Shown here: one piece after another, positions 1 through 52,705 of the stretch
Layout: each line of letters opens with the position of its first letter
How positions within the stretch are numbered: position 1 is the first letter of the stretch
Source: Frankiales bacterium
GTDB lineage: Bacteria; Actinomycetota; Actinomycetes; JAFAQI01
Length of the DNA stretch: 52,705 nucleotides
NCBI GenBank assembly: GCA_025980465.1
Contig: JAICXJ010000020.1
Span: 1-52,705 of the forward strand
Direction of reading: 5' to 3'
Position numbers and translations under genes: made by a program
Notes under the pieces: generated by a model
What the model saw: the letters and a program-made list of their open reading frames with translations, nothing else
Database searches by the model: none
What the model was told of the DNA's origin: nothing

Positions 1-18
1 CATCACGGCGTCACACTA
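1..18 (-). promoter_or_regulatory. Putative promoter and start of a gene leaving the window
   Basis: On the minus strand TAGTGT (18 to 13) is followed by six bases and then GTG at position 6. This matches the -10/leaderless arrangement seen before several genes in this window. Only two codons of the gene lie inside, so its product cannot be named. An identical element occurs one repeat unit upstream (96 to 91). Confidence 0.35.
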
Positions 19-143
19 ACTGGCGGTCTACGGTCCGATTCATGACGACGAGCTGCGCCCTGCGACCGCCTCGGTAACCATCACGGCGTCACACTAACCG
101 GCGGTCTGCGGTCCGATTCATGACGACGAGCTGCGCCCTGCGA
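1..143. repeat. 78-bp tandem duplication at the window edge
   Basis: Positions 1-65 recur at 79-143 with two substitutions (T21/C99 and A30/G108), giving a 78-bp period. The unit holds, on the minus strand, a TAGTGT hexamer followed after 6 nt by GTG-ATG. The duplication therefore copies a promoter and a start codon. In the copy at 79-143 the reading frame from this start stops after about 13 codons, inside the next copy. In the copy at the left edge the frame leaves the window. More copies could lie outside the window. Confidence 0.85.
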
Positions 144-155
144 GGCTGTTGCGGG

Positions 156-887
156 CTAGACGACGGCGCCGTCGTCCCATCCCGAGTCCGTCGGCGGACC
201 CTCTTTGACGTGCCAGGCGAGCGAGGCGCCACCGGCGATGATGGCGAGGATCGCCACCCAGTCCCAGGCACCGCCGTCGACCTGGGTGACCAGCACCAGG
301 ATCCCGCCGATGATCGCCAGGATCGCCGCGAGCGTCACCGGACGGAGCTGGGGAAACGGTGGCGCCGGCGGCGGCACGAAGTGCTCGTCCGGCTCGTCGA
401 AGGACAGGTCCGAGGCACTCGGCTCGGCCGGAACGGCCGGCAGGTCGAGCCAGCTCGACTCATCGACCGGGACGTCCTCGCTGCTGGGCCAGGTCGGCGC
501 CGCGGCGGTGGTCGGCGCCTGCAGCGATACCAGCAGCTGCTGCCAGGCGCTGTCGATGTCCTGGTCGCTCCCAGCCGTGGCCTGCGGGGCGGGAGCGGTG
601 GCGGCCTGCTCCTCCTCCCGCTCCAGGCCGACGACCTGGCGCGCCTGATCCTTCTTCGCGCTGTCCACGAACAGCCGGTTGGTCAGCTCGGCGGGCAGTC
701 GCACCTCGAGGTAGCCGCCACGGGCGCCGGGCGTCGGGGTCACATATGCGGCGATGCCGTGGTCGCGGAGCGCCTCCAACATCGCGTCGGCGATTCGTGG
801 GTCCAGATCGCCGAGGGCGACGTACCCAGCGCAGCGCAACCCGTTGTCACGGGCGCCGGAACGCGGGTTATGGCCGGGCTCGATCAT
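156..887 (-). CDS. DUF2007/DUF308-like membrane-anchored protein
   Basis: 243 residues of unknown function. The first ~75 residues form a small alpha/beta domain (GYVALGDLDPRIADAMLEAL then YLEVRLPAEL) resembling the DUF2007 'signal-transducing' fold. An acidic, Ala/Pro-rich linker follows, then two hydrophobic segments near the C-terminus (about residues 185-203 and 210-226). The ATG overlaps the stop of the esterase gene as ATGA, so the two are translated together. A longer frame reaching back to 1133 is only a shadow of the esterase. Similar proteins sit next to plsC and esterase genes in streptomycetes (from memory). Role unknown. Confidence 0.7.
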   Translation of the reverse strand: MIEPGHNPRSGARDNGLRCAGYVALGDLDPRIADAMLEALRDHGIAAYVTPTPGARGGYLEVRLPAELTNRLFVDSAKKDQARQVVGLEREEEQAATAPAPQATAGSDQDIDSAWQQLLVSLQAPTTAAAPTWPSSEDVPVDESSWLDLPAVPAEPSASDLSFDEPDEHFVPPPAPPFPQLRPVTLAAILAIIGGILVLVTQVDGGAWDWVAILAIIAGGASLAWHVKEGPPTDSGWDDGAVV

Positions 888-1651
888 CGTGACTCGGGCA
901 CCGGTGCATGAGCTCGGATGAAACTGAGCGACTCTTCGATGATCACGGGTAGATCGTTGTCGAGCGTCGCCACGTGGAAGCTGTCCTCGAGCCAGACCTG
1001 CCGCTTGTCGGCCGATCCTGCCCCGGCCATCACGCGGGCGGAGTTCTCGGGCTCGACCACGTGATCCTCGCGACTGGTCATCACGAGCAACGGCTGCCGG
1101 ATCCGGTCGAGGTCGGCATTGGTGAGCGGCCACAGCAGCGAGAGCTGGTACGCCGCGCGGACCGGGAGCTTGGGGTACGCCGGTTCGGTGACGCCCGGCT
1201 TCTTGATGTCGTTGCCGACCGGCGGCAGCGAGGGGAGCACCCGCCGGATGATCGGAAGCAGCTTCGCGTCCTTGCGGGTGGTGAACAGCGAGGCGTTGAC
1301 CACGATGACACCGGCGAGATCGTCGCCGCGCTCTTCAGCGAGGCGCAGCGCCAGCGTCCCGCCCATCGATAACCCGCAGACGAAGGTGTGGGTGCATGCG
1401 GAGCGCACCTCGTCCACGCTCGATTCCAGGGTGGCGTACCAGTCCTGCCAGCTCACCTCGTTGGCGTCCTGCCAGCGGGTGCCATGTCCGGGCAGCCGAG
1501 GTGCCCGTACGGTCAGGCCTTCCTCGGCTAGTGCCTGCGCCCACGGACGCATGCTGCCCGGCATTCCGGTCAGCCCGTGGCAGAGCACCACGCCGATCGG
1601 GCCGCCGTCGGCGGCGTAGGGCTCGGTGTCCGCAGCGGCGATTGTGCTCAT
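884..1651 (-). CDS. Alpha/beta hydrolase, carboxylesterase (Est30/monoacylglycerol lipase type)
   Basis: 255 residues, a full-length serine hydrolase acting on carboxylic or glycerol esters. HGLTG near the N-terminus forms the oxyanion region. GLSMGG carries the nucleophilic serine, SREDHVV the acidic residue and DSFHVATLD the catalytic histidine. There is no signal peptide, so it is cytoplasmic. It lies divergent from plsC and upstream of the DUF2007-like gene, with which it overlaps by 4 bp. A GAGGG lies just before the ATG. A lipid-turnover role fits the plsC neighbour, but the substrate is unknown. Confidence 0.85.
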   Translation of the reverse strand: MSTIAAADTEPYAADGGPIGVVLCHGLTGMPGSMRPWAQALAEEGLTVRAPRLPGHGTRWQDANEVSWQDWYATLESSVDEVRSACTHTFVCGLSMGGTLALRLAEERGDDLAGVIVVNASLFTTRKDAKLLPIIRRVLPSLPPVGNDIKKPGVTEPAYPKLPVRAAYQLSLLWPLTNADLDRIRQPLLVMTSREDHVVEPENSARVMAGAGSADKRQVWLEDSFHVATLDNDLPVIIEESLSFIRAHAPVPESR

Positions 1652-1743
1652 CCCTCGATGGTCGCACGCGACCTCTTCATCGGTCCCTAAGAATCGGGCG
1701 GGTAGAATTGCGGCCTACTTCCCCAATTGTCTGCCGGCGACGG

Positions 1744-1773
1744 TTGTCGGTCAGCAATGCCGGTGCGTAGGGT
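1744..1773 (+). promoter_or_regulatory. Possible sigma-70-type promoter of plsC
   Basis: TTGTCG (1744-1749) and TAGGGT (1768-1773) are separated by 18 bp and lie about 60 bp before the plsC start. The rest of the 182-bp divergent spacer shows no other clear element. Confidence 0.35.
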
Positions 1774-1833
1774 TCTGCCCAACGGGCAGGGTGTGGCGAG
1801 GGGAAACGACGAGGCGGTAGGAGGGAGGGCACG

Positions 1834-2577
1834 GTGTTCTATTGGTTTCTCAAATACATCGCGCTCGGCCCGATCCTGAAGCTGTTTTTCCGGCCCTGGG
1901 TCGAGGGGATGGAGAACCTGCCCGAGGAGGGCGGCGCCATCCTGGCCAGCAACCACCTGTCGTTCTCGGATTCCTTCTTCCTGCCGATGATGGTGGAGCG
2001 GCGGATCACGTTCCTCGCGAAGGGCGACTACTTCACCGGGCGGGGGATCAAGGGCAAGCTCACCGCGGCATTCTTCCGCGGCATCAACCAGGTCCCGGTT
2101 GATCGCTCCGGCGGGCGAGCCAGTGAGGCGGCGCTGACCAAGGGCGTGGAGATCCTCACCCGAGGCGACCTGCTGGGGATCTACCCGGAGGGGACCCGCT
2201 CGCCTGATGGGCGGCTGTACCGCGGCAAGACCGGCATCGCGCGGATGGCGCTTGAAGCCGGCGTGCCGGTGATCCCGGTCGCCATGATCAACACCTTCCA
2301 GATCCAGCCCCCGGGCCAGGTCGTGCCGAACATCATGCGCGTCGGCATCCGGATCGGCAAGCCGCTGGACTTCTCCCGCTACGCCGGGATGGAGCACGAC
2401 CGGTTCGTGCTCCGGTCGATCACCGACGAGATCATGTACGAGCTGATGCAGCTTGCCGGCCAGGAGTACGTCGACACCTACGCGACCAAGGCCAAGGAAG
2501 ACATCGCCGACGCGCACGCTGCCGCGCGAGAGGCGTTGGTCTCGAACTCTCCGTACGCCGAGCGCAAAGCCTCCTAG
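1834..2577 (+). CDS. plsC: 1-acyl-sn-glycerol-3-phosphate acyltransferase
   Basis: 247 residues, the PlsC/LPLAT family. It transfers an acyl group to lysophosphatidic acid at the membrane in phospholipid synthesis. The HX4D catalytic motif is NHLSFSD (His41, Asp46) and the phosphate-binding motif is PEGTR (118-122). A hydrophobic N-terminal stretch (residues 3-20) can anchor it. The GTG start is preceded by GGAGGGAGGG at good spacing. The order esterase/plsC/phosphofructokinase/DAHP synthase resembles streptomycetes, and plsC near the DAHP synthase also occurs in mycobacteria (Rv2182c). The acyl acceptor could be a mannoside rather than lysophosphatidate. Confidence 0.93.
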   Translation: MFYWFLKYIALGPILKLFFRPWVEGMENLPEEGGAILASNHLSFSDSFFLPMMVERRITFLAKGDYFTGRGIKGKLTAAFFRGINQVPVDRSGGRASEAALTKGVEILTRGDLLGIYPEGTRSPDGRLYRGKTGIARMALEAGVPVIPVAMINTFQIQPPGQVVPNIMRVGIRIGKPLDFSRYAGMEHDRFVLRSITDEIMYELMQLAGQEYVDTYATKAKEDIADAHAAAREALVSNSPYAERKAS

Positions 2578-2744
2578 CGGCGTCTCGGGGGCCCGGTCCG
2601 GCCGGTCGCTCACCGGATTTCATCCGCGGTTGCCGCGTGTCGCAGTGAACTTGTTGCCAACCCGCGTACCGTTCGACCCAGCACACCTCTCACAGCTGGA
2701 CTTCCCTCCTGAGTAACTCGGGTCGGCGATCGGAGGCAGCAGCA

Positions 2745-3053
2745 ATGTCACATGCGGTCGTGGGTCAGCCGACTATTCGGCGTGAACCGTGGTCGTGGCG
2801 CTGGTTCGCCATCGGCTCGTCCACCACGATCGAGCTGCTCGTCGTCGTCGCGCTGTTGTGGGCCTTCGTCGGCCAGTGGTGGGTCGGTGGCGCCGTCGCA
2901 CTCGCGGTGATGACGGCGACCGGCTGGTTCGCCCGCCACGCCGGCCCGGGGCGGCTGCCCGCGTACATCGTCGGCACCGCCATGGCGCTGCTGGTGACGT
3001 ATGGCGCGATCAGTGTCGCGGTCGGCGTGTACCTGCAGCGCTACTACAGCTAG
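2745..3053 (+). CDS. Small membrane protein of unknown function
   Basis: 102 residues with three hydrophobic segments (about 21-44, 47-63 and 72-96) and no recognised domain. The start ATG is preceded by GGAGGCAGCAGCA, a usable ribosome-binding site. It stands alone between plsC and the convergent glpK. Its codon pattern (G/C at third positions) and clean membrane topology support a real gene, but no function can be given. Confidence 0.7.
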   Translation: MSHAVVGQPTIRREPWSWRWFAIGSSTTIELLVVVALLWAFVGQWWVGGAVALAVMTATGWFARHAGPGRLPAYIVGTAMALLVTYGAISVAVGVYLQRYYS

Positions 3054-3062
3054 CGCCTCCGT

Positions 3063-4526
3063 TCAGTTGTTGCGGACGCGACTGATCGCGTCGAGCCAGC
3101 GCGCGTAGTCGGCCTCGTCGCGTTGCCGGGGCTCGAACCGGCGGTCGAGCCGCCAGGTCGCCCGAAGTTCGTCGGTGCTCGACCAGACCCCGGTGGCGAG
3201 GCCGGCGAGGAACGCCGCACCGAGCGCCGTCGTTTCGGCGACCTGTGGCCGGCGCACCGGTACCTGAAGCTGTGTCGCTTGCAGTTCGCAGAGCAGATCG
3301 TTTGCCGAAGCGCCGCCATCGACGGACAGCTCGGGCAGCGAGATCCCACCGTCTCGGATCATCACCTCGACCACATCGCGCACCTCGAATGCGATCGCCT
3401 CGAGCGTCGCGCGGACCAGATGGGCCCGCGTCGTCCCTCGCGTGATTCCGGTGATCATGCCCCGCGCTTGCGGATCCCAGTGTGGCGCGCCGAGACCGGT
3501 CAGCGCCGGCACGAACACCACCCCGCCGGCGTCGTCGACGGTGCGGGCGACCGGCTCGGTCTCGCTGGCGTGGCTGACGATGCCCAGACCGTCGCGAAGC
3601 CATTGCACCGCGGCACCCGTGACGAACACCGCCCCCTCGAGGGCGTAGACCAGACCATCGCCGATGTCCCACGCGACGGTGCTGAGCAGCCCGGCCTGCG
3701 AGCGCAGCGCTGAAGCGCCGGTGTTGACAAGCACGAAGGAGCCAGTGCCGTAGGTGCACTTGCTCTCGCCCTCACCGAAGCAGGCCTGCCCGAACAGCGC
3801 CGCCTGCTGGTCGCCGGCGATTCCGGCGATCGGCAGGTCCAGGCCGAGAAATACCTCGGGATCGGTTCGGCTGAACTCGCCGCTCGAGCGTCGTACTTCC
3901 GGCAGTGCGCTTAGCGGTACCTCGAGGAGCTCGCACATCTCCTCGCTCCAACGTCCCGCCTCCAGGTCGTAGAGCAGGGTCCGGCTGGCGTTGCTCGGGT
4001 CGGTGGCATGGATCGCGCCGGCCGTCAGCCGGGCGACCAAGTACGAGTCGACGGTGCCGATCGCGGTGGTCCCGTCGCGCACGCCGGCCCATGCCGCGTC
4101 GTCGTTCGCTGCCAGCCAGGTTAACTTCGTGCCGGTGAAGTAAGGGTCGAGCCGGAGCCCGGTGAGCTCGCTGACTCGGTCCTCGTGACCCGCCTCGCGA
4201 AGCCGATCGCAGATCTCCGCGGTACGACGGTCCTGCCAGACGACCGCCCGTCGCGGTGCGGCGAGGGTGCGGCGGTCCCACAGCACCGCGGTCTCGCGCT
4301 GGTTGGTGATGCCGATCGCGGTCGGCGGCTCGCCAGGTCCGGCGAGGGCCGCCTTGGTCGCCGCCAGCGTCGCCTGCCAGATCTCCTCCGGCTCGTGTTC
4401 GACCCAACCCGGGCGCGGAAAGTGTTGCGGGAACTCCTGGTAGCCCCGGCTGGAGATCCGGCCGTCGTCCGTGACGAGGAGGGCTGTGACGCCGGTGGTC
4501 CCGGCGTCGATGGCGAGCACCGTCAT
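3063..4526 (-). CDS. glpK: Glycerol kinase
   Basis: 487 residues, FGGY family. It phosphorylates glycerol to sn-glycerol 3-phosphate with ATP in the cytoplasm. Seen: the N-terminal DAGTTGVTALL phosphate loop, PQHFPRPGWVEHEPEEIW, ITNQRE (71-78) and the ATP-binding GTGSFVLVNTG. Length is normal, slightly shorter than E. coli GlpK. The ATG overlaps the stop of the DUF1028 gene by 4 bp (ATGA), so both are on one transcript. No glpF or glpD lies nearby. With plsC close by, the product could feed phospholipid synthesis; that link is inference. Confidence 0.95.
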   Translation of the reverse strand: MTVLAIDAGTTGVTALLVTDDGRISSRGYQEFPQHFPRPGWVEHEPEEIWQATLAATKAALAGPGEPPTAIGITNQRETAVLWDRRTLAAPRRAVVWQDRRTAEICDRLREAGHEDRVSELTGLRLDPYFTGTKLTWLAANDDAAWAGVRDGTTAIGTVDSYLVARLTAGAIHATDPSNASRTLLYDLEAGRWSEEMCELLEVPLSALPEVRRSSGEFSRTDPEVFLGLDLPIAGIAGDQQAALFGQACFGEGESKCTYGTGSFVLVNTGASALRSQAGLLSTVAWDIGDGLVYALEGAVFVTGAAVQWLRDGLGIVSHASETEPVARTVDDAGGVVFVPALTGLGAPHWDPQARGMITGITRGTTRAHLVRATLEAIAFEVRDVVEVMIRDGGISLPELSVDGGASANDLLCELQATQLQVPVRRPQVAETTALGAAFLAGLATGVWSSTDELRATWRLDRRFEPRQRDEADYARWLDAISRVRNN

Positions 4527-5392
4527 GTGCGCGCCGCGGCGGCCTTGTCGCGCAGGACCTGCAGCACGACCGGATCGATCTTCGGCTCCTCGACGACCCG
4601 CTCCTCGAGGTTCTCGATCCCCGCCCAGTCCCGCAGCGCGTGTCCGACCGACACCGGGTCGTGGCCGGCCGGCGGATGCCCGACGCTGGTCAGCAATCCG
4701 GCCACTTCAGCGGCGAGATCGGGCGTGAGGTCGAGCAGCTGTGAAGTGTCGGGCTTCGTGAAGAAGATGTCGTGCAGATCAAGCAGTCGAGCCAGTTCCG
4801 GGACCGGGTGGGGCGCGTCGTCCACCCGCAAGTCGACGTGCACATCACTCCCACCGCCATACCCGCCGTCCGGCTGCACGACGAGCAGCGCAGCGCTCTG
4901 TCGGCCGCGCTTGTCACCACCGGCTGCGTCGCCGGCATCGAGCGCAGCGAACAACCGCCTGGCCAGCGGCGCCGCGCGGTCGCTGGCGAGCCAGGCGCGT
5001 TCCATGTCCGCGACCACCTCGGGCCCGGTGAGGATGTTGCCCTGGATGGCGTAACACCCGCGGTCGCCACTGCCGGTGACGCCACCCGCCCACGGATGGC
5101 AGCCGCTACCGGTGAACGTGGCGGTGCCGCCGTGCCCGTCGACGATGCCGGCCTGTCGCTGCTCTCGCTGGTCGTCGGCGGCGGTCAGGGCGTCGAGTGT
5201 CTCCCGGGCGGACGCGCCGGCCGCCAGCCGCGCCAGGCCGTCCGGGCGGTAGGCCAGGTTGGCATACGACTGCGTCGCGATCGCGCCGACACCGGCGCGC
5301 GCCGCCGGCACGGCCGCACCAACCGCGAGGAACTTTGACGCGACCGCGACGCCCCACGCAATTCCATCGGTGGCGACGATCGAAAACGTCAT
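4523..5392 (-). CDS. DUF1028 family protein (Ntn-hydrolase fold)
   Basis: 289 residues. It begins MTFSIVA, the invariant start of DUF1028, where Thr2 would be the N-terminal nucleophile after methionine removal. GVAVASKFLAVGAAVP and GAIATQSYAN follow. The tail from about residue 200 (PVPELARLLDLHDIFFTKPD) matches the peptidoglycan-binding-like domain often fused to DUF1028. The biochemical reaction of this family is not established. The longer frame to 5824 lies over pfkA and is rejected. A TACGCT hexamer 8 nt upstream suggests a leaderless start. It is the first gene of an operon with glpK. Confidence 0.88.
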   Translation of the reverse strand: MTFSIVATDGIAWGVAVASKFLAVGAAVPAARAGVGAIATQSYANLAYRPDGLARLAAGASARETLDALTAADDQREQRQAGIVDGHGGTATFTGSGCHPWAGGVTGSGDRGCYAIQGNILTGPEVVADMERAWLASDRAAPLARRLFAALDAGDAAGGDKRGRQSAALLVVQPDGGYGGGSDVHVDLRVDDAPHPVPELARLLDLHDIFFTKPDTSQLLDLTPDLAAEVAGLLTSVGHPPAGHDPVSVGHALRDWAGIENLEERVVEEPKIDPVVLQVLRDKAAAART

Positions 5393-5400
5393 ATCCGCGG

Positions 5401-5406
5401 AGCGTA
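5401..5406 (-). promoter_or_regulatory. Putative -10 element of the DUF1028-glpK operon
   Basis: TACGCT on the minus strand ends 8 nt before the ATG at 5392. There is no ribosome-binding site, so the mRNA is probably leaderless or nearly so. Confidence 0.4.
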
Positions 5407-5429
5407 TCGGTCGTCGGCCGGGAGGGTCA

Positions 5430-5435
5430 TAGGCT
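5430..5435 (+). promoter_or_regulatory. Putative -10 element of pfkA
   Basis: TAGGCT lies exactly 6 nt before the pfkA ATG. No Shine-Dalgarno sequence fits in between, which is consistent with a leaderless transcript. Confidence 0.45.
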
Positions 5436-5441
5436 CGGCGG

Positions 5442-7828
<2,387 letters not shown>

Positions 7829-7835
7829 CAGCCGT

Positions 7836-9170
7836 CTAGAGGTGTTGGTTGAAGCTGGCGGTGACCGACAGTCCGTTGTCGGTCACGACGACCCGTCGAT
7901 TGCCTGGCAGTACCGAGTTCGCCACCGCGTGCGCGGTGAAGGAGCCCTGCTGGTCTACCTGCGCGCTGCTCTGCGGGTGGCCGGCGTAGGACACGACCAC
8001 CCGCGTACCCGCGGGCCATCCGGTGCCGATCACGACGATCCGGGTGCCCTGCCTCCCGCCCGGCGGTGACAGCGCGACGCTGGGATGAAGCTGGCTGATC
8101 GGCGTGCTGGTCGCAGAGCTGGATGGGGACGATCCCGTGGCCGTGGCCGTGACCGTGGCGCTCGCCGACGTGATCGGACGCGGCGAGGGCGAGTGGTGGT
8201 GTCGCGGCGGGGCTGACGCTGGATGACTGAAAAGCGGCGAGACCGGCGGCTGGGACGGGGGGGCGGAGTTGGCAAGCGGTCCGGGGGTGTGGTTTCCCGC
8301 CCGGCTGATTACGCCAAGCCCGATCCCGATCGCGAGGGCGAGGACCAGCACGATGACCGCCACGACCGGTGACACCGCCGGACCGGGGTCGTGATCTTCG
8401 TCGACGACTCGAAGCACGGTGTCATGGCTCGGCAGCACAGCTGTCGCGCGCTCGGAAATCCGCTCGATCAAGTCCTCCCGAGCGTCGTCGTCCATGGCGA
8501 TGATCGGCAGGGCGGAGGCCAGCCGGCGACCTCGACCCAGCGTCTCGACGACCTCCTCGCAGGCTGCACAGTTGCCAAGATGGCGGCGCAGCGGCGCCGC
8601 ACGGGGCGGGTCGAGAGTGCCCTCTGCGAGCCGGCTCAGCGAGGCAAGGTCCACGGTCGTGCGTCCGGAGTGAGCGAGCAGGTCCGGTTGCGGTCGGTCG
8701 TCGTACGCCGCGACCAGCCCGAGCCGACCGGCTGCGGTCAGGTCGGCCGCGACGTCACCGCTTCGTCGAAGCGCCACGCCGACCGCCTGCGGCGGCAAGT
8801 CGTAGCCGTCGCGGAGCATGACAGCGGCCGACTGCGAGTCACGAAGGCTCGCCAGCGCATCACGGACCCGCGCCTCGGTCTCGGTGCCGGCGAGCATGCT
8901 GATCGCCTCGTCGTCCGCGGCCGGTTGCTGCGATGCGGCGCTGGTCACCTCGATCGCGCGAGCGAACCACCACCCGGCCAGGTCGACGACTGTCTCAGGA
9001 GCGTTGACCACGGCGTCGAGGAGCGCGAGTGCGTGGGTCTCGGCGATCTCGACCGCTTCGAGCGGGGGCACGCCGTGGCGGCGCAGCAGGTCGTTGACGC
9101 GGTCGGCGTAGACACGTATCGCGCTGACGAAGTCGTCGGCGGACACGAGAGCGACGACGTCGCGCGGCAC
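7836..9170 (-). CDS. Sigma-factor-like protein fused to a zinc anti-sigma domain and membrane anchor
   Basis: 444 residues in four parts. Residues 1-160 look like degenerate ECF sigma regions 2 and 4 (ALASLRDSQSAAVMLRDGYD resembles the region 4 pattern). Residues ~170-215 form a zf-HC2 anti-sigma zinc finger with HLGNCAAC (H-x3-C-x2-C). A single transmembrane helix lies near residue 270 (SPVVAVIVLVLALAIGIGLG). A Pro/Ser/Thr-rich linker leads to a ~90-residue C-terminal beta domain (ALSPPGGRQGTRIVVIGTGW) like an IPT/Ig fold outside the cell. The GTG start sits 6 nt after TAAGGT. It is convergent with the DAHP synthase. The combination suggests a membrane-bound regulator; whether the sigma part still binds RNA polymerase is unknown. 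Confidence 0.7.
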   Translation of the reverse strand: MPRDVVALVSADDFVSAIRVYADRVNDLLRRHGVPPLEAVEIAETHALALLDAVVNAPETVVDLAGWWFARAIEVTSAASQQPAADDEAISMLAGTETEARVRDALASLRDSQSAAVMLRDGYDLPPQAVGVALRRSGDVAADLTAAGRLGLVAAYDDRPQPDLLAHSGRTTVDLASLSRLAEGTLDPPRAAPLRRHLGNCAACEEVVETLGRGRRLASALPIIAMDDDAREDLIERISERATAVLPSHDTVLRVVDEDHDPGPAVSPVVAVIVLVLALAIGIGLGVISRAGNHTPGPLANSAPPSQPPVSPLFSHPASAPPRHHHSPSPRPITSASATVTATATGSSPSSSATSTPISQLHPSVALSPPGGRQGTRIVVIGTGWPAGTRVVVSYAGHPQSSAQVDQQGSFTAHAVANSVLPGNRRVVVTDNGLSVTASFNQHL

Positions 9171-9176
9171 GCGGCT

Positions 9177-9182
9177 ACCTTA
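9177..9182 (-). promoter_or_regulatory. Putative -10 element of the sigma-like/anti-sigma gene
   Basis: TAAGGT on the minus strand ends 6 nt before the GTG start at 9170; no ribosome-binding site is present. Confidence 0.4.
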
Positions 9183-9222
9183 TGCGGGGGGCAGCGCGAC
9201 CCGGTGGTTTGGAGGCTGAGGC

Positions 9223-10266
9223 GTGGCGGAGCTCGTCGACCTGCGCAGTGACACCGTCACCCGTCCGACCGCAGCGATGCGGGAGGCGATGGCGCAGGCC
9301 GAGGTCGGCGACGACGTGTACGGCGAGGATCCGTCGATCAACGCTCTTGAGTCGGAGCTCGCTGCGATGTTCGGCCACGCGGCTGCGGTGTTCGTTCCGA
9401 GCGGCACGATGGGCAACCTGGTCGGTCTCCGGTTGTTGTGCGAGCCCGGGGACGAGCTGCTCTGCGATGCCGACGCTCACATCGTCACGTACGAGGCCGG
9501 GGCCGCGGCGGTGTACGGCGGGATCCAGACCCGGACGATGGTCATGGCTCGGGGCCTGCTCACGGCGGATGTCGTCGAACCGCAGATCCGGGCGGCGGGC
9601 TATCACGCCGTCGCGACCCGCGGGCTGTCTGTCGAGCAGACCCACAACCGTGGCGGCGGTGCGGTCTATCCGCTCGCCGTACTCAAGGAGTTGCGGGCGT
9701 TGGCCGACGCTCACTCGCTGCGCATCCATTGCGACGGAGCTCGGATCTGGAACGCCCACATCGCTTCGGGGGTCGATCTCGACGAGTACGGCGCGCTTTT
9801 CGACACCCTGTCGGTGAGCCTCAGCAAGGGCCTTGGTGCGCCGGTGGGATCAGTCATCCTCATGAAGGAACCCGATCGGGAGGCTGCCGCACGTGAGCTG
9901 CGGCACCGCCTCGGTGGTGCGATGCGCCAAGCCGGCGTGCTCGCGGCCGCGGGACGCTACGCGCTGACGCACCACCTCACGCGACTCGCTGACGACCACC
10001 GCCGGGCCCGGCAGCTTGCGGAGGGAATCGCCGCCGCTGCCCCCGACGTGGTGGATGTGCATGCGGTGGAGACCAACATGGTCGTCCTCGACCTCACCAA
10101 CGCGCCGGTCGACACCGCCGGCCTTGATGAAGCCTGCCGAGGACAGGGCGTGCTGATCTCGGCATTGGGTCTGCGGCGGGTGCGGCTGGTCACGCACCTC
10201 GACATCGACGACGAGGGCGTCGAGCGGGCCATCGGCGCCATCACCACGACGCTGCGCGGCGAGTAG
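9223..10266 (+). CDS. ltaE: Low-specificity L-threonine aldolase
   Basis: 347 residues, a fold-type I PLP enzyme that cleaves L-threonine or L-allo-threonine to glycine and acetaldehyde. [16 protein letters not shown] and [10 protein letters not shown] at the N-terminus are diagnostic. [10 protein letters not shown] and [12 protein letters not shown] follow; the Lys of the latter binds PLP. The GTG start follows TTGGAGGCTGAGGC, a clear ribosome-binding site, unlike its divergent neighbour. It ends 2 bp before the convergent aroF stop. The beta-hydroxy amino acid actually used in the cell cannot be read from the sequence. Confidence 0.93.
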
Positions 10267-10268
10267 CC

Positions 10269-11297
10269 CTACCCGGCTGCCGTGACCAACCGTCGGCCGA
10301 GCATCGGCGGCAGATCGCGTATTGCGGCCGCGAGCGACTGCAGATCGACGTCGACCAAGGCTTGCGGCCCGTCACACAACGCCGCCCCCGGCTCGGGGTG
10401 GAGGTCGACCATCACCGCATCGGCGCCGGCGGCGATCGCGGCGCGCGCCAGCGGTACGACCAGTTCGCGCCGTCCCCCGGCATGCGACGGGTCGACGATG
10501 ACCGGCAGATGAGACAGCGAGTGCACCAGTGGCACCGCGCTGATGTCGAGGGTGTTGCGGTAGGCGGTCTCAAAGGTGCGGATCCCGCGCTCGCACAGCA
10601 CGATGTCGAGGTTGCCACGCTGCGCGATGTACTCCGCAGCCATCAACCACTCTTCGATCGTTGCGTTCATGCCGCGCTTGAGCATCACCGGCTTGCCGGC
10701 GCTGCCGGCGGCCTGCAGCAAGGCGAAGTTCTGCATGTTGCGAGTGCCGATCTGCAACATGTCGGCGTACTCACTCACCAACGGCACGTCCTGGGCGTCG
10801 ACGACCTCGGTGACGATCGGCAGGCCGGTCTTCTCGCGCGCCTTGGCCAGAATCTTCAGTCCCGCCTCACCGAGACCTTGGAACGCGTAGGGCGAGGTGC
10901 GGGGCTTGTATGCGCCGCCGCGGAGCAGAGCCGCTCCGGCGTCCTTCGCCATGCGAGCGGCCGCGATGGTCTGATCCTCGGTCTCGACGGCGCATGGCCC
11001 GGCGATCAGCGTGAAGGTATCCGGGCCGATCGGGACACCGGCGACCTTGACCGTCGATGTCTCCGGATGGTTCTCCCGGCTGACCAGCTTGTAGGCCGAG
11101 GAGATCCGGACGACGTTGTCGACACCCGGCAGTGCCTGCAGGTTCAGCGTCTCGAAGCGTTCGACGTCGCCGACGAGGCCGACGATCGTGCGGTGCACGC
11201 CGCGGCTGACGAATGCCGAGCCGCCCGCTGACTCGACCGTGCGCACCACGGCGTCGAGCTCCTCGACTGTCGCCTCCGATGTCATGACCACCACCAT
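10269..11297 (-). CDS. aroF: DAHP synthase, class I beta (Thermotoga type) with N-terminal regulatory domain
   Basis: 342 residues. It catalyses the same reaction as the class II enzyme at 6.5 kb but is unrelated in sequence. Residues 1-70 form a ferredoxin-like domain (VEELDAVVRTVESAGG, RTIVGLVGD), the usual feedback domain of this subclass. The TIM-barrel part shows IAGPCAVE, LRGGAYKPRTSPYAFQG, QIGTRNMQN, MLKRGM and DPSHAGG, which hold substrate and metal ligands. The start is preceded by CGAGGAGACGAATAGCG. Upstream lie a terminator and an aromatic leader peptide, so expression should fall when aromatic amino acids are plentiful. Confidence 0.95.
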   Translation of the reverse strand: MVVVMTSEATVEELDAVVRTVESAGGSAFVSRGVHRTIVGLVGDVERFETLNLQALPGVDNVVRISSAYKLVSRENHPETSTVKVAGVPIGPDTFTLIAGPCAVETEDQTIAAARMAKDAGAALLRGGAYKPRTSPYAFQGLGEAGLKILAKAREKTGLPIVTEVVDAQDVPLVSEYADMLQIGTRNMQNFALLQAAGSAGKPVMLKRGMNATIEEWLMAAEYIAQRGNLDIVLCERGIRTFETAYRNTLDISAVPLVHSLSHLPVIVDPSHAGGRRELVVPLARAAIAAGADAVMVDLHPEPGAALCDGPQALVDVDLQSLAAAIRDLPPMLGRRLVTAAG

Positions 11298-11333
11298 CGC
11301 TATTCGTCTCCTCGAGCGTGAGCCGTGCCCACT

Positions 11334-11364
11334 AAAAAAGGCCCCAGGGCGATTGCCCGGGGCC
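11334..11364 (-). terminator. Attenuator terminator in the aroF leader
   Basis: On the minus strand GGCCCC-GGGC pairs with GCCC-GGGGCC (one bulged base, ten base pairs, 4-nt loop) and is followed by six T. It lies 21 nt after the leader peptide stop and about 37 nt before the aroF start. This is where a ribosome-controlled transcription attenuator should sit. A competing antiterminator could involve CCGGG within the leader codons, but that pairing is short and not secure. Confidence 0.85.
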
Positions 11365-11384
11365 GTCGATGCGGAGTGCGCGTG

Positions 11385-11477
11385 CTACTCCACCCGATCG
11401 AGCATCAGCCCGGACCCGGTGTAATAGCTAAAGAACCAGCACGTCACGAGGTGGATGCTACCGGAAAGGCGCGACAT
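11385..11477 (-). CDS. Leader peptide of the aroF attenuator
   Basis: A 30-codon frame ending TAG whose middle reads Cys-Trp-Phe-Phe-Ser-Tyr-Tyr (codons 13-19). All three aromatic amino acids, the end products of the pathway, occur within six codons. Stalling there under aromatic starvation would change folding of the downstream terminator at 11334-11364. Starts are possible at ATG 11483, ATG 11477 (GAGAG 6 nt upstream) or GTG 11447, and all share the aromatic run. The rest of the 327-bp spacer up to 11624 shows no convincing promoter on the minus strand. On the plus strand TAATCT (11539-11544) may serve the next gene. Confidence 0.8.
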   Translation of the reverse strand: MSRLSGSIHLVTCWFFSYYTGSGLMLDRVE

Positions 11478-11624
11478 CTGCATCTCTCAGCCGCAACTGA
11501 CCGCGTTTCCTCAGGTGCCGTCCTCGCTCAACTCTCGCTAATCTGACTGCGCTGGAGCCAGCAGGTGGACGCGGGAGCCTGACAGCGGGCGTTCCGGGTA
11601 CCACCCCGATCCGAGGGGCCGACC

Positions 11625-12059
11625 ATGCCGAGCGACGCCACCATTGCCGACGCGTTTGCCGCCACGGACCTGTTCGCGTCGCTCGACCAGCGGACCATCA
11701 AGCGGCTCGCGACGGCCGCCAAGAAGATCGAACATGCGGCCGGGCGAGAGATCACGACGCAGGGTGAGGGTGCGGTCGGTTTCCACCTCATCCTGTCGGG
11801 TTCCGCCACCGTCACAGTGAATGGCGAGGAGACCGGACGGATCGGGCCCGGCGACTACTTCGGCGAGATCTCGCTCATCGACGGCAAGCCGCGGACCGCC
11901 ACGATCGTCACGGATACCGACATGACGACCGCGGCGATCACGGCCTGGCAGTTCCGGCCGATGCTCGACGAGGTTCCGGATCTGGCAAGGGCGCTGCTGC
12001 TGGTGATGTGTGAGCGGGTGCGCAAGGCCCAAGCCAAAGCCATCGTCATGGCACCCTGA
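11625..12059 (+). CDS. Cyclic nucleotide-binding domain protein
   Basis: 144 residues made almost only of a cNMP-binding (CRP-type) beta-roll. The phosphate-binding cassette reads GDYFGEISLIDGKPRTATI (about residues 86-104) with the Gly-Glu and Arg-Thr-Ala residues that contact cAMP or cGMP. No helix-turn-helix, kinase or cyclase part follows, so it is a stand-alone sensor rather than a transcription factor. The start is preceded by GAGGGGCCGACC. It lies alone between aroF (divergent) and the EamA transporter (convergent). Partner unknown. Confidence 0.85.
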   Translation: MPSDATIADAFAATDLFASLDQRTIKRLATAAKKIEHAAGREITTQGEGAVGFHLILSGSATVTVNGEETGRIGPGDYFGEISLIDGKPRTATIVTDTDMTTAAITAWQFRPMLDEVPDLARALLLVMCERVRKAQAKAIVMAP

Positions 12060-12068
12060 CGATTCACC

Positions 12069-12953
12069 TCACTCGAACCGCGCGACGTCGCCGTCCTTCG
12101 CCTGCCGAGGCCCGAGCTCAACGGCGTACATCGCGACCAACACGAGGCCGGCGCCGGCGAGGACTCGGCCGTCCAGCGAGTCGCCCCCGATTGCCACTCC
12201 GAAGACGCCGGCGAAAACCGGCTCCATCGTCATGACGACCGCGGCGCGGGTGGGCGCGAGATGTGCCTGGGCCCAGGTCTGCACGAAGAACGCCAGCGCG
12301 GTTGCCGCGAGCGCAGTGAGCAGCACCGCGCCCCAGACCCCGTAGTCCGGCGGGGGAGCGAGCGAGGCCGGCGCGGCGATCACCATCGAGATGGCGGCGA
12401 CGGTCGTGAGCTGTACGACGGCCAATCCGGCCGCGTTGTATGACGACGACCATTCGCCCAATCCCACGATGTGCAGCGCGAACGCAACGGCGCAGAGCAA
12501 GGTGATCGCCTCGCCGCTGCCGACCGAGAGACCGCGGAGTGAGATGAGGGCAAGGCCGGCAGTGGCCAGGGCCACCGCACACCAGGCCATGACGGTGATC
12601 CGGCTGCGGAGGATCACGCAGGCGCACAGCGGGGTGAAGACGACGAACAATCCGGTGATGAACCCGGAGATCGACGCCGGGGTGTGCTGGAGCCCGAACG
12701 TCTGCGCGACGTACCCGGCGCACAGGGCCAACCCGAGTACGACGCCGGCGACGTGCCCGCGTCTGCCCAGCGTCGTGACCGCCCGCGGCCGGACCAGCGT
12801 GGTCGCGAGAGCGGCGATCGCGAAACGCCAGGCCAGGAAATCCATCACCGGCATCCGCTCGACCGCATGCTTCACGACGACGAACGTCGATCCCCAGACC
12901 GCGGTGACGCCAACTAACGACGCGGTTGCCGCCGTCGTCCGCGTCAGTCTCAT
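12069..12953 (-). CDS. EamA/DMT-family transporter
   Basis: 294 residues with about ten hydrophobic helices in two repeats, as in drug/metabolite transporters. The first repeat starts TAATASLVGVTAVWGSTFVVVKHA and FLAWRFAIAALATTLVRP, typical of EamA. The second starts VGLGEWSSSYNA and ends near EPVFAGVFGVAIGGD. It is an inner-membrane exporter or importer of a small metabolite, substrate unknown. The start codon overlaps the stop of the endonuclease IV gene by 4 bp, so both are one operon. Confidence 0.88.
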   Translation of the reverse strand: MRLTRTTAATASLVGVTAVWGSTFVVVKHAVERMPVMDFLAWRFAIAALATTLVRPRAVTTLGRRGHVAGVVLGLALCAGYVAQTFGLQHTPASISGFITGLFVVFTPLCACVILRSRITVMAWCAVALATAGLALISLRGLSVGSGEAITLLCAVAFALHIVGLGEWSSSYNAAGLAVVQLTTVAAISMVIAAPASLAPPPDYGVWGAVLLTALAATALAFFVQTWAQAHLAPTRAAVVMTMEPVFAGVFGVAIGGDSLDGRVLAGAGLVLVAMYAVELGPRQAKDGDVARFE

Positions 12954-13819
12954 CGGTCACGGTCGCGAAGGGTCTTGAGCAGCGTGAGGTCGTGACGCTG
13001 CTCATCGAGCCCGCCGGGCGTTTCCACGATCACGGGCACGCTGTTGGTAGCAGGGTGGCGAAACAGCTCGGCGAACGGCTCGGTGCCGATGGTGCCGGTC
13101 CCGACCCTCGCGTGCCGATCGCGGCGTGACCCGAGTGGGTCCTTGCTGTCGTTCGCGTGGATCAGTTTCAGTCGGCCGCGGCCGACCGTCTTCACCAGCG
13201 CGTTCAACGTCGTACGTACGCCGCCCGGCTTGGCGAGGTCATGGCCGGCTGCGTATGCGTGGCAGGTGTCGAGGCAGACGCCGAGTCGGGGATGGTGCCC
13301 GAGCACGGCGAACAGCGGTCCCAGGTCGGCCACCGTTGCGGCGACCGGCGCGCCGCCACCGGCGGTCGGCTCGACGAGAAGGTCGGGCGCGTTGTCGGCG
13401 AGCGAGTCGAGCAATGGCAGCAGCAGCTCGCGCGTCTCGGTGAGCGCGCTGTCGAAGTTCGCCGAGTGGATCGCCGCTCCGGCGTGCAGCACGACGCCAC
13501 GGGCACCGAGGCGGCTGCCGCGCTCGATCGAGTGACGAAGCGCAGCGACCGACTTCGTGCGGGTAGCGAGGGTGGGCGACGCGAGGTTGACCAGGTACGG
13601 CGCGTGTATGAACACCGGCACCCGACGTTCCATGCAGGCCTCGGCGAACGCCGCGTCGGCAACCAGGGCCGGCCGGGGGATGGCCCAACCGCGTGGGTTG
13701 GACGCGAACAGCTGAATTGCCTCGGCTCCGACTCGCTCGGCGTATGTGAGCCCCGATGGGCTGCCCGACATCAGCAGGTGAATTCCGACCGGCGACGGCT
13801 TTCGGGGCGGCACCCGCAC
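12950..13819 (-). CDS. nfo: Endonuclease IV (AP endonuclease)
   Basis: 289 residues, a TIM-barrel Zn enzyme that cuts DNA 5' to abasic sites in base excision repair. Metal and active-site motifs are present: FIHAPYLVN, VVLHAG, LLVEPTAGGG, CLDTCHAYAAGHD, LIHANDSKDPLGSRRDRHA (residues about 215-233) and VIVETPGG. Start choice is loose: GTG 13819 gives MRVPPRKPSPVGIHLLMSG, and GTG 13813 is also possible. It is the first gene of an operon with the EamA transporter. Confidence 0.93.
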   Translation of the reverse strand: MRVPPRKPSPVGIHLLMSGSPSGLTYAERVGAEAIQLFASNPRGWAIPRPALVADAAFAEACMERRVPVFIHAPYLVNLASPTLATRTKSVAALRHSIERGSRLGARGVVLHAGAAIHSANFDSALTETRELLLPLLDSLADNAPDLLVEPTAGGGAPVAATVADLGPLFAVLGHHPRLGVCLDTCHAYAAGHDLAKPGGVRTTLNALVKTVGRGRLKLIHANDSKDPLGSRRDRHARVGTGTIGTEPFAELFRHPATNSVPVIVETPGGLDEQRHDLTLLKTLRDRDR

Positions 13820-13891
13820 AGTCCTACCCGACTCGGACGGCCGGCTTTCGACCGGGCCCGCCGCAGCTGCACCGCGGCGGTGATCTCGCGG

Positions 13892-15769
13892 CTAGTAGTA
13901 GTCGATCTCGATCGACGTGCCCCTTGGCTGCGGGGTCGTCGGCGTCTCGCGGAACACGGTGCCGGGGCCGCCCGGGGCGAACTGGTTCGGTTTCGGGTTG
14001 AAGCCGGCGCTCTTGAGGGTCCTGATCGCGTTGCCCAGCGACTGACCGGTGACCTCCGGTACGGGCACCAGTCGCGGTCCCTTCGACACGACCAAGGTGA
14101 CGGTGTCGCCCTGGTGGGCGGCCTGGCCGCCGCCCGGATGGCTGCTGATCACCGATCCGTTGGGCACGGCCGAGCTGTAGTGCTGCACCGTCGCAACCCG
14201 AAGGCCGAGCGCAGTCAGCTCGGCGGAAGCGTTTTGCTCCGGTGCGCCGTTGAGGTCGGTGGGAATCCTGACCGGCGCTGGCCCGCGGCTCACCCGCAGC
14301 ACAACGCTGCTGCCTTCGGCAACATCGCTGCCGGCGTGGGGGAGCGTGCCGACCACGTGACCCTTCGACACCGAGGTGCTGTAGACGTCGTGTTGGCTCG
14401 ACACCGAGATGTGCAGGTCCTTCAACGCGTTGGTGACCTCTGACACCGACTGCCCGTGGTACGACGGCAGGGTGTGATGAATCGGACCGAGTGACACCGA
14501 GATCGTCACGGTCTCGCCGTTGCTGACTCGCGCACCGCCGGAGGGGGTTTCGCTGGCGACTTCTCCGGCGGGGTACTTGATGCTGTGGATCGCGGGCCCG
14601 AGCCGCACGTGGAGCCCGGCGTGGCGCAGGGTGGCTGTCGCGTCGGCCTGGCTCTTGCCCACGACCCGCGGCGCGTGGGTGTAGCGACCGACAGCGAAGT
14701 ACCACCCGAGCACGGCGGCCGCGACGAAGACGACCACCGCGACGAGCGACGCAATCCAGGGCCCACGGCGGCGCCGGAGCAGCCGGATGCCTGCGGCGGG
14801 AGTTGTCACCGAGTCGCCGGCCCCGCCGGCGAGCGCTTGCGTCACATCACTCGGGTGGCTCGCCGGGTCGGACAGTCGGGTCGTGGTTGCCACCGGCAAC
14901 GCGGGAACGGCGGCGTGCATGCCGAGCCGATCACGAACGTCGATGAGCGACGCGTGCAGCTCGCCGGCATCGGCAGGACGCTGCTGCGGGTCGCGCGAGG
15001 TCGCCCAGGTGACCAGGGCATCGACCTGCGGCGGGATCCCGCTGGCTCTCGTGCTGGGAGCGGGGATGTCCTCGTTTGCGTGCCGATGCAGGACGGCGTA
15101 GGCGCTGTCGCCCTCGAACGGCGTGCTTCCGGTCAGCAGTTCGAAGAACACGACGCCGGCCGAGTAGACGTCGGAGCGGGCGTCGGCGGTGCCATGCTCG
15201 AACTGCTCCGGCGCGAGGTAGGCGGCGGTGCCGAGCAGGACGCTGCCGGTGGTTGTCACGGTGCTTCCGGCGATAGCGCGGGCCAGGCCGAAGTCGGCCA
15301 CCTTCACCCGGCCATCAGTGGTGAGCAGGACGTTCTCCGGCTTGACATCGCGGTGGATCAGGCCGGCCGAATGGGCGGCGGCCAGAGCGGCGAGGACATG
15401 GTCCATCACGGTGAGCGCCTCGCCGATGCCCAGCCGGCCGCGGTCGCGGATCACCTGGCGGAGGTTGGCTCCGGGCACGTACTCCATGACGAGGAACGGG
15501 CGGCCACCGTCGATCCCTTGGTCGTAGACGGCGACCACGCTCGGGTTGGACAGCCGGGCAGCGGCACGCGCCTCACGCTCGAAGCGAGCCAGCGTCTCGC
15601 GGTCCTCGGCGAGGTGCGCATGAAGGATTTTGACCGCGACCCGGCGTTCGAGCCGGGTGTCGGTAGCGAGGTAGACCGACGCCATTCCGCCGTGCGCAAT
15701 GAACGCTTCGATGGCGTATCGGCCGTCGATGAGCCGACCGACCAAGGGGTCGCTCAGCTTGGTATCCAT
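13892..15769 (-). CDS. PASTA-domain serine/threonine protein kinase (PknL/PknB type)
   Basis: 625 residues. A kinase domain (residues ~12-275) has GGMASVY, the VAVKIL lysine, HRDVKPENV and ADFGLARA. A transmembrane helix follows near residue 335 (WIASLVAVVVFVAAAVLGWY). Four extracellular PASTA repeats end the protein. It should sense peptidoglycan fragments and phosphorylate cytoplasmic targets. Its place near the class II DAHP synthase and an Rv2175c-type gene matches mycobacterial pknL. M. tuberculosis PknL lacks PASTA repeats, as I recall, so this is a fuller form. TAAACT ends 7 nt before the ATG at 15769, favouring MDTKLSDPLV as start; ATG 15775 is the alternative. Confidence 0.9.
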   Translation of the reverse strand: MDTKLSDPLVGRLIDGRYAIEAFIAHGGMASVYLATDTRLERRVAVKILHAHLAEDRETLARFEREARAAARLSNPSVVAVYDQGIDGGRPFLVMEYVPGANLRQVIRDRGRLGIGEALTVMDHVLAALAAAHSAGLIHRDVKPENVLLTTDGRVKVADFGLARAIAGSTVTTTGSVLLGTAAYLAPEQFEHGTADARSDVYSAGVVFFELLTGSTPFEGDSAYAVLHRHANEDIPAPSTRASGIPPQVDALVTWATSRDPQQRPADAGELHASLIDVRDRLGMHAAVPALPVATTTRLSDPASHPSDVTQALAGGAGDSVTTPAAGIRLLRRRRGPWIASLVAVVVFVAAAVLGWYFAVGRYTHAPRVVGKSQADATATLRHAGLHVRLGPAIHSIKYPAGEVASETPSGGARVSNGETVTISVSLGPIHHTLPSYHGQSVSEVTNALKDLHISVSSQHDVYSTSVSKGHVVGTLPHAGSDVAEGSSVVLRVSRGPAPVRIPTDLNGAPEQNASAELTALGLRVATVQHYSSAVPNGSVISSHPGGGQAAHQGDTVTLVVSKGPRLVPVPEVTGQSLGNAIRTLKSAGFNPKPNQFAPGGPGTVFRETPTTPQPRGTSIEIDYY

Positions 15770-15776
15770 CAGCATG

Positions 15777-15782
15777 AGTTTA
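15777..15782 (-). promoter_or_regulatory. Putative -10 element of the PASTA kinase gene
   Basis: TAAACT on the minus strand ends 7 nt before the ATG at 15769. There is no ribosome-binding site, so a leaderless mRNA is likely. No good -35 was found. Confidence 0.4.
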
Positions 15783-15895
15783 GGTGCCTCGGCTGAGGCT
15801 GCCGTTCAGGCTGCACGGCCTGTCTCTCAACCACTTCTGTCGCCTCGCGGCGGCGAGCCGGTCATCGCGCCATCCCCTCCCTGACCCGGTCGAGC

Positions 15896-16831
15896 TCAGT
15901 AGCGGCTGCGCAGCGCCATCACGTCGGCGACGTAGGTCTTCGTCGAGGCGTACATGCCGTGGTCTCGAACCGACTGCAACCCCTGGTAGTAACCCGCCAC
16001 CGCCTGTCGGGTCGAGCGTGCCTCGTGGGTCAGCACCGACAACAGAGCGACGCCGGCGGTGATGTTGTCGCGGGCTTTGAACAGGTCGAGCGGGCGGTGC
16101 ACGACATCGTTGGCGATGAACTGACCGGTGTAGCGCATCACCTGCATGGCGCCGATGGCATCGACCGGCGAGACCTCTCGCATGTTGAACCCTGACTCCT
16201 GCCACGACACCGCCAGTGCCAGCCGTGGATCGAGCCGCCACCGGGCCGAGATGGACCGGATCAGCGCGATGACACGCTGCTGCGACGGTTCGTGGTGGTG
16301 GGCGAGGACCACGCGATCGTGCCGAGCCGCTGCAGTTGCCGTGGACCCGACCGGCCCGGTGCCGGTGTGATGTACCCGCACCTTGTGAGGGATGGCAAGC
16401 CGCTCGCCGAGTACGACGACCAGCGACGACGGGAGATGATTCCTCCGGACGATCGTCATCGGCTTCACGTGATAGCGCGCGGCGATGCCGTAAAGCGTGT
16501 CGCCGGGCACGACGGTGTGGTGCCTGATGACGGTCCGGTAGCCGCCATGACCGTGTGACTGGCCGCCGTGGCCGGGGATTCGTAATGCCTGACCGACGTA
16601 GATCAGGTCGCCGTTGCCCGGCAGATGGTTGAGCGCGACCAGCCGGGCGACCGTGGTGTGGTAGCGGGCCGCGATCGCCGACAGGGTGTCGCCGCGGTGG
16701 ATCGTGATGACCGTCGACCCTCCGGCGGAGGCGGTGAGCGCAGCCGCCAGCGCGATCGGGACAGCGAGCATCCGCCAGCGCCAGAGGGCGGCGGCCCACC
16801 GGTGCCCGTGGCTGAGGGCGGGTGGGGTCAT
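15896..16831 (-). CDS. Secreted LysM-transglycosylase (SLT) peptidoglycan hydrolase
   Basis: 311 residues. The N-terminus holds a signal-anchor stretch (WRMLAVPIALAAALTASAGG). Two LysM modules follow (IHRGDTLSAIAARYHTTVAR and VVPGDTLYGIAARYHVKPMT). After a His/Thr-rich linker comes an SLT domain with the catalytic glutamate in SWQESGFN and the GAMQVM, GVALL and VAGYYQGL motifs. It should bind and cleave peptidoglycan glycan strands outside the membrane. AGGAG lies before the ATG inside a small hairpin (CACAG-GAG-CTGTG). It lies upstream of the PASTA kinase on the same strand. Confidence 0.9.
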   Translation of the reverse strand: MTPPALSHGHRWAAALWRWRMLAVPIALAAALTASAGGSTVITIHRGDTLSAIAARYHTTVARLVALNHLPGNGDLIYVGQALRIPGHGGQSHGHGGYRTVIRHHTVVPGDTLYGIAARYHVKPMTIVRRNHLPSSLVVVLGERLAIPHKVRVHHTGTGPVGSTATAAARHDRVVLAHHHEPSQQRVIALIRSISARWRLDPRLALAVSWQESGFNMREVSPVDAIGAMQVMRYTGQFIANDVVHRPLDLFKARDNITAGVALLSVLTHEARSTRQAVAGYYQGLQSVRDHGMYASTKTYVADVMALRSRY

Positions 16832-16873
16832 GGCACAGCTCCTGTGGGGAAGCGGACAAACGACGCGCCGTAA

Positions 16874-16903
16874 ACCCTAGTGCGTGTGTGACGCCTGTGA
16901 CAA
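16874..16903 (-). promoter_or_regulatory. Sigma-70-type promoter of the LysM-SLT gene
   Basis: On the minus strand TTGTCA (16903-16898) and TAGGGT (16879-16874) are 18 bp apart. Transcription would start near 16867, giving a leader of about 36 nt that contains CTTCCCC (16852-16846) and the ribosome-binding site. Confidence 0.6.
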
Positions 16904-16934
16904 GTGATGCTCATGTTACGATTGGGAATTTGGC

Positions 16935-16960
16935 TGTCGCGATCTGACACGATCGCGACA
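16935..16960. repeat. Perfect 10-bp inverted repeat abutting a start codon
   Basis: TGTCGCGATC (16935-16944) and GATCGCGACA (16951-16960) flank a 6-bp spacer. The right arm ends on the A of the dehydrogenase ATG. It could be a repressor operator or an mRNA hairpin that controls the start. Confidence 0.75.
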
Positions 16961-17958
16961 TGGCCGCACCGTGGACCCTCCTTGCGCTCCCCCCACTCGA
17001 CAGTGGGCTGCTCGCGTCGCTGTTCGCCGGCATACCGGTCGACGTGCAGGTCCCAAGCGAGCGCACGCCACAGGCCGCACTGGCGGCGGCGGCGGGCGCC
17101 GACATCATGCTTGGCGACTGGACCGGCGCCTGCGCGGTGACGGCGGAGCTCGTCGCCGCCGCGCCCCGGCTGGTGTTCGTCCAGCAGCCCAGCGTCGGTG
17201 TCGACTCGGTGGACGTCGATGCCTGCACCGCGGCGGGAGTGACGCTGTGCAACGCCGGAGACACCAACGCGGTCAGCGTCGCGGAGTGGTGCGTCGGCGC
17301 GACCTTTGCCACCCTGCGGTCGTTGGCCTTCGGTGACCGTGAGGTCCGAGACGGTCGCTGGCCGCAGCTGGAGCTGGCGAACCGCGGCGGCGGTGAGCTC
17401 AGCGGCCGACGGGTGGGAATCGTCGGGATGGGTGCGATCGGCCGGGAATGCGCTATCCGCTATTCGGCACTTGGCTGTGACGTCGCGCATTGGAGCCGCA
17501 CTCGACGAGAGCCGGCGAACGCCGGCGGAGCGCGCTGGCTGGAGTTCGACGATCTGCTGCGCCACTCCGAGGTGCTCGTGGTGGTGATCGCGCTGGCGGC
17601 TTCGACGCGTGGCCTGATCGGCAGCGAGCAGCTGGCGATGCTGCCTCCCGATGCCTATCTCGTTGACGCCGCGCGCGGCGGTGTCGTCGACGAGACCGCG
17701 TTGCTCGCGGCAGTCTCGTCCGGTGCCATGGCGGGAGCGGCGCTCGACGTCTTCGAGACCGAACCGCTCCCGCAAGGGTCACCGCTGCGTGCCGAGGACC
17801 GGATCCTGCTCTCTCCGCACTCTGCCGGCGCGACGCGGCAAGCCCAGGCGCGGCTCATCGGGGCCGTCGTCGACAACATCCGGCGCGCTGTCGGCGGCGA
17901 GCCGGTCAACTACGTGGTGAACGGCCTCGGTCCGGTTATCCGGCGCCGGGAAGCATGA
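16960..17958 (+). CDS. D-isomer-specific 2-hydroxyacid dehydrogenase
   Basis: 332 residues, a NAD(P)-dependent oxidoreductase of the D-2-hydroxyacid dehydrogenase family. The dinucleotide-binding motif is GIVGMGAIGRECA (about residues 152-164). Catalytic Arg is in VDAARGGVVDE, Glu in ALDVFETEPLP and His in LSPHSAGAT. The substrate (glyoxylate, hydroxypyruvate, phosphoglycerate or other) cannot be told from the motifs. It lacks the ACT/intervening domains of long SerA. The start lies inside an inverted repeat and no ribosome-binding site is evident. Its end overlaps the convergent Rieske gene by 23 bp. Confidence 0.88.
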   Translation: MAAPWTLLALPPLDSGLLASLFAGIPVDVQVPSERTPQAALAAAAGADIMLGDWTGACAVTAELVAAAPRLVFVQQPSVGVDSVDVDACTAAGVTLCNAGDTNAVSVAEWCVGATFATLRSLAFGDREVRDGRWPQLELANRGGGELSGRRVGIVGMGAIGRECAIRYSALGCDVAHWSRTRREPANAGGARWLEFDDLLRHSEVLVVVIALAASTRGLIGSEQLAMLPPDAYLVDAARGGVVDETALLAAVSSGAMAGAALDVFETEPLPQGSPLRAEDRILLSPHSAGATRQAQARLIGAVVDNIRRAVGGEPVNYVVNGLGPVIRRREA

Positions 17959-18817
17959 CGCTCACCACGCCGTCGGCGAGGCGCGTCTCGAAGCGGGGCA
18001 TCGGGGCCGTCGCCGGTCCTCGCACCACAGCGCCGTCGGCGAGCTGGAATGTCGAGCCGTGCCAGGGGCAGACAACGCAGCCCTGACCCGCATGGGCCCG
18101 GAAACTTCCCTCCGACAGCGGAGCGCCGAGATGCGAGCAGGTGTCGGCGAGAACGTCGACGTGGTTGCCCCGGCGGACGACGAGAAGCGCGACGCCGCTG
18201 ACGGTGCGTCGTTGCAGTTCGCCGTCCGGCAGATCGTCCAGCGGCGCGAGACGTTGCCAGCCCTCGGGGAAGTCGTGGGCGACGTTTTCGGCGTGGTTGA
18301 CTCCGGCGCTCTGCCGATATGACAGGTGCCCGCCCAGGTAGCCACCGACGGTGATGAACGACAGGCCCAGATATGACCAGACCCTTCCGCGCATCGTGTT
18401 GCCGCCGGCGCGGGCCGCGAGCGACGCGACGTAGCAGCTGAAGCCGGTCGCGACCGCGGTCGCATGCACGAGCCCCACTCGTTGCTGCTGCTCGTGCAGC
18501 TCCGACCAGTCCGCCCACCCGGCGGCAATCGTCGGCACGTAGCCGACGCAACCGGCTGCGATCAGCGTCGAGGCGACCCGGTTCGTCCGGGGGAGCAGGT
18601 CGAGTACGGCAGCTGCGGTCCAGGTGCCGATCGGGATGTCGGTCAGCGGCGGGTGCAGCGGGTGGCCCAGCCACACACCGTGCAGTGCGTCCCGAACCCT
18701 GCCCGGCCTCAGCGCCCGCCGCACCACTTTCCGAACCGCGGCGACAACCGGGTCGAGCGTGCCGGCATTCTCGAGTCGGTCGACTGCCCCGGTGACGGTG
18801 CTGGCACTGCCAGGCAT
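17936..18817 (-). CDS. DUF2231 membrane protein fused to a Rieske [2Fe-2S] domain
   Basis: 293 residues from ATG 18817, which follows GAGGAG at good spacing; the frame extends to 18871 without a better start. Residues ~50-185 form a DUF2231 four-helix membrane module (LHGVWLGHPLHPPLTDIPIG). Residues ~195-290 form a Rieske domain with CSHLGAPL and CVVCPWHGSTF, supplying the two Cys and two His cluster ligands. It probably passes electrons at the membrane; the partner is unknown. Such fusions are common in actinomycetes. Confidence 0.88.
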   Translation of the reverse strand: MPGSASTVTGAVDRLENAGTLDPVVAAVRKVVRRALRPGRVRDALHGVWLGHPLHPPLTDIPIGTWTAAAVLDLLPRTNRVASTLIAAGCVGYVPTIAAGWADWSELHEQQQRVGLVHATAVATGFSCYVASLAARAGGNTMRGRVWSYLGLSFITVGGYLGGHLSYRQSAGVNHAENVAHDFPEGWQRLAPLDDLPDGELQRRTVSGVALLVVRRGNHVDVLADTCSHLGAPLSEGSFRAHAGQGCVVCPWHGSTFQLADGAVVRGPATAPMPRFETRLADGVVSVMLPGAG

Positions 18818-18903
18818 TGCATCTCCTCGATCGTTGCTGCCGGCCCGCGATGGATGACCCTTCGGGCCCACTCTCGACCAATCGGAGCCGACATGCCAGC
18901 GGT

Positions 18904-19876
<973 letters not shown>

Positions 19877-19931
19877 CCGGCCACCGCCCCGCCCGCCGCC
19901 CAACAGTCGGCGGCGGCGTACCGCAGCCGGC

Positions 19932-21083
19932 TCATGTTCCGACCGCCGAGAACCGGCGCGGACTCACGAGCTCGAGTAGCTCGCCGGCCCGATCGACCCC
20001 GGTGACGAGGTCGGCGACGAGATCTGCCGTAATCGGCGCGAGCAGGATTCCGTTGCGGTGGTGACCGGTCGCGACCAGCAGGCCGGGAGCGGTAGTCCAT
20101 CCGATGAGGGGCACGTTGTCCGGCGAGCCGGGACGCAGCGCGGCGATGCACTCGGTCAACGCCAGCTCGTCGACTCCTGGACAGATCTGGTGGGCGTCGC
20201 GGAGCATCTCGCGCACGGCACCGACGCGGACCACGGTGTCGAAGCCCATCTCCTCGACCGTTGCGCCGACGACGAGCTCGCCATCGAGGCGCGGCACCAG
20301 GTAGATCTCGCGCCCGTTGACCAGACCGCGGACGCTGTGGCCGGGAACCGGGCAGCCCGGCCGTACCTGGAGACGAAGGATCTCGCCCTTGACTGGACGC
20401 ACCGGGGGCACTGCCTGGGCGGGAACGCCGGCGATGCTAGCCGACCACGGACCGGCGGCGAGTACGACGGTGTCGGCGATGAGTCGCGTCCCGTCCTCGC
20501 AGTCGACCCGCTGCGGACCGGGCTCGGCGAGCTCGACGGCCGTCACCCGGGTAGTGAGGAGCCGGATGTCGCACGTGCGAGCGACTGAGACAAGCGCGGC
20601 CGCAAGGCGGCGGTTGTTGATCGAGTGGTCACTTGCGGCGAGCAACCCACTGCGCACCTCGGGTGACAGGGATGGCTCGAGCGACCGGCACTCGCGCGAG
20701 GTTAGAAGCGTCGCGTCAAGACCGAGTGAGACCTGAAAGTCGTGGAGCTCCGCGAGAGCTGCCCGGTCGCCGGCGTCAGTCGCGACGATCAGCGTGCCGT
20801 CCTGGCGCAGCCCGACGCGTTGGCCTGACCGCCCTTCCAACTCGGCGACGAAGGTCGGGTACCGCCGCAACGATGCGAGGCCGAGCGCCAGCAGGTGCTC
20901 CTCGCCGTACCGGACCTCGCTCACCGGCGCCAGCATTCCTGCGGCCGCGTGCGATGCGGCCGCAGCGGGTGCCGGATCCACAACCGCGACGCTGAGGTCG
21001 CACTCTCGAAGCCGCCAGGCAATCGACAGCCCGATCACACCGCCGCCGATGACGGCGACGTCGTAGTCGGTACTGCGACTCAT
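19932..21083 (-). CDS. thiO: Glycine oxidase
   Basis: 383 residues, FAD-dependent DAO family. It oxidises glycine to the imine used for thiazole synthesis. The FAD fold is VAVIGGGVIGLSIAWRL (residues 9-25), then HAAAGMLAPVSE, and near the end GHHRNGILLAPIT. A GGGAG lies upstream of the ATG. As the first gene after the TPP riboswitch it sets the operon order thiO-thiS-thiG. The use of ThiO rather than ThiH fits an aerobic organism. Confidence 0.94.
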   Translation of the reverse strand: MSRSTDYDVAVIGGGVIGLSIAWRLRECDLSVAVVDPAPAAAASHAAAGMLAPVSEVRYGEEHLLALGLASLRRYPTFVAELEGRSGQRVGLRQDGTLIVATDAGDRAALAELHDFQVSLGLDATLLTSRECRSLEPSLSPEVRSGLLAASDHSINNRRLAAALVSVARTCDIRLLTTRVTAVELAEPGPQRVDCEDGTRLIADTVVLAAGPWSASIAGVPAQAVPPVRPVKGEILRLQVRPGCPVPGHSVRGLVNGREIYLVPRLDGELVVGATVEEMGFDTVVRVGAVREMLRDAHQICPGVDELALTECIAALRPGSPDNVPLIGWTTAPGLLVATGHHRNGILLAPITADLVADLVTGVDRAGELLELVSPRRFSAVGT

Positions 21084-21093
21084 CCGCTTCGCT

Positions 21094-21182
21094 CGCTCCC
21101 TTCGCCGGCATTACCCGGATCAGGTTCAACGGTCGGTCGCGGCGGTACGCGACCCTCTCAGCCCTGGTGGGCTCCCGTGCAT
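21094..21182 (-). promoter_or_regulatory. TPP riboswitch (THI element)
   Basis: The minus strand shows the conserved core in order: GGGAGCCC, then GGGCTGAGAGGG, a GC-rich variable stem, then GAACCTGATCCGGGTAATGCC and GCGAAGGGAGC. CTGAGA and CCTGAT are the pyrimidine- and pyrophosphate-sensing bulges. It ends about 10 nt before the thiO start, so binding of thiamine pyrophosphate should block translation or elongation of thiO-thiS-thiG. Confidence 0.95.
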
Positions 21183-21209
21183 CTCCACCGTACGCCCGCC
21201 CGGACTGCA

Positions 21210-21215
21210 TAGAGT
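21210..21215 (+). promoter_or_regulatory. Putative -10 element of the Rv2175c-type gene
   Basis: TAGAGT ends 6 nt before the GTG at 21222, with no ribosome-binding site; a leaderless transcript is likely. Confidence 0.45.
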
Positions 21216-21221
21216 GAATTC

Positions 21222-21572
21222 GTGGAGCTCGACGACTTGTCCGCCGAGTGGCTGTCCGTCCCAGAGCTGGCGGATCGTATCGGCGAGTCGGCGAGCCGGG
21301 TCCGGGAGCTGGTGCGCCAGCGCCGGCTGGTGGTCGTCGAACGAGGGAACCCGCCTGTGAAGTGCATTCCGGTGGAGTTCGTTCACGACGGCGCGCTGCT
21401 CAAGGGACTGGCGGGGGCGCTGACGGTCCTTGCCGATGCCGGCTACTCGCCCGTCGAGTCGGTGCGTTGGCTGCTCACCGAGTCACCGGCGTTGCCCGGT
21501 CGGCCGGTCGACTTCATGGCGGCCGGTCGCGACACCGCGGTCAAGCGGGTCGCGATGGCGCTCGCTTTCTGA
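21222..21572 (+). CDS. Rv2175c-family DNA-binding protein
   Basis: 116 residues with an N-terminal helix-turn-helix ([28 protein letters not shown]) and a C-terminal helical half ([21 protein letters not shown]). Mycobacterial Rv2175c is a winged-helix DNA-binding protein phosphorylated by PknL on Thr9 in its N-terminal tail. Here the tail is only about ten residues with no threonine, so that control may differ. In mycobacteria it adjoins pknL; here about 5.4 kb, including the thiamine operon, separates them. thiE starts 1 nt after its stop, so both are co-transcribed. Confidence 0.88.
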
Positions 21573-21573
21573 G

Positions 21574-22236
21574 ATGGACGCCGCGCAGCGCCAGGCCCGA
21601 CTCGCCGACGCCCGGCTCTATCTGTGTGTCGACGGCCGACAGGACCGGGGCGACCTCGAGGAGTTCCTCGACGCGGTGCTCTCGGGTGGCGTCGACATCG
21701 TGCAACTGCGGCAGAAGGGACTAGAAGCGCGTGAGGAGATCGCTCTCGCCGAGGTATTCGCCGCCGTTGCCTCACGCCACGGCGCGCTGTTCGCGGTCAA
21801 TGACCGCGCTGACATCGCCCACACGGTCAGACCTGACATCCTGCACCTCGGTCAGGACGATCTGCCGGTCGCCGCGGCTCGCGACGTCGTTGGTGCCGAG
21901 GTGTTGATCGGCCGTTCGACCCACTCCGTCGCCGAGGCGAATGCCGCGGCCGATGAACCTGGCGTCGACTATTTCTGTGCCGGGCCGACCTGGCCGACGC
22001 CGACCAAGCCGGGCCGGCTGGCTCCCGGGCTTCCGCTGCTGGAGCACGTCGCCTGGCTGGAGACGACACGGCCCTGGTTCGCGATCGGGGGGATCGATGC
22101 TTCGACGATCGATGAGGTCATCGCTGCCGGAGCCCGTCGTGTCGTCGTGGTTCGGGCACTGACCGACGCCGACGATCCGCACCGGGCGGCGGCTGCACTC
22201 GCCGCGCGGCTGCGGGCGGCCGCTCAAGCCGGCTAA
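21574..22236 (+). CDS. thiE: Thiamine-phosphate synthase
   Basis: 220 residues, TIM barrel. It couples thiazole phosphate and HMP pyrophosphate to thiamine phosphate. [37 protein letters not shown] and FAIGGID are the expected motifs. The ATG at 21574 gives a normal length; the longer frame to 21430 lies over the preceding gene and is rejected. It is transcribed away from the riboswitch, so it may not be under TPP control. Confidence 0.94.
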
Positions 22237-22248
22237 CCGGTCGCGTCG

Positions 22249-22563
22249 ATGGTGTACCTCGCTGTGATGGCCGGTTGCCTGGTGGTCACCATGCCGTTGG
22301 AGCTGGTGCTCCGCGCGCGGGTCTATCGGCGGTGGCGACGCCTGCTGCTGACCTTGGTCCCGGTACTCGCGGTCTTCCTCGCGTGGGATGCGCTCGCCAT
22401 CCATGCCGGCGACTGGACGTACCGCAAGCTCACCGGCGTACGAATCGGGAACCTGCCGATCGAAGAGCTCGTCTTCTTCGTCGTGATCCCGATCTGCTCG
22501 ATTCTCACGTTCGAGGCAGTGCGACGGCTCCGACCGTCATGGCGTGCCGGCGACGAATCATGA
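22249..22563 (+). CDS. crtYc: Lycopene cyclase subunit CrtYc
   Basis: 104 residues with three membrane helices and the conserved LPIEELVFF motif (Pro-x-Glu-Glu) of the actinobacterial/fungal lycopene cyclase domain. It acts with CrtYd to cyclise the ends of lycopene. Stop and CrtYd start overlap (ATGA). It lies 12 bp after thiE, which seems functionally unrelated. Confidence 0.9.
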   Translation: MVYLAVMAGCLVVTMPLELVLRARVYRRWRRLLLTLVPVLAVFLAWDALAIHAGDWTYRKLTGVRIGNLPIEELVFFVVIPICSILTFEAVRRLRPSWRAGDES

Positions 22564-22910
22564 CCTACACGGCTGCGTCGCTGATCGGGTGTGGCGCTTC
22601 TGCCCTGTTGGACCTTGCGGTGCTACGGACCCGGCTGCTGACCCGGAAGCTGTTCTGGGTTTCCTACCTGGTCATCGTGGCCTTCCAGCTGGTGGTCAAT
22701 GGGGTCCTCACCGGGCAGCGGCTGGTCGACTACAACCCGAGCAAGGTGGTCGGTGGGGCGACGCCGCGTCTGCTCGGGGATTGGCGGATCGCCTACGCGC
22801 CGGTTGAGGATCTGCTGTTCGGGTTCGCGCTCGTGCTGCAGACGTTGGCGTGGTGGACCTGGTGGGGCAGACGGGAGTCCGACGGCGACGGTCACCAGCC
22901 GCTCGCGTGA
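22560..22910 (+). CDS. crtYd: Lycopene cyclase subunit CrtYd
   Basis: 116 residues, three membrane helices, with APVEDLLFG (Pro-x-Glu-Asp) as second catalytic motif and WVSYLVIVAFQLVVNGVLTG. It pairs with CrtYc. Heterodimeric cyclases occur in corynebacteria and brevibacteria. Beta- versus epsilon-ring formation cannot be told from sequence alone. The frame to 22275 overlaps crtYc and is rejected. Confidence 0.9.
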   Translation: MTYTAASLIGCGASALLDLAVLRTRLLTRKLFWVSYLVIVAFQLVVNGVLTGQRLVDYNPSKVVGGATPRLLGDWRIAYAPVEDLLFGFALVLQTLAWWTWWGRRESDGDGHQPLA

Positions 22911-22922
22911 GACGCTGCGCGC

Positions 22923-23540
22923 GTGGACATTGACCACGTGCTGTACGGCGTCAGTGATCTGACCGCGGCCGCGTCGTGGCTGGAGGATTCCTTCGGCCTG
23001 GCCCCGATCGGTGGCGGAGTCCATCCCGGTTGGGGGACAGCGAACGCGATAGTCCCGGTGGGCAACCGGCAGTACGTCGAGCTCATCGCGGTGGTTGACA
23101 GGGATTCGAAGCATCCGTTGGCGCTGGCGCTCTCGGCGATGATCGCCGACGGCGACCGCCCGGTGGGGTTGTGCCTGCGATCGGCGGACCTCGATGACAC
23201 AGCGCGCCGCCTCGACCTGCAGGTCGCCGATGGTGCGCGCACGAATCCGGATGGTGTGCAGCTGCGGTGGCGAATGGCGGGTCTGGAAGTAACTCTCGGA
23301 CCAGAACGGCTGCCGTTCTTCGTCGAGTGGCCCGGCCGAGGCGCCAACCCTGAACTGGAAGGCGCTGTCGCGCCAGCCGGCAACGGCGTCGTAGCTGTGG
23401 AGGTCGGAGGAGATCCCGACCGCCTCCGGCAGTGGATCGGTCTCGATGTCTCGACGGTCGTGCCCGTCGGTGGACCACCAGGCATACCGGGCTTCAGCCT
23501 GGATACCGGCGGTGACGCGATCAGAATCGGGCCGCGGTAG
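22923..23540 (+). CDS. VOC-superfamily (glyoxalase-like) protein
   Basis: 205 residues starting MDIDHVLYGVSDL, the first strand of a vicinal-oxygen-chelate domain, with a second module in the C-terminal half. The N-terminal His and VELIAV could be metal ligands. The reaction is unknown. The GTG start has no clear ribosome-binding site. It follows crtYd by 12 bp and overlaps the convergent crtB end by 20 bp, so a carotenoid link is possible but unproven. Confidence 0.75.
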   Translation: MDIDHVLYGVSDLTAAASWLEDSFGLAPIGGGVHPGWGTANAIVPVGNRQYVELIAVVDRDSKHPLALALSAMIADGDRPVGLCLRSADLDDTARRLDLQVADGARTNPDGVQLRWRMAGLEVTLGPERLPFFVEWPGRGANPELEGAVAPAGNGVVAVEVGGDPDRLRQWIGLDVSTVVPVGGPPGIPGFSLDTGGDAIRIGPR

Positions 23541-24444
23541 CGGCGCGGGCACGACGGGCCCGAAGCAGCGCCGGAAGGGCCACGGCGGCACGTCGTGGAA
23601 GACCGACTGCGACCCTGGTGTCGAGCACCTGGTAGTCGGCGCGCTCGACCTCGTCGAGGATGCCCCGGTAGAGCCGGAACGCGGTGCGGATGCAGTCCTG
23701 GCTCGTCGGATCCAGTAGCCGGATCCCAGGCTCAGCCGATCGGTACACCTCCCGGGCACGCGCAATCTCGAATGCGATCAGCCGCCGGATGTTCGCGTCC
23801 ACCACCCGATGTTCCAGGTCGGCGCGGGTGACGGCGAAGGTCGCGAGGTCCTCCTTCGGCAGGTAGATCCGTCCCCGCTGAAGGTCCTCACCAATGTCAC
23901 GGATGAAGTTGGTCAGTTGGAAGGCAACGCCGAGGTCGCGCGCATACGGTGCCGCTGCCGTCGACATGCCGGGAAGGCACCCGAGCACCGGCAGCATCTG
24001 CAGTCCGATCACGGCTGCCGAGCCGTGCATGTACTCGACAAGCTCCTCCCAGGTGCCGTATTCGCTCGTCACAAGATCCATTCGCATCGAAAGCAGAAAG
24101 TCCTCGAAGTGCGAGAGCGGGATGTTGTAGCGAACGATCGTGTCGTGCACCGCAGGCACGATCGCGTGACCCCCGCGGCCACGCATCAGCGAGTCGGTCC
24201 AGGCGGCCAGCCGACGCTCGCGCTCAGCCGTTGTCAGTGACGCGTCGAACGCATCGACGATTTCGTCAGCGCGCCTGGCAAAGGCATACAAGGCATGCAC
24301 GGCGGGGCGCTTGGCGGGCGGCAGCAGCAGCGTCGCCAGATAGAAGGTGCGCCCATGCGAGGCGTTGATACGCCGGCAGGCGTCGTACGACGCCCGAAGT
24401 CGCGGGTCGACGATGCCGGCGGCGTTGAGCTCCCGGTTGCTCAT
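23521..24444 (-). CDS. crtB: Phytoene synthase
   Basis: 307 residues, squalene/phytoene synthase family. It joins two geranylgeranyl diphosphates to phytoene. The first Asp-rich motif is RRADEIVD and the second lies in FQLTNFIRDIGEDLQRGRIYLP. SHGRTFYLATLLLP and YMHGSAAVIGLQML are also typical. It starts a few bases after the crtI stop and is the third gene of the crtE-like/crtI/crtB operon. Confidence 0.94.
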   Translation of the reverse strand: MSNRELNAAGIVDPRLRASYDACRRINASHGRTFYLATLLLPPAKRPAVHALYAFARRADEIVDAFDASLTTAERERRLAAWTDSLMRGRGGHAIVPAVHDTIVRYNIPLSHFEDFLLSMRMDLVTSEYGTWEELVEYMHGSAAVIGLQMLPVLGCLPGMSTAAAPYARDLGVAFQLTNFIRDIGEDLQRGRIYLPKEDLATFAVTRADLEHRVVDANIRRLIAFEIARAREVYRSAEPGIRLLDPTSQDCIRTAFRLYRGILDEVERADYQVLDTRVAVGLPRRAAVALPALLRARRARAATAARF

Positions 24445-24448
24445 CGGG

Positions 24449-25930
24449 TCACCGGCGCTCGCCCACGATTCGGCTTGCGGCCAGCCGTCCGGAGATCAGC
24501 ACCATGGGCACGCCGACGCCGGGCCGGGTCCCGGAGCCGACGAACACCACGTTGTCGAATGCGAGGTTGCCGGGCCGGAACGGCCCGGTCTGGGCGAATC
24601 GATGGCTGATGGAGAACGGAGCGCCGCGCTCGAGGCCGCGCGCCGCCCAGTCCGCGGGGGTGGTGAAGGACTCGACCTCGATCGCCTCACCGAAGCCCCG
24701 GTAACCGAGCGATTCGAGCCGACCGACGATCTCATCGCGGTAGCGCCCGGCAACCGTCTCCCACTGGATTGCGGCATCGAGGTTCGGCGTCGGCACCAGG
24801 ACGTACCAGGAGCTCTTGCCGTCAGGGGCAAGGCTGTGGTCGGTCACGGTTGGCGCACTCACCAACAGCGAGGGATCAGTCGCGAGCACGCGGTCGTCGA
24901 TCAGTTCGCGGAACGTTGATCGCCACGCTGACCCGAAATGAATGGTGTGATGCGCCTGATCGGTCTGAGCCAGGCGCGAGCCGGCGAGAAGGAGCGCGCA
25001 CGACGGCGAGTAGGTGAGTCGCGGCAGCCGCGACGGGGCGGTTCCAGCGGGCAGCAAATCGCGCCATGCCGCCGGAAGATCGGGGTTGAGCACCACCACA
25101 TCCGCGGCGATCCGGTCGCCGTCAACGGTGTGGACCGCAACAGCCCGTGAACCCTTCATCTCGACGCGGGTGACGGTCGTGCCGTAGCGAAACTCAACGC
25201 CATGTTTTGCCGCCGCGCCGGCCAGTGCACGCGGTACCGCGTGCATGCCGCCGGTCGGAAACCAGACTCCCTCGATGCAATCCATGTAAGCGATGACGGC
25301 GTAGATCGCCAGCGCGTCGTATGGCGACATCCCGGCGTACATCGACTGGAAGCTGAAGATCCGACGCAGCCGCTCGTCGGTGAAGAAGGACGCCACCTTC
25401 GGCGCGAGCCGACGGAACCCGCCCAAGGCGACGAGCTGGGCCAGCCCTGGCTGAATCAAGTCGATCGGGCTGTCGAGATTGCGATCGATGAAACCCGGCA
25501 TCTCCACCTGGTACAGCCGCCGCGCGAATTCGACGAACCGGCGGTAGCCGGCGGCGTCGCGTGGGCCGACGACCGACCGGATCTGGTCTGCCATGGCGTC
25601 GACGTCGGCGAGCACCTCCAGCCGGCTTCCGTCGGCGAACGAGGCCCGGTATGCCGGGGTCAGTCGCTGCAACTCGAGCCAGTCGTCGAGCTCTTCGTCG
25701 ACCGCCGCAAGGGCGTCGCCGATCAGCCCCGGCATCGTCAGCACGGTCGGTCCGGTGTCGAACCGATAGCCATCGAGCTCCAGCCGGCCGGCGCGACCGC
25801 CCGGCTCCAGCTCGCGTTCGATCACAGTGACCCGCCGGCCCGCTCCCGCCAGCCGCAGTGCAGCCGACAGACCCCCGAGACCGGCGCCGACAACGACCAC
25901 GTGGTCGGTCCGCCCGTTGACGGTGCGCAT
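24449..25930 (-). CDS. crtI: Phytoene desaturase
   Basis: 493 residues, FAD-dependent. It desaturates phytoene to lycopene. The FAD motif is VVVVGAGLGGLSAALRLAGAG, with ERELEPGGRAGRL and FDTGPTVLTMP following. The C-terminal signature is FVGSGTRPGVGVPMVLISGR. AAGGAAACC before the ATG is a ribosome-binding site. It lies in an operon with the prenyltransferase upstream and crtB downstream. Confidence 0.94.
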   Translation of the reverse strand: MRTVNGRTDHVVVVGAGLGGLSAALRLAGAGRRVTVIERELEPGGRAGRLELDGYRFDTGPTVLTMPGLIGDALAAVDEELDDWLELQRLTPAYRASFADGSRLEVLADVDAMADQIRSVVGPRDAAGYRRFVEFARRLYQVEMPGFIDRNLDSPIDLIQPGLAQLVALGGFRRLAPKVASFFTDERLRRIFSFQSMYAGMSPYDALAIYAVIAYMDCIEGVWFPTGGMHAVPRALAGAAAKHGVEFRYGTTVTRVEMKGSRAVAVHTVDGDRIAADVVVLNPDLPAAWRDLLPAGTAPSRLPRLTYSPSCALLLAGSRLAQTDQAHHTIHFGSAWRSTFRELIDDRVLATDPSLLVSAPTVTDHSLAPDGKSSWYVLVPTPNLDAAIQWETVAGRYRDEIVGRLESLGYRGFGEAIEVESFTTPADWAARGLERGAPFSISHRFAQTGPFRPGNLAFDNVVFVGSGTRPGVGVPMVLISGRLAASRIVGERR

Positions 25931-25947
25931 CTGGTTTCCTTCGGGCC

Positions 25948-27024
25948 TCAGTCGCTTCGCTGGGTCGCTGCCGTCGCGAGCTCGACCAGTGCATCACGCC
26001 CCGCCTGGTCGAGGGCGACCGCCTCCAGTGCGGACAGCGCGGCCTGGACCCGGTCCGAGATCATCGTCTCGACGATGGCCGCGACGCCGCTGTGTACGAC
26101 GATGTGCCGTAGCCGGCCCACGTCGTCGTCGGAGAGGTCAGGCCGGCCGACAAGGCGCCTAAGCGTCTGCTGGTCGGCGGCGTCAGCGCGTTCCAGGGCC
26201 AACGCGACCAGCACCGTCCGCTTCCCGTGACGCAGGTCGTCGCCCGCCGGCTTGCCGGTGACCGCCGGATCTCCGAAGACGCCGAGCAGATCGTCGCGGA
26301 GCTGGAAGGCCTCGCCGACCGGCAGGCCGAACCCGGTGAATGCGGTGAACACATCCGGTGATGACCCTGACAGTGCCGCACCCAGATGCATCGGACGCTC
26401 GATGGTGTACTTCGCTGCCTTGAATCGGGCAACCCGCAATGCACCGTCGACGGTGTCGCCGTTGCTTGCCTGCTCGACGATGTCGAGGTACTGCCCGGCC
26501 ATCAGCTCGAGTCGCATCAGGTCGCTGATCGGTCGACTCCTGCCCAGCGCGGCATCGTCGATTCCGCTCGAAGCAAGCATCGCGTCCGACCAGCTGAGCA
26601 ACAGATCGCCGATCAGGATCGCCGCGGCGGTACCGAAGTCTTCCGCTTCGCCGCTCCAGCCGGCTGCGCGGTGAAGGTCGGCGAAGCGGCGGTGCACCGC
26701 CGGCCGGCCGCGGCGGGTGTCGCTGTGATCGATGACGTCGTCGTGAACGAGCGCGGAGCCCTGCAGCAGTTCGAGGCTGGCGGCCGCCCGTACCAAGGCA
26801 TCGCTGTCCTCGTGCCCCGCTGCCCGCGCCGCCCAGTAGCAGAACGCCGGCCGTAGCCGCTTACCTCCGCTGAGGACGAATTGTGCGAGGGCGTCGGCTA
26901 CCGTCGACAACTCCTCGCCGATGTCTCGCAGCGGGCTGAGTGCCGGCGTGAGGAACTCGCGCAATGCGGTGTCGACCCGCTCGCGAAGCTGCTCGGCCAC
27001 CGTCCGAGCATCTCCCAGGGACAC
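25948..27024 (-). CDS. idsA: Polyprenyl (probably geranylgeranyl) diphosphate synthase
   Basis: 358 residues, trans-isoprenyl diphosphate synthase. [14 protein letters not shown], the first Asp-rich motif [14 protein letters not shown] and the second in [13 protein letters not shown] are complete. Being first in the crtI-crtB operon it should supply GGPP for carotenoids. The same locus in M. tuberculosis holds idsA2 without crt genes. The GTG start is 7 nt after TAACAT with no ribosome-binding site. It diverges from metF. Confidence 0.92.
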
Positions 27025-27031
27025 GGCGGCG

Positions 27032-27037
27032 ATGTTA
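27032..27037 (-). promoter_or_regulatory. Putative -10 element of the carotenoid operon
   Basis: TAACAT on the minus strand ends 7 nt before the GTG at 27024, with no ribosome-binding site, as expected for a leaderless operon mRNA. Confidence 0.4.
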
Positions 27038-27128
27038 TGAGGTCAGGTCCGCGGTCGGAATCGTCGATACTGGTCGAGTGTCCTCCTCAGGAGTAGAACG
27101 GGTCGCCGAACGAGTGCCTGCCACTCGC

Positions 27129-28004
27129 ATGACAATCCGTGAGCTGCTCGCGCGCGGCGAGCGCTCGTACTCCTTCGAGTTCTTCCCGCCGAAGACGGCT
27201 GACGGTGAACGCGCGCTATGGCAGGCGTTGCGCGAGCTGGAGTCGCTTCATCCCACGTTCGTCTCAGTCACCTACGGCGCAGGCGGCTCGACCCGGGACA
27301 CGACGGTGTCGATCACCGAACGGATCGCGACTGAAACGACTCTGACACCGGTAGGTCACCTCACTGCTGTCAACCACTCGGTCGCCGAGCTGCGGCACGT
27401 CGTCGGCCAGTACGCCGCAGCCGGGATCCGCAATGTGCTCGCACTACGGGGCGACCCGCCGGGCGACCCGCAGGGGGAGTGGGTTGCGCACCCGACGGGT
27501 CTGGAGTACGCCGCGGATCTGGTCCGGCTCGTCCGCAGCTCCGGGGACTTCTGCGTCGGCGTTGCAGCCTTCCCGGAGAAGCATCCGCGCTCACCCGACT
27601 TCGACAGCGATGTCCGCTACTTCATCGACAAGTGCCGAGCCGGCGCGGACTTTGCGATCACCCAGATGTTCTTCATCGCCGAGGACTACCTGCGGCTCCG
27701 TGACCGGGTTGCCGCGGCGGGCTGTGACGTCCCGATCCTGCCCGGGATCATGCCGGTGACCAACGTGTCGCAGATCGAGCGGTTCGCCATACTGTCCGGC
27801 GCGGTTTTCCCGCCTGCGCTCGCCGAGCGGCTGCACGCCGTCGAGCACGATCCGGCGGCCGTTCGCGCGATTGGGGTGGAGGTCGCCACCGAGCTCTGCG
27901 AGACATTGCTGGCCGAGGGAGCGCCCGGCCTGCACTTCATCACCCTCAACCGGTCGACGTCGTCGCGGGAGATCTACAAGCAGCTCGGCCTGTCGACCCG
28001 CTGA
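27129..28004 (+). CDS. metF: 5,10-methylenetetrahydrofolate reductase
   Basis: 291 residues, FAD-dependent TIM barrel that makes 5-methyltetrahydrofolate for methionine synthesis. [36 protein letters not shown] and FAITQMFF are characteristic. Start is uncertain: ATG 27129 fits family length, while GTG 27078 (in frame, 17 codons upstream) lies 6 nt after GATACT and could be a leaderless start. It corresponds in position to Rv2172c. Confidence 0.93.
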
Positions 28005-28040
28005 GCCTGCCGCCCGACGACGGTGCGGAATGTCGTCGGA

Positions 28041-29573
28041 CTACCGCCGCTTCTGTCGCAGGTCGTGGATCACGACATCGGCCGCGGCGCGGCCGCTGGC
28101 GCCCCACACCCCTCCGCCCGGATGTGTCGACGCGCCGCAGATGTAGATGCCTGGGTGCGGGGTGCGGTATCCCGACCAGCCGGGTAACGGGCGTAAGGCG
28201 AACAGGGCGTCGAGCTCACTCTCGACGTGCATGACGTTTCCGGAGAGGAGCCCGAGCTCGCGCTCGAGATCGAGCGGTGTCTGGACGAACCGGTCGATGA
28301 TCGAGCCGGTGAACCCCGGAGCCCATCGCTCCACGCCGCCGACCACGGTGTCGGCGACCTGGTCTCGGCGTTGGTCCCAATCGCCCTGGCGCAACTGGCG
28401 GGGATGCCACTGGGCCCAGACGGTGACCACGTGACGACCTTGCGGTGCCAGCGATCGATCAGTCGCACTCGGTGTCATCACGATCAGCGGCGGATCGGCG
28501 GCGGGCTCACCCCGTAGGAAATCACCGTAGGCCGCGCGGATCTGCGCGGGCGAGTCGACGAGGAACTGCATCGCGGTGTGGGTTCCGTCGGCCGCGACCG
28601 GGTAGCGCGGAAGGTCGTCGCACAGCAGGCGCAGCACCATGCCGAGCCCATCGCCGACCCGCACCGATCGTCGCGCCTTCTCGTCGCCGAGCAGCCTTGC
28701 CGTCTCAACCACATGGCAGCCGGCAAGCACCATTCGCGACGGGATCCGGTCGCCGGCGGAGGTGACGACCGCACATCCACTCCCGCTGTCGGAGGTGATC
28801 CTCGTCGCGCCATCGTCGGTGCGCAGCTTTCCGCCGTACGACGCGAACCGCGCCGCAAGCGCCTCCGACAGCTTGCCGCTCCCGCCGCGTGGTCGACCGG
28901 GTGGCCGAAGGTGGAACATTGCCATCGACCCAGCGATCGGTGCCGTTCCGACGGCATGCGGCGGCGGCCCGGACTGTGCCGCCCACCAGCCGACAAGGGC
29001 CCGCATGCGATGGTCAGCGAAGGTCCGTGCAATTGCGCTCTCGGCCGGCTCGAGGAACGACTGTGGCAGTGCGGCGAGGTGGCCGCGTTCGTGTCGTGCC
29101 AGTCCAACCGCGGAACGGGCGAGATTCCAGACGGTGGGTGGCCGCCGGCCGGCACCCAGGAACCAGCGGGTCCGTGGTGTCCAGGTTTCGATGAAGCTGC
29201 GGTAGGCCTCGGCCTCAGCTTCACCGCAGACCGAGGCGATGGAATGGCAGCTGTCATCGAGGTTGGTCGCCAGCCTGATCGCGCCGTCGCGATGCGGCCA
29301 CACCGCCCATGGGTCGACGTCGTCGTACTCGAGGCCGAATTTCGCGAGCTCGAGGTCTGCCATCAGATCGGTGTGGCGCACCATCACGTGAATGCTCGAT
29401 CCCCGGTCGACCCGCACTCCGGGCCAGCGCTCGACTGTCGACACCGCGCCCCCGACCACGCTGTCCCGCTCGATGACCTCGACATCGAATCCGGCGCGGG
29501 CGAGGTAGCACGCCGCGACAAGAGCGTTGTGCCCGGCGCCGACGATCACGACGTCCCGCCGGCCGGAGATCAC
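28041..29573 (-). CDS. CrtO/PYROXD2-like FAD-dependent oxidoreductase
   Basis: 510 residues, phytoene-desaturase superfamily. The FAD motif is VVIVGAGHNALVAACYLARAG, with ERDSVVGGAVST following. The C-terminus reads YICGASTHPGGGVWGASGRAA, as in CrtO ketolases and the PYROXD2 group. It could act on a carotenoid or another polyene or quinone. It lies only about 2 kb from the crt operon but belongs to a different operon (82-aa protein, GNAT, this gene), all joined by GTGA overlaps. Frames extending to 29870 are shadows of the GNAT gene. Confidence 0.8.
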   Translation of the reverse strand: MISGRRDVVIVGAGHNALVAACYLARAGFDVEVIERDSVVGGAVSTVERWPGVRVDRGSSIHVMVRHTDLMADLELAKFGLEYDDVDPWAVWPHRDGAIRLATNLDDSCHSIASVCGEAEAEAYRSFIETWTPRTRWFLGAGRRPPTVWNLARSAVGLARHERGHLAALPQSFLEPAESAIARTFADHRMRALVGWWAAQSGPPPHAVGTAPIAGSMAMFHLRPPGRPRGGSGKLSEALAARFASYGGKLRTDDGATRITSDSGSGCAVVTSAGDRIPSRMVLAGCHVVETARLLGDEKARRSVRVGDGLGMVLRLLCDDLPRYPVAADGTHTAMQFLVDSPAQIRAAYGDFLRGEPAADPPLIVMTPSATDRSLAPQGRHVVTVWAQWHPRQLRQGDWDQRRDQVADTVVGGVERWAPGFTGSIIDRFVQTPLDLERELGLLSGNVMHVESELDALFALRPLPGWSGYRTPHPGIYICGASTHPGGGVWGASGRAAADVVIHDLRQKRR

Positions 29574-30109
29574 AGATCGGCGCCCATGATCGCGTAGGCC
29601 TCCGAGCTGCCGGGAAAGTAGAACCCGCAGAGCAAATCCACGAAACCCTGCGAGCGGTAGAGCGCGCGCGCCGGTGATTCGATGTCGGGGGTGGAGAGCA
29701 CGGCGTGGCTGGCGGTGGTTCGCCCGAGGACGTCGGTCAACAGCAGCCGCCCGAGTCCGTTGCCTTGATGGTCGGGAAGCACATGCAGCTCGGCGAGCTC
29801 GAAGCCATCGCGCAGCCATCGCTTCGTCGCCCCGCGACCCAGGGCACTGGCGACGATGTCGTGCCACCACTGACCGCTCGCACCCAGGTAGCCGTACCCG
29901 AAGCCGACGAGGGTCGATCGCCCGCCAGTACCGTCGTCATCGAAGGCGGCGGCGGCGAGAAAACCGCCGTACGACGTGTGACTGCCGATGATGTCGCGGC
30001 GTTGCAGGACCACCTCAGGCGAGCGATGCATGGCCGCGCCGTACACCGAGGCCGCCGCTGCCGCCAACGCCCGGAAGCGGCCCGCTTCCAGCTGCTCGAC
30101 CCTCGTCAC
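29570..30109 (-). CDS. GNAT-family N-acetyltransferase
   Basis: 179 residues. The acetyl-CoA-binding loop is LHVLPDHQGNGLGRLLL (about residues 107-123), with ALYRSQGFVDL near the end. The substrate is unknown. The GTG start overlaps the stop of the small upstream gene and its own stop overlaps the flavoprotein start, so translation is coupled on both sides. Confidence 0.85.
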   Translation of the reverse strand: MTRVEQLEAGRFRALAAAAASVYGAAMHRSPEVVLQRRDIIGSHTSYGGFLAAAAFDDDGTGGRSTLVGFGYGYLGASGQWWHDIVASALGRGATKRWLRDGFELAELHVLPDHQGNGLGRLLLTDVLGRTTASHAVLSTPDIESPARALYRSQGFVDLLCGFYFPGSSEAYAIMGADL

Positions 30110-30354
30110 GATGCCGCGGCGATATCAGCCGTGCGCCCACCGGTGAGCCGGATCAGTTCGTCGAAGTTCGTCAGGAAGACCCGGTGCGGTGTACCGGCCG
30201 AAGCCCAGACCACCTCGAAGGTCGCGACATCGGCGCGCAGCGCCGCCGCCACCCGCTCCGCGTTCGCGTGCACCGCCGGACGGTAACCCAACGGCGATCG
30301 TGCGGTGTCCAGGCCCGGTCCGGCGCGCCGGGCCGCAGTGAGTTGACGGATCAC
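30106..30354 (-). CDS. Small protein of unknown function, first gene behind the SOS box
   Basis: 82 residues from GTG 30354. Not recognised. RPAVHANAERVAAALRADVA suggests one helix, followed by FEVVWASAGTPHRVFLTNF, a likely beta pair. The start lies 7 nt after TACGTT, which itself lies inside a LexA box, so the transcript is probably leaderless and SOS-controlled. A frame running to 30471 crosses the operator and is rejected. It is coupled by GTGA to the GNAT gene. Confidence 0.6.
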   Translation of the reverse strand: MIRQLTAARRAGPGLDTARSPLGYRPAVHANAERVAAALRADVATFEVVWASAGTPHRVFLTNFDELIRLTGGRTADIAAAS

Positions 30355-30375
30355 CCTTTCGAACGTATGTTCGAA
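30343..30375 (+). promoter_or_regulatory. SOS (LexA) box over the HEPN-methyltransferase-dinB promoter
   Basis: TTCGAACGTATGTTCGAA (30358-30375) contains the Gram-positive LexA consensus CGAAC-N4-GTTCG without mismatch. On the plus strand TTGACG (30343-30348) and TATGTT (30366-30371) are 17 bp apart, so the -10 lies inside the operator. On the minus strand TACGTT inside the same box is positioned as -10 for the divergent small gene. Confidence 0.88.
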
Positions 30376-30460
30376 CCACGGACCGGACCTGCACCGAGGG
30401 AAGCGGCACACTCCGGTCCGTCCAGACAACCGGGCCGGTTCACGAGCGGAGGTGGCGGGG

Positions 30461-30922
30461 ATGGCGACCATGACGCTGGTGCGGCCTCCGCAGTCGCGGC
30501 AATCGAAGTCGCGGCCGGCCGCCGCGACCGGGGCCGACCGACTGATGCTCGGGGCGCGGCTCGCCCTCGCTGAGGCGGCGGCCGCGGCCGACGCCGGGGA
30601 GCGGTACGCCGCGGCGCACCTCGCCGCGCTGCGGGCGGCCGCGGCGATGCTGGCCCACCGCGCGCAGCCGACCGTGACTCGGTCGCGTCGACCGACCAGC
30701 GTCTGGGCGTTGCTGACCTCGGTCGCTCCCGACCTCGCCGAGTGGGCGGCCTACTTTGCCGCCGGCGCCAACAAGCGCGTCGCGGCCCAGTCGGGGATGC
30801 GCGGCGTGGTGAGCACTCGGGAGGCGGACGACTTGCTCCGCGACGTCACCGAGTTCCTCGGGCTGGTCGAGTCCGGACTGGGAATGCTGCCCATCGGCGG
30901 CCTCGACGCTCCGTTGATCTGA
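30461..30922 (+). CDS. SAV_6107-family HEPN-domain protein
   Basis: 153 residues, nearly all helical. ARLALAEAAAAADAGERYAA and APDLAEWAAYFAAGANKRVA match the actinobacterial family found next to DNA polymerase IV. RYAAAH has the R-x4-H spacing of HEPN ribonucleases but lies in the first half, so catalysis is doubtful. GGAGG 8 nt before ATG 30461 decides the start over GTG 30452. It is the first gene after the SOS promoter, which suggests a damage-response role. Confidence 0.8.
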   Translation: MATMTLVRPPQSRQSKSRPAAATGADRLMLGARLALAEAAAAADAGERYAAAHLAALRAAAAMLAHRAQPTVTRSRRPTSVWALLTSVAPDLAEWAAYFAAGANKRVAAQSGMRGVVSTREADDLLRDVTEFLGLVESGLGMLPIGGLDAPLI

Positions 30923-30935
30923 GCCATGCACCCCC

Positions 30936-30941
30936 TACGCT
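30936..30941 (+). promoter_or_regulatory. Putative internal -10 element before the methyltransferase
   Basis: TACGCT ends 7 nt before the ATG at 30949, with no ribosome-binding site. It could give a second, LexA-independent leaderless transcript of methyltransferase and dinB. Confidence 0.35.
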
Positions 30942-30948
30942 GACCGGC

Positions 30949-31701
30949 ATGGCCGCCGACCGCAGGACGCCACGGACGGCGGCGCGGACAGCAGTCGTCT
31001 GGGACGTCCTTCGCGTGACGCTCGCCGAACAAGCCAGCCAGGTCGGCGCCCTTCAGATCCTCGACATCGGTGGCGGCACCGGCGGTTTCGCGGTCCCGCT
31101 CGCTGAGCTCGGTTACCGGGTCACTGTGGTCGATCCCAGTCCGGACTCTCTCGCCGCCTTGGAGCGGCGGGCGGCGGAGTCCGGGGCTGCCGCGCTCATC
31201 CAGGGACTCCAGGGTGACGCCGTCGGGGTGGTGGACCTGGTCGGTGCCGACAGTGTGGACGCCGTGATCTGCCACAGCGTGCTGGAAGTCGTCGATGATC
31301 CCGCCGATGCGCTTGGCGCGATCGCCGGCGTCCTCCGGGCAGGCGGAGTGGCCAGCATTCTCGCAGCCAACCGGGTCGGCGCCACCATCGCGTGGGTGTC
31401 GGCCGGCCGGCTCGCCGAGGCCCGCGAGCTGATTGCCAGTGCGGACGGCACCCTCGCGGCAGGTGACCCGCTGCGCCGCCGCTTCACGCTGTCCGGGTTG
31501 CGTGATCTGATCGCAGCGGCCGGGCTGACGCCACGTAGCTCGCACGGCGTCCGAGTCTTCGCCGATCATGCGCCGCAGTCGTTGCTCGACATCGACCCGC
31601 AGGCCCTCGACGATCTCATCGCACTCGAACACGCCGCCGCGGAAGATCCGGCGTACGTCGCCGTGGCCAGCTCGTTGCACGTTCTCGCGGACAACCGGTG
31701 A
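30949..31701 (+). CDS. Class I SAM-dependent methyltransferase
   Basis: 250 residues. Motif I is ILDIGGGTGGFAVPLAELG, the acidic end of strand 2 is VVDPS, and VDAVICHSVLEVVDDP is motif IV. The C-terminal third (FTLSGLRDLIAAAGL, ALEHAAAEDPAY) resembles small-molecule or tRNA-modifying enzymes of the SmtA/CmoM type. Target unknown. It shares its last bases with the dinB start (GTGA), so it is translated together with a DNA polymerase. Confidence 0.85.
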   Translation: MAADRRTPRTAARTAVVWDVLRVTLAEQASQVGALQILDIGGGTGGFAVPLAELGYRVTVVDPSPDSLAALERRAAESGAAALIQGLQGDAVGVVDLVGADSVDAVICHSVLEVVDDPADALGAIAGVLRAGGVASILAANRVGATIAWVSAGRLAEARELIASADGTLAAGDPLRRRFTLSGLRDLIAAAGLTPRSSHGVRVFADHAPQSLLDIDPQALDDLIALEHAAAEDPAYVAVASSLHVLADNR

Positions 31702-32945
31702 GCCGCAAGCAGCTCGTCCGCAGCAAGGAGCTGCCCGAGCTGCCCGGCGACGACAGCGGTTGCACGATCCTGCACGCGGACATGGATGCGTTCTTTGCCA
31801 GCGTGGAACTTCGGCGGCAGCCCGAGCTGCGCGGCCGGCCGGTCGCGGTCGGCCATCCCGGCGGCCGCGGCGTCGTGCTCGCCGCGACATACGAAGCCAG
31901 GACATTTGGCATCTATAGCGCTATGCCGATGTCGCGCGCCATGCGGCAGTGCGGCGGGCTGGTCGTCGTCCCGCCGGATCACGCGAGCTATTCAGAGGCC
32001 TCGAAGCAAGTCATGGCGATCTTGCGCTCGATCACACCGGAGGTGCAGCCGCTCTCACTCGACGAGGCGTTCCTCGATGTCGCGGGCGCGCAGCGTCGGC
32101 TCGGCACGCCGCGCCAGATCGCGAAGCAGATCAGATCGCAGATCGCGGACGAGCTCGACTTGCCGTGTTCGGTGGGTGTCGCCAGCACGAAGTTCGTCGC
32201 CAAGCTCGCCTCTTCGCAGGCCAAGCCAAACGGCTTGCTGGTGGTGCCGCGGGAATCGGTCATCGCCTTCCTGCATCCGCTGCCGATCGGTGCACTGTGG
32301 GGCGTCGGCGAGCGCACCGAGGAAGCACTCGCGCGGATCGGAATGCGCACCATCGCCGATATCGCGCACACCGACGTCTCGACTTTGGTCAACGCGGTCG
32401 GCAAGGCGGCCGGTGCTCACCTTCACGCGTTGGCCTGGGGCCGCGACGCACGCCCGGTGGTCACCGACGAGCCGGACCGCAGCATCGGGTCGGAGGAGAC
32501 CTTCGCCCGCGACATCGCCGATCGCGGCGCCATCGTCCGCGAGCTGTTGCGACTCTCGGAGCGCTGTGCTGAGCGATTGCGAGCCGGCGGGTTGGTCGCC
32601 CGAACTGCCAGCATCAAGATCCGGTTCGCCGACTTCACCACCATCACGCGATCCCGCACCCTTCCCGAGCCGACCGACGTCGCCCAGGTCATCTACGACA
32701 CGAGTTGTCGCCTGTACGACGCGCTTGGCATCGACGGCTCACCGCTGCGTCTGGTCGGCGTTCGCATGGAAGGGTTGGCAGCCGCCCGCTCGACGCCGCA
32801 GCAGCTGACGATCGCGGGTGAGCAAGAGGAGTGGCGGGCCGCGGAGCAGGCGGTTGATCAGGTGACGGCCCGCTTCGGTCGCGGGGCCGTGCGGCCGGCC
32901 GCCCTCGTCGACCGATCGGGGTCGGGAGGTAGCCCGAACACCTAG
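31698..32945 (+). CDS. dinB: DNA polymerase IV (Y family)
   Basis: 415 residues, error-prone translesion polymerase. Catalytic acidic residues are seen in HADMDAFFASVE (Asp28) and SLDEAFLDV (Asp122, Glu123). CSVGVASTKFVAKLAS and the helix-hairpin-helix region LWGVGERTEEALARIG follow. The little-finger domain ends near residue 375. A canonical QLxLF beta-clamp motif is not obvious; QQLTIAG near residue 366 may replace it. It is the third gene of the operon behind the SOS box. Confidence 0.95.
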   Translation: MSRKQLVRSKELPELPGDDSGCTILHADMDAFFASVELRRQPELRGRPVAVGHPGGRGVVLAATYEARTFGIYSAMPMSRAMRQCGGLVVVPPDHASYSEASKQVMAILRSITPEVQPLSLDEAFLDVAGAQRRLGTPRQIAKQIRSQIADELDLPCSVGVASTKFVAKLASSQAKPNGLLVVPRESVIAFLHPLPIGALWGVGERTEEALARIGMRTIADIAHTDVSTLVNAVGKAAGAHLHALAWGRDARPVVTDEPDRSIGSEETFARDIADRGAIVRELLRLSERCAERLRAGGLVARTASIKIRFADFTTITRSRTLPEPTDVAQVIYDTSCRLYDALGIDGSPLRLVGVRMEGLAAARSTPQQLTIAGEQEEWRAAEQAVDQVTARFGRGAVRPAALVDRSGSGGSPNT

Positions 32946-32971
32946 CACGCTCCGCGTGCCGCGCCGTATCC

Positions 32972-32989
32972 TGAACTCACGCGAGTTCA
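32972..32989. repeat. Perfect 7-bp inverted repeat before the DUF3040 gene
   Basis: TGAACTC-ACGC-GAGTTCA is a perfect palindrome with a 4-bp spacer. It lies just after a TATCCT hexamer (32966-32971), where transcription of the DUF3040 gene could begin. It is not a LexA site because the GAAC/GTTC halves are 8 bp apart. Confidence 0.6.
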
Positions 32990-33049
32990 TCCGGAGCCCG
33001 CGGCCCGTCCGGTGACCGAAGCCCGCGATGAGGTTGGCGAGGAGGCGTC

Positions 33050-33445
33050 GTGCCGCTCTCTGATCATGAGCAGCGTCTGCTCGAGCAGATCGAGCAGGCG
33101 TTGTACGACGAGGACCCGAAGTTTGCTCGCCTGTATCGCGGCACGAACGTCCGCAGTCACTACCGCCGACGGGTGTTTCGTGCGATCGCCGGCCTTGTCA
33201 TCGGACTCGGGCTGTTGCTTGCCGGAGTCATCGTTCCGCTGATTCCCCTCGGCGTTGCCGGTTTCGTGGTCATGCTTGCCGCGGTCACATTCGGCATGGC
33301 GTCCTGGCAGCGCATGACCGGCCATCGGATGGCAACGTCCAACGAGGCCGGTCGACCTCGCCGGCCCCGCGGGCCGAAGCCGGCTCGGCGGTCAGTGGTG
33401 CAGCGCCTTGAACAGCGCTGGCAGCGCCGACAGGACGACCGTTAG
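33050..33445 (+). CDS. DUF3040 membrane protein
   Basis: 131 residues. MPLSDHEQRLLEQIEQALYDEDPKFA is the diagnostic DUF3040 start. Two transmembrane helices (about residues 45-65 and 68-88) and a basic C-terminal tail follow. The GTG start follows GAGGAGGCGTC. Such genes often lie between dinB and mraZ in actinomycetes, as here. Function unknown. Its end overlaps the convergent transglutaminase gene by 4 bp. Confidence 0.9.
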   Translation: MPLSDHEQRLLEQIEQALYDEDPKFARLYRGTNVRSHYRRRVFRAIAGLVIGLGLLLAGVIVPLIPLGVAGFVVMLAAVTFGMASWQRMTGHRMATSNEAGRPRRPRGPKPARRSVVQRLEQRWQRRQDDR

Positions 33446-35793
33446 CCGTTCCGCCTCAGTCGCCGGTTGAGTTGGCGCGCTGCACTGCTCGGTGCCCGCT
33501 CCAGCCACTCGATCCGATCCGCGACGAGGGACAGTCTCGAACGAAGCATCATCCGGGTCGATCTCGGAAGCACGACGACGAGCAATCGAGCGCGACGGCT
33601 GTGGTCTCGAGCCAGCGCCGCCCGCACCGTCTCCGTCTCCCGCCGCAGATCGGCGGTGATCGGTCGCGGCGTTGCGGCGTACCGGTCCTGTTCCTCGGCG
33701 CGGGTGAGAGTTGCCAGTGACTGCTCGACCCCGTCGGCGGGTCCGGTCCAGCCGACGAGGGCGGCGGCCAGGGTGCGAGGCGTGCCCGCGTCGTCCCACG
33801 GCGCGCCGATGTCGATGGCGCTGTCCCGCAGCTCGGCCCAGGCGGCGTCGATGGCGCCGAAGTCCTCACGAAGCCGGCGCCAGCGCCGCCGCCGGACTGT
33901 CCAGCGGATCACTCCTGGCGCCGCAACGGCCGCGACGATGAGGACGGCTGCGATCAGCGCCAGCAGGAGCGCGAGCCGGACGCCACCTCCGGAGCCGGTG
34001 GCCTGACCGCTGGCTCCGAGGCCACGCTGAAGCAGCTGACCCTTGTCGCCGCTGGGTTGCGGCGTCGGCTTGATGGTCGGAAGCGAGCCGCCCTTGGTCT
34101 TGGTCGAGTGTGCGCGCGCCCTTGCGTAGGACGGAGTCTGCGCCTGCCCGTCCCGACGCGGGGTCGGCTCGAAGGCCAGCCAGCCGTACTTCGGGAACCA
34201 CAGCTCTGGCCAGGTGTGTGCGTCATGGCTCGTCACCAGGTAGCTGCCGTTCGGCTGTCGGGTGCCTGCGGTGAACCCCACAGCGACCCGTGACGGGATC
34301 CCGCTCAGGCGTGCCATCACCGCCATCGCGGTCGCGAACTGCGGGCAGAAGCCGCGATGAGTGCGGAACAGGAAGTCGCCGAGCGGATCCGGGCCGTTGT
34401 CGGTGTGAATATTCGTGTCGTAGGTGAAGGCGTTGCTGGTCAGGTAGTGCTGGATGTCGAGAGCCACGTCGTAGTTGCTGCTCGCTTTCGACGTCAGATG
34501 CTGAGTCAGCGCCTTGACCCGCGGCGAGACATTCGGCGTCAGCAGGTCGAGCTGCAACTGGCCGACACTTGGCCCGTCCGCGGCGAGTTCGGCCGGGGTG
34601 GGCAGGTTCGGTGAGCTGACCACCGTGTAGGTGCTTCCAGCGGTTGTCGTGCTCGCCGAGAAGACGGTCGCCGTCGCCGGGTCGTAGCGCCAGTCGCCGG
34701 CAATTGCGACGTGGACGGCGGTGGTCGGCATCGGCAACCAGCGAAACGGAAACGCCTTGCTGAACGCGACCCGGGTCGTGATGTTCGTCGCCGACGGCTG
34801 GGATACGCCGAGCCCATTGGTCACCCGCGCGCTCTCGGGCGCCCGCAACTCGGTCGCTGAGAAGGCGCCGTTGCTGTAGCTGTCGAGCGACGTGAGCCGC
34901 AGGTATCCCGGGTCGTGTGTGGTCGAGGTGTAGGTCAGGATCGGCGCTGTGACCTGGTTGTGCAGCGAGCTCCCGACGAAGATGAACGGGTCGAACGTGT
35001 GCACGTTGCCACCGCCACTGCCACTGCCGCCACCGCCGCTGTGATGGTGACCGATGCCGGAGTGCAGTCCGGGGATCACCAGCGGTACGAGGACGCTGAC
35101 GCCGAGTGCCGCCGCGCCGACCCGGCGGCCCAGCGCAGCGGGAGGCGGCGCGGTGGCAGGGTCGGTCGACCACGCCGAAGCAGGTCGCGCTTGTCGGCCG
35201 CTTCCCACCGCCGCACCCCACCTGGTGACCCGCTCGCGGTTGTCGGTGTAGAGCAGCAGCAGGTATCCGACCGAGGCGACGATGAACCCGATCACGTTGA
35301 CGCCGGCCCGACCGCTCGCCGCGCAGATCGTGAAAAGGGCGAGGAGCGGCAGTCCCGCCAGCGCGGCGCGACGCAAGGTCACGGCGAGCAGATCTACGAC
35401 CAATGCAACTGCGGCCACCCCAACAACGGTGAGCAGGACGAGTCCCTTATGGGTGGGCACCGGCGTCGGAAGCTTGTGGATGTCGGTGAAGCCGTGCCGG
35501 GCGAGCCGCCCGAGGTGTTGCACTGCGGCGCGTCCGGGGATGAAGCCGAACCTCGCCTGCTGGTGGGCGTCTAGTGCCGTGACCCACAGCAGTACGGCGA
35601 TGGCGGCGGATAACGGTTCAAGAGCGGACGGCAGCGGCGACCATCGGATCAGCGCACACGCGCCGGACACCAGCAGGACCGCGCCGATGACCGGCACCGC
35701 CCAGGCCGAGGATGAATACACCGACGCCAACGACATCGCCGCGGCGATCGTCGCGATCGCGGCGTAGATCGTGAGTCGAAGCGACGCGCTCAT
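33442..35793 (-). CDS. Transglutaminase-like membrane protein (TgpA/DUF3488 type)
   Basis: 783 residues. About six N-terminal membrane helices form the DUF3488 part. A large external part (residues ~230-600) holds the transglutaminase-like core: Cys in RTHRGFCPQFATAMAVMARL, His in VTSHDAHTWPELWF and an acidic residue in GWLAFEPTPR. A last helix (GGVRLALLLALIAAVLIVAAV) leads to a cytoplasmic DUF4129-like tail. It is the third gene of a MoxR-DUF58-transglutaminase operon. The substrate is unknown. ATG 35793 is chosen; ATG 35859 overlaps DUF58 and has no ribosome-binding site. Confidence 0.88.
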   Translation of the reverse strand: MSASLRLTIYAAIATIAAAMSLASVYSSSAWAVPVIGAVLLVSGACALIRWSPLPSALEPLSAAIAVLLWVTALDAHQQARFGFIPGRAAVQHLGRLARHGFTDIHKLPTPVPTHKGLVLLTVVGVAAVALVVDLLAVTLRRAALAGLPLLALFTICAASGRAGVNVIGFIVASVGYLLLLYTDNRERVTRWGAAVGSGRQARPASAWSTDPATAPPPAALGRRVGAAALGVSVLVPLVIPGLHSGIGHHHSGGGGSGSGGGNVHTFDPFIFVGSSLHNQVTAPILTYTSTTHDPGYLRLTSLDSYSNGAFSATELRAPESARVTNGLGVSQPSATNITTRVAFSKAFPFRWLPMPTTAVHVAIAGDWRYDPATATVFSASTTTAGSTYTVVSSPNLPTPAELAADGPSVGQLQLDLLTPNVSPRVKALTQHLTSKASSNYDVALDIQHYLTSNAFTYDTNIHTDNGPDPLGDFLFRTHRGFCPQFATAMAVMARLSGIPSRVAVGFTAGTRQPNGSYLVTSHDAHTWPELWFPKYGWLAFEPTPRRDGQAQTPSYARARAHSTKTKGGSLPTIKPTPQPSGDKGQLLQRGLGASGQATGSGGGVRLALLLALIAAVLIVAAVAAPGVIRWTVRRRRWRRLREDFGAIDAAWAELRDSAIDIGAPWDDAGTPRTLAAALVGWTGPADGVEQSLATLTRAEEQDRYAATPRPITADLRRETETVRAALARDHSRRARLLVVVLPRSTRMMLRSRLSLVADRIEWLERAPSSAARQLNRRLRRNG

Positions 35794-35848
35794 ACGTCCG
35801 CCACCCCACCCGCCACCCAGGAGCGGTGCGATCGCCGTCGGCGCTCGC

Positions 35849-37183
35849 TCACGCCACATCCAGAGGCTCGGGTTGGCGCGCGCGCTGGGTGTCGGGTGAT
35901 CCGGCGTCGTCGGGAAGGTCGACCGGGATGCCGGTCACCCCGGCCCACAGGTCGGTCAGCGAGGCGCCGCGCTTGACGTCGAGCACCTTCCAGCCGGCGC
36001 CGACCAACATCGCGATTGCGCGAGACCGCACCGCGGCGGCCTCACCGCGGCTGGGCACCTCGTGGTTCGCCCAGCCGTCGACGTCGAGCATGAAAACGAT
36101 TCCGGTCGACCGTTCGCCGTCCCGGAGCCGGGCGAGCCGTTCGGCATCGTCGGCGCTCAGGTTTCCGACCACCGCGATCATCAGACCCTCGCCGCCTTGC
36201 CGCCGCGCAGCGTCAACGCCGGTGTGCAGGCTGCGAGCCGTCGAGGGGGTGAGGACGGCCAGGACGTCGAGCAGCGCGCCGTCGAAACCGCCGCCCATGC
36301 CGGCCGACGACACCTCGCTGCCGCTGTCGGTGACCATGCGGATCTCGAACCCTCGTTGCGCGAGGTGCAGCGAGACCGACGCGGCGGCGGAGATAGCCCA
36401 CTCGAGCGACGAGGTCGGACCATCGCCTCGGTGGGCAATTGCTCGAGCGTCGAGCAGGACCGCGGCGCGACTCTGCCATGGTTGTTCTTCACGCCGTACC
36501 GTCAGCTCGCCGCGACGGGCAGTGGTGCGCCAGTGAATCCGGCGCAGGTCGTCGCCGTGGCGGTACTCCCGGGTTGCGACATCGTCGTCGCCGTGGGTCG
36601 AGACCGAGCGGTTGGTGCTGTGGCCGGCCCCGCCCCACTCGCCGGTGAGCGTCGTCTCCGGCAGCGTCACGACCTGCGGGGTCACGACGAGGGTGTCGAT
36701 GGTGGTGAACGCCCTCGGTAGCTCGCACAGACCAAACGGATCCATCAGTCGCACCGTCACCGGTCCGACCTGATACCGACCCCGGATCTCGCCACTGATG
36801 TGGTAGCCGACGTCCACCGGGTGACGTGGAGCGAGCCGATCGAGGACGACACGCGGTCGCCCGCCGAGCAGGTACGGGATGGTGTCCTCGATCAGCAGCA
36901 GTCCGGTGGGCAGTCGGGACACGTTCTCGATGCGCAGCACGGCTCGGGATCGGCTACCGGCCGCCAGCCGCGCTGGGTCGAGCCGGCGGGAGCAGGTCAG
37001 CCGGAACCGGGTGCGGATCGCGAAACCGACGGCGATCAGGGGGAGTGCGATCAGCAGCGCGGCGATCCGCAGCAGGTCCTGCTCCCGAAGGATCAGTGCG
37101 GCAAGGGCCGCGGTGAGCCCGGCCGCCAGCATGCACCGACCTCGAAGCGTGAGTGATCGAAGGGCAGTGCGGAGCTTCGTCAT
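35849..37183 (-). CDS. DUF58 (von Willebrand A-like) protein
   Basis: 444 residues. Two N-terminal membrane helices are followed by a beta domain. The DUF58 hallmark REYRHGDDLRRIHWRTTARRGELTVRREE lies near residues 208-236. A vWA-like C-terminal half follows. The protein partners MoxR ATPases as an adaptor in assembly or activation of secreted or membrane complexes (family knowledge). It starts 33 bp after moxR ends. Confidence 0.9.
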   Translation of the reverse strand: MTKLRTALRSLTLRGRCMLAAGLTAALAALILREQDLLRIAALLIALPLIAVGFAIRTRFRLTCSRRLDPARLAAGSRSRAVLRIENVSRLPTGLLLIEDTIPYLLGGRPRVVLDRLAPRHPVDVGYHISGEIRGRYQVGPVTVRLMDPFGLCELPRAFTTIDTLVVTPQVVTLPETTLTGEWGGAGHSTNRSVSTHGDDDVATREYRHGDDLRRIHWRTTARRGELTVRREEQPWQSRAAVLLDARAIAHRGDGPTSSLEWAISAAASVSLHLAQRGFEIRMVTDSGSEVSSAGMGGGFDGALLDVLAVLTPSTARSLHTGVDAARRQGGEGLMIAVVGNLSADDAERLARLRDGERSTGIVFMLDVDGWANHEVPSRGEAAAVRSRAIAMLVGAGWKVLDVKRGASLTDLWAGVTGIPVDLPDDAGSPDTQRARQPEPLDVA

Positions 37184-37216
37184 CGCAGCCGGTTCGGATG
37201 GAGCATGGTCGGCCGG

Positions 37217-38218
37217 CTAGGCAGGTCGTCGGGACGCCGGTGCCGGGACCGGGACGCTCGCGATGATGTCGGCGACCACCGCAGGCGCCGACCGGCGAGC
37301 GATCTGGGCATCGGCGGACAGCAGCAGCCGGTGGGCGAGGACCGGCTCGGCGAGCGCCTGCAGATCGTCGGGAAGCACGTACTCGCGGTCTTCCAGCGCG
37401 GCGACCGCGCGGGCCGCGCGCAGCAGGTGCAGCGTGGCCCGAGGCGAGGCCCCAAGTCGCAGGTCCGGATGCTGGCGGGTCGCCGTGACCAGATCGACGG
37501 CGTAGCGCCGCACGCTGTCCGCAACGTGGATCCGGCGTACTGCCGCAATCATTTTTGCGACCTCGAGGTCGTCGGCGACCGGCTCGAGGTCCTCCAGTGG
37601 GGCGCCGCCGCCGTGGCTGTCGAGCATCTCCAGTTCGGCATCGACCGCCGGATATCCGAGCGCGATCCGCGCCGTGAACCGGTCGCGTTGCGCCTCGGGC
37701 AACGGGTAGGTCCCCTCCATCTCGATCGGATTCTGGGTGGCGATGACCATGAACGGCGGATCGAGCAGGTACGTGACCCCGTCGACGGTGACTTGACGCT
37801 CTTCCATGCATTCCAGCAGGGCTGACTGGGTCTTGGGGGAGGCCCGGTTGATCTCGTCGCCGACCACGATGTTGGCGAAGATCGCGCCCGGCCGGAACTC
37901 GAATTCTCGGGTGTTCTGGTTGTAGACCGACACGCCGGTGATGTCGCTCGGGAGCAGATCGGGGGTGAACTGGACCCGGCGCACCGAGCAGTTGATCGCC
38001 CGGGCGAGCGCCTTGGCGAGCATCGTCTTGCCGACGCCGGGCACGTCCTCGACCAACAGGTGCCCCTCGGCGAGCAGGACGGCCACCGCGAGCCGCACCT
38101 GAGCCGATTTGCCCTCGATGACGGTCTCGACGGCGGTCGAGATGCGGCCACCGGCGGCGGCAACTGCCCGCACTTCGGTCTCCGCGGCCGACCCCTTGCG
38201 GGTGGATGAGCCCGCCAC
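37217..38218 (-). CDS. MoxR-family AAA+ ATPase
   Basis: 333 residues, chaperone-like ATPase. Walker A is EDVPGVGKTMLAKALA, Walker B is IVVGDEINRASPKTQSALLECMEE and the sensor region is VIATQNPIEMEGTYPLPEAQRDRF. GTG 38218 is chosen because AAGGAGG precedes it and it gives the usual family length; an in-frame GTG at 38332 adds 38 poorly conserved residues. It is the first gene of the operon with DUF58 and the transglutaminase, divergent from mraZ. Confidence 0.92.
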   Translation of the reverse strand: MAGSSTRKGSAAETEVRAVAAAGGRISTAVETVIEGKSAQVRLAVAVLLAEGHLLVEDVPGVGKTMLAKALARAINCSVRRVQFTPDLLPSDITGVSVYNQNTREFEFRPGAIFANIVVGDEINRASPKTQSALLECMEERQVTVDGVTYLLDPPFMVIATQNPIEMEGTYPLPEAQRDRFTARIALGYPAVDAELEMLDSHGGGAPLEDLEPVADDLEVAKMIAAVRRIHVADSVRRYAVDLVTATRQHPDLRLGASPRATLHLLRAARAVAALEDREYVLPDDLQALAEPVLAHRLLLSADAQIARRSAPAVVADIIASVPVPAPASRRPA

Positions 38219-38408
38219 CGCACCTCCTTGCCGATGGCCGTCAGCAGCCACCGCTTGCTGGGTGAGCAACTCGGCCAAGTCTCGCACTACACGTGCCGCT
38301 TCGTCGCCGGGTTCGAGATCACGGTTCGGCACCCAGATTCAGCGACGGCTTTGCACAGGTTCAGAGGTTCAGAGGGAGCGCGGGTGGAGTGACCTTCGGC
38401 CGATGTGG

Positions 38409-38450
38409 TTGACAGCGGAGCGAAGTGGAGTACGGTGGCGGACTATGGGG
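38409..38450 (+). promoter_or_regulatory. Promoter of the dcw cluster with MraZ-type operator
   Basis: TTGACA (38409-38414) and TACGGT (38431-38436) are 16 bp apart. Three TGG-N-G elements follow each other with exact 10-bp period: TGGAG (38426), TGGCG (38436) and TGGGG (38446). E. coli MraZ binds TGGGN repeats separated by 5 nt, so this looks like an autoregulatory operator lying over the -10 and start. Confidence 0.7.
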
Positions 38451-38494
38451 AGCGGAGCAGCGACAGCGGCCGCGACAAAGTGGGGAGGCGAGGC

Positions 38495-38926
38495 ATGTTC
38501 CTCGGCACCTTCACCCCTCGCCTCGACGACAAAGGACGGCTCTTTCTCCCCGCCAAGTTCCGCGACGAGCTCGCGGCGGGCCTCGTGATCACGCCCGGGC
38601 AGGAGCGCTGCCTTCGGCTCTTCCCGATGGCAGAGTTCGCTCGCGTCACCCAGACCGCGCGCGAGGCACCGACCGCGCTCCGTGAGACGCGCGACTTCCA
38701 CCGGATGGCCTTCGGCGACGCCCATGACGAGGTTCCGGACCGGCAGGGCCGGGTCACCATCCCGCCGCCACTTCGCGAGTACGCCGGGCTGACCCGCGAC
38801 TGCGCGGTCGTCGGCCTGAACAGCTATCTCGAAATCTGGGACGAGCCGACCTGGGTCGACTACCGCAACGCCCAGCGGGAGGCCTACGCCTCGATGTCCG
38901 AAACGGGGGTGCCCGGGCTGTTCTAG
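38495..38926 (+). CDS. mraZ: Transcriptional regulator MraZ
   Basis: 143 residues with two AbrB-like swapped-hairpin repeats: [22 protein letters not shown] and [21 protein letters not shown]. The DxKGR and DxQGR signatures are intact. MraZ represses the dcw operon from the operator just upstream. GGGGAGGCGAGG before ATG 38495 decides the start; the frame open to 38405 is not used. Confidence 0.95.
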
Positions 38927-38990
38927 ACGCCCTTGTTCCTACCGAGCCGATTCGGACCGTGGCGCCGTCGATGCCGACCACCCGTCCGGT

Positions 38991-39079
38991 TGCGATGTGC
39001 GACCAGGCTCCCGCCCGCGGCCCCTGCGATCACTTCCCCGATCGCAGGCGTGGCGGCGGGGACCTAGCCGCACATCGCA
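38991..39079 (+). ncRNA. Structured leader of rsmH, mraW-motif-like
   Basis: Three nested helices lie in the 264-bp mraZ-rsmH spacer. The outer one is 11 bp (TGCGATGTGCG, 38991-39001, with 39069-39079). The middle one is 6 bp (CCCGCC with GGCGGG, 39010-39015 with 39055-39060). The inner one is 9 bp (CCTGCGATC, 39023-39031, with GATCGCAGG, 39040-39048). The terminal loop is ACTTCCCC. A conserved 'mraW RNA motif' has been described before actinobacterial mraW (rsmH) genes, and I recall a CUUCCCC loop there. The assignment to that motif rests on memory; the helices are seen directly. Confidence 0.7.
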
Positions 39080-39190
39080 GCCCATCCGGCCCAACCCCGA
39101 CAAGCCATCCACGCCGAGCAACCCCACTCGCCTCTCCGCCCGCCCCACCTTCCGAGCCCACCCAGCTCCCGAGCCACGGACAGGACACGA

Positions 39191-40162
39191 ATGACCACAG
39201 CAGGATCCGGCAACGGTCCGGCCCACCTGCCGGTGCTGCTCGACCGGGTGCTGGAGCTGCTCGATCCGGTGTCGGCTGCGCCTGGCGCTGTCGTGGTCGA
39301 CGCCACCATCGGACTCGGCGGCCATTCGGCGGCACTCCTGGCCCGCCACCCGCAGCTGCGACTGATCGGAATCGACCGGGACCCGGCCGCACTCGAGCGG
39401 AGCCAGGCGCGACTGGCTGCTCACCGCGACCGGGTGCAGCTGATCCACGGTGTGTACGACACGCTTCCGGAGGTACTCGCAGCGGCCGGCATCGAGCGGG
39501 TGGATGGTGTGCTGTTCGACCTCGGTGTCTCCTCGATGCAGCTCGACGTCGATGACCGCGGGTTCTCCTACTCACGTGACACCGCGCTCGACATGCGTAT
39601 GGACACCACGACCGGACGCACCGCGGCGGACGTCGTCAACGACTACCCGGTCGCCGAGCTCGTCCGGGTCCTGAGCGAGTACGGCGAGGAGCGGTTCGCC
39701 CGCCGCATCGCGAAGGCAATCGACCGGGAACGGGCGGTCGCACCTCTTACATCCTCGGCGCGGCTGGCTGAGCTGGTCCGCGACGCGGTGCCGGCAGCGA
39801 CGCGGCGCACCGGAGGCCACCCGGCAAAGCGGACCTTCCAGGCGTTGCGGATCGAGGTCAATGACGAGCTCGGCGCGCTCGAGCGGGCGTTGCCCGCAGC
39901 GGTGACCGCATTGCGCGTCGGTGGCCGGCTGGTCGTGCTCGCCTACCAGTCGCTGGAGGACCGGATCGTCAAGCGGACTTTTGTTGCTGGTGCCACCACG
40001 ACCGCGCCGCCGGACCTTCCGGTAGTCCCGGCGTCCGACCTCCCCCAGCTGCGGCTGCTGACCCGCGGCGCCGAGCAGGCCGACGAGCAGGAAATCGCGA
40101 GTAACCCGCGGGCCGCGTCAGTCCGACTGCGCGCGATCGAGCGAATCAGACAAGCAGCGTGA
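39191..40162 (+). CDS. rsmH: 16S rRNA (cytosine1402-N4)-methyltransferase
   Basis: 323 residues, formerly Mra[20 protein letters not shown] is the SAM motif. [50 protein letters not shown] and [15 protein letters not shown] are all diagnostic. It methylates C1402 in the ribosomal decoding centre. The ATG is preceded by a weak AGGACACGA. The next gene starts 18 bp after its stop. Confidence 0.96.
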
Positions 40163-40180
40163 CCATGACCAGGGGGACAT

Positions 40181-40825
40181 ATGAGCGTCGCTGAGCCGCT
40201 TCGGCGGCCGTTCGGGTTGCGGGTGGGCACGGCCGCGGCAGCGAAGCCCGCTGCCCGACCGGTCGCGCGGCCCCGGCCCCGGCTGGTCCTTGTCGCGCCG
40301 GCCCGGCCCGCCGCCGGGAGGATTCCCTTCGTGATCCTGCTCGGCGTTGTGCTGGTCGGCGGCCTGCTGCTGCTGCTCATGCTCCACACGCTGGCCGCGC
40401 AGGACGGCTTCACAATCAACAAGCTTCAGCAGCGGCTCACGACGCTGACCGACACCGAGCAGGGTCTCGAGCAGCAGGTTCAGGCCGACTCCGGGCCGGC
40501 CGCCCTGCGCGCTCGGGCGAGCGCGCTCGGCATGCTGCCCTCGACCGTCGCGGCGTACCACAAGCTGCACGGCGGTCGAGCGATCGGCATCCAGCAGCCG
40601 GTCTACTCGCCGCCGCCGGTGACAGCGCCAGTCAGCACCACCACCACCACCAGCACCAGCGCGCACGCCGCCTCGACGAGCACGAAGTCCGCCGGTAAGG
40701 CGACCAAGTCGAAGTCAGCCGCGGCGCCGAAGTCAGCCACCACCGCATCGAGCGGTACGACGACGGCGACGACGACCCATCACCGGTCCGGGCGGCATCA
40801 TCACGGGGCCACCGCGAAGCAGTGA
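40181..40825 (+). CDS. ftsL: FtsL-like division protein
   Basis: 214 residues: a basic Pro/Ala/Arg-rich cytoplasmic tail, one transmembrane helix (about 48-67, PFVILLGVVLVGGLLLLLML), a short coiled coil (INKLQQRLTTLTDTEQGLEQ) and a long Thr/Ser/Ala/Lys tail ending in a His-rich stretch. Sequence identity to FtsL is weak as usual; topology and place between rsmH and ftsI support the call. It should join FtsB/FtsQ in activating FtsWI. Confidence 0.8.
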   Translation: MSVAEPLRRPFGLRVGTAAAAKPAARPVARPRPRLVLVAPARPAAGRIPFVILLGVVLVGGLLLLLMLHTLAAQDGFTINKLQQRLTTLTDTEQGLEQQVQADSGPAALRARASALGMLPSTVAAYHKLHGGRAIGIQQPVYSPPPVTAPVSTTTTTSTSAHAASTSTKSAGKATKSKSAAAPKSATTASSGTTTATTTHHRSGRHHHGATAKQ

Positions 40826-42726
40826 CCCTCGGTACCCCTTCGGCGCGGCAGCGCGATCGACGAGCAACGGCACGGCAGGCTGAACGGGTGCCGTCCGCTG
40901 CGCCCGGATCCACGCGGGTCCACCGCGCCTCGCCCCGCGGCGCGCCGCGACGTACCGGGGGCCCCGGTGGTCCGCGCCGGCGGCCACCGGCTCGCCGCCC
41001 ACCAGCGGGCCCGCCGCGGCGACCGGCAAGTCCGCGATTTCGCCTCAACGTCGTCCTCATCGTCGCGCTGATGGTGCTGTCGGTGATCGCGGGCCGGCTG
41101 ATCCAGTTGCAGGGCATCGATCGCTCGGCGTATGCGGCGTCAGCGACCGATCAGCGGCTGCACACCCTGACCCTGCCTGCGACGCGCGGGACCATCACCG
41201 ATCGCGACGGGACGCCGCTCGCCGAGACCGTCAACGCCGATGACGTCGTCGCCGACCCGAGCGAGATCACCGATGTGGCGCCGGTCGCAACCGCCCTCGC
41301 TCCGGTGCTGAACATCGGATCTGCTCAGCTGACCGCAGCGCTGTCGGTCACCGGTCGCTACGCCCTGCTCGCCCACGCGGTCCAACCGGCAGTGGCGGAT
41401 CGGGTCGACGCGCTCAAGCTCCCCGGCATCACGACGGTCGCCACCAGCAAGCGGATCTATCCCGACGGATCCCTTGCCTCCAACGTGCTCGGCTTCGTCA
41501 ACAGCGTCGGGCAGGGCCGAGGCGGGATCGAGCTCGGCTACCAGAAGCAGTTGGCCGGTCACAACGGCATCGAGCACTTCCAGGTCAGCGCGAACGGCGT
41601 CCCGATCCCCGACGGTGAGAACGTGATCCGGGCCGCCGTACCAGGCTCCGACATCCGGCTGACGATCCAGCGCGACATCCAGTACGAGGCACAGCGGGCG
41701 ATCGCTGCGCAGGTGAGTGCGACCCATGCCGACTCCGGCACGGTCATCATGATGAACCCCACCAACGGCCAGATCGTCGCGATGGCGATCGCACCCGGCT
41801 TCGACCCCAACAACCTCGCCCGCGCCAACCCGAACGACATCGGCAACCCGGCGGTCACCGACGTCTATGAGCCGGGCAGCGTCAACAAGATCATCACGAT
41901 GTCCGCGGCATTGCAGGACAAGCTGGACACCCCAACCTCGCCGTTCGTGATCCCGCCCGTCCTCGTCGATGCCGGCTCCGCGTTCCACGACGCTGAGACG
42001 CACGGCACCGAGCACCTGACGCTGACCGGGATCCTCGCCTACTCCTCCAACATCGGCGCGATCGAAGTGTCCAAGCAACTCGGCCAGCAGCGGATGTACC
42101 ACTTCCTCCGGGCCTACGGCTTCGGGTCGGTGACAGGCGTCGGGTTGCCGGGGGAGCAGCAGGGACTGCTTCCCCCGGTGTCGAAATGGTCCGGTACGAC
42201 GTTGCCGACGGTCTCCTTCGGCCAGGGCATCGGCGTGACCGCGATCCAGGTCGCGAGCGTCTACGCGACGATCGCCAACGGCGGCGTCCGCGTGACGCCG
42301 ACCATCGTGGCGGGGATGACCGGACCGAACGGGCGGTACACCCCAGCACCGCCGCCGGTGCGTCACCGGGTCATCAGCGCCCACGTCGCGAAGGATCTGC
42401 GCGACATGATGGAGGCGGTCATCAGCGAGCAGGGCACCGCGCCCGAGGCCGCCATCCCCGGTTACCGGATCGCCGGCAAGACCGGCACGGCCGACCGACC
42501 GAACGGCCACGGGGGCTACGCCGGCTACACCGCCACATTCGTCGGCATGGCTCCTGCCGACAATCCGAAACTGGTCTGCGAGGTCGTGCTCCAGAACCCG
42601 CGGTCCGGTCACTTCGGTGGTCAGGTGGCTGCTCCGGTGTTCAAAACCGTGACGTCATTTGCGTTGCGAACACTAGGAATCGCGCCGACATTCACCAAGC
42701 CTCCCAAGGCGAAGCTGCGCTGGTGA
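40822..42726 (+). CDS. ftsI: Septal peptidoglycan transpeptidase, penicillin-binding protein (FtsI/PbpB)
   Basis: 634 residues, class B PBP. After an Arg/Pro-rich cytoplasmic tail a transmembrane helix lies near residues 75-92. The dimerisation domain follows. The transpeptidase domain shows Ser353 (PGSVNK), Ser408-Ser-Asn410 and Lys553-Thr-Gly555. There are no PASTA repeats. The GTG start overlaps the ftsL stop (GTGA). It cross-links septal peptidoglycan with FtsW. Confidence 0.95.
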   Translation: MTLGTPSARQRDRRATARQAERVPSAAPGSTRVHRASPRGAPRRTGGPGGPRRRPPARRPPAGPPRRPASPRFRLNVVLIVALMVLSVIAGRLIQLQGIDRSAYAASATDQRLHTLTLPATRGTITDRDGTPLAETVNADDVVADPSEITDVAPVATALAPVLNIGSAQLTAALSVTGRYALLAHAVQPAVADRVDALKLPGITTVATSKRIYPDGSLASNVLGFVNSVGQGRGGIELGYQKQLAGHNGIEHFQVSANGVPIPDGENVIRAAVPGSDIRLTIQRDIQYEAQRAIAAQVSATHADSGTVIMMNPTNGQIVAMAIAPGFDPNNLARANPNDIGNPAVTDVYEPGSVNKIITMSAALQDKLDTPTSPFVIPPVLVDAGSAFHDAETHGTEHLTLTGILAYSSNIGAIEVSKQLGQQRMYHFLRAYGFGSVTGVGLPGEQQGLLPPVSKWSGTTLPTVSFGQGIGVTAIQVASVYATIANGGVRVTPTIVAGMTGPNGRYTPAPPPVRHRVISAHVAKDLRDMMEAVISEQGTAPEAAIPGYRIAGKTGTADRPNGHGGYAGYTATFVGMAPADNPKLVCEVVLQNPRSGHFGGQVAAPVFKTVTSFALRTLGIAPTFTKPPKAKLRW

Positions 42727-42752
42727 GCGGATCATCGCGCCGCCGCGGCGGG

Positions 42753-42758
42753 TAGCGT
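42753..42758 (+). promoter_or_regulatory. Possible internal -10 element before murE
   Basis: TAGCGT ends 8 nt before the murE ATG and no ribosome-binding site is present. This would allow leaderless transcription of murE independent of the mraZ promoter. Confidence 0.3.
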
Positions 42759-42766
42759 GCGCCGCG

Positions 42767-44314
42767 ATGGCTGAACTGTCCGCCCGGCCCGTCGACGTCC
42801 CGCCGCAGCGCGTCGACGCGCTGCGGCAACGGCTAGCGGCATCCGGTCTGCCCGATGTCGCGGTCATGGGCGACGGCGCAACGCTGGTGACCGGCGCCAC
42901 CCACGATTCGCGAGCGGTGCGGCCCGGCGACCTCTACATCGCCCGGGCCGGCGAGCACACCCACGGGATCGAGCACGTTGCAGCGGCGGTCGCGGCTGGT
43001 GCGACCGCGGTGCTCACCGACCCGCCATCGGTCGACCGGGCCGTCGCCGCAGGGGCCGACGCGATCGTGGTAGTCGAGTCGCCGCGCGAGGCGATGGGCC
43101 CAGCAGCGGCATTCGTATACGGCGATCCGGCGCGGGCAATGCTGCTGTTCGGCGTCACCGGCACCAACGGCAAGACCACGACGGCGTACCTACTCGACGC
43201 CGGGCTGGTGTCGGCCGGCCGGCGTACCGGTTTGGTGGGCACCATCGAGACCCGGGTGGGTGGCGAGACCGTGCCGAGTGCCCGCACCACACCCGAAGCG
43301 ACCGACCTGCACGCCCTTCTCGCGGTGATGCGCGAACGAGGCGTCGACACGGTGTCGATGGAGGTCTCGAGTCACGCGCTCGCACTCGGACGGGTGGACG
43401 GGGTGGTCTTCGATGTCGCCGGGTTCACGAACCTGTCGCAGGATCACCTGGACTTCCATCACGACATGGAGTCCTACTTCGCTGCCAAGGCGAGCCTGTT
43501 CACTCCTTCTCGTTCCACTCGTGGTGTGGTGACGGTGGACGAGGAGTGGGGGCAGCGGCTGGCGGCAACCTCGGGGGTCCCGGTCACCACCATCGGCGTC
43601 GAGGCGGGCCAGTGGCGACGGCGCGACCTCCCAGCGCCGTCCGGTCCCGGCCCTCGGGAGGCCCTGCTCACCGCGCCCGACGGCACCGAACACCGGGTCG
43701 GCACCCGCCTGATCGGCGCCGTCAACGTCGCCAACGCGGCGCTCGCCTACCTCACTCTGCTCGAGGCGGGCCTCGATCCCCACCAGGCGCAAGCCGGGAT
43801 CGCCTCGCTCGCGGCGATCCCGGGGCGGATGGAGCCGGTGGACGCGGGTCAGGAATTCACCGCCCTGGTCGACTACGCGCACACCCCGGCTGCGGTGACG
43901 AGGGTGCTCTCCGACGCCCGAGAGCTGGCGCGTCCGGACGGCCGGGTCCTGATCGTGCTCGGCTGCGGAGGAGATCGAGATCGTGAGAAGCGACCACTGA
44001 TGGGCGCGGCCGCGGCCACCGGAGCCGACCTGGCCGTCTTCACCAACGACAACCCGCGGTCCGAGGATCCCGGCGCCATTCTCGAGGCGATGCAATCCGG
44101 GGTGCCGGCCGGATCGCGGGTACTGGTCGAGCCCGACCGGATCCGCGCGATCGCGGTCGCGGTGGACCAGGCCCGGGCGGGCGACGTCGTGGTGGTCGCC
44201 GGCAAGGGCCACGAACAGGGGCAGGAGACGGCGGGTGTCGTGGTGCCGTTCGACGATCGGGTTGCGCTGCGTGAACTGCTCGCCGGGTCCGGGTCCGGGG
44301 CCGGGGTCGCATGA
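42767..44314 (+). CDS. murE: UDP-MurNAc-L-Ala-D-Glu:meso-diaminopimelate ligase
   Basis: 515 residues. The ATP motif is [15 protein letters not shown], and THDSRAVRPGDLY and VSMEVSSHALALGRV follow. DNPRSEDP near the C-terminus is the signature of meso-diaminopimelate (not lysine) addition. It adds the third residue of the peptidoglycan stem peptide. The murF start overlaps its stop (ATGA). Confidence 0.96.
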   Translation: MAELSARPVDVPPQRVDALRQRLAASGLPDVAVMGDGATLVTGATHDSRAVRPGDLYIARAGEHTHGIEHVAAAVAAGATAVLTDPPSVDRAVAAGADAIVVVESPREAMGPAAAFVYGDPARAMLLFGVTGTNGKTTTAYLLDAGLVSAGRRTGLVGTIETRVGGETVPSARTTPEATDLHALLAVMRERGVDTVSMEVSSHALALGRVDGVVFDVAGFTNLSQDHLDFHHDMESYFAAKASLFTPSRSTRGVVTVDEEWGQRLAATSGVPVTTIGVEAGQWRRRDLPAPSGPGPREALLTAPDGTEHRVGTRLIGAVNVANAALAYLTLLEAGLDPHQAQAGIASLAAIPGRMEPVDAGQEFTALVDYAHTPAAVTRVLSDARELARPDGRVLIVLGCGGDRDREKRPLMGAAAATGADLAVFTNDNPRSEDPGAILEAMQSGVPAGSRVLVEPDRIRAIAVAVDQARAGDVVVVAGKGHEQGQETAGVVVPFDDRVALRELLAGSGSGAGVA

Positions 44315-45717
44315 TCCCGCTTCGCGCTGATGAGGTTGCCGCGCTTGTCGGCGGTCGGTTGGCTGCGGTTGACGCTGCGACGGTGGTCAGCGGACCGGTC
44401 GTCGTCGATTCCCGGCTTGCGGTTGCCGGCGCGTTGTTCGTCTGCCTGCCTGGTGAGCACGCCGACGGACACGAGTACGCCGGGTCCGCGGTTGACCGCG
44501 GCGCCGCGCTCGTCCTCGCGTCGCGACCGGTCGACGCACCGGCGGTCATCGTCGACGATCCGTTGCAGGCACTGGGGTCCCTGGCCGGTGGCGTGCTGCG
44601 ACGCAGTCCACAGGTCCGGGTCAGCGGTGTCACCGGGTCGTCCGGAAAGACCTCGACCAAGGACCTGATGGCCGCGGTCCTGCGCCGCGACGGCACCACG
44701 GTCGCTCCGGAAGGGTCGTTCAACAACGAGATCGGGCTCCCCCTCACCGTGCTCGAGATCGACGCCACCACCGCCCACCTGGTGCTGGAGTACAGCGCGC
44801 GCGGGGTCGGACACATCGCCTATCTCACCGGCATCGCTCGACCCGACACCGCTGTCGTTCTCAACGTGGGGTCGGCGCACCTCGAGGGGTTCGGCAGCCG
44901 TGAAGCGATCGCAGCCGCGAAGTCCGAGCTCGTCACGGCGCTGCCCGAGGACGGCATCGCCGTGCTCAACGTCGATGACCCGCTGGTAGCGGCAATGGCC
45001 GGGCGTAGCGCTGCGCAGATCCTCGGTTTCGGCACGCGGTCGGACGCCGACATCCGCATCGCGGACCTCACCCTCGACGACACAGCGCGGGCAGGGTTCC
45101 GGCTCGTCACGCCGTACGGCGAGGCGGAGGTGCGACTTCGGTTACACGGCGCGCACCACGCTGGTAACGCCGCGGCAGCGGCCGCCGCCGGACTGGTCGC
45201 GGGCCTGCCACTGGAGGAGGTGGTCGACGCGCTGTCTTCGGCATCGGCGGTCAGCGCTCACCGGATGGCGGTCGCGGAGCGTGCTGACGGCCTGCTCGTC
45301 GTCGACGATGCGTACAACGCCAACCCGGAGTCGATGCAGGCTGCGTTGGCCGCCCTCACCGAGCTGGCCGGACGGCGCGGTGGTTCGTCGTGGGCGGTTC
45401 TCGGTGAAATGCGCGAGCTCGGCGACGACACGCCGAAGCTGCATCAGGCGGTCGGTCGCACTGCAGCCGAGCTCGGCGTGGATCATCTGGTGGTGGTCGG
45501 TGACGCAGCGGCAGCGATCGGAGCCGGCGCTCGTGACACCGACGGGTGGGCCGGTGAGGTGTCGGCTGTCGAGTCGGCGACCAGCGCGGCATCGGTCATC
45601 GCTTCCGGCGCGGCTGCCAACGACGTCGTCCTGGTCAAGGCGTCGAACGCGATCCAGCTGTGGACCGTCGCCGAGTCGGTGCTCGCCGCCGCGGACGCCT
45701 CCGAGGTCACTGCATGA
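44311..45717 (+). CDS. murF: UDP-MurNAc-tripeptide:D-Ala-D-Ala ligase
   Basis: 468 residues. The P-loop is [15 protein letters not shown], with [15 protein letters not shown] and [17 protein letters not shown] as MurF-specific motifs. It completes the UDP-MurNAc pentapeptide in the cytoplasm. It overlaps murE upstream and mraY downstream by 4 bp each. Confidence 0.96.
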
Positions 45718-46772
45718 GGGACGTCTTCGTTGCGGCGCTGGTCGCGCTGATCGTCTCGCTCGTCGGGACGCCGTTCGCGATCCGGATCTTCCAGCGGCGC
45801 GGCTACGGCCAGCTGATCCGTGACGACGGGCCGACCACCCACCACGTGAAGCGTGGGACGCCGACGATGGGTGGCACGGTCATCATCGCCGCGACGCTTC
45901 TCGGCTACCTGATTGCCCACCTGGTCTTCCTCAGTGGCTTCACCGCGTCCGGCCTCCTGGTGCTGATGCTGATGACCGGCCTCGGACTGGTCGGTTTCGT
46001 CGACGACTTCATCAAGATCAGCAAGCAGCGCAGCCTCGGCTTGACCAGTGCCGCGAAGTTCGCCGGACAGGCGGTGGTCGCCGTCGTGTTCGGCGTGCTC
46101 GCCACCCATTTCGTCAACTCGAACCAGCTGGCTCCGGCGTCCACTCATCTGTCCTTCACCCGCGACTACGGTCTCGGGTTCGGCGCCGTCGGCTTCGTGG
46201 TGTGGGCCTATTTGATGGTGACGGCGGCGTCGAACGGGGTGAACCTCACCGATGGGCTCGATGGTCTGGCGTCCGGCGCGTCCTGCATGGTGTTCGGCGC
46301 GTACGTCGTCATCTCGTTCTGGCAGTCGGGAAACAACTGCATCACCGACACTGCGCGCAACTGCTACTCGGTACGGGATCCGCTCGACGCGGCGATCATC
46401 GCGGCGGCGGCGATGGGTGCCTGCTTCGGGTTCCTGTGGTGGAACGCCTCGCCGGCCCGCATCTTCATGGGCGACACCGGCTCGCTCGCGCTGGGCGGAC
46501 TGCTGGCGGGCGTCGCGATGATCACCCGCACCGAGCTGTTGCTCATCGTGCTGGGGGGCCTGTTCGTCATCGAGACGCTCTCGGTGATCATCCAGGTCGC
46601 GGCGTTCCGAGGGTTCCGACGGCGGGTGTTCAACATGGCACCGTTCCATCATCATTTCGAGCTCGCCGGCTGGACCGAGAACACCATCATCGTCAGGTTC
46701 TGGATCATTGCCGGGTTGGCGGTGGCCTTCGGCCTCGGCGTCTTCTACGCCGCGTTCCTTTCCCAACGGTGA
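45714..46772 (+). CDS. mraY: Phospho-MurNAc-pentapeptide transferase
   Basis: 352 residues with about ten membrane helices. It moves phospho-MurNAc-pentapeptide to undecaprenyl phosphate, forming lipid [12 protein letters not shown] (Asp-Asp motif), [24 protein letters not shown] and MAPFHHHFE are intact. ATG 45714 is the coupled start (ATGA with murF); the frame to 45660 is not used. Confidence 0.96.
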
Positions 46773-48214
46773 GCGCCGCCCTCGAGCCGGCGGAGCGGTA
46801 TGACGGCGAGCGGGTCGTCGTTGCCGGCGCCGGTATCTCGGGCCGGGCCGCGGCGGAGGTTCTGCTCCGGCTCGGCGCTCGGGTGCTGGTCGTCGACGCC
46901 CGCGACGACGAGCCGATCCGGGCCGCGACGGCATCGCTCGTCGCGGCCGGTGCCGAACTGCGGCTCGGCGACGCCGAGTCGGCCGTGAGCGCGGACCTCG
47001 TGGTGACCTCGCCGGGATGGCGGCCCGACCAACCGATGCTGACGGCCGCCAAGGCGGCCGGGATCGAAGTCATCGGCGAGCCGGAGCTCGCCTGGCGGCT
47101 GCGGCCGCCGAACGCGGCGCCCTGGGTCGCCGTCACCGGTACCAACGGCAAGACGACGACGGTCGGAATGGTCGAGTCGATCCTGCTGGCCGCCGGATAC
47201 CGAGCGGTCGCGGCCGGAAATGTCGGCGTGCCGCTTCTCGAGACGGTGCTCAACCCGGAGTACGACGTGATCGCCGTCGAGCTGTCCAGCTTCCAGCTGC
47301 ACTGGAGCAGCCGGCTGGCCCCCGAGGTCGGCGCGCTGCTCAACATCGCTGAGGACCACCTGGACTGGCACGGGTCGATGCCCGCGTACGGGGCGGACAA
47401 GGCGGCGGTGTGGCGCTACGGCGGCTGCGGGGTCTACAACGCCGAGGACGACGTCGTGACCCGGCTGGCACTCGAGGCACTGGACGACCCGCACCCGTTC
47501 AGTACCGGTGAGCCGGTCTCAGGTGGCTTCGGCGTCGCCGACGGCGCGATCGCTGACGCGATGGCCGGTTGGGCTCCTGAGCTGGAGTCCGAGCCGCAGT
47601 ACGTCGGCGCCGCGATCCGGCTGGTCGACGTCGCGGACCTCACGGTGAGCGGTCCGCACAACATCGCCAACGCGGTAGCCGCGGCCGCGACCAGCCGGGT
47701 CTTCGGGCTGCAGCACGACCTGCCGTGGCGGGCGGTGGGCGATGGGCTGCGCTCCTATCGCCCCGGACACCACCGCAACGAGGTCGTGGCGGGCGGTGCG
47801 GGCATCACGTGGGTGGACGACTCGAAGGCGACCAACCCTCATGCCGCCGCCGCCAGCCTCGCGGCGTACCCGTCGGTGGTGTGGATCGCGGGTGGCCTGC
47901 TCAAGGGCGCCGACGTCGAGCCGCTGGTCATCGAGCACGCCGGTCGGTTGCGGGCGGCCGTGCTGATCGGGCGGGATCGCGCCCTGATCGGCCAGGCACT
48001 CGCGCGACACGCGCCGGATGTGCCGGTTGTGACGATCGATACGGATGACACTAGTGGGATGGACGAGGCGGTGGGGGCGGCAGCTGGTCTCGCGCTCCCG
48101 GGGGACACCGTGTTGCTGGCTCCCGCGGCGGCCAGCATGGACATGTTCACCGACTACGCCCAACGCGGTGAGGTGTTTGCTGCGGCTGCCCGCCGGACTG
48201 CCACCGGATCGTGA
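46769..48214 (+). CDS. murD: UDP-MurNAc-L-Ala:D-Glu ligase
   Basis: 481 residues from GTG 46769, coupled to mraY (GTGA). [18 protein letters not shown] is the N-terminal UDP-binding fold, then [29 protein letters not shown] and [16 protein letters not shown]. It adds D-glutamate to UDP-MurNAc-L-Ala. The open frame back to 46202 lies over mraY and is rejected. Confidence 0.95.
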
Positions 48215-48224
48215 ACGTCGTCTC

Positions 48225-49499
48225 ATGACCTCAGCCACTGCCAGCCGCGCCGCCACCAACCGCCGGAACACGTCGAGCACGTCGAGAGCGTCCCGCTCGC
48301 CGCTCGCCTCGTTGTTGGCGACGCTGGACCGCCCGCTGGCGTCCTACTACCTGGTGATCGGCACCACCATGCTGCTGATCGGGCTGGGCCTGATCATGGT
48401 GCTGTCGGCGTCGAGCGTGACGTCGTACGCCAGCAGTGGGTCGTCGTTCACCATCGCGACCCGGCAAGGGATCTGGGTGGCGATCGGCCTTCCCGCCCTG
48501 TGGGTGGGCTCCCGGCTTCCGGTGCGGGTCTATCGCTGGCTCGGCTACCCGATGCTCGCCGTCTCGATCGTGCTTCTCGTCGCGGTTCTGGTGCCGGGAA
48601 TCGGCCAGAACGTCTCCGGAGCGACCCGGTGGATCGCGCTGCCGGGCGGGTTACAGCTGCAGCCATCCGAGCCGGCCAAGCTGGCGCTCGTGCTGTGGGG
48701 CGCCGATCTGCTGGCGCGCAAGGAGCGGCTGCTCGAGTCGACCAAGCACCTGCTGATCCCGCTGGTGCCGATTGCGCTGCTGCTGGCGTTGCTGGTCATG
48801 GTCGAGCCCGACATGGGCACCACGATCGTGTTGATGACAGTCCTGCTCGCGTTGCTCTTCACCGCAGGTGCGCCGATGGCGGCGTTCGCCCGGCTGGGGA
48901 TCGGGCTCGGCGGCCTTGCCGGCCTGCTCGCCGTCGCCGAGCCCTACCGGCTCCAGCGGCTGACCGGGTTTCGCAACCCGTGCGCACAACAGCACGCGCT
49001 CGGGATCGGTTATCAGGCGTGCCAGGGGCTCTACGCGCTGTCCTCCGGCGGCTGGTTCGGTCTTGGCCTGGGCGCCAGCCGGGAGAAGTTCGGCTATCTG
49101 CCCAACCAGTACACCGACTACATCTTCGCGATCATCGGTGAGGAGCTCGGGCTGCTCGGGACCTTCGTGGTCCTGGGCCTGTTCGCGCTTCTCGGCTATG
49201 CCGGGATCCGCATCGCGCAACGCTGCCCCGACCGGTTCAGCCAGCTCGCAGCTGCCGGCGTCACCGCCTGGCTGCTGGGGCAGGCGCTGGTCAACATGGG
49301 TGCCGTCGTGGGATTGCTGCCGATCACCGGGATCCCGCTTCCGCTGGTGTCATTCGGAGGCTCGGCCCTCGTCCCGACGATGTTTGCGATCGGGATGTTG
49401 ATCTCGTTCGCGCGGCGGGAGCCCGAGACCGCCCGGGCACTCGCGGCGCGCCGGGCCGCTCGGGGCAGCTGGTTGCCGCGGCTCGCCTGGACCCGGTGA
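48225..49499 (+). CDS. ftsW: Septal peptidoglycan polymerase FtsW (SEDS)
   Basis: 424 residues, about ten membrane helices. SGATRWIALPGGLQLQPSEPAK carries the SEDS glycosyltransferase motif, then VEPDMGTTIVL, KFGYLPNQYTDYIFAIIGEELGL and GIPLPLVSFGGSALV. It polymerises lipid II at the septum with FtsI. A basic Ser/Arg/Thr tail precedes the first helix. ATG 48225 is 10 bp after murD. Confidence 0.95.
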   Translation: MTSATASRAATNRRNTSSTSRASRSPLASLLATLDRPLASYYLVIGTTMLLIGLGLIMVLSASSVTSYASSGSSFTIATRQGIWVAIGLPALWVGSRLPVRVYRWLGYPMLAVSIVLLVAVLVPGIGQNVSGATRWIALPGGLQLQPSEPAKLALVLWGADLLARKERLLESTKHLLIPLVPIALLLALLVMVEPDMGTTIVLMTVLLALLFTAGAPMAAFARLGIGLGGLAGLLAVAEPYRLQRLTGFRNPCAQQHALGIGYQACQGLYALSSGGWFGLGLGASREKFGYLPNQYTDYIFAIIGEELGLLGTFVVLGLFALLGYAGIRIAQRCPDRFSQLAAAGVTAWLLGQALVNMGAVVGLLPITGIPLPLVSFGGSALVPTMFAIGMLISFARREPETARALAARRAARGSWLPRLAWTR

Positions 49500-49551
49500 G
49501 TGCGTCGGGCCGGTCGGCGAGGGAGGACTGGGCCGCGAGAGAAGAGTCGAG

Positions 49552-50640
49552 ATGAAGGTGCTGCTGGCGGGCGGCGGAAGCGCCGGACACGTGTCGCCGC
49601 TGCTTGCCCTCGCCGACCGGCTGGTTGCCGACGACCCCGCCACCGAGATCCTCGCGCTGGGCACCGCCGCCGGGATCGAGGCGCGGCTGGTACCGGAGCG
49701 CGGCTACCGGCTCACCGAGATCCCGCGGGTGCCGTTGCCCCGACGACTCTCGCCCAGCGCGGCGCGGCTGCCCCGCGACCTCTCGGCGGCGATCCGGGCC
49801 GCCACGGCTGCAATCGCGGATCTCGGCGCAGAGGTGGTCGTCGGCTTCGGCGGCTACGTCTCGGCCCCGGCGTACCTTGCGGCTCGACGGGCGGGGGTGC
49901 CGATCGTCGTTCACGAGCAGAACAGCCGACCCGGCTTCGCCAATCGACTCGGTGCCCGGCTGACGCCATGGGTGGCGGTCAGCTTTCCCGGCACCCCGCT
50001 GCGCGGCGCGATCCGGACCGGTCTGCCGTTGCGCCCGGAGATCACCGGGCTCGATCGGACCGCCGCGCGACCTGAGGCGCTGGCGGCTTTCGGGCTGGAC
50101 CCGCTGACCACGCTGTTGGTGTTCGGCGGTTCGCTCGGCGCGCAGCGCCTGAATACCGTGGTACCGGAGGTCGCCGGCGAGCTTGCCGATCGCGGGGTTC
50201 AGGTGCTTCACGTCTGCGGCGCCGGTAAGGCGGTCGACCTCACCCCCCGTCACACGGGAGGTCCCGGGTACGTCGTCGTGGAGTATGTCGACCGGATGGA
50301 ACTTGCCTACGCCGCGGCGGACATCGTCATCGGGCGAGCCGGTGCGAACACCGTCAGCGAGATCACTGCGCTCGGCCTGCCGGCGATCTTCGTGCCCCTG
50401 CCGATCGGCAACGGCGAGCAGCGACTGAACGTCGCGCCCGTCGTGGCGGCGGGCGGTGGCGTGCTGGTCGACGATGCGGACTTCACACCCGCCTGGCTTC
50501 GGGAGCACCTCTTCCCATTGCTCGATGACCCGCGGCGCCGTGCTGAAATGGGCCGGGCCGCGGCCGGGTTCGGTCGCCTCGACGCCGACAAGGAGTTGGC
50601 CGATCTGGTCATCCGCGCAGCTTCCCGGGCTCCGAAATGA
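49552..50640 (+). CDS. murG: UDP-GlcNAc:lipid I N-acetylglucosaminyltransferase
   Basis: 362 residues, GT28 family. LLAGGGSAGHVSPLLALADRL is the lipid I-binding GGxGGH-like loop, VVGFGGYVSAPAYLAA and VVHEQNSRPGFANRL follow, and VIGRAGANTVSEITALG is the UDP-GlcNAc site. It makes lipid II at the inner membrane face. A 52-bp gap with GAGAGAAGAG separates it from ftsW. Confidence 0.95.
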   Translation: MKVLLAGGGSAGHVSPLLALADRLVADDPATEILALGTAAGIEARLVPERGYRLTEIPRVPLPRRLSPSAARLPRDLSAAIRAATAAIADLGAEVVVGFGGYVSAPAYLAARRAGVPIVVHEQNSRPGFANRLGARLTPWVAVSFPGTPLRGAIRTGLPLRPEITGLDRTAARPEALAAFGLDPLTTLLVFGGSLGAQRLNTVVPEVAGELADRGVQVLHVCGAGKAVDLTPRHTGGPGYVVVEYVDRMELAYAAADIVIGRAGANTVSEITALGLPAIFVPLPIGNGEQRLNVAPVVAAGGGVLVDDADFTPAWLREHLFPLLDDPRRRAEMGRAAAGFGRLDADKELADLVIRAASRAPK

Positions 50641-50650
50641 GGGTCCCGAC

Positions 50651-52087
50651 ATGAGCCTGGTCCGGCGGCCGGCAGACATCCCCCCTGCGGATGCACTCGG
50701 CCGGGTTCACCTGATGGGTGTCGGCGGCGCCGGTATGAGCGGGCTCGCCCGGATCCTGCTGGCCCGCGGTCTCGCGGTCAGCGGTTGCGACGCCAAGGAC
50801 TCGGGCGCGCTGGCTGCGCTGCGCGCACTTGGCGCCGCGATCCACATCGGGCATGCGGCGGACCACATCGACGAGGCCGACACCGTCGTGGTGTCAAGCG
50901 CGATCCGGCCGACCAACGCCGAACTCGGATACGCCGAGAGCTCCGGCCGCCTGGTCCTCCCGCGAGCGGCCGCGCTCTCTTCGGTGATGGCCGACCGGAT
51001 CGGACTGGCGATCGCGGGGACGCACGGCAAGACCACGACAACATCGATGCTCACCGTCGCGATGCACGCCTGCGGGCGTGACCCGAGCTACGCGATCGGC
51101 GGCGACCTCAACGAGCCCGGATCGAATGCGCATCACGGCACCGGCGATTACTTCGTCGCCGAGGCTGACGAAAGTGACGGGTCGTTCTTGTTGCTCGCGC
51201 CCCATGGGGCGGTCATCACGAACGTCGAGCCGGATCACCTCGACAACTACGGCGAGCCAGACGCGGTCCAGGACGCCTTCCGATCCTTTCTCGACCGCAT
51301 CGATGCGGGCGGCCCGTTGCTGCTCGGGGCCGACGATGCCGGATCGCAGGCGCTGGTCGAGCCGGCGCGGGAGTGCGGTCTCGCGGTGCAGACGTTCGGC
51401 TGCTCCGCGGGGGCGGACGTGCGCATCGAGGACCTCCACCTGGGTCCCGGCGGGTCGAGTTTCGATCTGGTCGCCGGCGGCCGGCGGCTCGGCCGCGTCG
51501 AGTTGTCGGTCCCGGCCGAGTACAACGCTGTCAACGCTGCCGGCGCGGTCGGGCTCGGACTCGCTATCGGGCTGCCATTCGCCGACATGGCCCGCGGCCT
51601 GGCGAGCTTCTCGGGCGCTCGCCGGCGGTTCGAGCTGAAAGGGATCGCGGCCGGGGTAAGGGTCTTCGACGACTACGCGCACCACCCGACCGAGGTCGGT
51701 TCCGCGGCGTTGGTTGCGGCTCGCGGCGTTGCCGGCGACGGTCGCGTGATCGCGGTGTTCCAGCCCCACCTCTACAGCCGGACCGAACGGTTCGCGGCCG
51801 ACTTCGGCGCCGCGCTCGGCGCTGCTGACCTGGTGGTCGTGATGGAGGTCTACGCGGCTCGGGAGGATCCACTGCCGGGGGTGACCGGCGCGCTGATCGC
51901 CGCCGCCGTACCGCTACCTGCTGGTCAGGTCCACTTCGAGCCGTCCTGGTCGGCGGTGCCGCCACTGGTCGCCGGGCTGGCCCGCCCGGGCGACGTCGTG
52001 GTGACAATCGGGGCCGGCGACGTGACGATGATCGGGCCGGCGGTGCTGGACGAGTTGTCGCGCCCGACCGAGCTCGCCGGAGGCTGA
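50651..52087 (+). CDS. murC: UDP-MurNAc:L-alanine ligase
   Basis: 478 residues. VHLMGVGGAGMSGLARILLARG is the UDP-MurNAc fold, AGTHGKTTTTSMLT the P-loop, with VAEADESDGSFL, NVEPDHLDNYG and DDYAHHPTEV following. It adds the first residue of the stem peptide. ATG 50651 lies 10 bp after murG. In relatives ftsQ comes next; here it does not. Confidence 0.96.
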   Translation: MSLVRRPADIPPADALGRVHLMGVGGAGMSGLARILLARGLAVSGCDAKDSGALAALRALGAAIHIGHAADHIDEADTVVVSSAIRPTNAELGYAESSGRLVLPRAAALSSVMADRIGLAIAGTHGKTTTTSMLTVAMHACGRDPSYAIGGDLNEPGSNAHHGTGDYFVAEADESDGSFLLLAPHGAVITNVEPDHLDNYGEPDAVQDAFRSFLDRIDAGGPLLLGADDAGSQALVEPARECGLAVQTFGCSAGADVRIEDLHLGPGGSSFDLVAGGRRLGRVELSVPAEYNAVNAAGAVGLGLAIGLPFADMARGLASFSGARRRFELKGIAAGVRVFDDYAHHPTEVGSAALVAARGVAGDGRVIAVFQPHLYSRTERFAADFGAALGAADLVVVMEVYAAREDPLPGVTGALIAAAVPLPAGQVHFEPSWSAVPPLVAGLARPGDVVVTIGAGDVTMIGPAVLDELSRPTELAGG

Positions 52088-52169
52088 ATTTCCTGGCTCT
52101 CGGGTTGAGATAGAGACTCAGAAAATCATGAACTTCTCGACCATCATGCGGGGATGACGAGAGCCGGCC

Positions 52170-52199
52170 TTGACCCGCTGTCCGCGCCGGGCCTAGTGT
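52170..52199 (+). promoter_or_regulatory. ftsZ promoter
   Basis: TTGACC (52170-52175) and TAGTGT (52194-52199) are 18 bp apart. Transcription from near 52206 would give a leader of about 225 nt holding the hairpin and the ribosome-binding site. Confidence 0.55.
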
Positions 52200-52340
52200 C
52201 CACGCTCCTTGAGGCGACAGATTCACAACTGTCTACCTGAGGGTGAGAGTTCCCGGCCGTGAGCCGGCAGCCAGACGATCTCGCGGGCGGGGAAGCCATG
52301 CGAGCAAGTCGCACCGGCCAGCGCGACCGGGAACTCGACG

Positions 52341-52387
52341 GCCGCATGTGTCGGCGACACCTTCCCCGGGTCGCCGGCACTTGCGGC
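52341..52387 (+). ncRNA. Stable hairpin with CUUCCCC loop in the ftsZ leader
   Basis: GTGTCGGCGAC (52348-52358) pairs with GTCGCCGGCAC (52370-52380), 11 bp with one G-U pair. After one T-T mismatch GCCGCA (52341-52346) pairs with TGCGGC (52382-52387). The loop is ACCTTCCCCGG. The CUUCC in the loop is complementary to the GGAGG of the ftsZ ribosome-binding site 30 nt downstream. Confidence 0.7.
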
Positions 52388-52430
52388 TCGCATCTGGCCC
52401 GGTAATTCCCCCTTGCAGGAGGCAACGCTC

Positions 52431-52705
52431 GTGGCAGCACCGCAGAACTACCTCGCCGTGATCAAGGTCGTCGGCATCGGGGGTGGGGGTGTCAACGCCG
52501 TCAACCGGATGATCGATGTCGGCCTCAAGGGGGTCGAGTTCATCGCCGTCAACACCGACGCCCAGGCACTCCTGATGAGCGATGCCGACGTCAAGCTCGA
52601 CGTCGGCCGCGACCTCACCCGCGGCCTCGGCGCCGGCGCCGATCCAACCATCGGACGGCAGGCGGCGGAGGACAACCACGAGGAGATCGAGGAGGTCCTC
52701 AAGGG
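52431..52705 (+). CDS. ftsZ: Cell division GTPase FtsZ (partial, 5' end)
   Basis: The first 91 codons; the gene continues beyond the window. Tubulin-like: [17 protein letters not shown] is the nucleotide-binding start, [11 protein letters not shown] and [18 protein letters not shown] follow. GTG 52431 is preceded by AGGAGG at 8 nt, one of the best ribosome-binding sites in the window. It has its own promoter and a structured leader. FtsZ forms the division ring that recruits the products of the genes upstream. Confidence 0.96.

What the first reader, a model, noticed from the sequence alone, without database searches (positions are those of the whole stretch)
11334..11477. Aromatic leader peptide and attenuator before the class I DAHP synthase
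A 30-codon frame with Cys-Trp-Phe-Phe-Ser-Tyr-Tyr lies directly before a strong U-tailed terminator, itself just upstream of aroF. All three aromatic end products are read by one leader, so one element could integrate Trp, Phe and Tyr supply. Ribosome attenuation of trp and other amino acid operons is known in actinomycetes; a mixed W/F/Y leader for DAHP synthase fits that logic. The leader and terminator are seen; the mechanism is inferred.
Basis: partly seen in the sequence, partly recalled or inferred. Interest (0 to 1): 0.8.

Follow-up and report, generated by a model that had tools for sequence, protein, structure and literature searches.

The report
Aromatic-sensing leader before DAHP synthase
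A 20-codon leader packed with Trp, Phe and Tyr codons, starting at the very 5' end of its RNA and followed by a transcription terminator, sits before the gene for the first enzyme of aromatic amino acid synthesis; the same unit recurs in at least eleven actinobacterial families, so it most likely switches that enzyme on when any aromatic amino acid runs short.

Summary
Confirmed and extended. On the minus strand, a frame with TGG-TTC-TTT-AGC-TAT-TAC ends 20 nt before a strong terminator, 36 nt upstream of a type I-beta DAHP synthase (PF00793 plus PF18152). The real leader is shorter than reported: GTG 11447..11385, MTCWFFSYYTGSGLMLDRVE, with a -10 box (TAGCAT) 7 nt upstream and no Shine-Dalgarno sequence, so probably a leaderless mRNA. 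Of 143 upstream regions of I-beta synthase genes, 74 carry -10 box, start codon and at least 3 W/F/Y in codons 2-13; antisense strands give 0, shuffles 0.2. Of these, 61 use all three aromatics. The terminator goes with the leader (53/75 against 0/52). Phe and Tyr codons are mostly TTT and TAT, almost unused in the downstream genes. In five relatives the RNA keeps mutually exclusive protector, antiterminator and terminator helices; folding predicts antiterminator when a ribosome stalls on the aromatic codons and terminator when it reaches the stop. Ribosome-mediated attenuation is very likely; no expression data exist, and sensing of all three amino acids is inferred. Closest known: aroR-aroF of Corynebacterium glutamicum (Phe-Tyr-Phe leader, different synthase subtype, responds to Phe only). 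New variant of a known kind.

The parts
11455..11460 (-). -10 promoter box TAGCAT, 7 nt before the leader start (TANNNT at 6-8 nt in 72 of 76 leaders)
11385..11447 (-). leader peptide gene, GTG start, 20 codons, MTCWFFSYYTGSGLMLDRVE, stop TAG 11387-11385; probably leaderless mRNA
11421..11438 (-). control codons TGG TTC TTT AGC TAT TAC (W F F S Y Y)
11408..11428 (-). region 1: overlaps the Tyr codons; pairs with region 2 in the protector hairpin; its 3' part (GTCCGGG 11415-11409) forms the outer helix of the antiterminator with the terminator 5' arm
11384..11403 (-). region 2: codons L-D-R-V-E-stop; pairs with region 1 (protector) or with region 3 (antiterminator)
11355..11377 (-). region 3: ACTCCGC... 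running into the 5' arm of the terminator
11334..11364 (-). intrinsic terminator hairpin and T6 tail
10269..11297 (-). type I-beta DAHP synthase (aroF-like; DAHP_synth_1 plus ferredoxin-like regulatory domain)

Best explanation
A ribosome-mediated transcription attenuator on a leaderless transcript. RNA polymerase starts at or next to the G of GTG 11447, and a ribosome begins at the 5' end without a Shine-Dalgarno sequence. If charged tRNA-Trp, -Phe or -Tyr is short, the ribosome stalls on codons 4-9; this keeps region 1 out of the protector hairpin, so region 2 pairs with region 3 and the GTCCGGG segment pairs with the terminator's 5' arm. This compound antiterminator forms before the terminator's 3' arm is made, and transcription runs into the synthase gene. 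If the aromatics are plentiful, the ribosome reaches the stop codon and covers region 2, the 5' arm stays free, the terminator forms and transcription stops. Without translation the protector hairpin (1:2) also favours the terminator. Shown by sequence and comparison: promoter box, leader, codon content, terminator, conserved alternative pairings. Inferred: translation, stalling, the switch itself, and its response to each of the three amino acids.
For: Conserved unit in 74/143 upstream regions against 0 antisense and 0.2 shuffled, in at least eleven families of the class. One-codon indel inside the aromatic run and conserved frame in five relatives. -10 box at 6-8 nt before the start in 72/76, by a start rule that ignores the box; every other spacing has 2 or fewer. 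TTT 32/53 and TAT 26/37 in leaders against 1/161 and 2/149 in the synthase genes. Terminator tied to the leader: 53/75 against 0/52. Predicted pairing of the terminator 5' arm with upstream RNA before its 3' arm exists: 0.82 when stalled at the first aromatic codon, 0.64 in shuffles, 0.27 with the ribosome at the stop, in 39 representatives; window 0.86 and 0.30. Antiterminator pairs kept in 122/125 cells in five relatives, 24/25 in the window, with pair-preserving changes at five positions. Peptide outside the aromatic run is not conserved between families.
Against: No transcript, ribosome-profiling or reporter data. Equilibrium folding of the complete RNA always prefers the terminator, so the switch must be kinetic. 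For the window alone the stalled-state value is not significant against shuffles (20% reach it), and its simple leader-terminator duplex is weaker than with swapped partners. About half of the sampled regions lack the leader, among them three genera of the same family. The antiterminator alignment has only five closely related rows.
Confidence: 0.86

Rival explanations
1. Attenuator that in practice senses only one or two of the three amino acids (for example Phe), the other aromatic codons being tolerated neighbours.
For: aroR of C. glutamicum has F-Y-F codons but responds only to Phe limitation (PMC11802643). Leaders of Nocardioides and some others lack Trp (12/74). The last Tyr codons give weaker predicted antitermination because the stalled ribosome covers part of the pairing segment.
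Against: All three aromatics occur in 61/74 leaders, and W, F and Y replace one another within the run. In the window every one of the five codons gives a higher predicted antiterminator value (0.68-0.89) than the stop codon (0.30).
Confidence: 0.35
2. Nascent-peptide arrest (TnaC-like): the aromatic-rich peptide itself stalls the ribosome when a free aromatic compound binds, rather than uncharged tRNA causing the stall.
For: Some families share motifs beyond the aromatics, such as YGDGP or YGYRP.
Against: Peptide sequence outside the aromatic residues differs completely between families (LDRVE, ALR, AAAA, RRTR); the conserved tails coincide with paired RNA segments; the run varies in order and length.
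Confidence: 0.05
3. A constitutive or bidirectional terminator with a fortuitous open frame.
For: GC-rich hairpins are common in such genomes; the tool scan expects 0.8 terminator-like sites per 2.4 kb by chance.
Against: The upstream neighbour is divergent, so no gene ends here on this strand; leader and terminator co-occur across families; codon bias and codon-sized indel.
Confidence: 0.02
4. The leader serves mainly reinitiation or translational coupling for the synthase rather than attenuation.
For: Leader genes in Actinobacteria have been proposed to raise translation by reinitiation at short distances (PMC4833913).
Against: That proposal concerns gaps of about 10 bp; here the gap is 87 nt, holds a strong terminator, and the synthase has its own GGAG 10 nt before ATG.
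Confidence: 0.03

Closest known systems
aroR-aroF attenuator of Corynebacterium glutamicum (PMC4046766; Neshat et al. 2014 as reported in PMC11802643)
   Same: Actinobacterial leader peptide with aromatic codons before a class I DAHP synthase gene, ribosome-mediated attenuation.
   Different: Codons are Phe-Tyr-Phe without Trp and it responds only to Phe; C. glutamicum carries the type I-alpha family (TIGR00034) and lacks PF18152, so the regulated gene is not orthologous.
trp operon attenuators of Actinobacteria (trpL of Corynebacterium and Streptomyces; PMC1262725, PMC8079986)
   Same: Leader, protector/antiterminator/terminator logic; leader peptides described as leaderless in S. lividans.
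   Different: Only Trp codons, and trp genes. The 2005 survey found no RNA regulatory structure for Phe or Tyr operons in Actinobacteria.
uORFC-13-1 motif before aroF in Acholeplasma (PMC8632094)
   Same: uORF and terminator before a DAHP synthase gene.
   Different: Mollicutes, at least one Phe codon only, with a ribosome-binding site.
E. coli trpL and pheL attenuators
   Same: Four-segment attenuation by ribosome position.
   Different: Single-amino-acid leaders with Shine-Dalgarno sequence; downstream genes are branch enzymes (general knowledge, not tested here).

Membership tests
ribosome-mediated transcription attenuator | short leader ORF rich in codons for the end products of the downstream pathway | tested here: met
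ribosome-mediated transcription attenuator | intrinsic terminator between leader and structural gene | tested here: met
ribosome-mediated transcription attenuator | antiterminator that excludes the terminator and a protector hairpin overlapping the control codons | tested here: met
   predicted structures; for the window sequence alone not significant against shuffles
ribosome-mediated transcription attenuator | expression rises on starvation for the cognate amino acids, dependent on control codons | not testable with these tools
   needs a reporter experiment
aroR-aroF attenuator of C. glutamicum | orthologous type I-alpha DAHP synthase downstream | tested here: not met
aroR-aroF attenuator of C. 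glutamicum | Phe-Tyr-Phe control codons without Trp | tested here: not met
   window has W-F-F-S-Y-Y
Rfam leader families (Trp_leader and others) | match to a curated covariance model | tested here: not met
   no match to E 1 in the window, none at gathering threshold in nine related loci
T-box or metabolite riboswitch | match to a T-box or riboswitch model | tested here: not met

The most novel reading that the evidence does not exclude
A widespread three-input attenuator: one leaderless leader reads Trp, Phe and Tyr tRNA charging together and turns on the shared first step of the pathway when any one is scarce, tuned by slow wobble codons (TTT, TAT). It is kept across at least eleven actinobacterial families, and a separate mixed leader occurs in Syntrophaceae.
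Probability: 0.5. Interest if true: 0.68.

Novelty: new variant of a known kind. Interest (0 to 1): 0.58.

Why it matters
The three aromatic amino acids share one entry enzyme, and bacteria often solve this with several synthases each sensing one product. A single leader that reads all three would be a compact alternative, and its presence in Nocardiopsis, Microbispora, Actinomadura and relatives makes it testable in cultured strains. It also gives actinomycete engineering a defined element to remove for aromatic overproduction, adds a regulatory RNA absent from Rfam, and gives a clean case of attenuation on a leaderless mRNA, where ribosome loading starts at the 5' end.

Tried and rejected
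Start codons ATG 11483 and 11477 rejected: not conserved, no -10 box at the right distance, region before GTG not conserved as protein. Equilibrium folding of the whole leader did not separate the states, the terminator always wins, so folding was repeated for the moment before the terminator's 3' arm is made. A simple leader-terminator duplex as the whole antiterminator was rejected for the window in favour of the compound helix. Known RNA families: no match. A trpE leader in the same genome and a leader before the class II DAHP synthase of the window were looked for and not found. The idea that the leader goes with loss of class II synthase was dropped: most genomes with the leader, this one included, have class II. 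The Jiangellaceae upstream frame MPKIFRCWRNYN... was left out as it has no -10 box.

Full report
What was checked. The finding lies on the minus strand of the window. The frame, the Cys-Trp-Phe-Phe-Ser-Tyr-Tyr run, the hairpin 11364-11340 with T6 tail and the DAHP synthase start at 11297 are all there. The synthase is type I-beta: Pfam DAHP_synth_1 plus the ferredoxin-like regulatory domain PF18152. It is the only type I synthase found in this genome; a class II synthase (PF01474) lies in the same window, 6503-7828 on the plus strand.

Comparison with relatives. Upstream regions of orthologues were collected from whole genomes of the same class and from named genome contigs. Mixed aromatic leaders recur: WFFSYY and WFGYF in the own family, FWRFYGYRP in Nocardiopsis and relatives, WSFWYGDGP in Microbispora, VYFFWFDQP in Actinomadura, YYWFTDG, FRFFSYGDAP, WFFGYY, FWYDYEF, and YFFGHLPGAP without Trp in Nocardioides. 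They start within about six codons before the aromatic run.

A leaderless transcript. With the start set as the nearest in-frame ATG or GTG before the run, a rule that ignores promoters, TANNNT lies 6-8 nt upstream in 72 of 76 leaders, 55 of them at 7 nt; every other spacing has 2 or fewer. In the window this is TAGCAT 11460-11455, CCACCTC, GTG 11447, with no Shine-Dalgarno sequence. Leaderless leader peptides are described for Streptomyces lividans trpL and leuL (PMC8079986).

Is it more than chance? Of 143 regions, 74 show -10 box, start codon and at least three W/F/Y in codons 2-13; the antisense strands give none and dinucleotide shuffles 0.2 on average. Many of the 74 are related, so the number is not a count of independent events, but they spread over at least eleven families (f1, f3, f9, f17, f21, f25, f27, f28, f29, f32, f38). 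61 hold all three aromatics, 12 only Phe and Tyr, 1 Trp and Phe. In 28 genomes with both sequences at hand, Phe codons in the run are TTT in 32 of 53 and Tyr codons TAT in 26 of 37, against 1 of 161 and 2 of 149 in the synthase genes. This may slow decoding (wobble) or keep region 1 weak; the data do not decide.

The terminator belongs to the leader. A stringent hairpin-plus-T search finds it in 53 of 75 leader-bearing regions and 0 of 52 without leader. A looser search finds a strong hairpin after every leader.

Switch anatomy. In five relatives of the own family the RNA from start codon to T tail aligns with one three-base indel in the coding part, a Phe codon in the aromatic run. Three helices exclude one another: protector 1:2 (region 1 includes the Tyr codons), a compound antiterminator (GTCCGGG with the terminator 5' arm, enclosing GCTCG...GGTGGAGT with ACTCCGC...CGAGC), and the terminator. 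The antiterminator pairs are kept in 122 of 125 cells, 24 of 25 in the window, with pair-preserving changes at five positions. The C-terminal residues LDRVE are conserved because their codons are region 2 (inference from the pairing).

Ribosome position and outcome. RNA was folded up to the terminator's 3' arm, with bases hidden up to 13 nt from the codon in the A site. In 39 representatives the terminator 5' arm is held by upstream RNA with mean probability 0.82 when stalled at the first aromatic codon, 0.64 in shuffles of the middle part, and 0.27 with the ribosome at the stop. In the window: W4 0.86, F5 0.86, F6 0.89, Y8 0.74, Y9 0.68, stop 0.30. Own leader-terminator duplexes are stronger than swapped ones overall (no permutation of 5000 reached the observed mean), though not in the window itself. 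With the full terminator present, equilibrium folding favours the terminator in all states, so the model depends on kinetic order, as the accepted models of attenuation do (general knowledge).

Where it is missing. Three genera of the same family and several other families lack the leader; in the own family there the synthase directly follows an EamA transporter gene. In the window that transporter is separated from the leader by a divergent cNMP-binding gene.

Outside the class. Two MAGs labelled delta-proteobacterium and Syntrophaceae share MDRKLNAN(I/V)xFYGYWFYxYxxSVCPxLRRTC before their I-beta synthase, followed by two tandem hairpins with T tails. Two Solirubrobacterales MAGs share a frame ending in WRFS.

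Known work. The 2005 survey of Actinobacteria reported no RNA structures for Phe or Tyr operons (PMC1262725). C. glutamicum aroF has a leader with Phe-Tyr-Phe (PMC4046766) that responds to Phe but not to Tyr (PMC11802643). Its genome carries the type I-alpha family TIGR00034 but not PF18152, so the regulated gene differs. Acholeplasma has a uORF before aroF with Phe codon(s) (PMC8632094). No paper in the library was found that describes a mixed Trp/Phe/Tyr leader before a DAHP synthase; subscription papers were not searchable. Rfam has no match.

Verdict. Ribosome-mediated attenuation of a type I-beta DAHP synthase by a leaderless W/F/Y leader, confidence 0.86. Response to all three amino acids is plausible but unproven. 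New variant of a known kind.

Noticed in passing
window 6503-7828 (+): A class II DAHP synthase (PF01474) lies in the same window; it also looks leaderless (TACCCT, a few nt, GTG 6503) but has no aromatic leader.
   Followed up: partly
L107 (-218 to -122 from the gene), L115 (-211 to -115): Syntrophaceae-like MAGs have a conserved mixed F/Y/W leader before an I-beta DAHP synthase, followed by two tandem hairpins with T tails.
   Followed up: partly
L109 and L120, upstream of the synthase: Solirubrobacterales share CTGGCGATTTAGCTAGGCGCT (frame ending ..TWRFS or ..YAWRFS, stop), perhaps another aromatic leader.
   Followed up: no
leaders of 28 genomes: TTT and TAT codons, nearly absent from the synthase genes of these high-GC genomes, dominate in the aromatic run.
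   Followed up: partly
G118, L097 and other Jiangellaceae, about -170 to -94 from the gene: A conserved stretch reading MPKIFRCWRNYN... upstream of the synthase, without the -10 box; purpose unknown.
   Followed up: no
window 11625-12059 (+): Single-domain cyclic-nucleotide-binding protein between the EamA transporter gene and the leader; in same-family genera without the leader the transporter is directly followed by the synthase.
   Followed up: no
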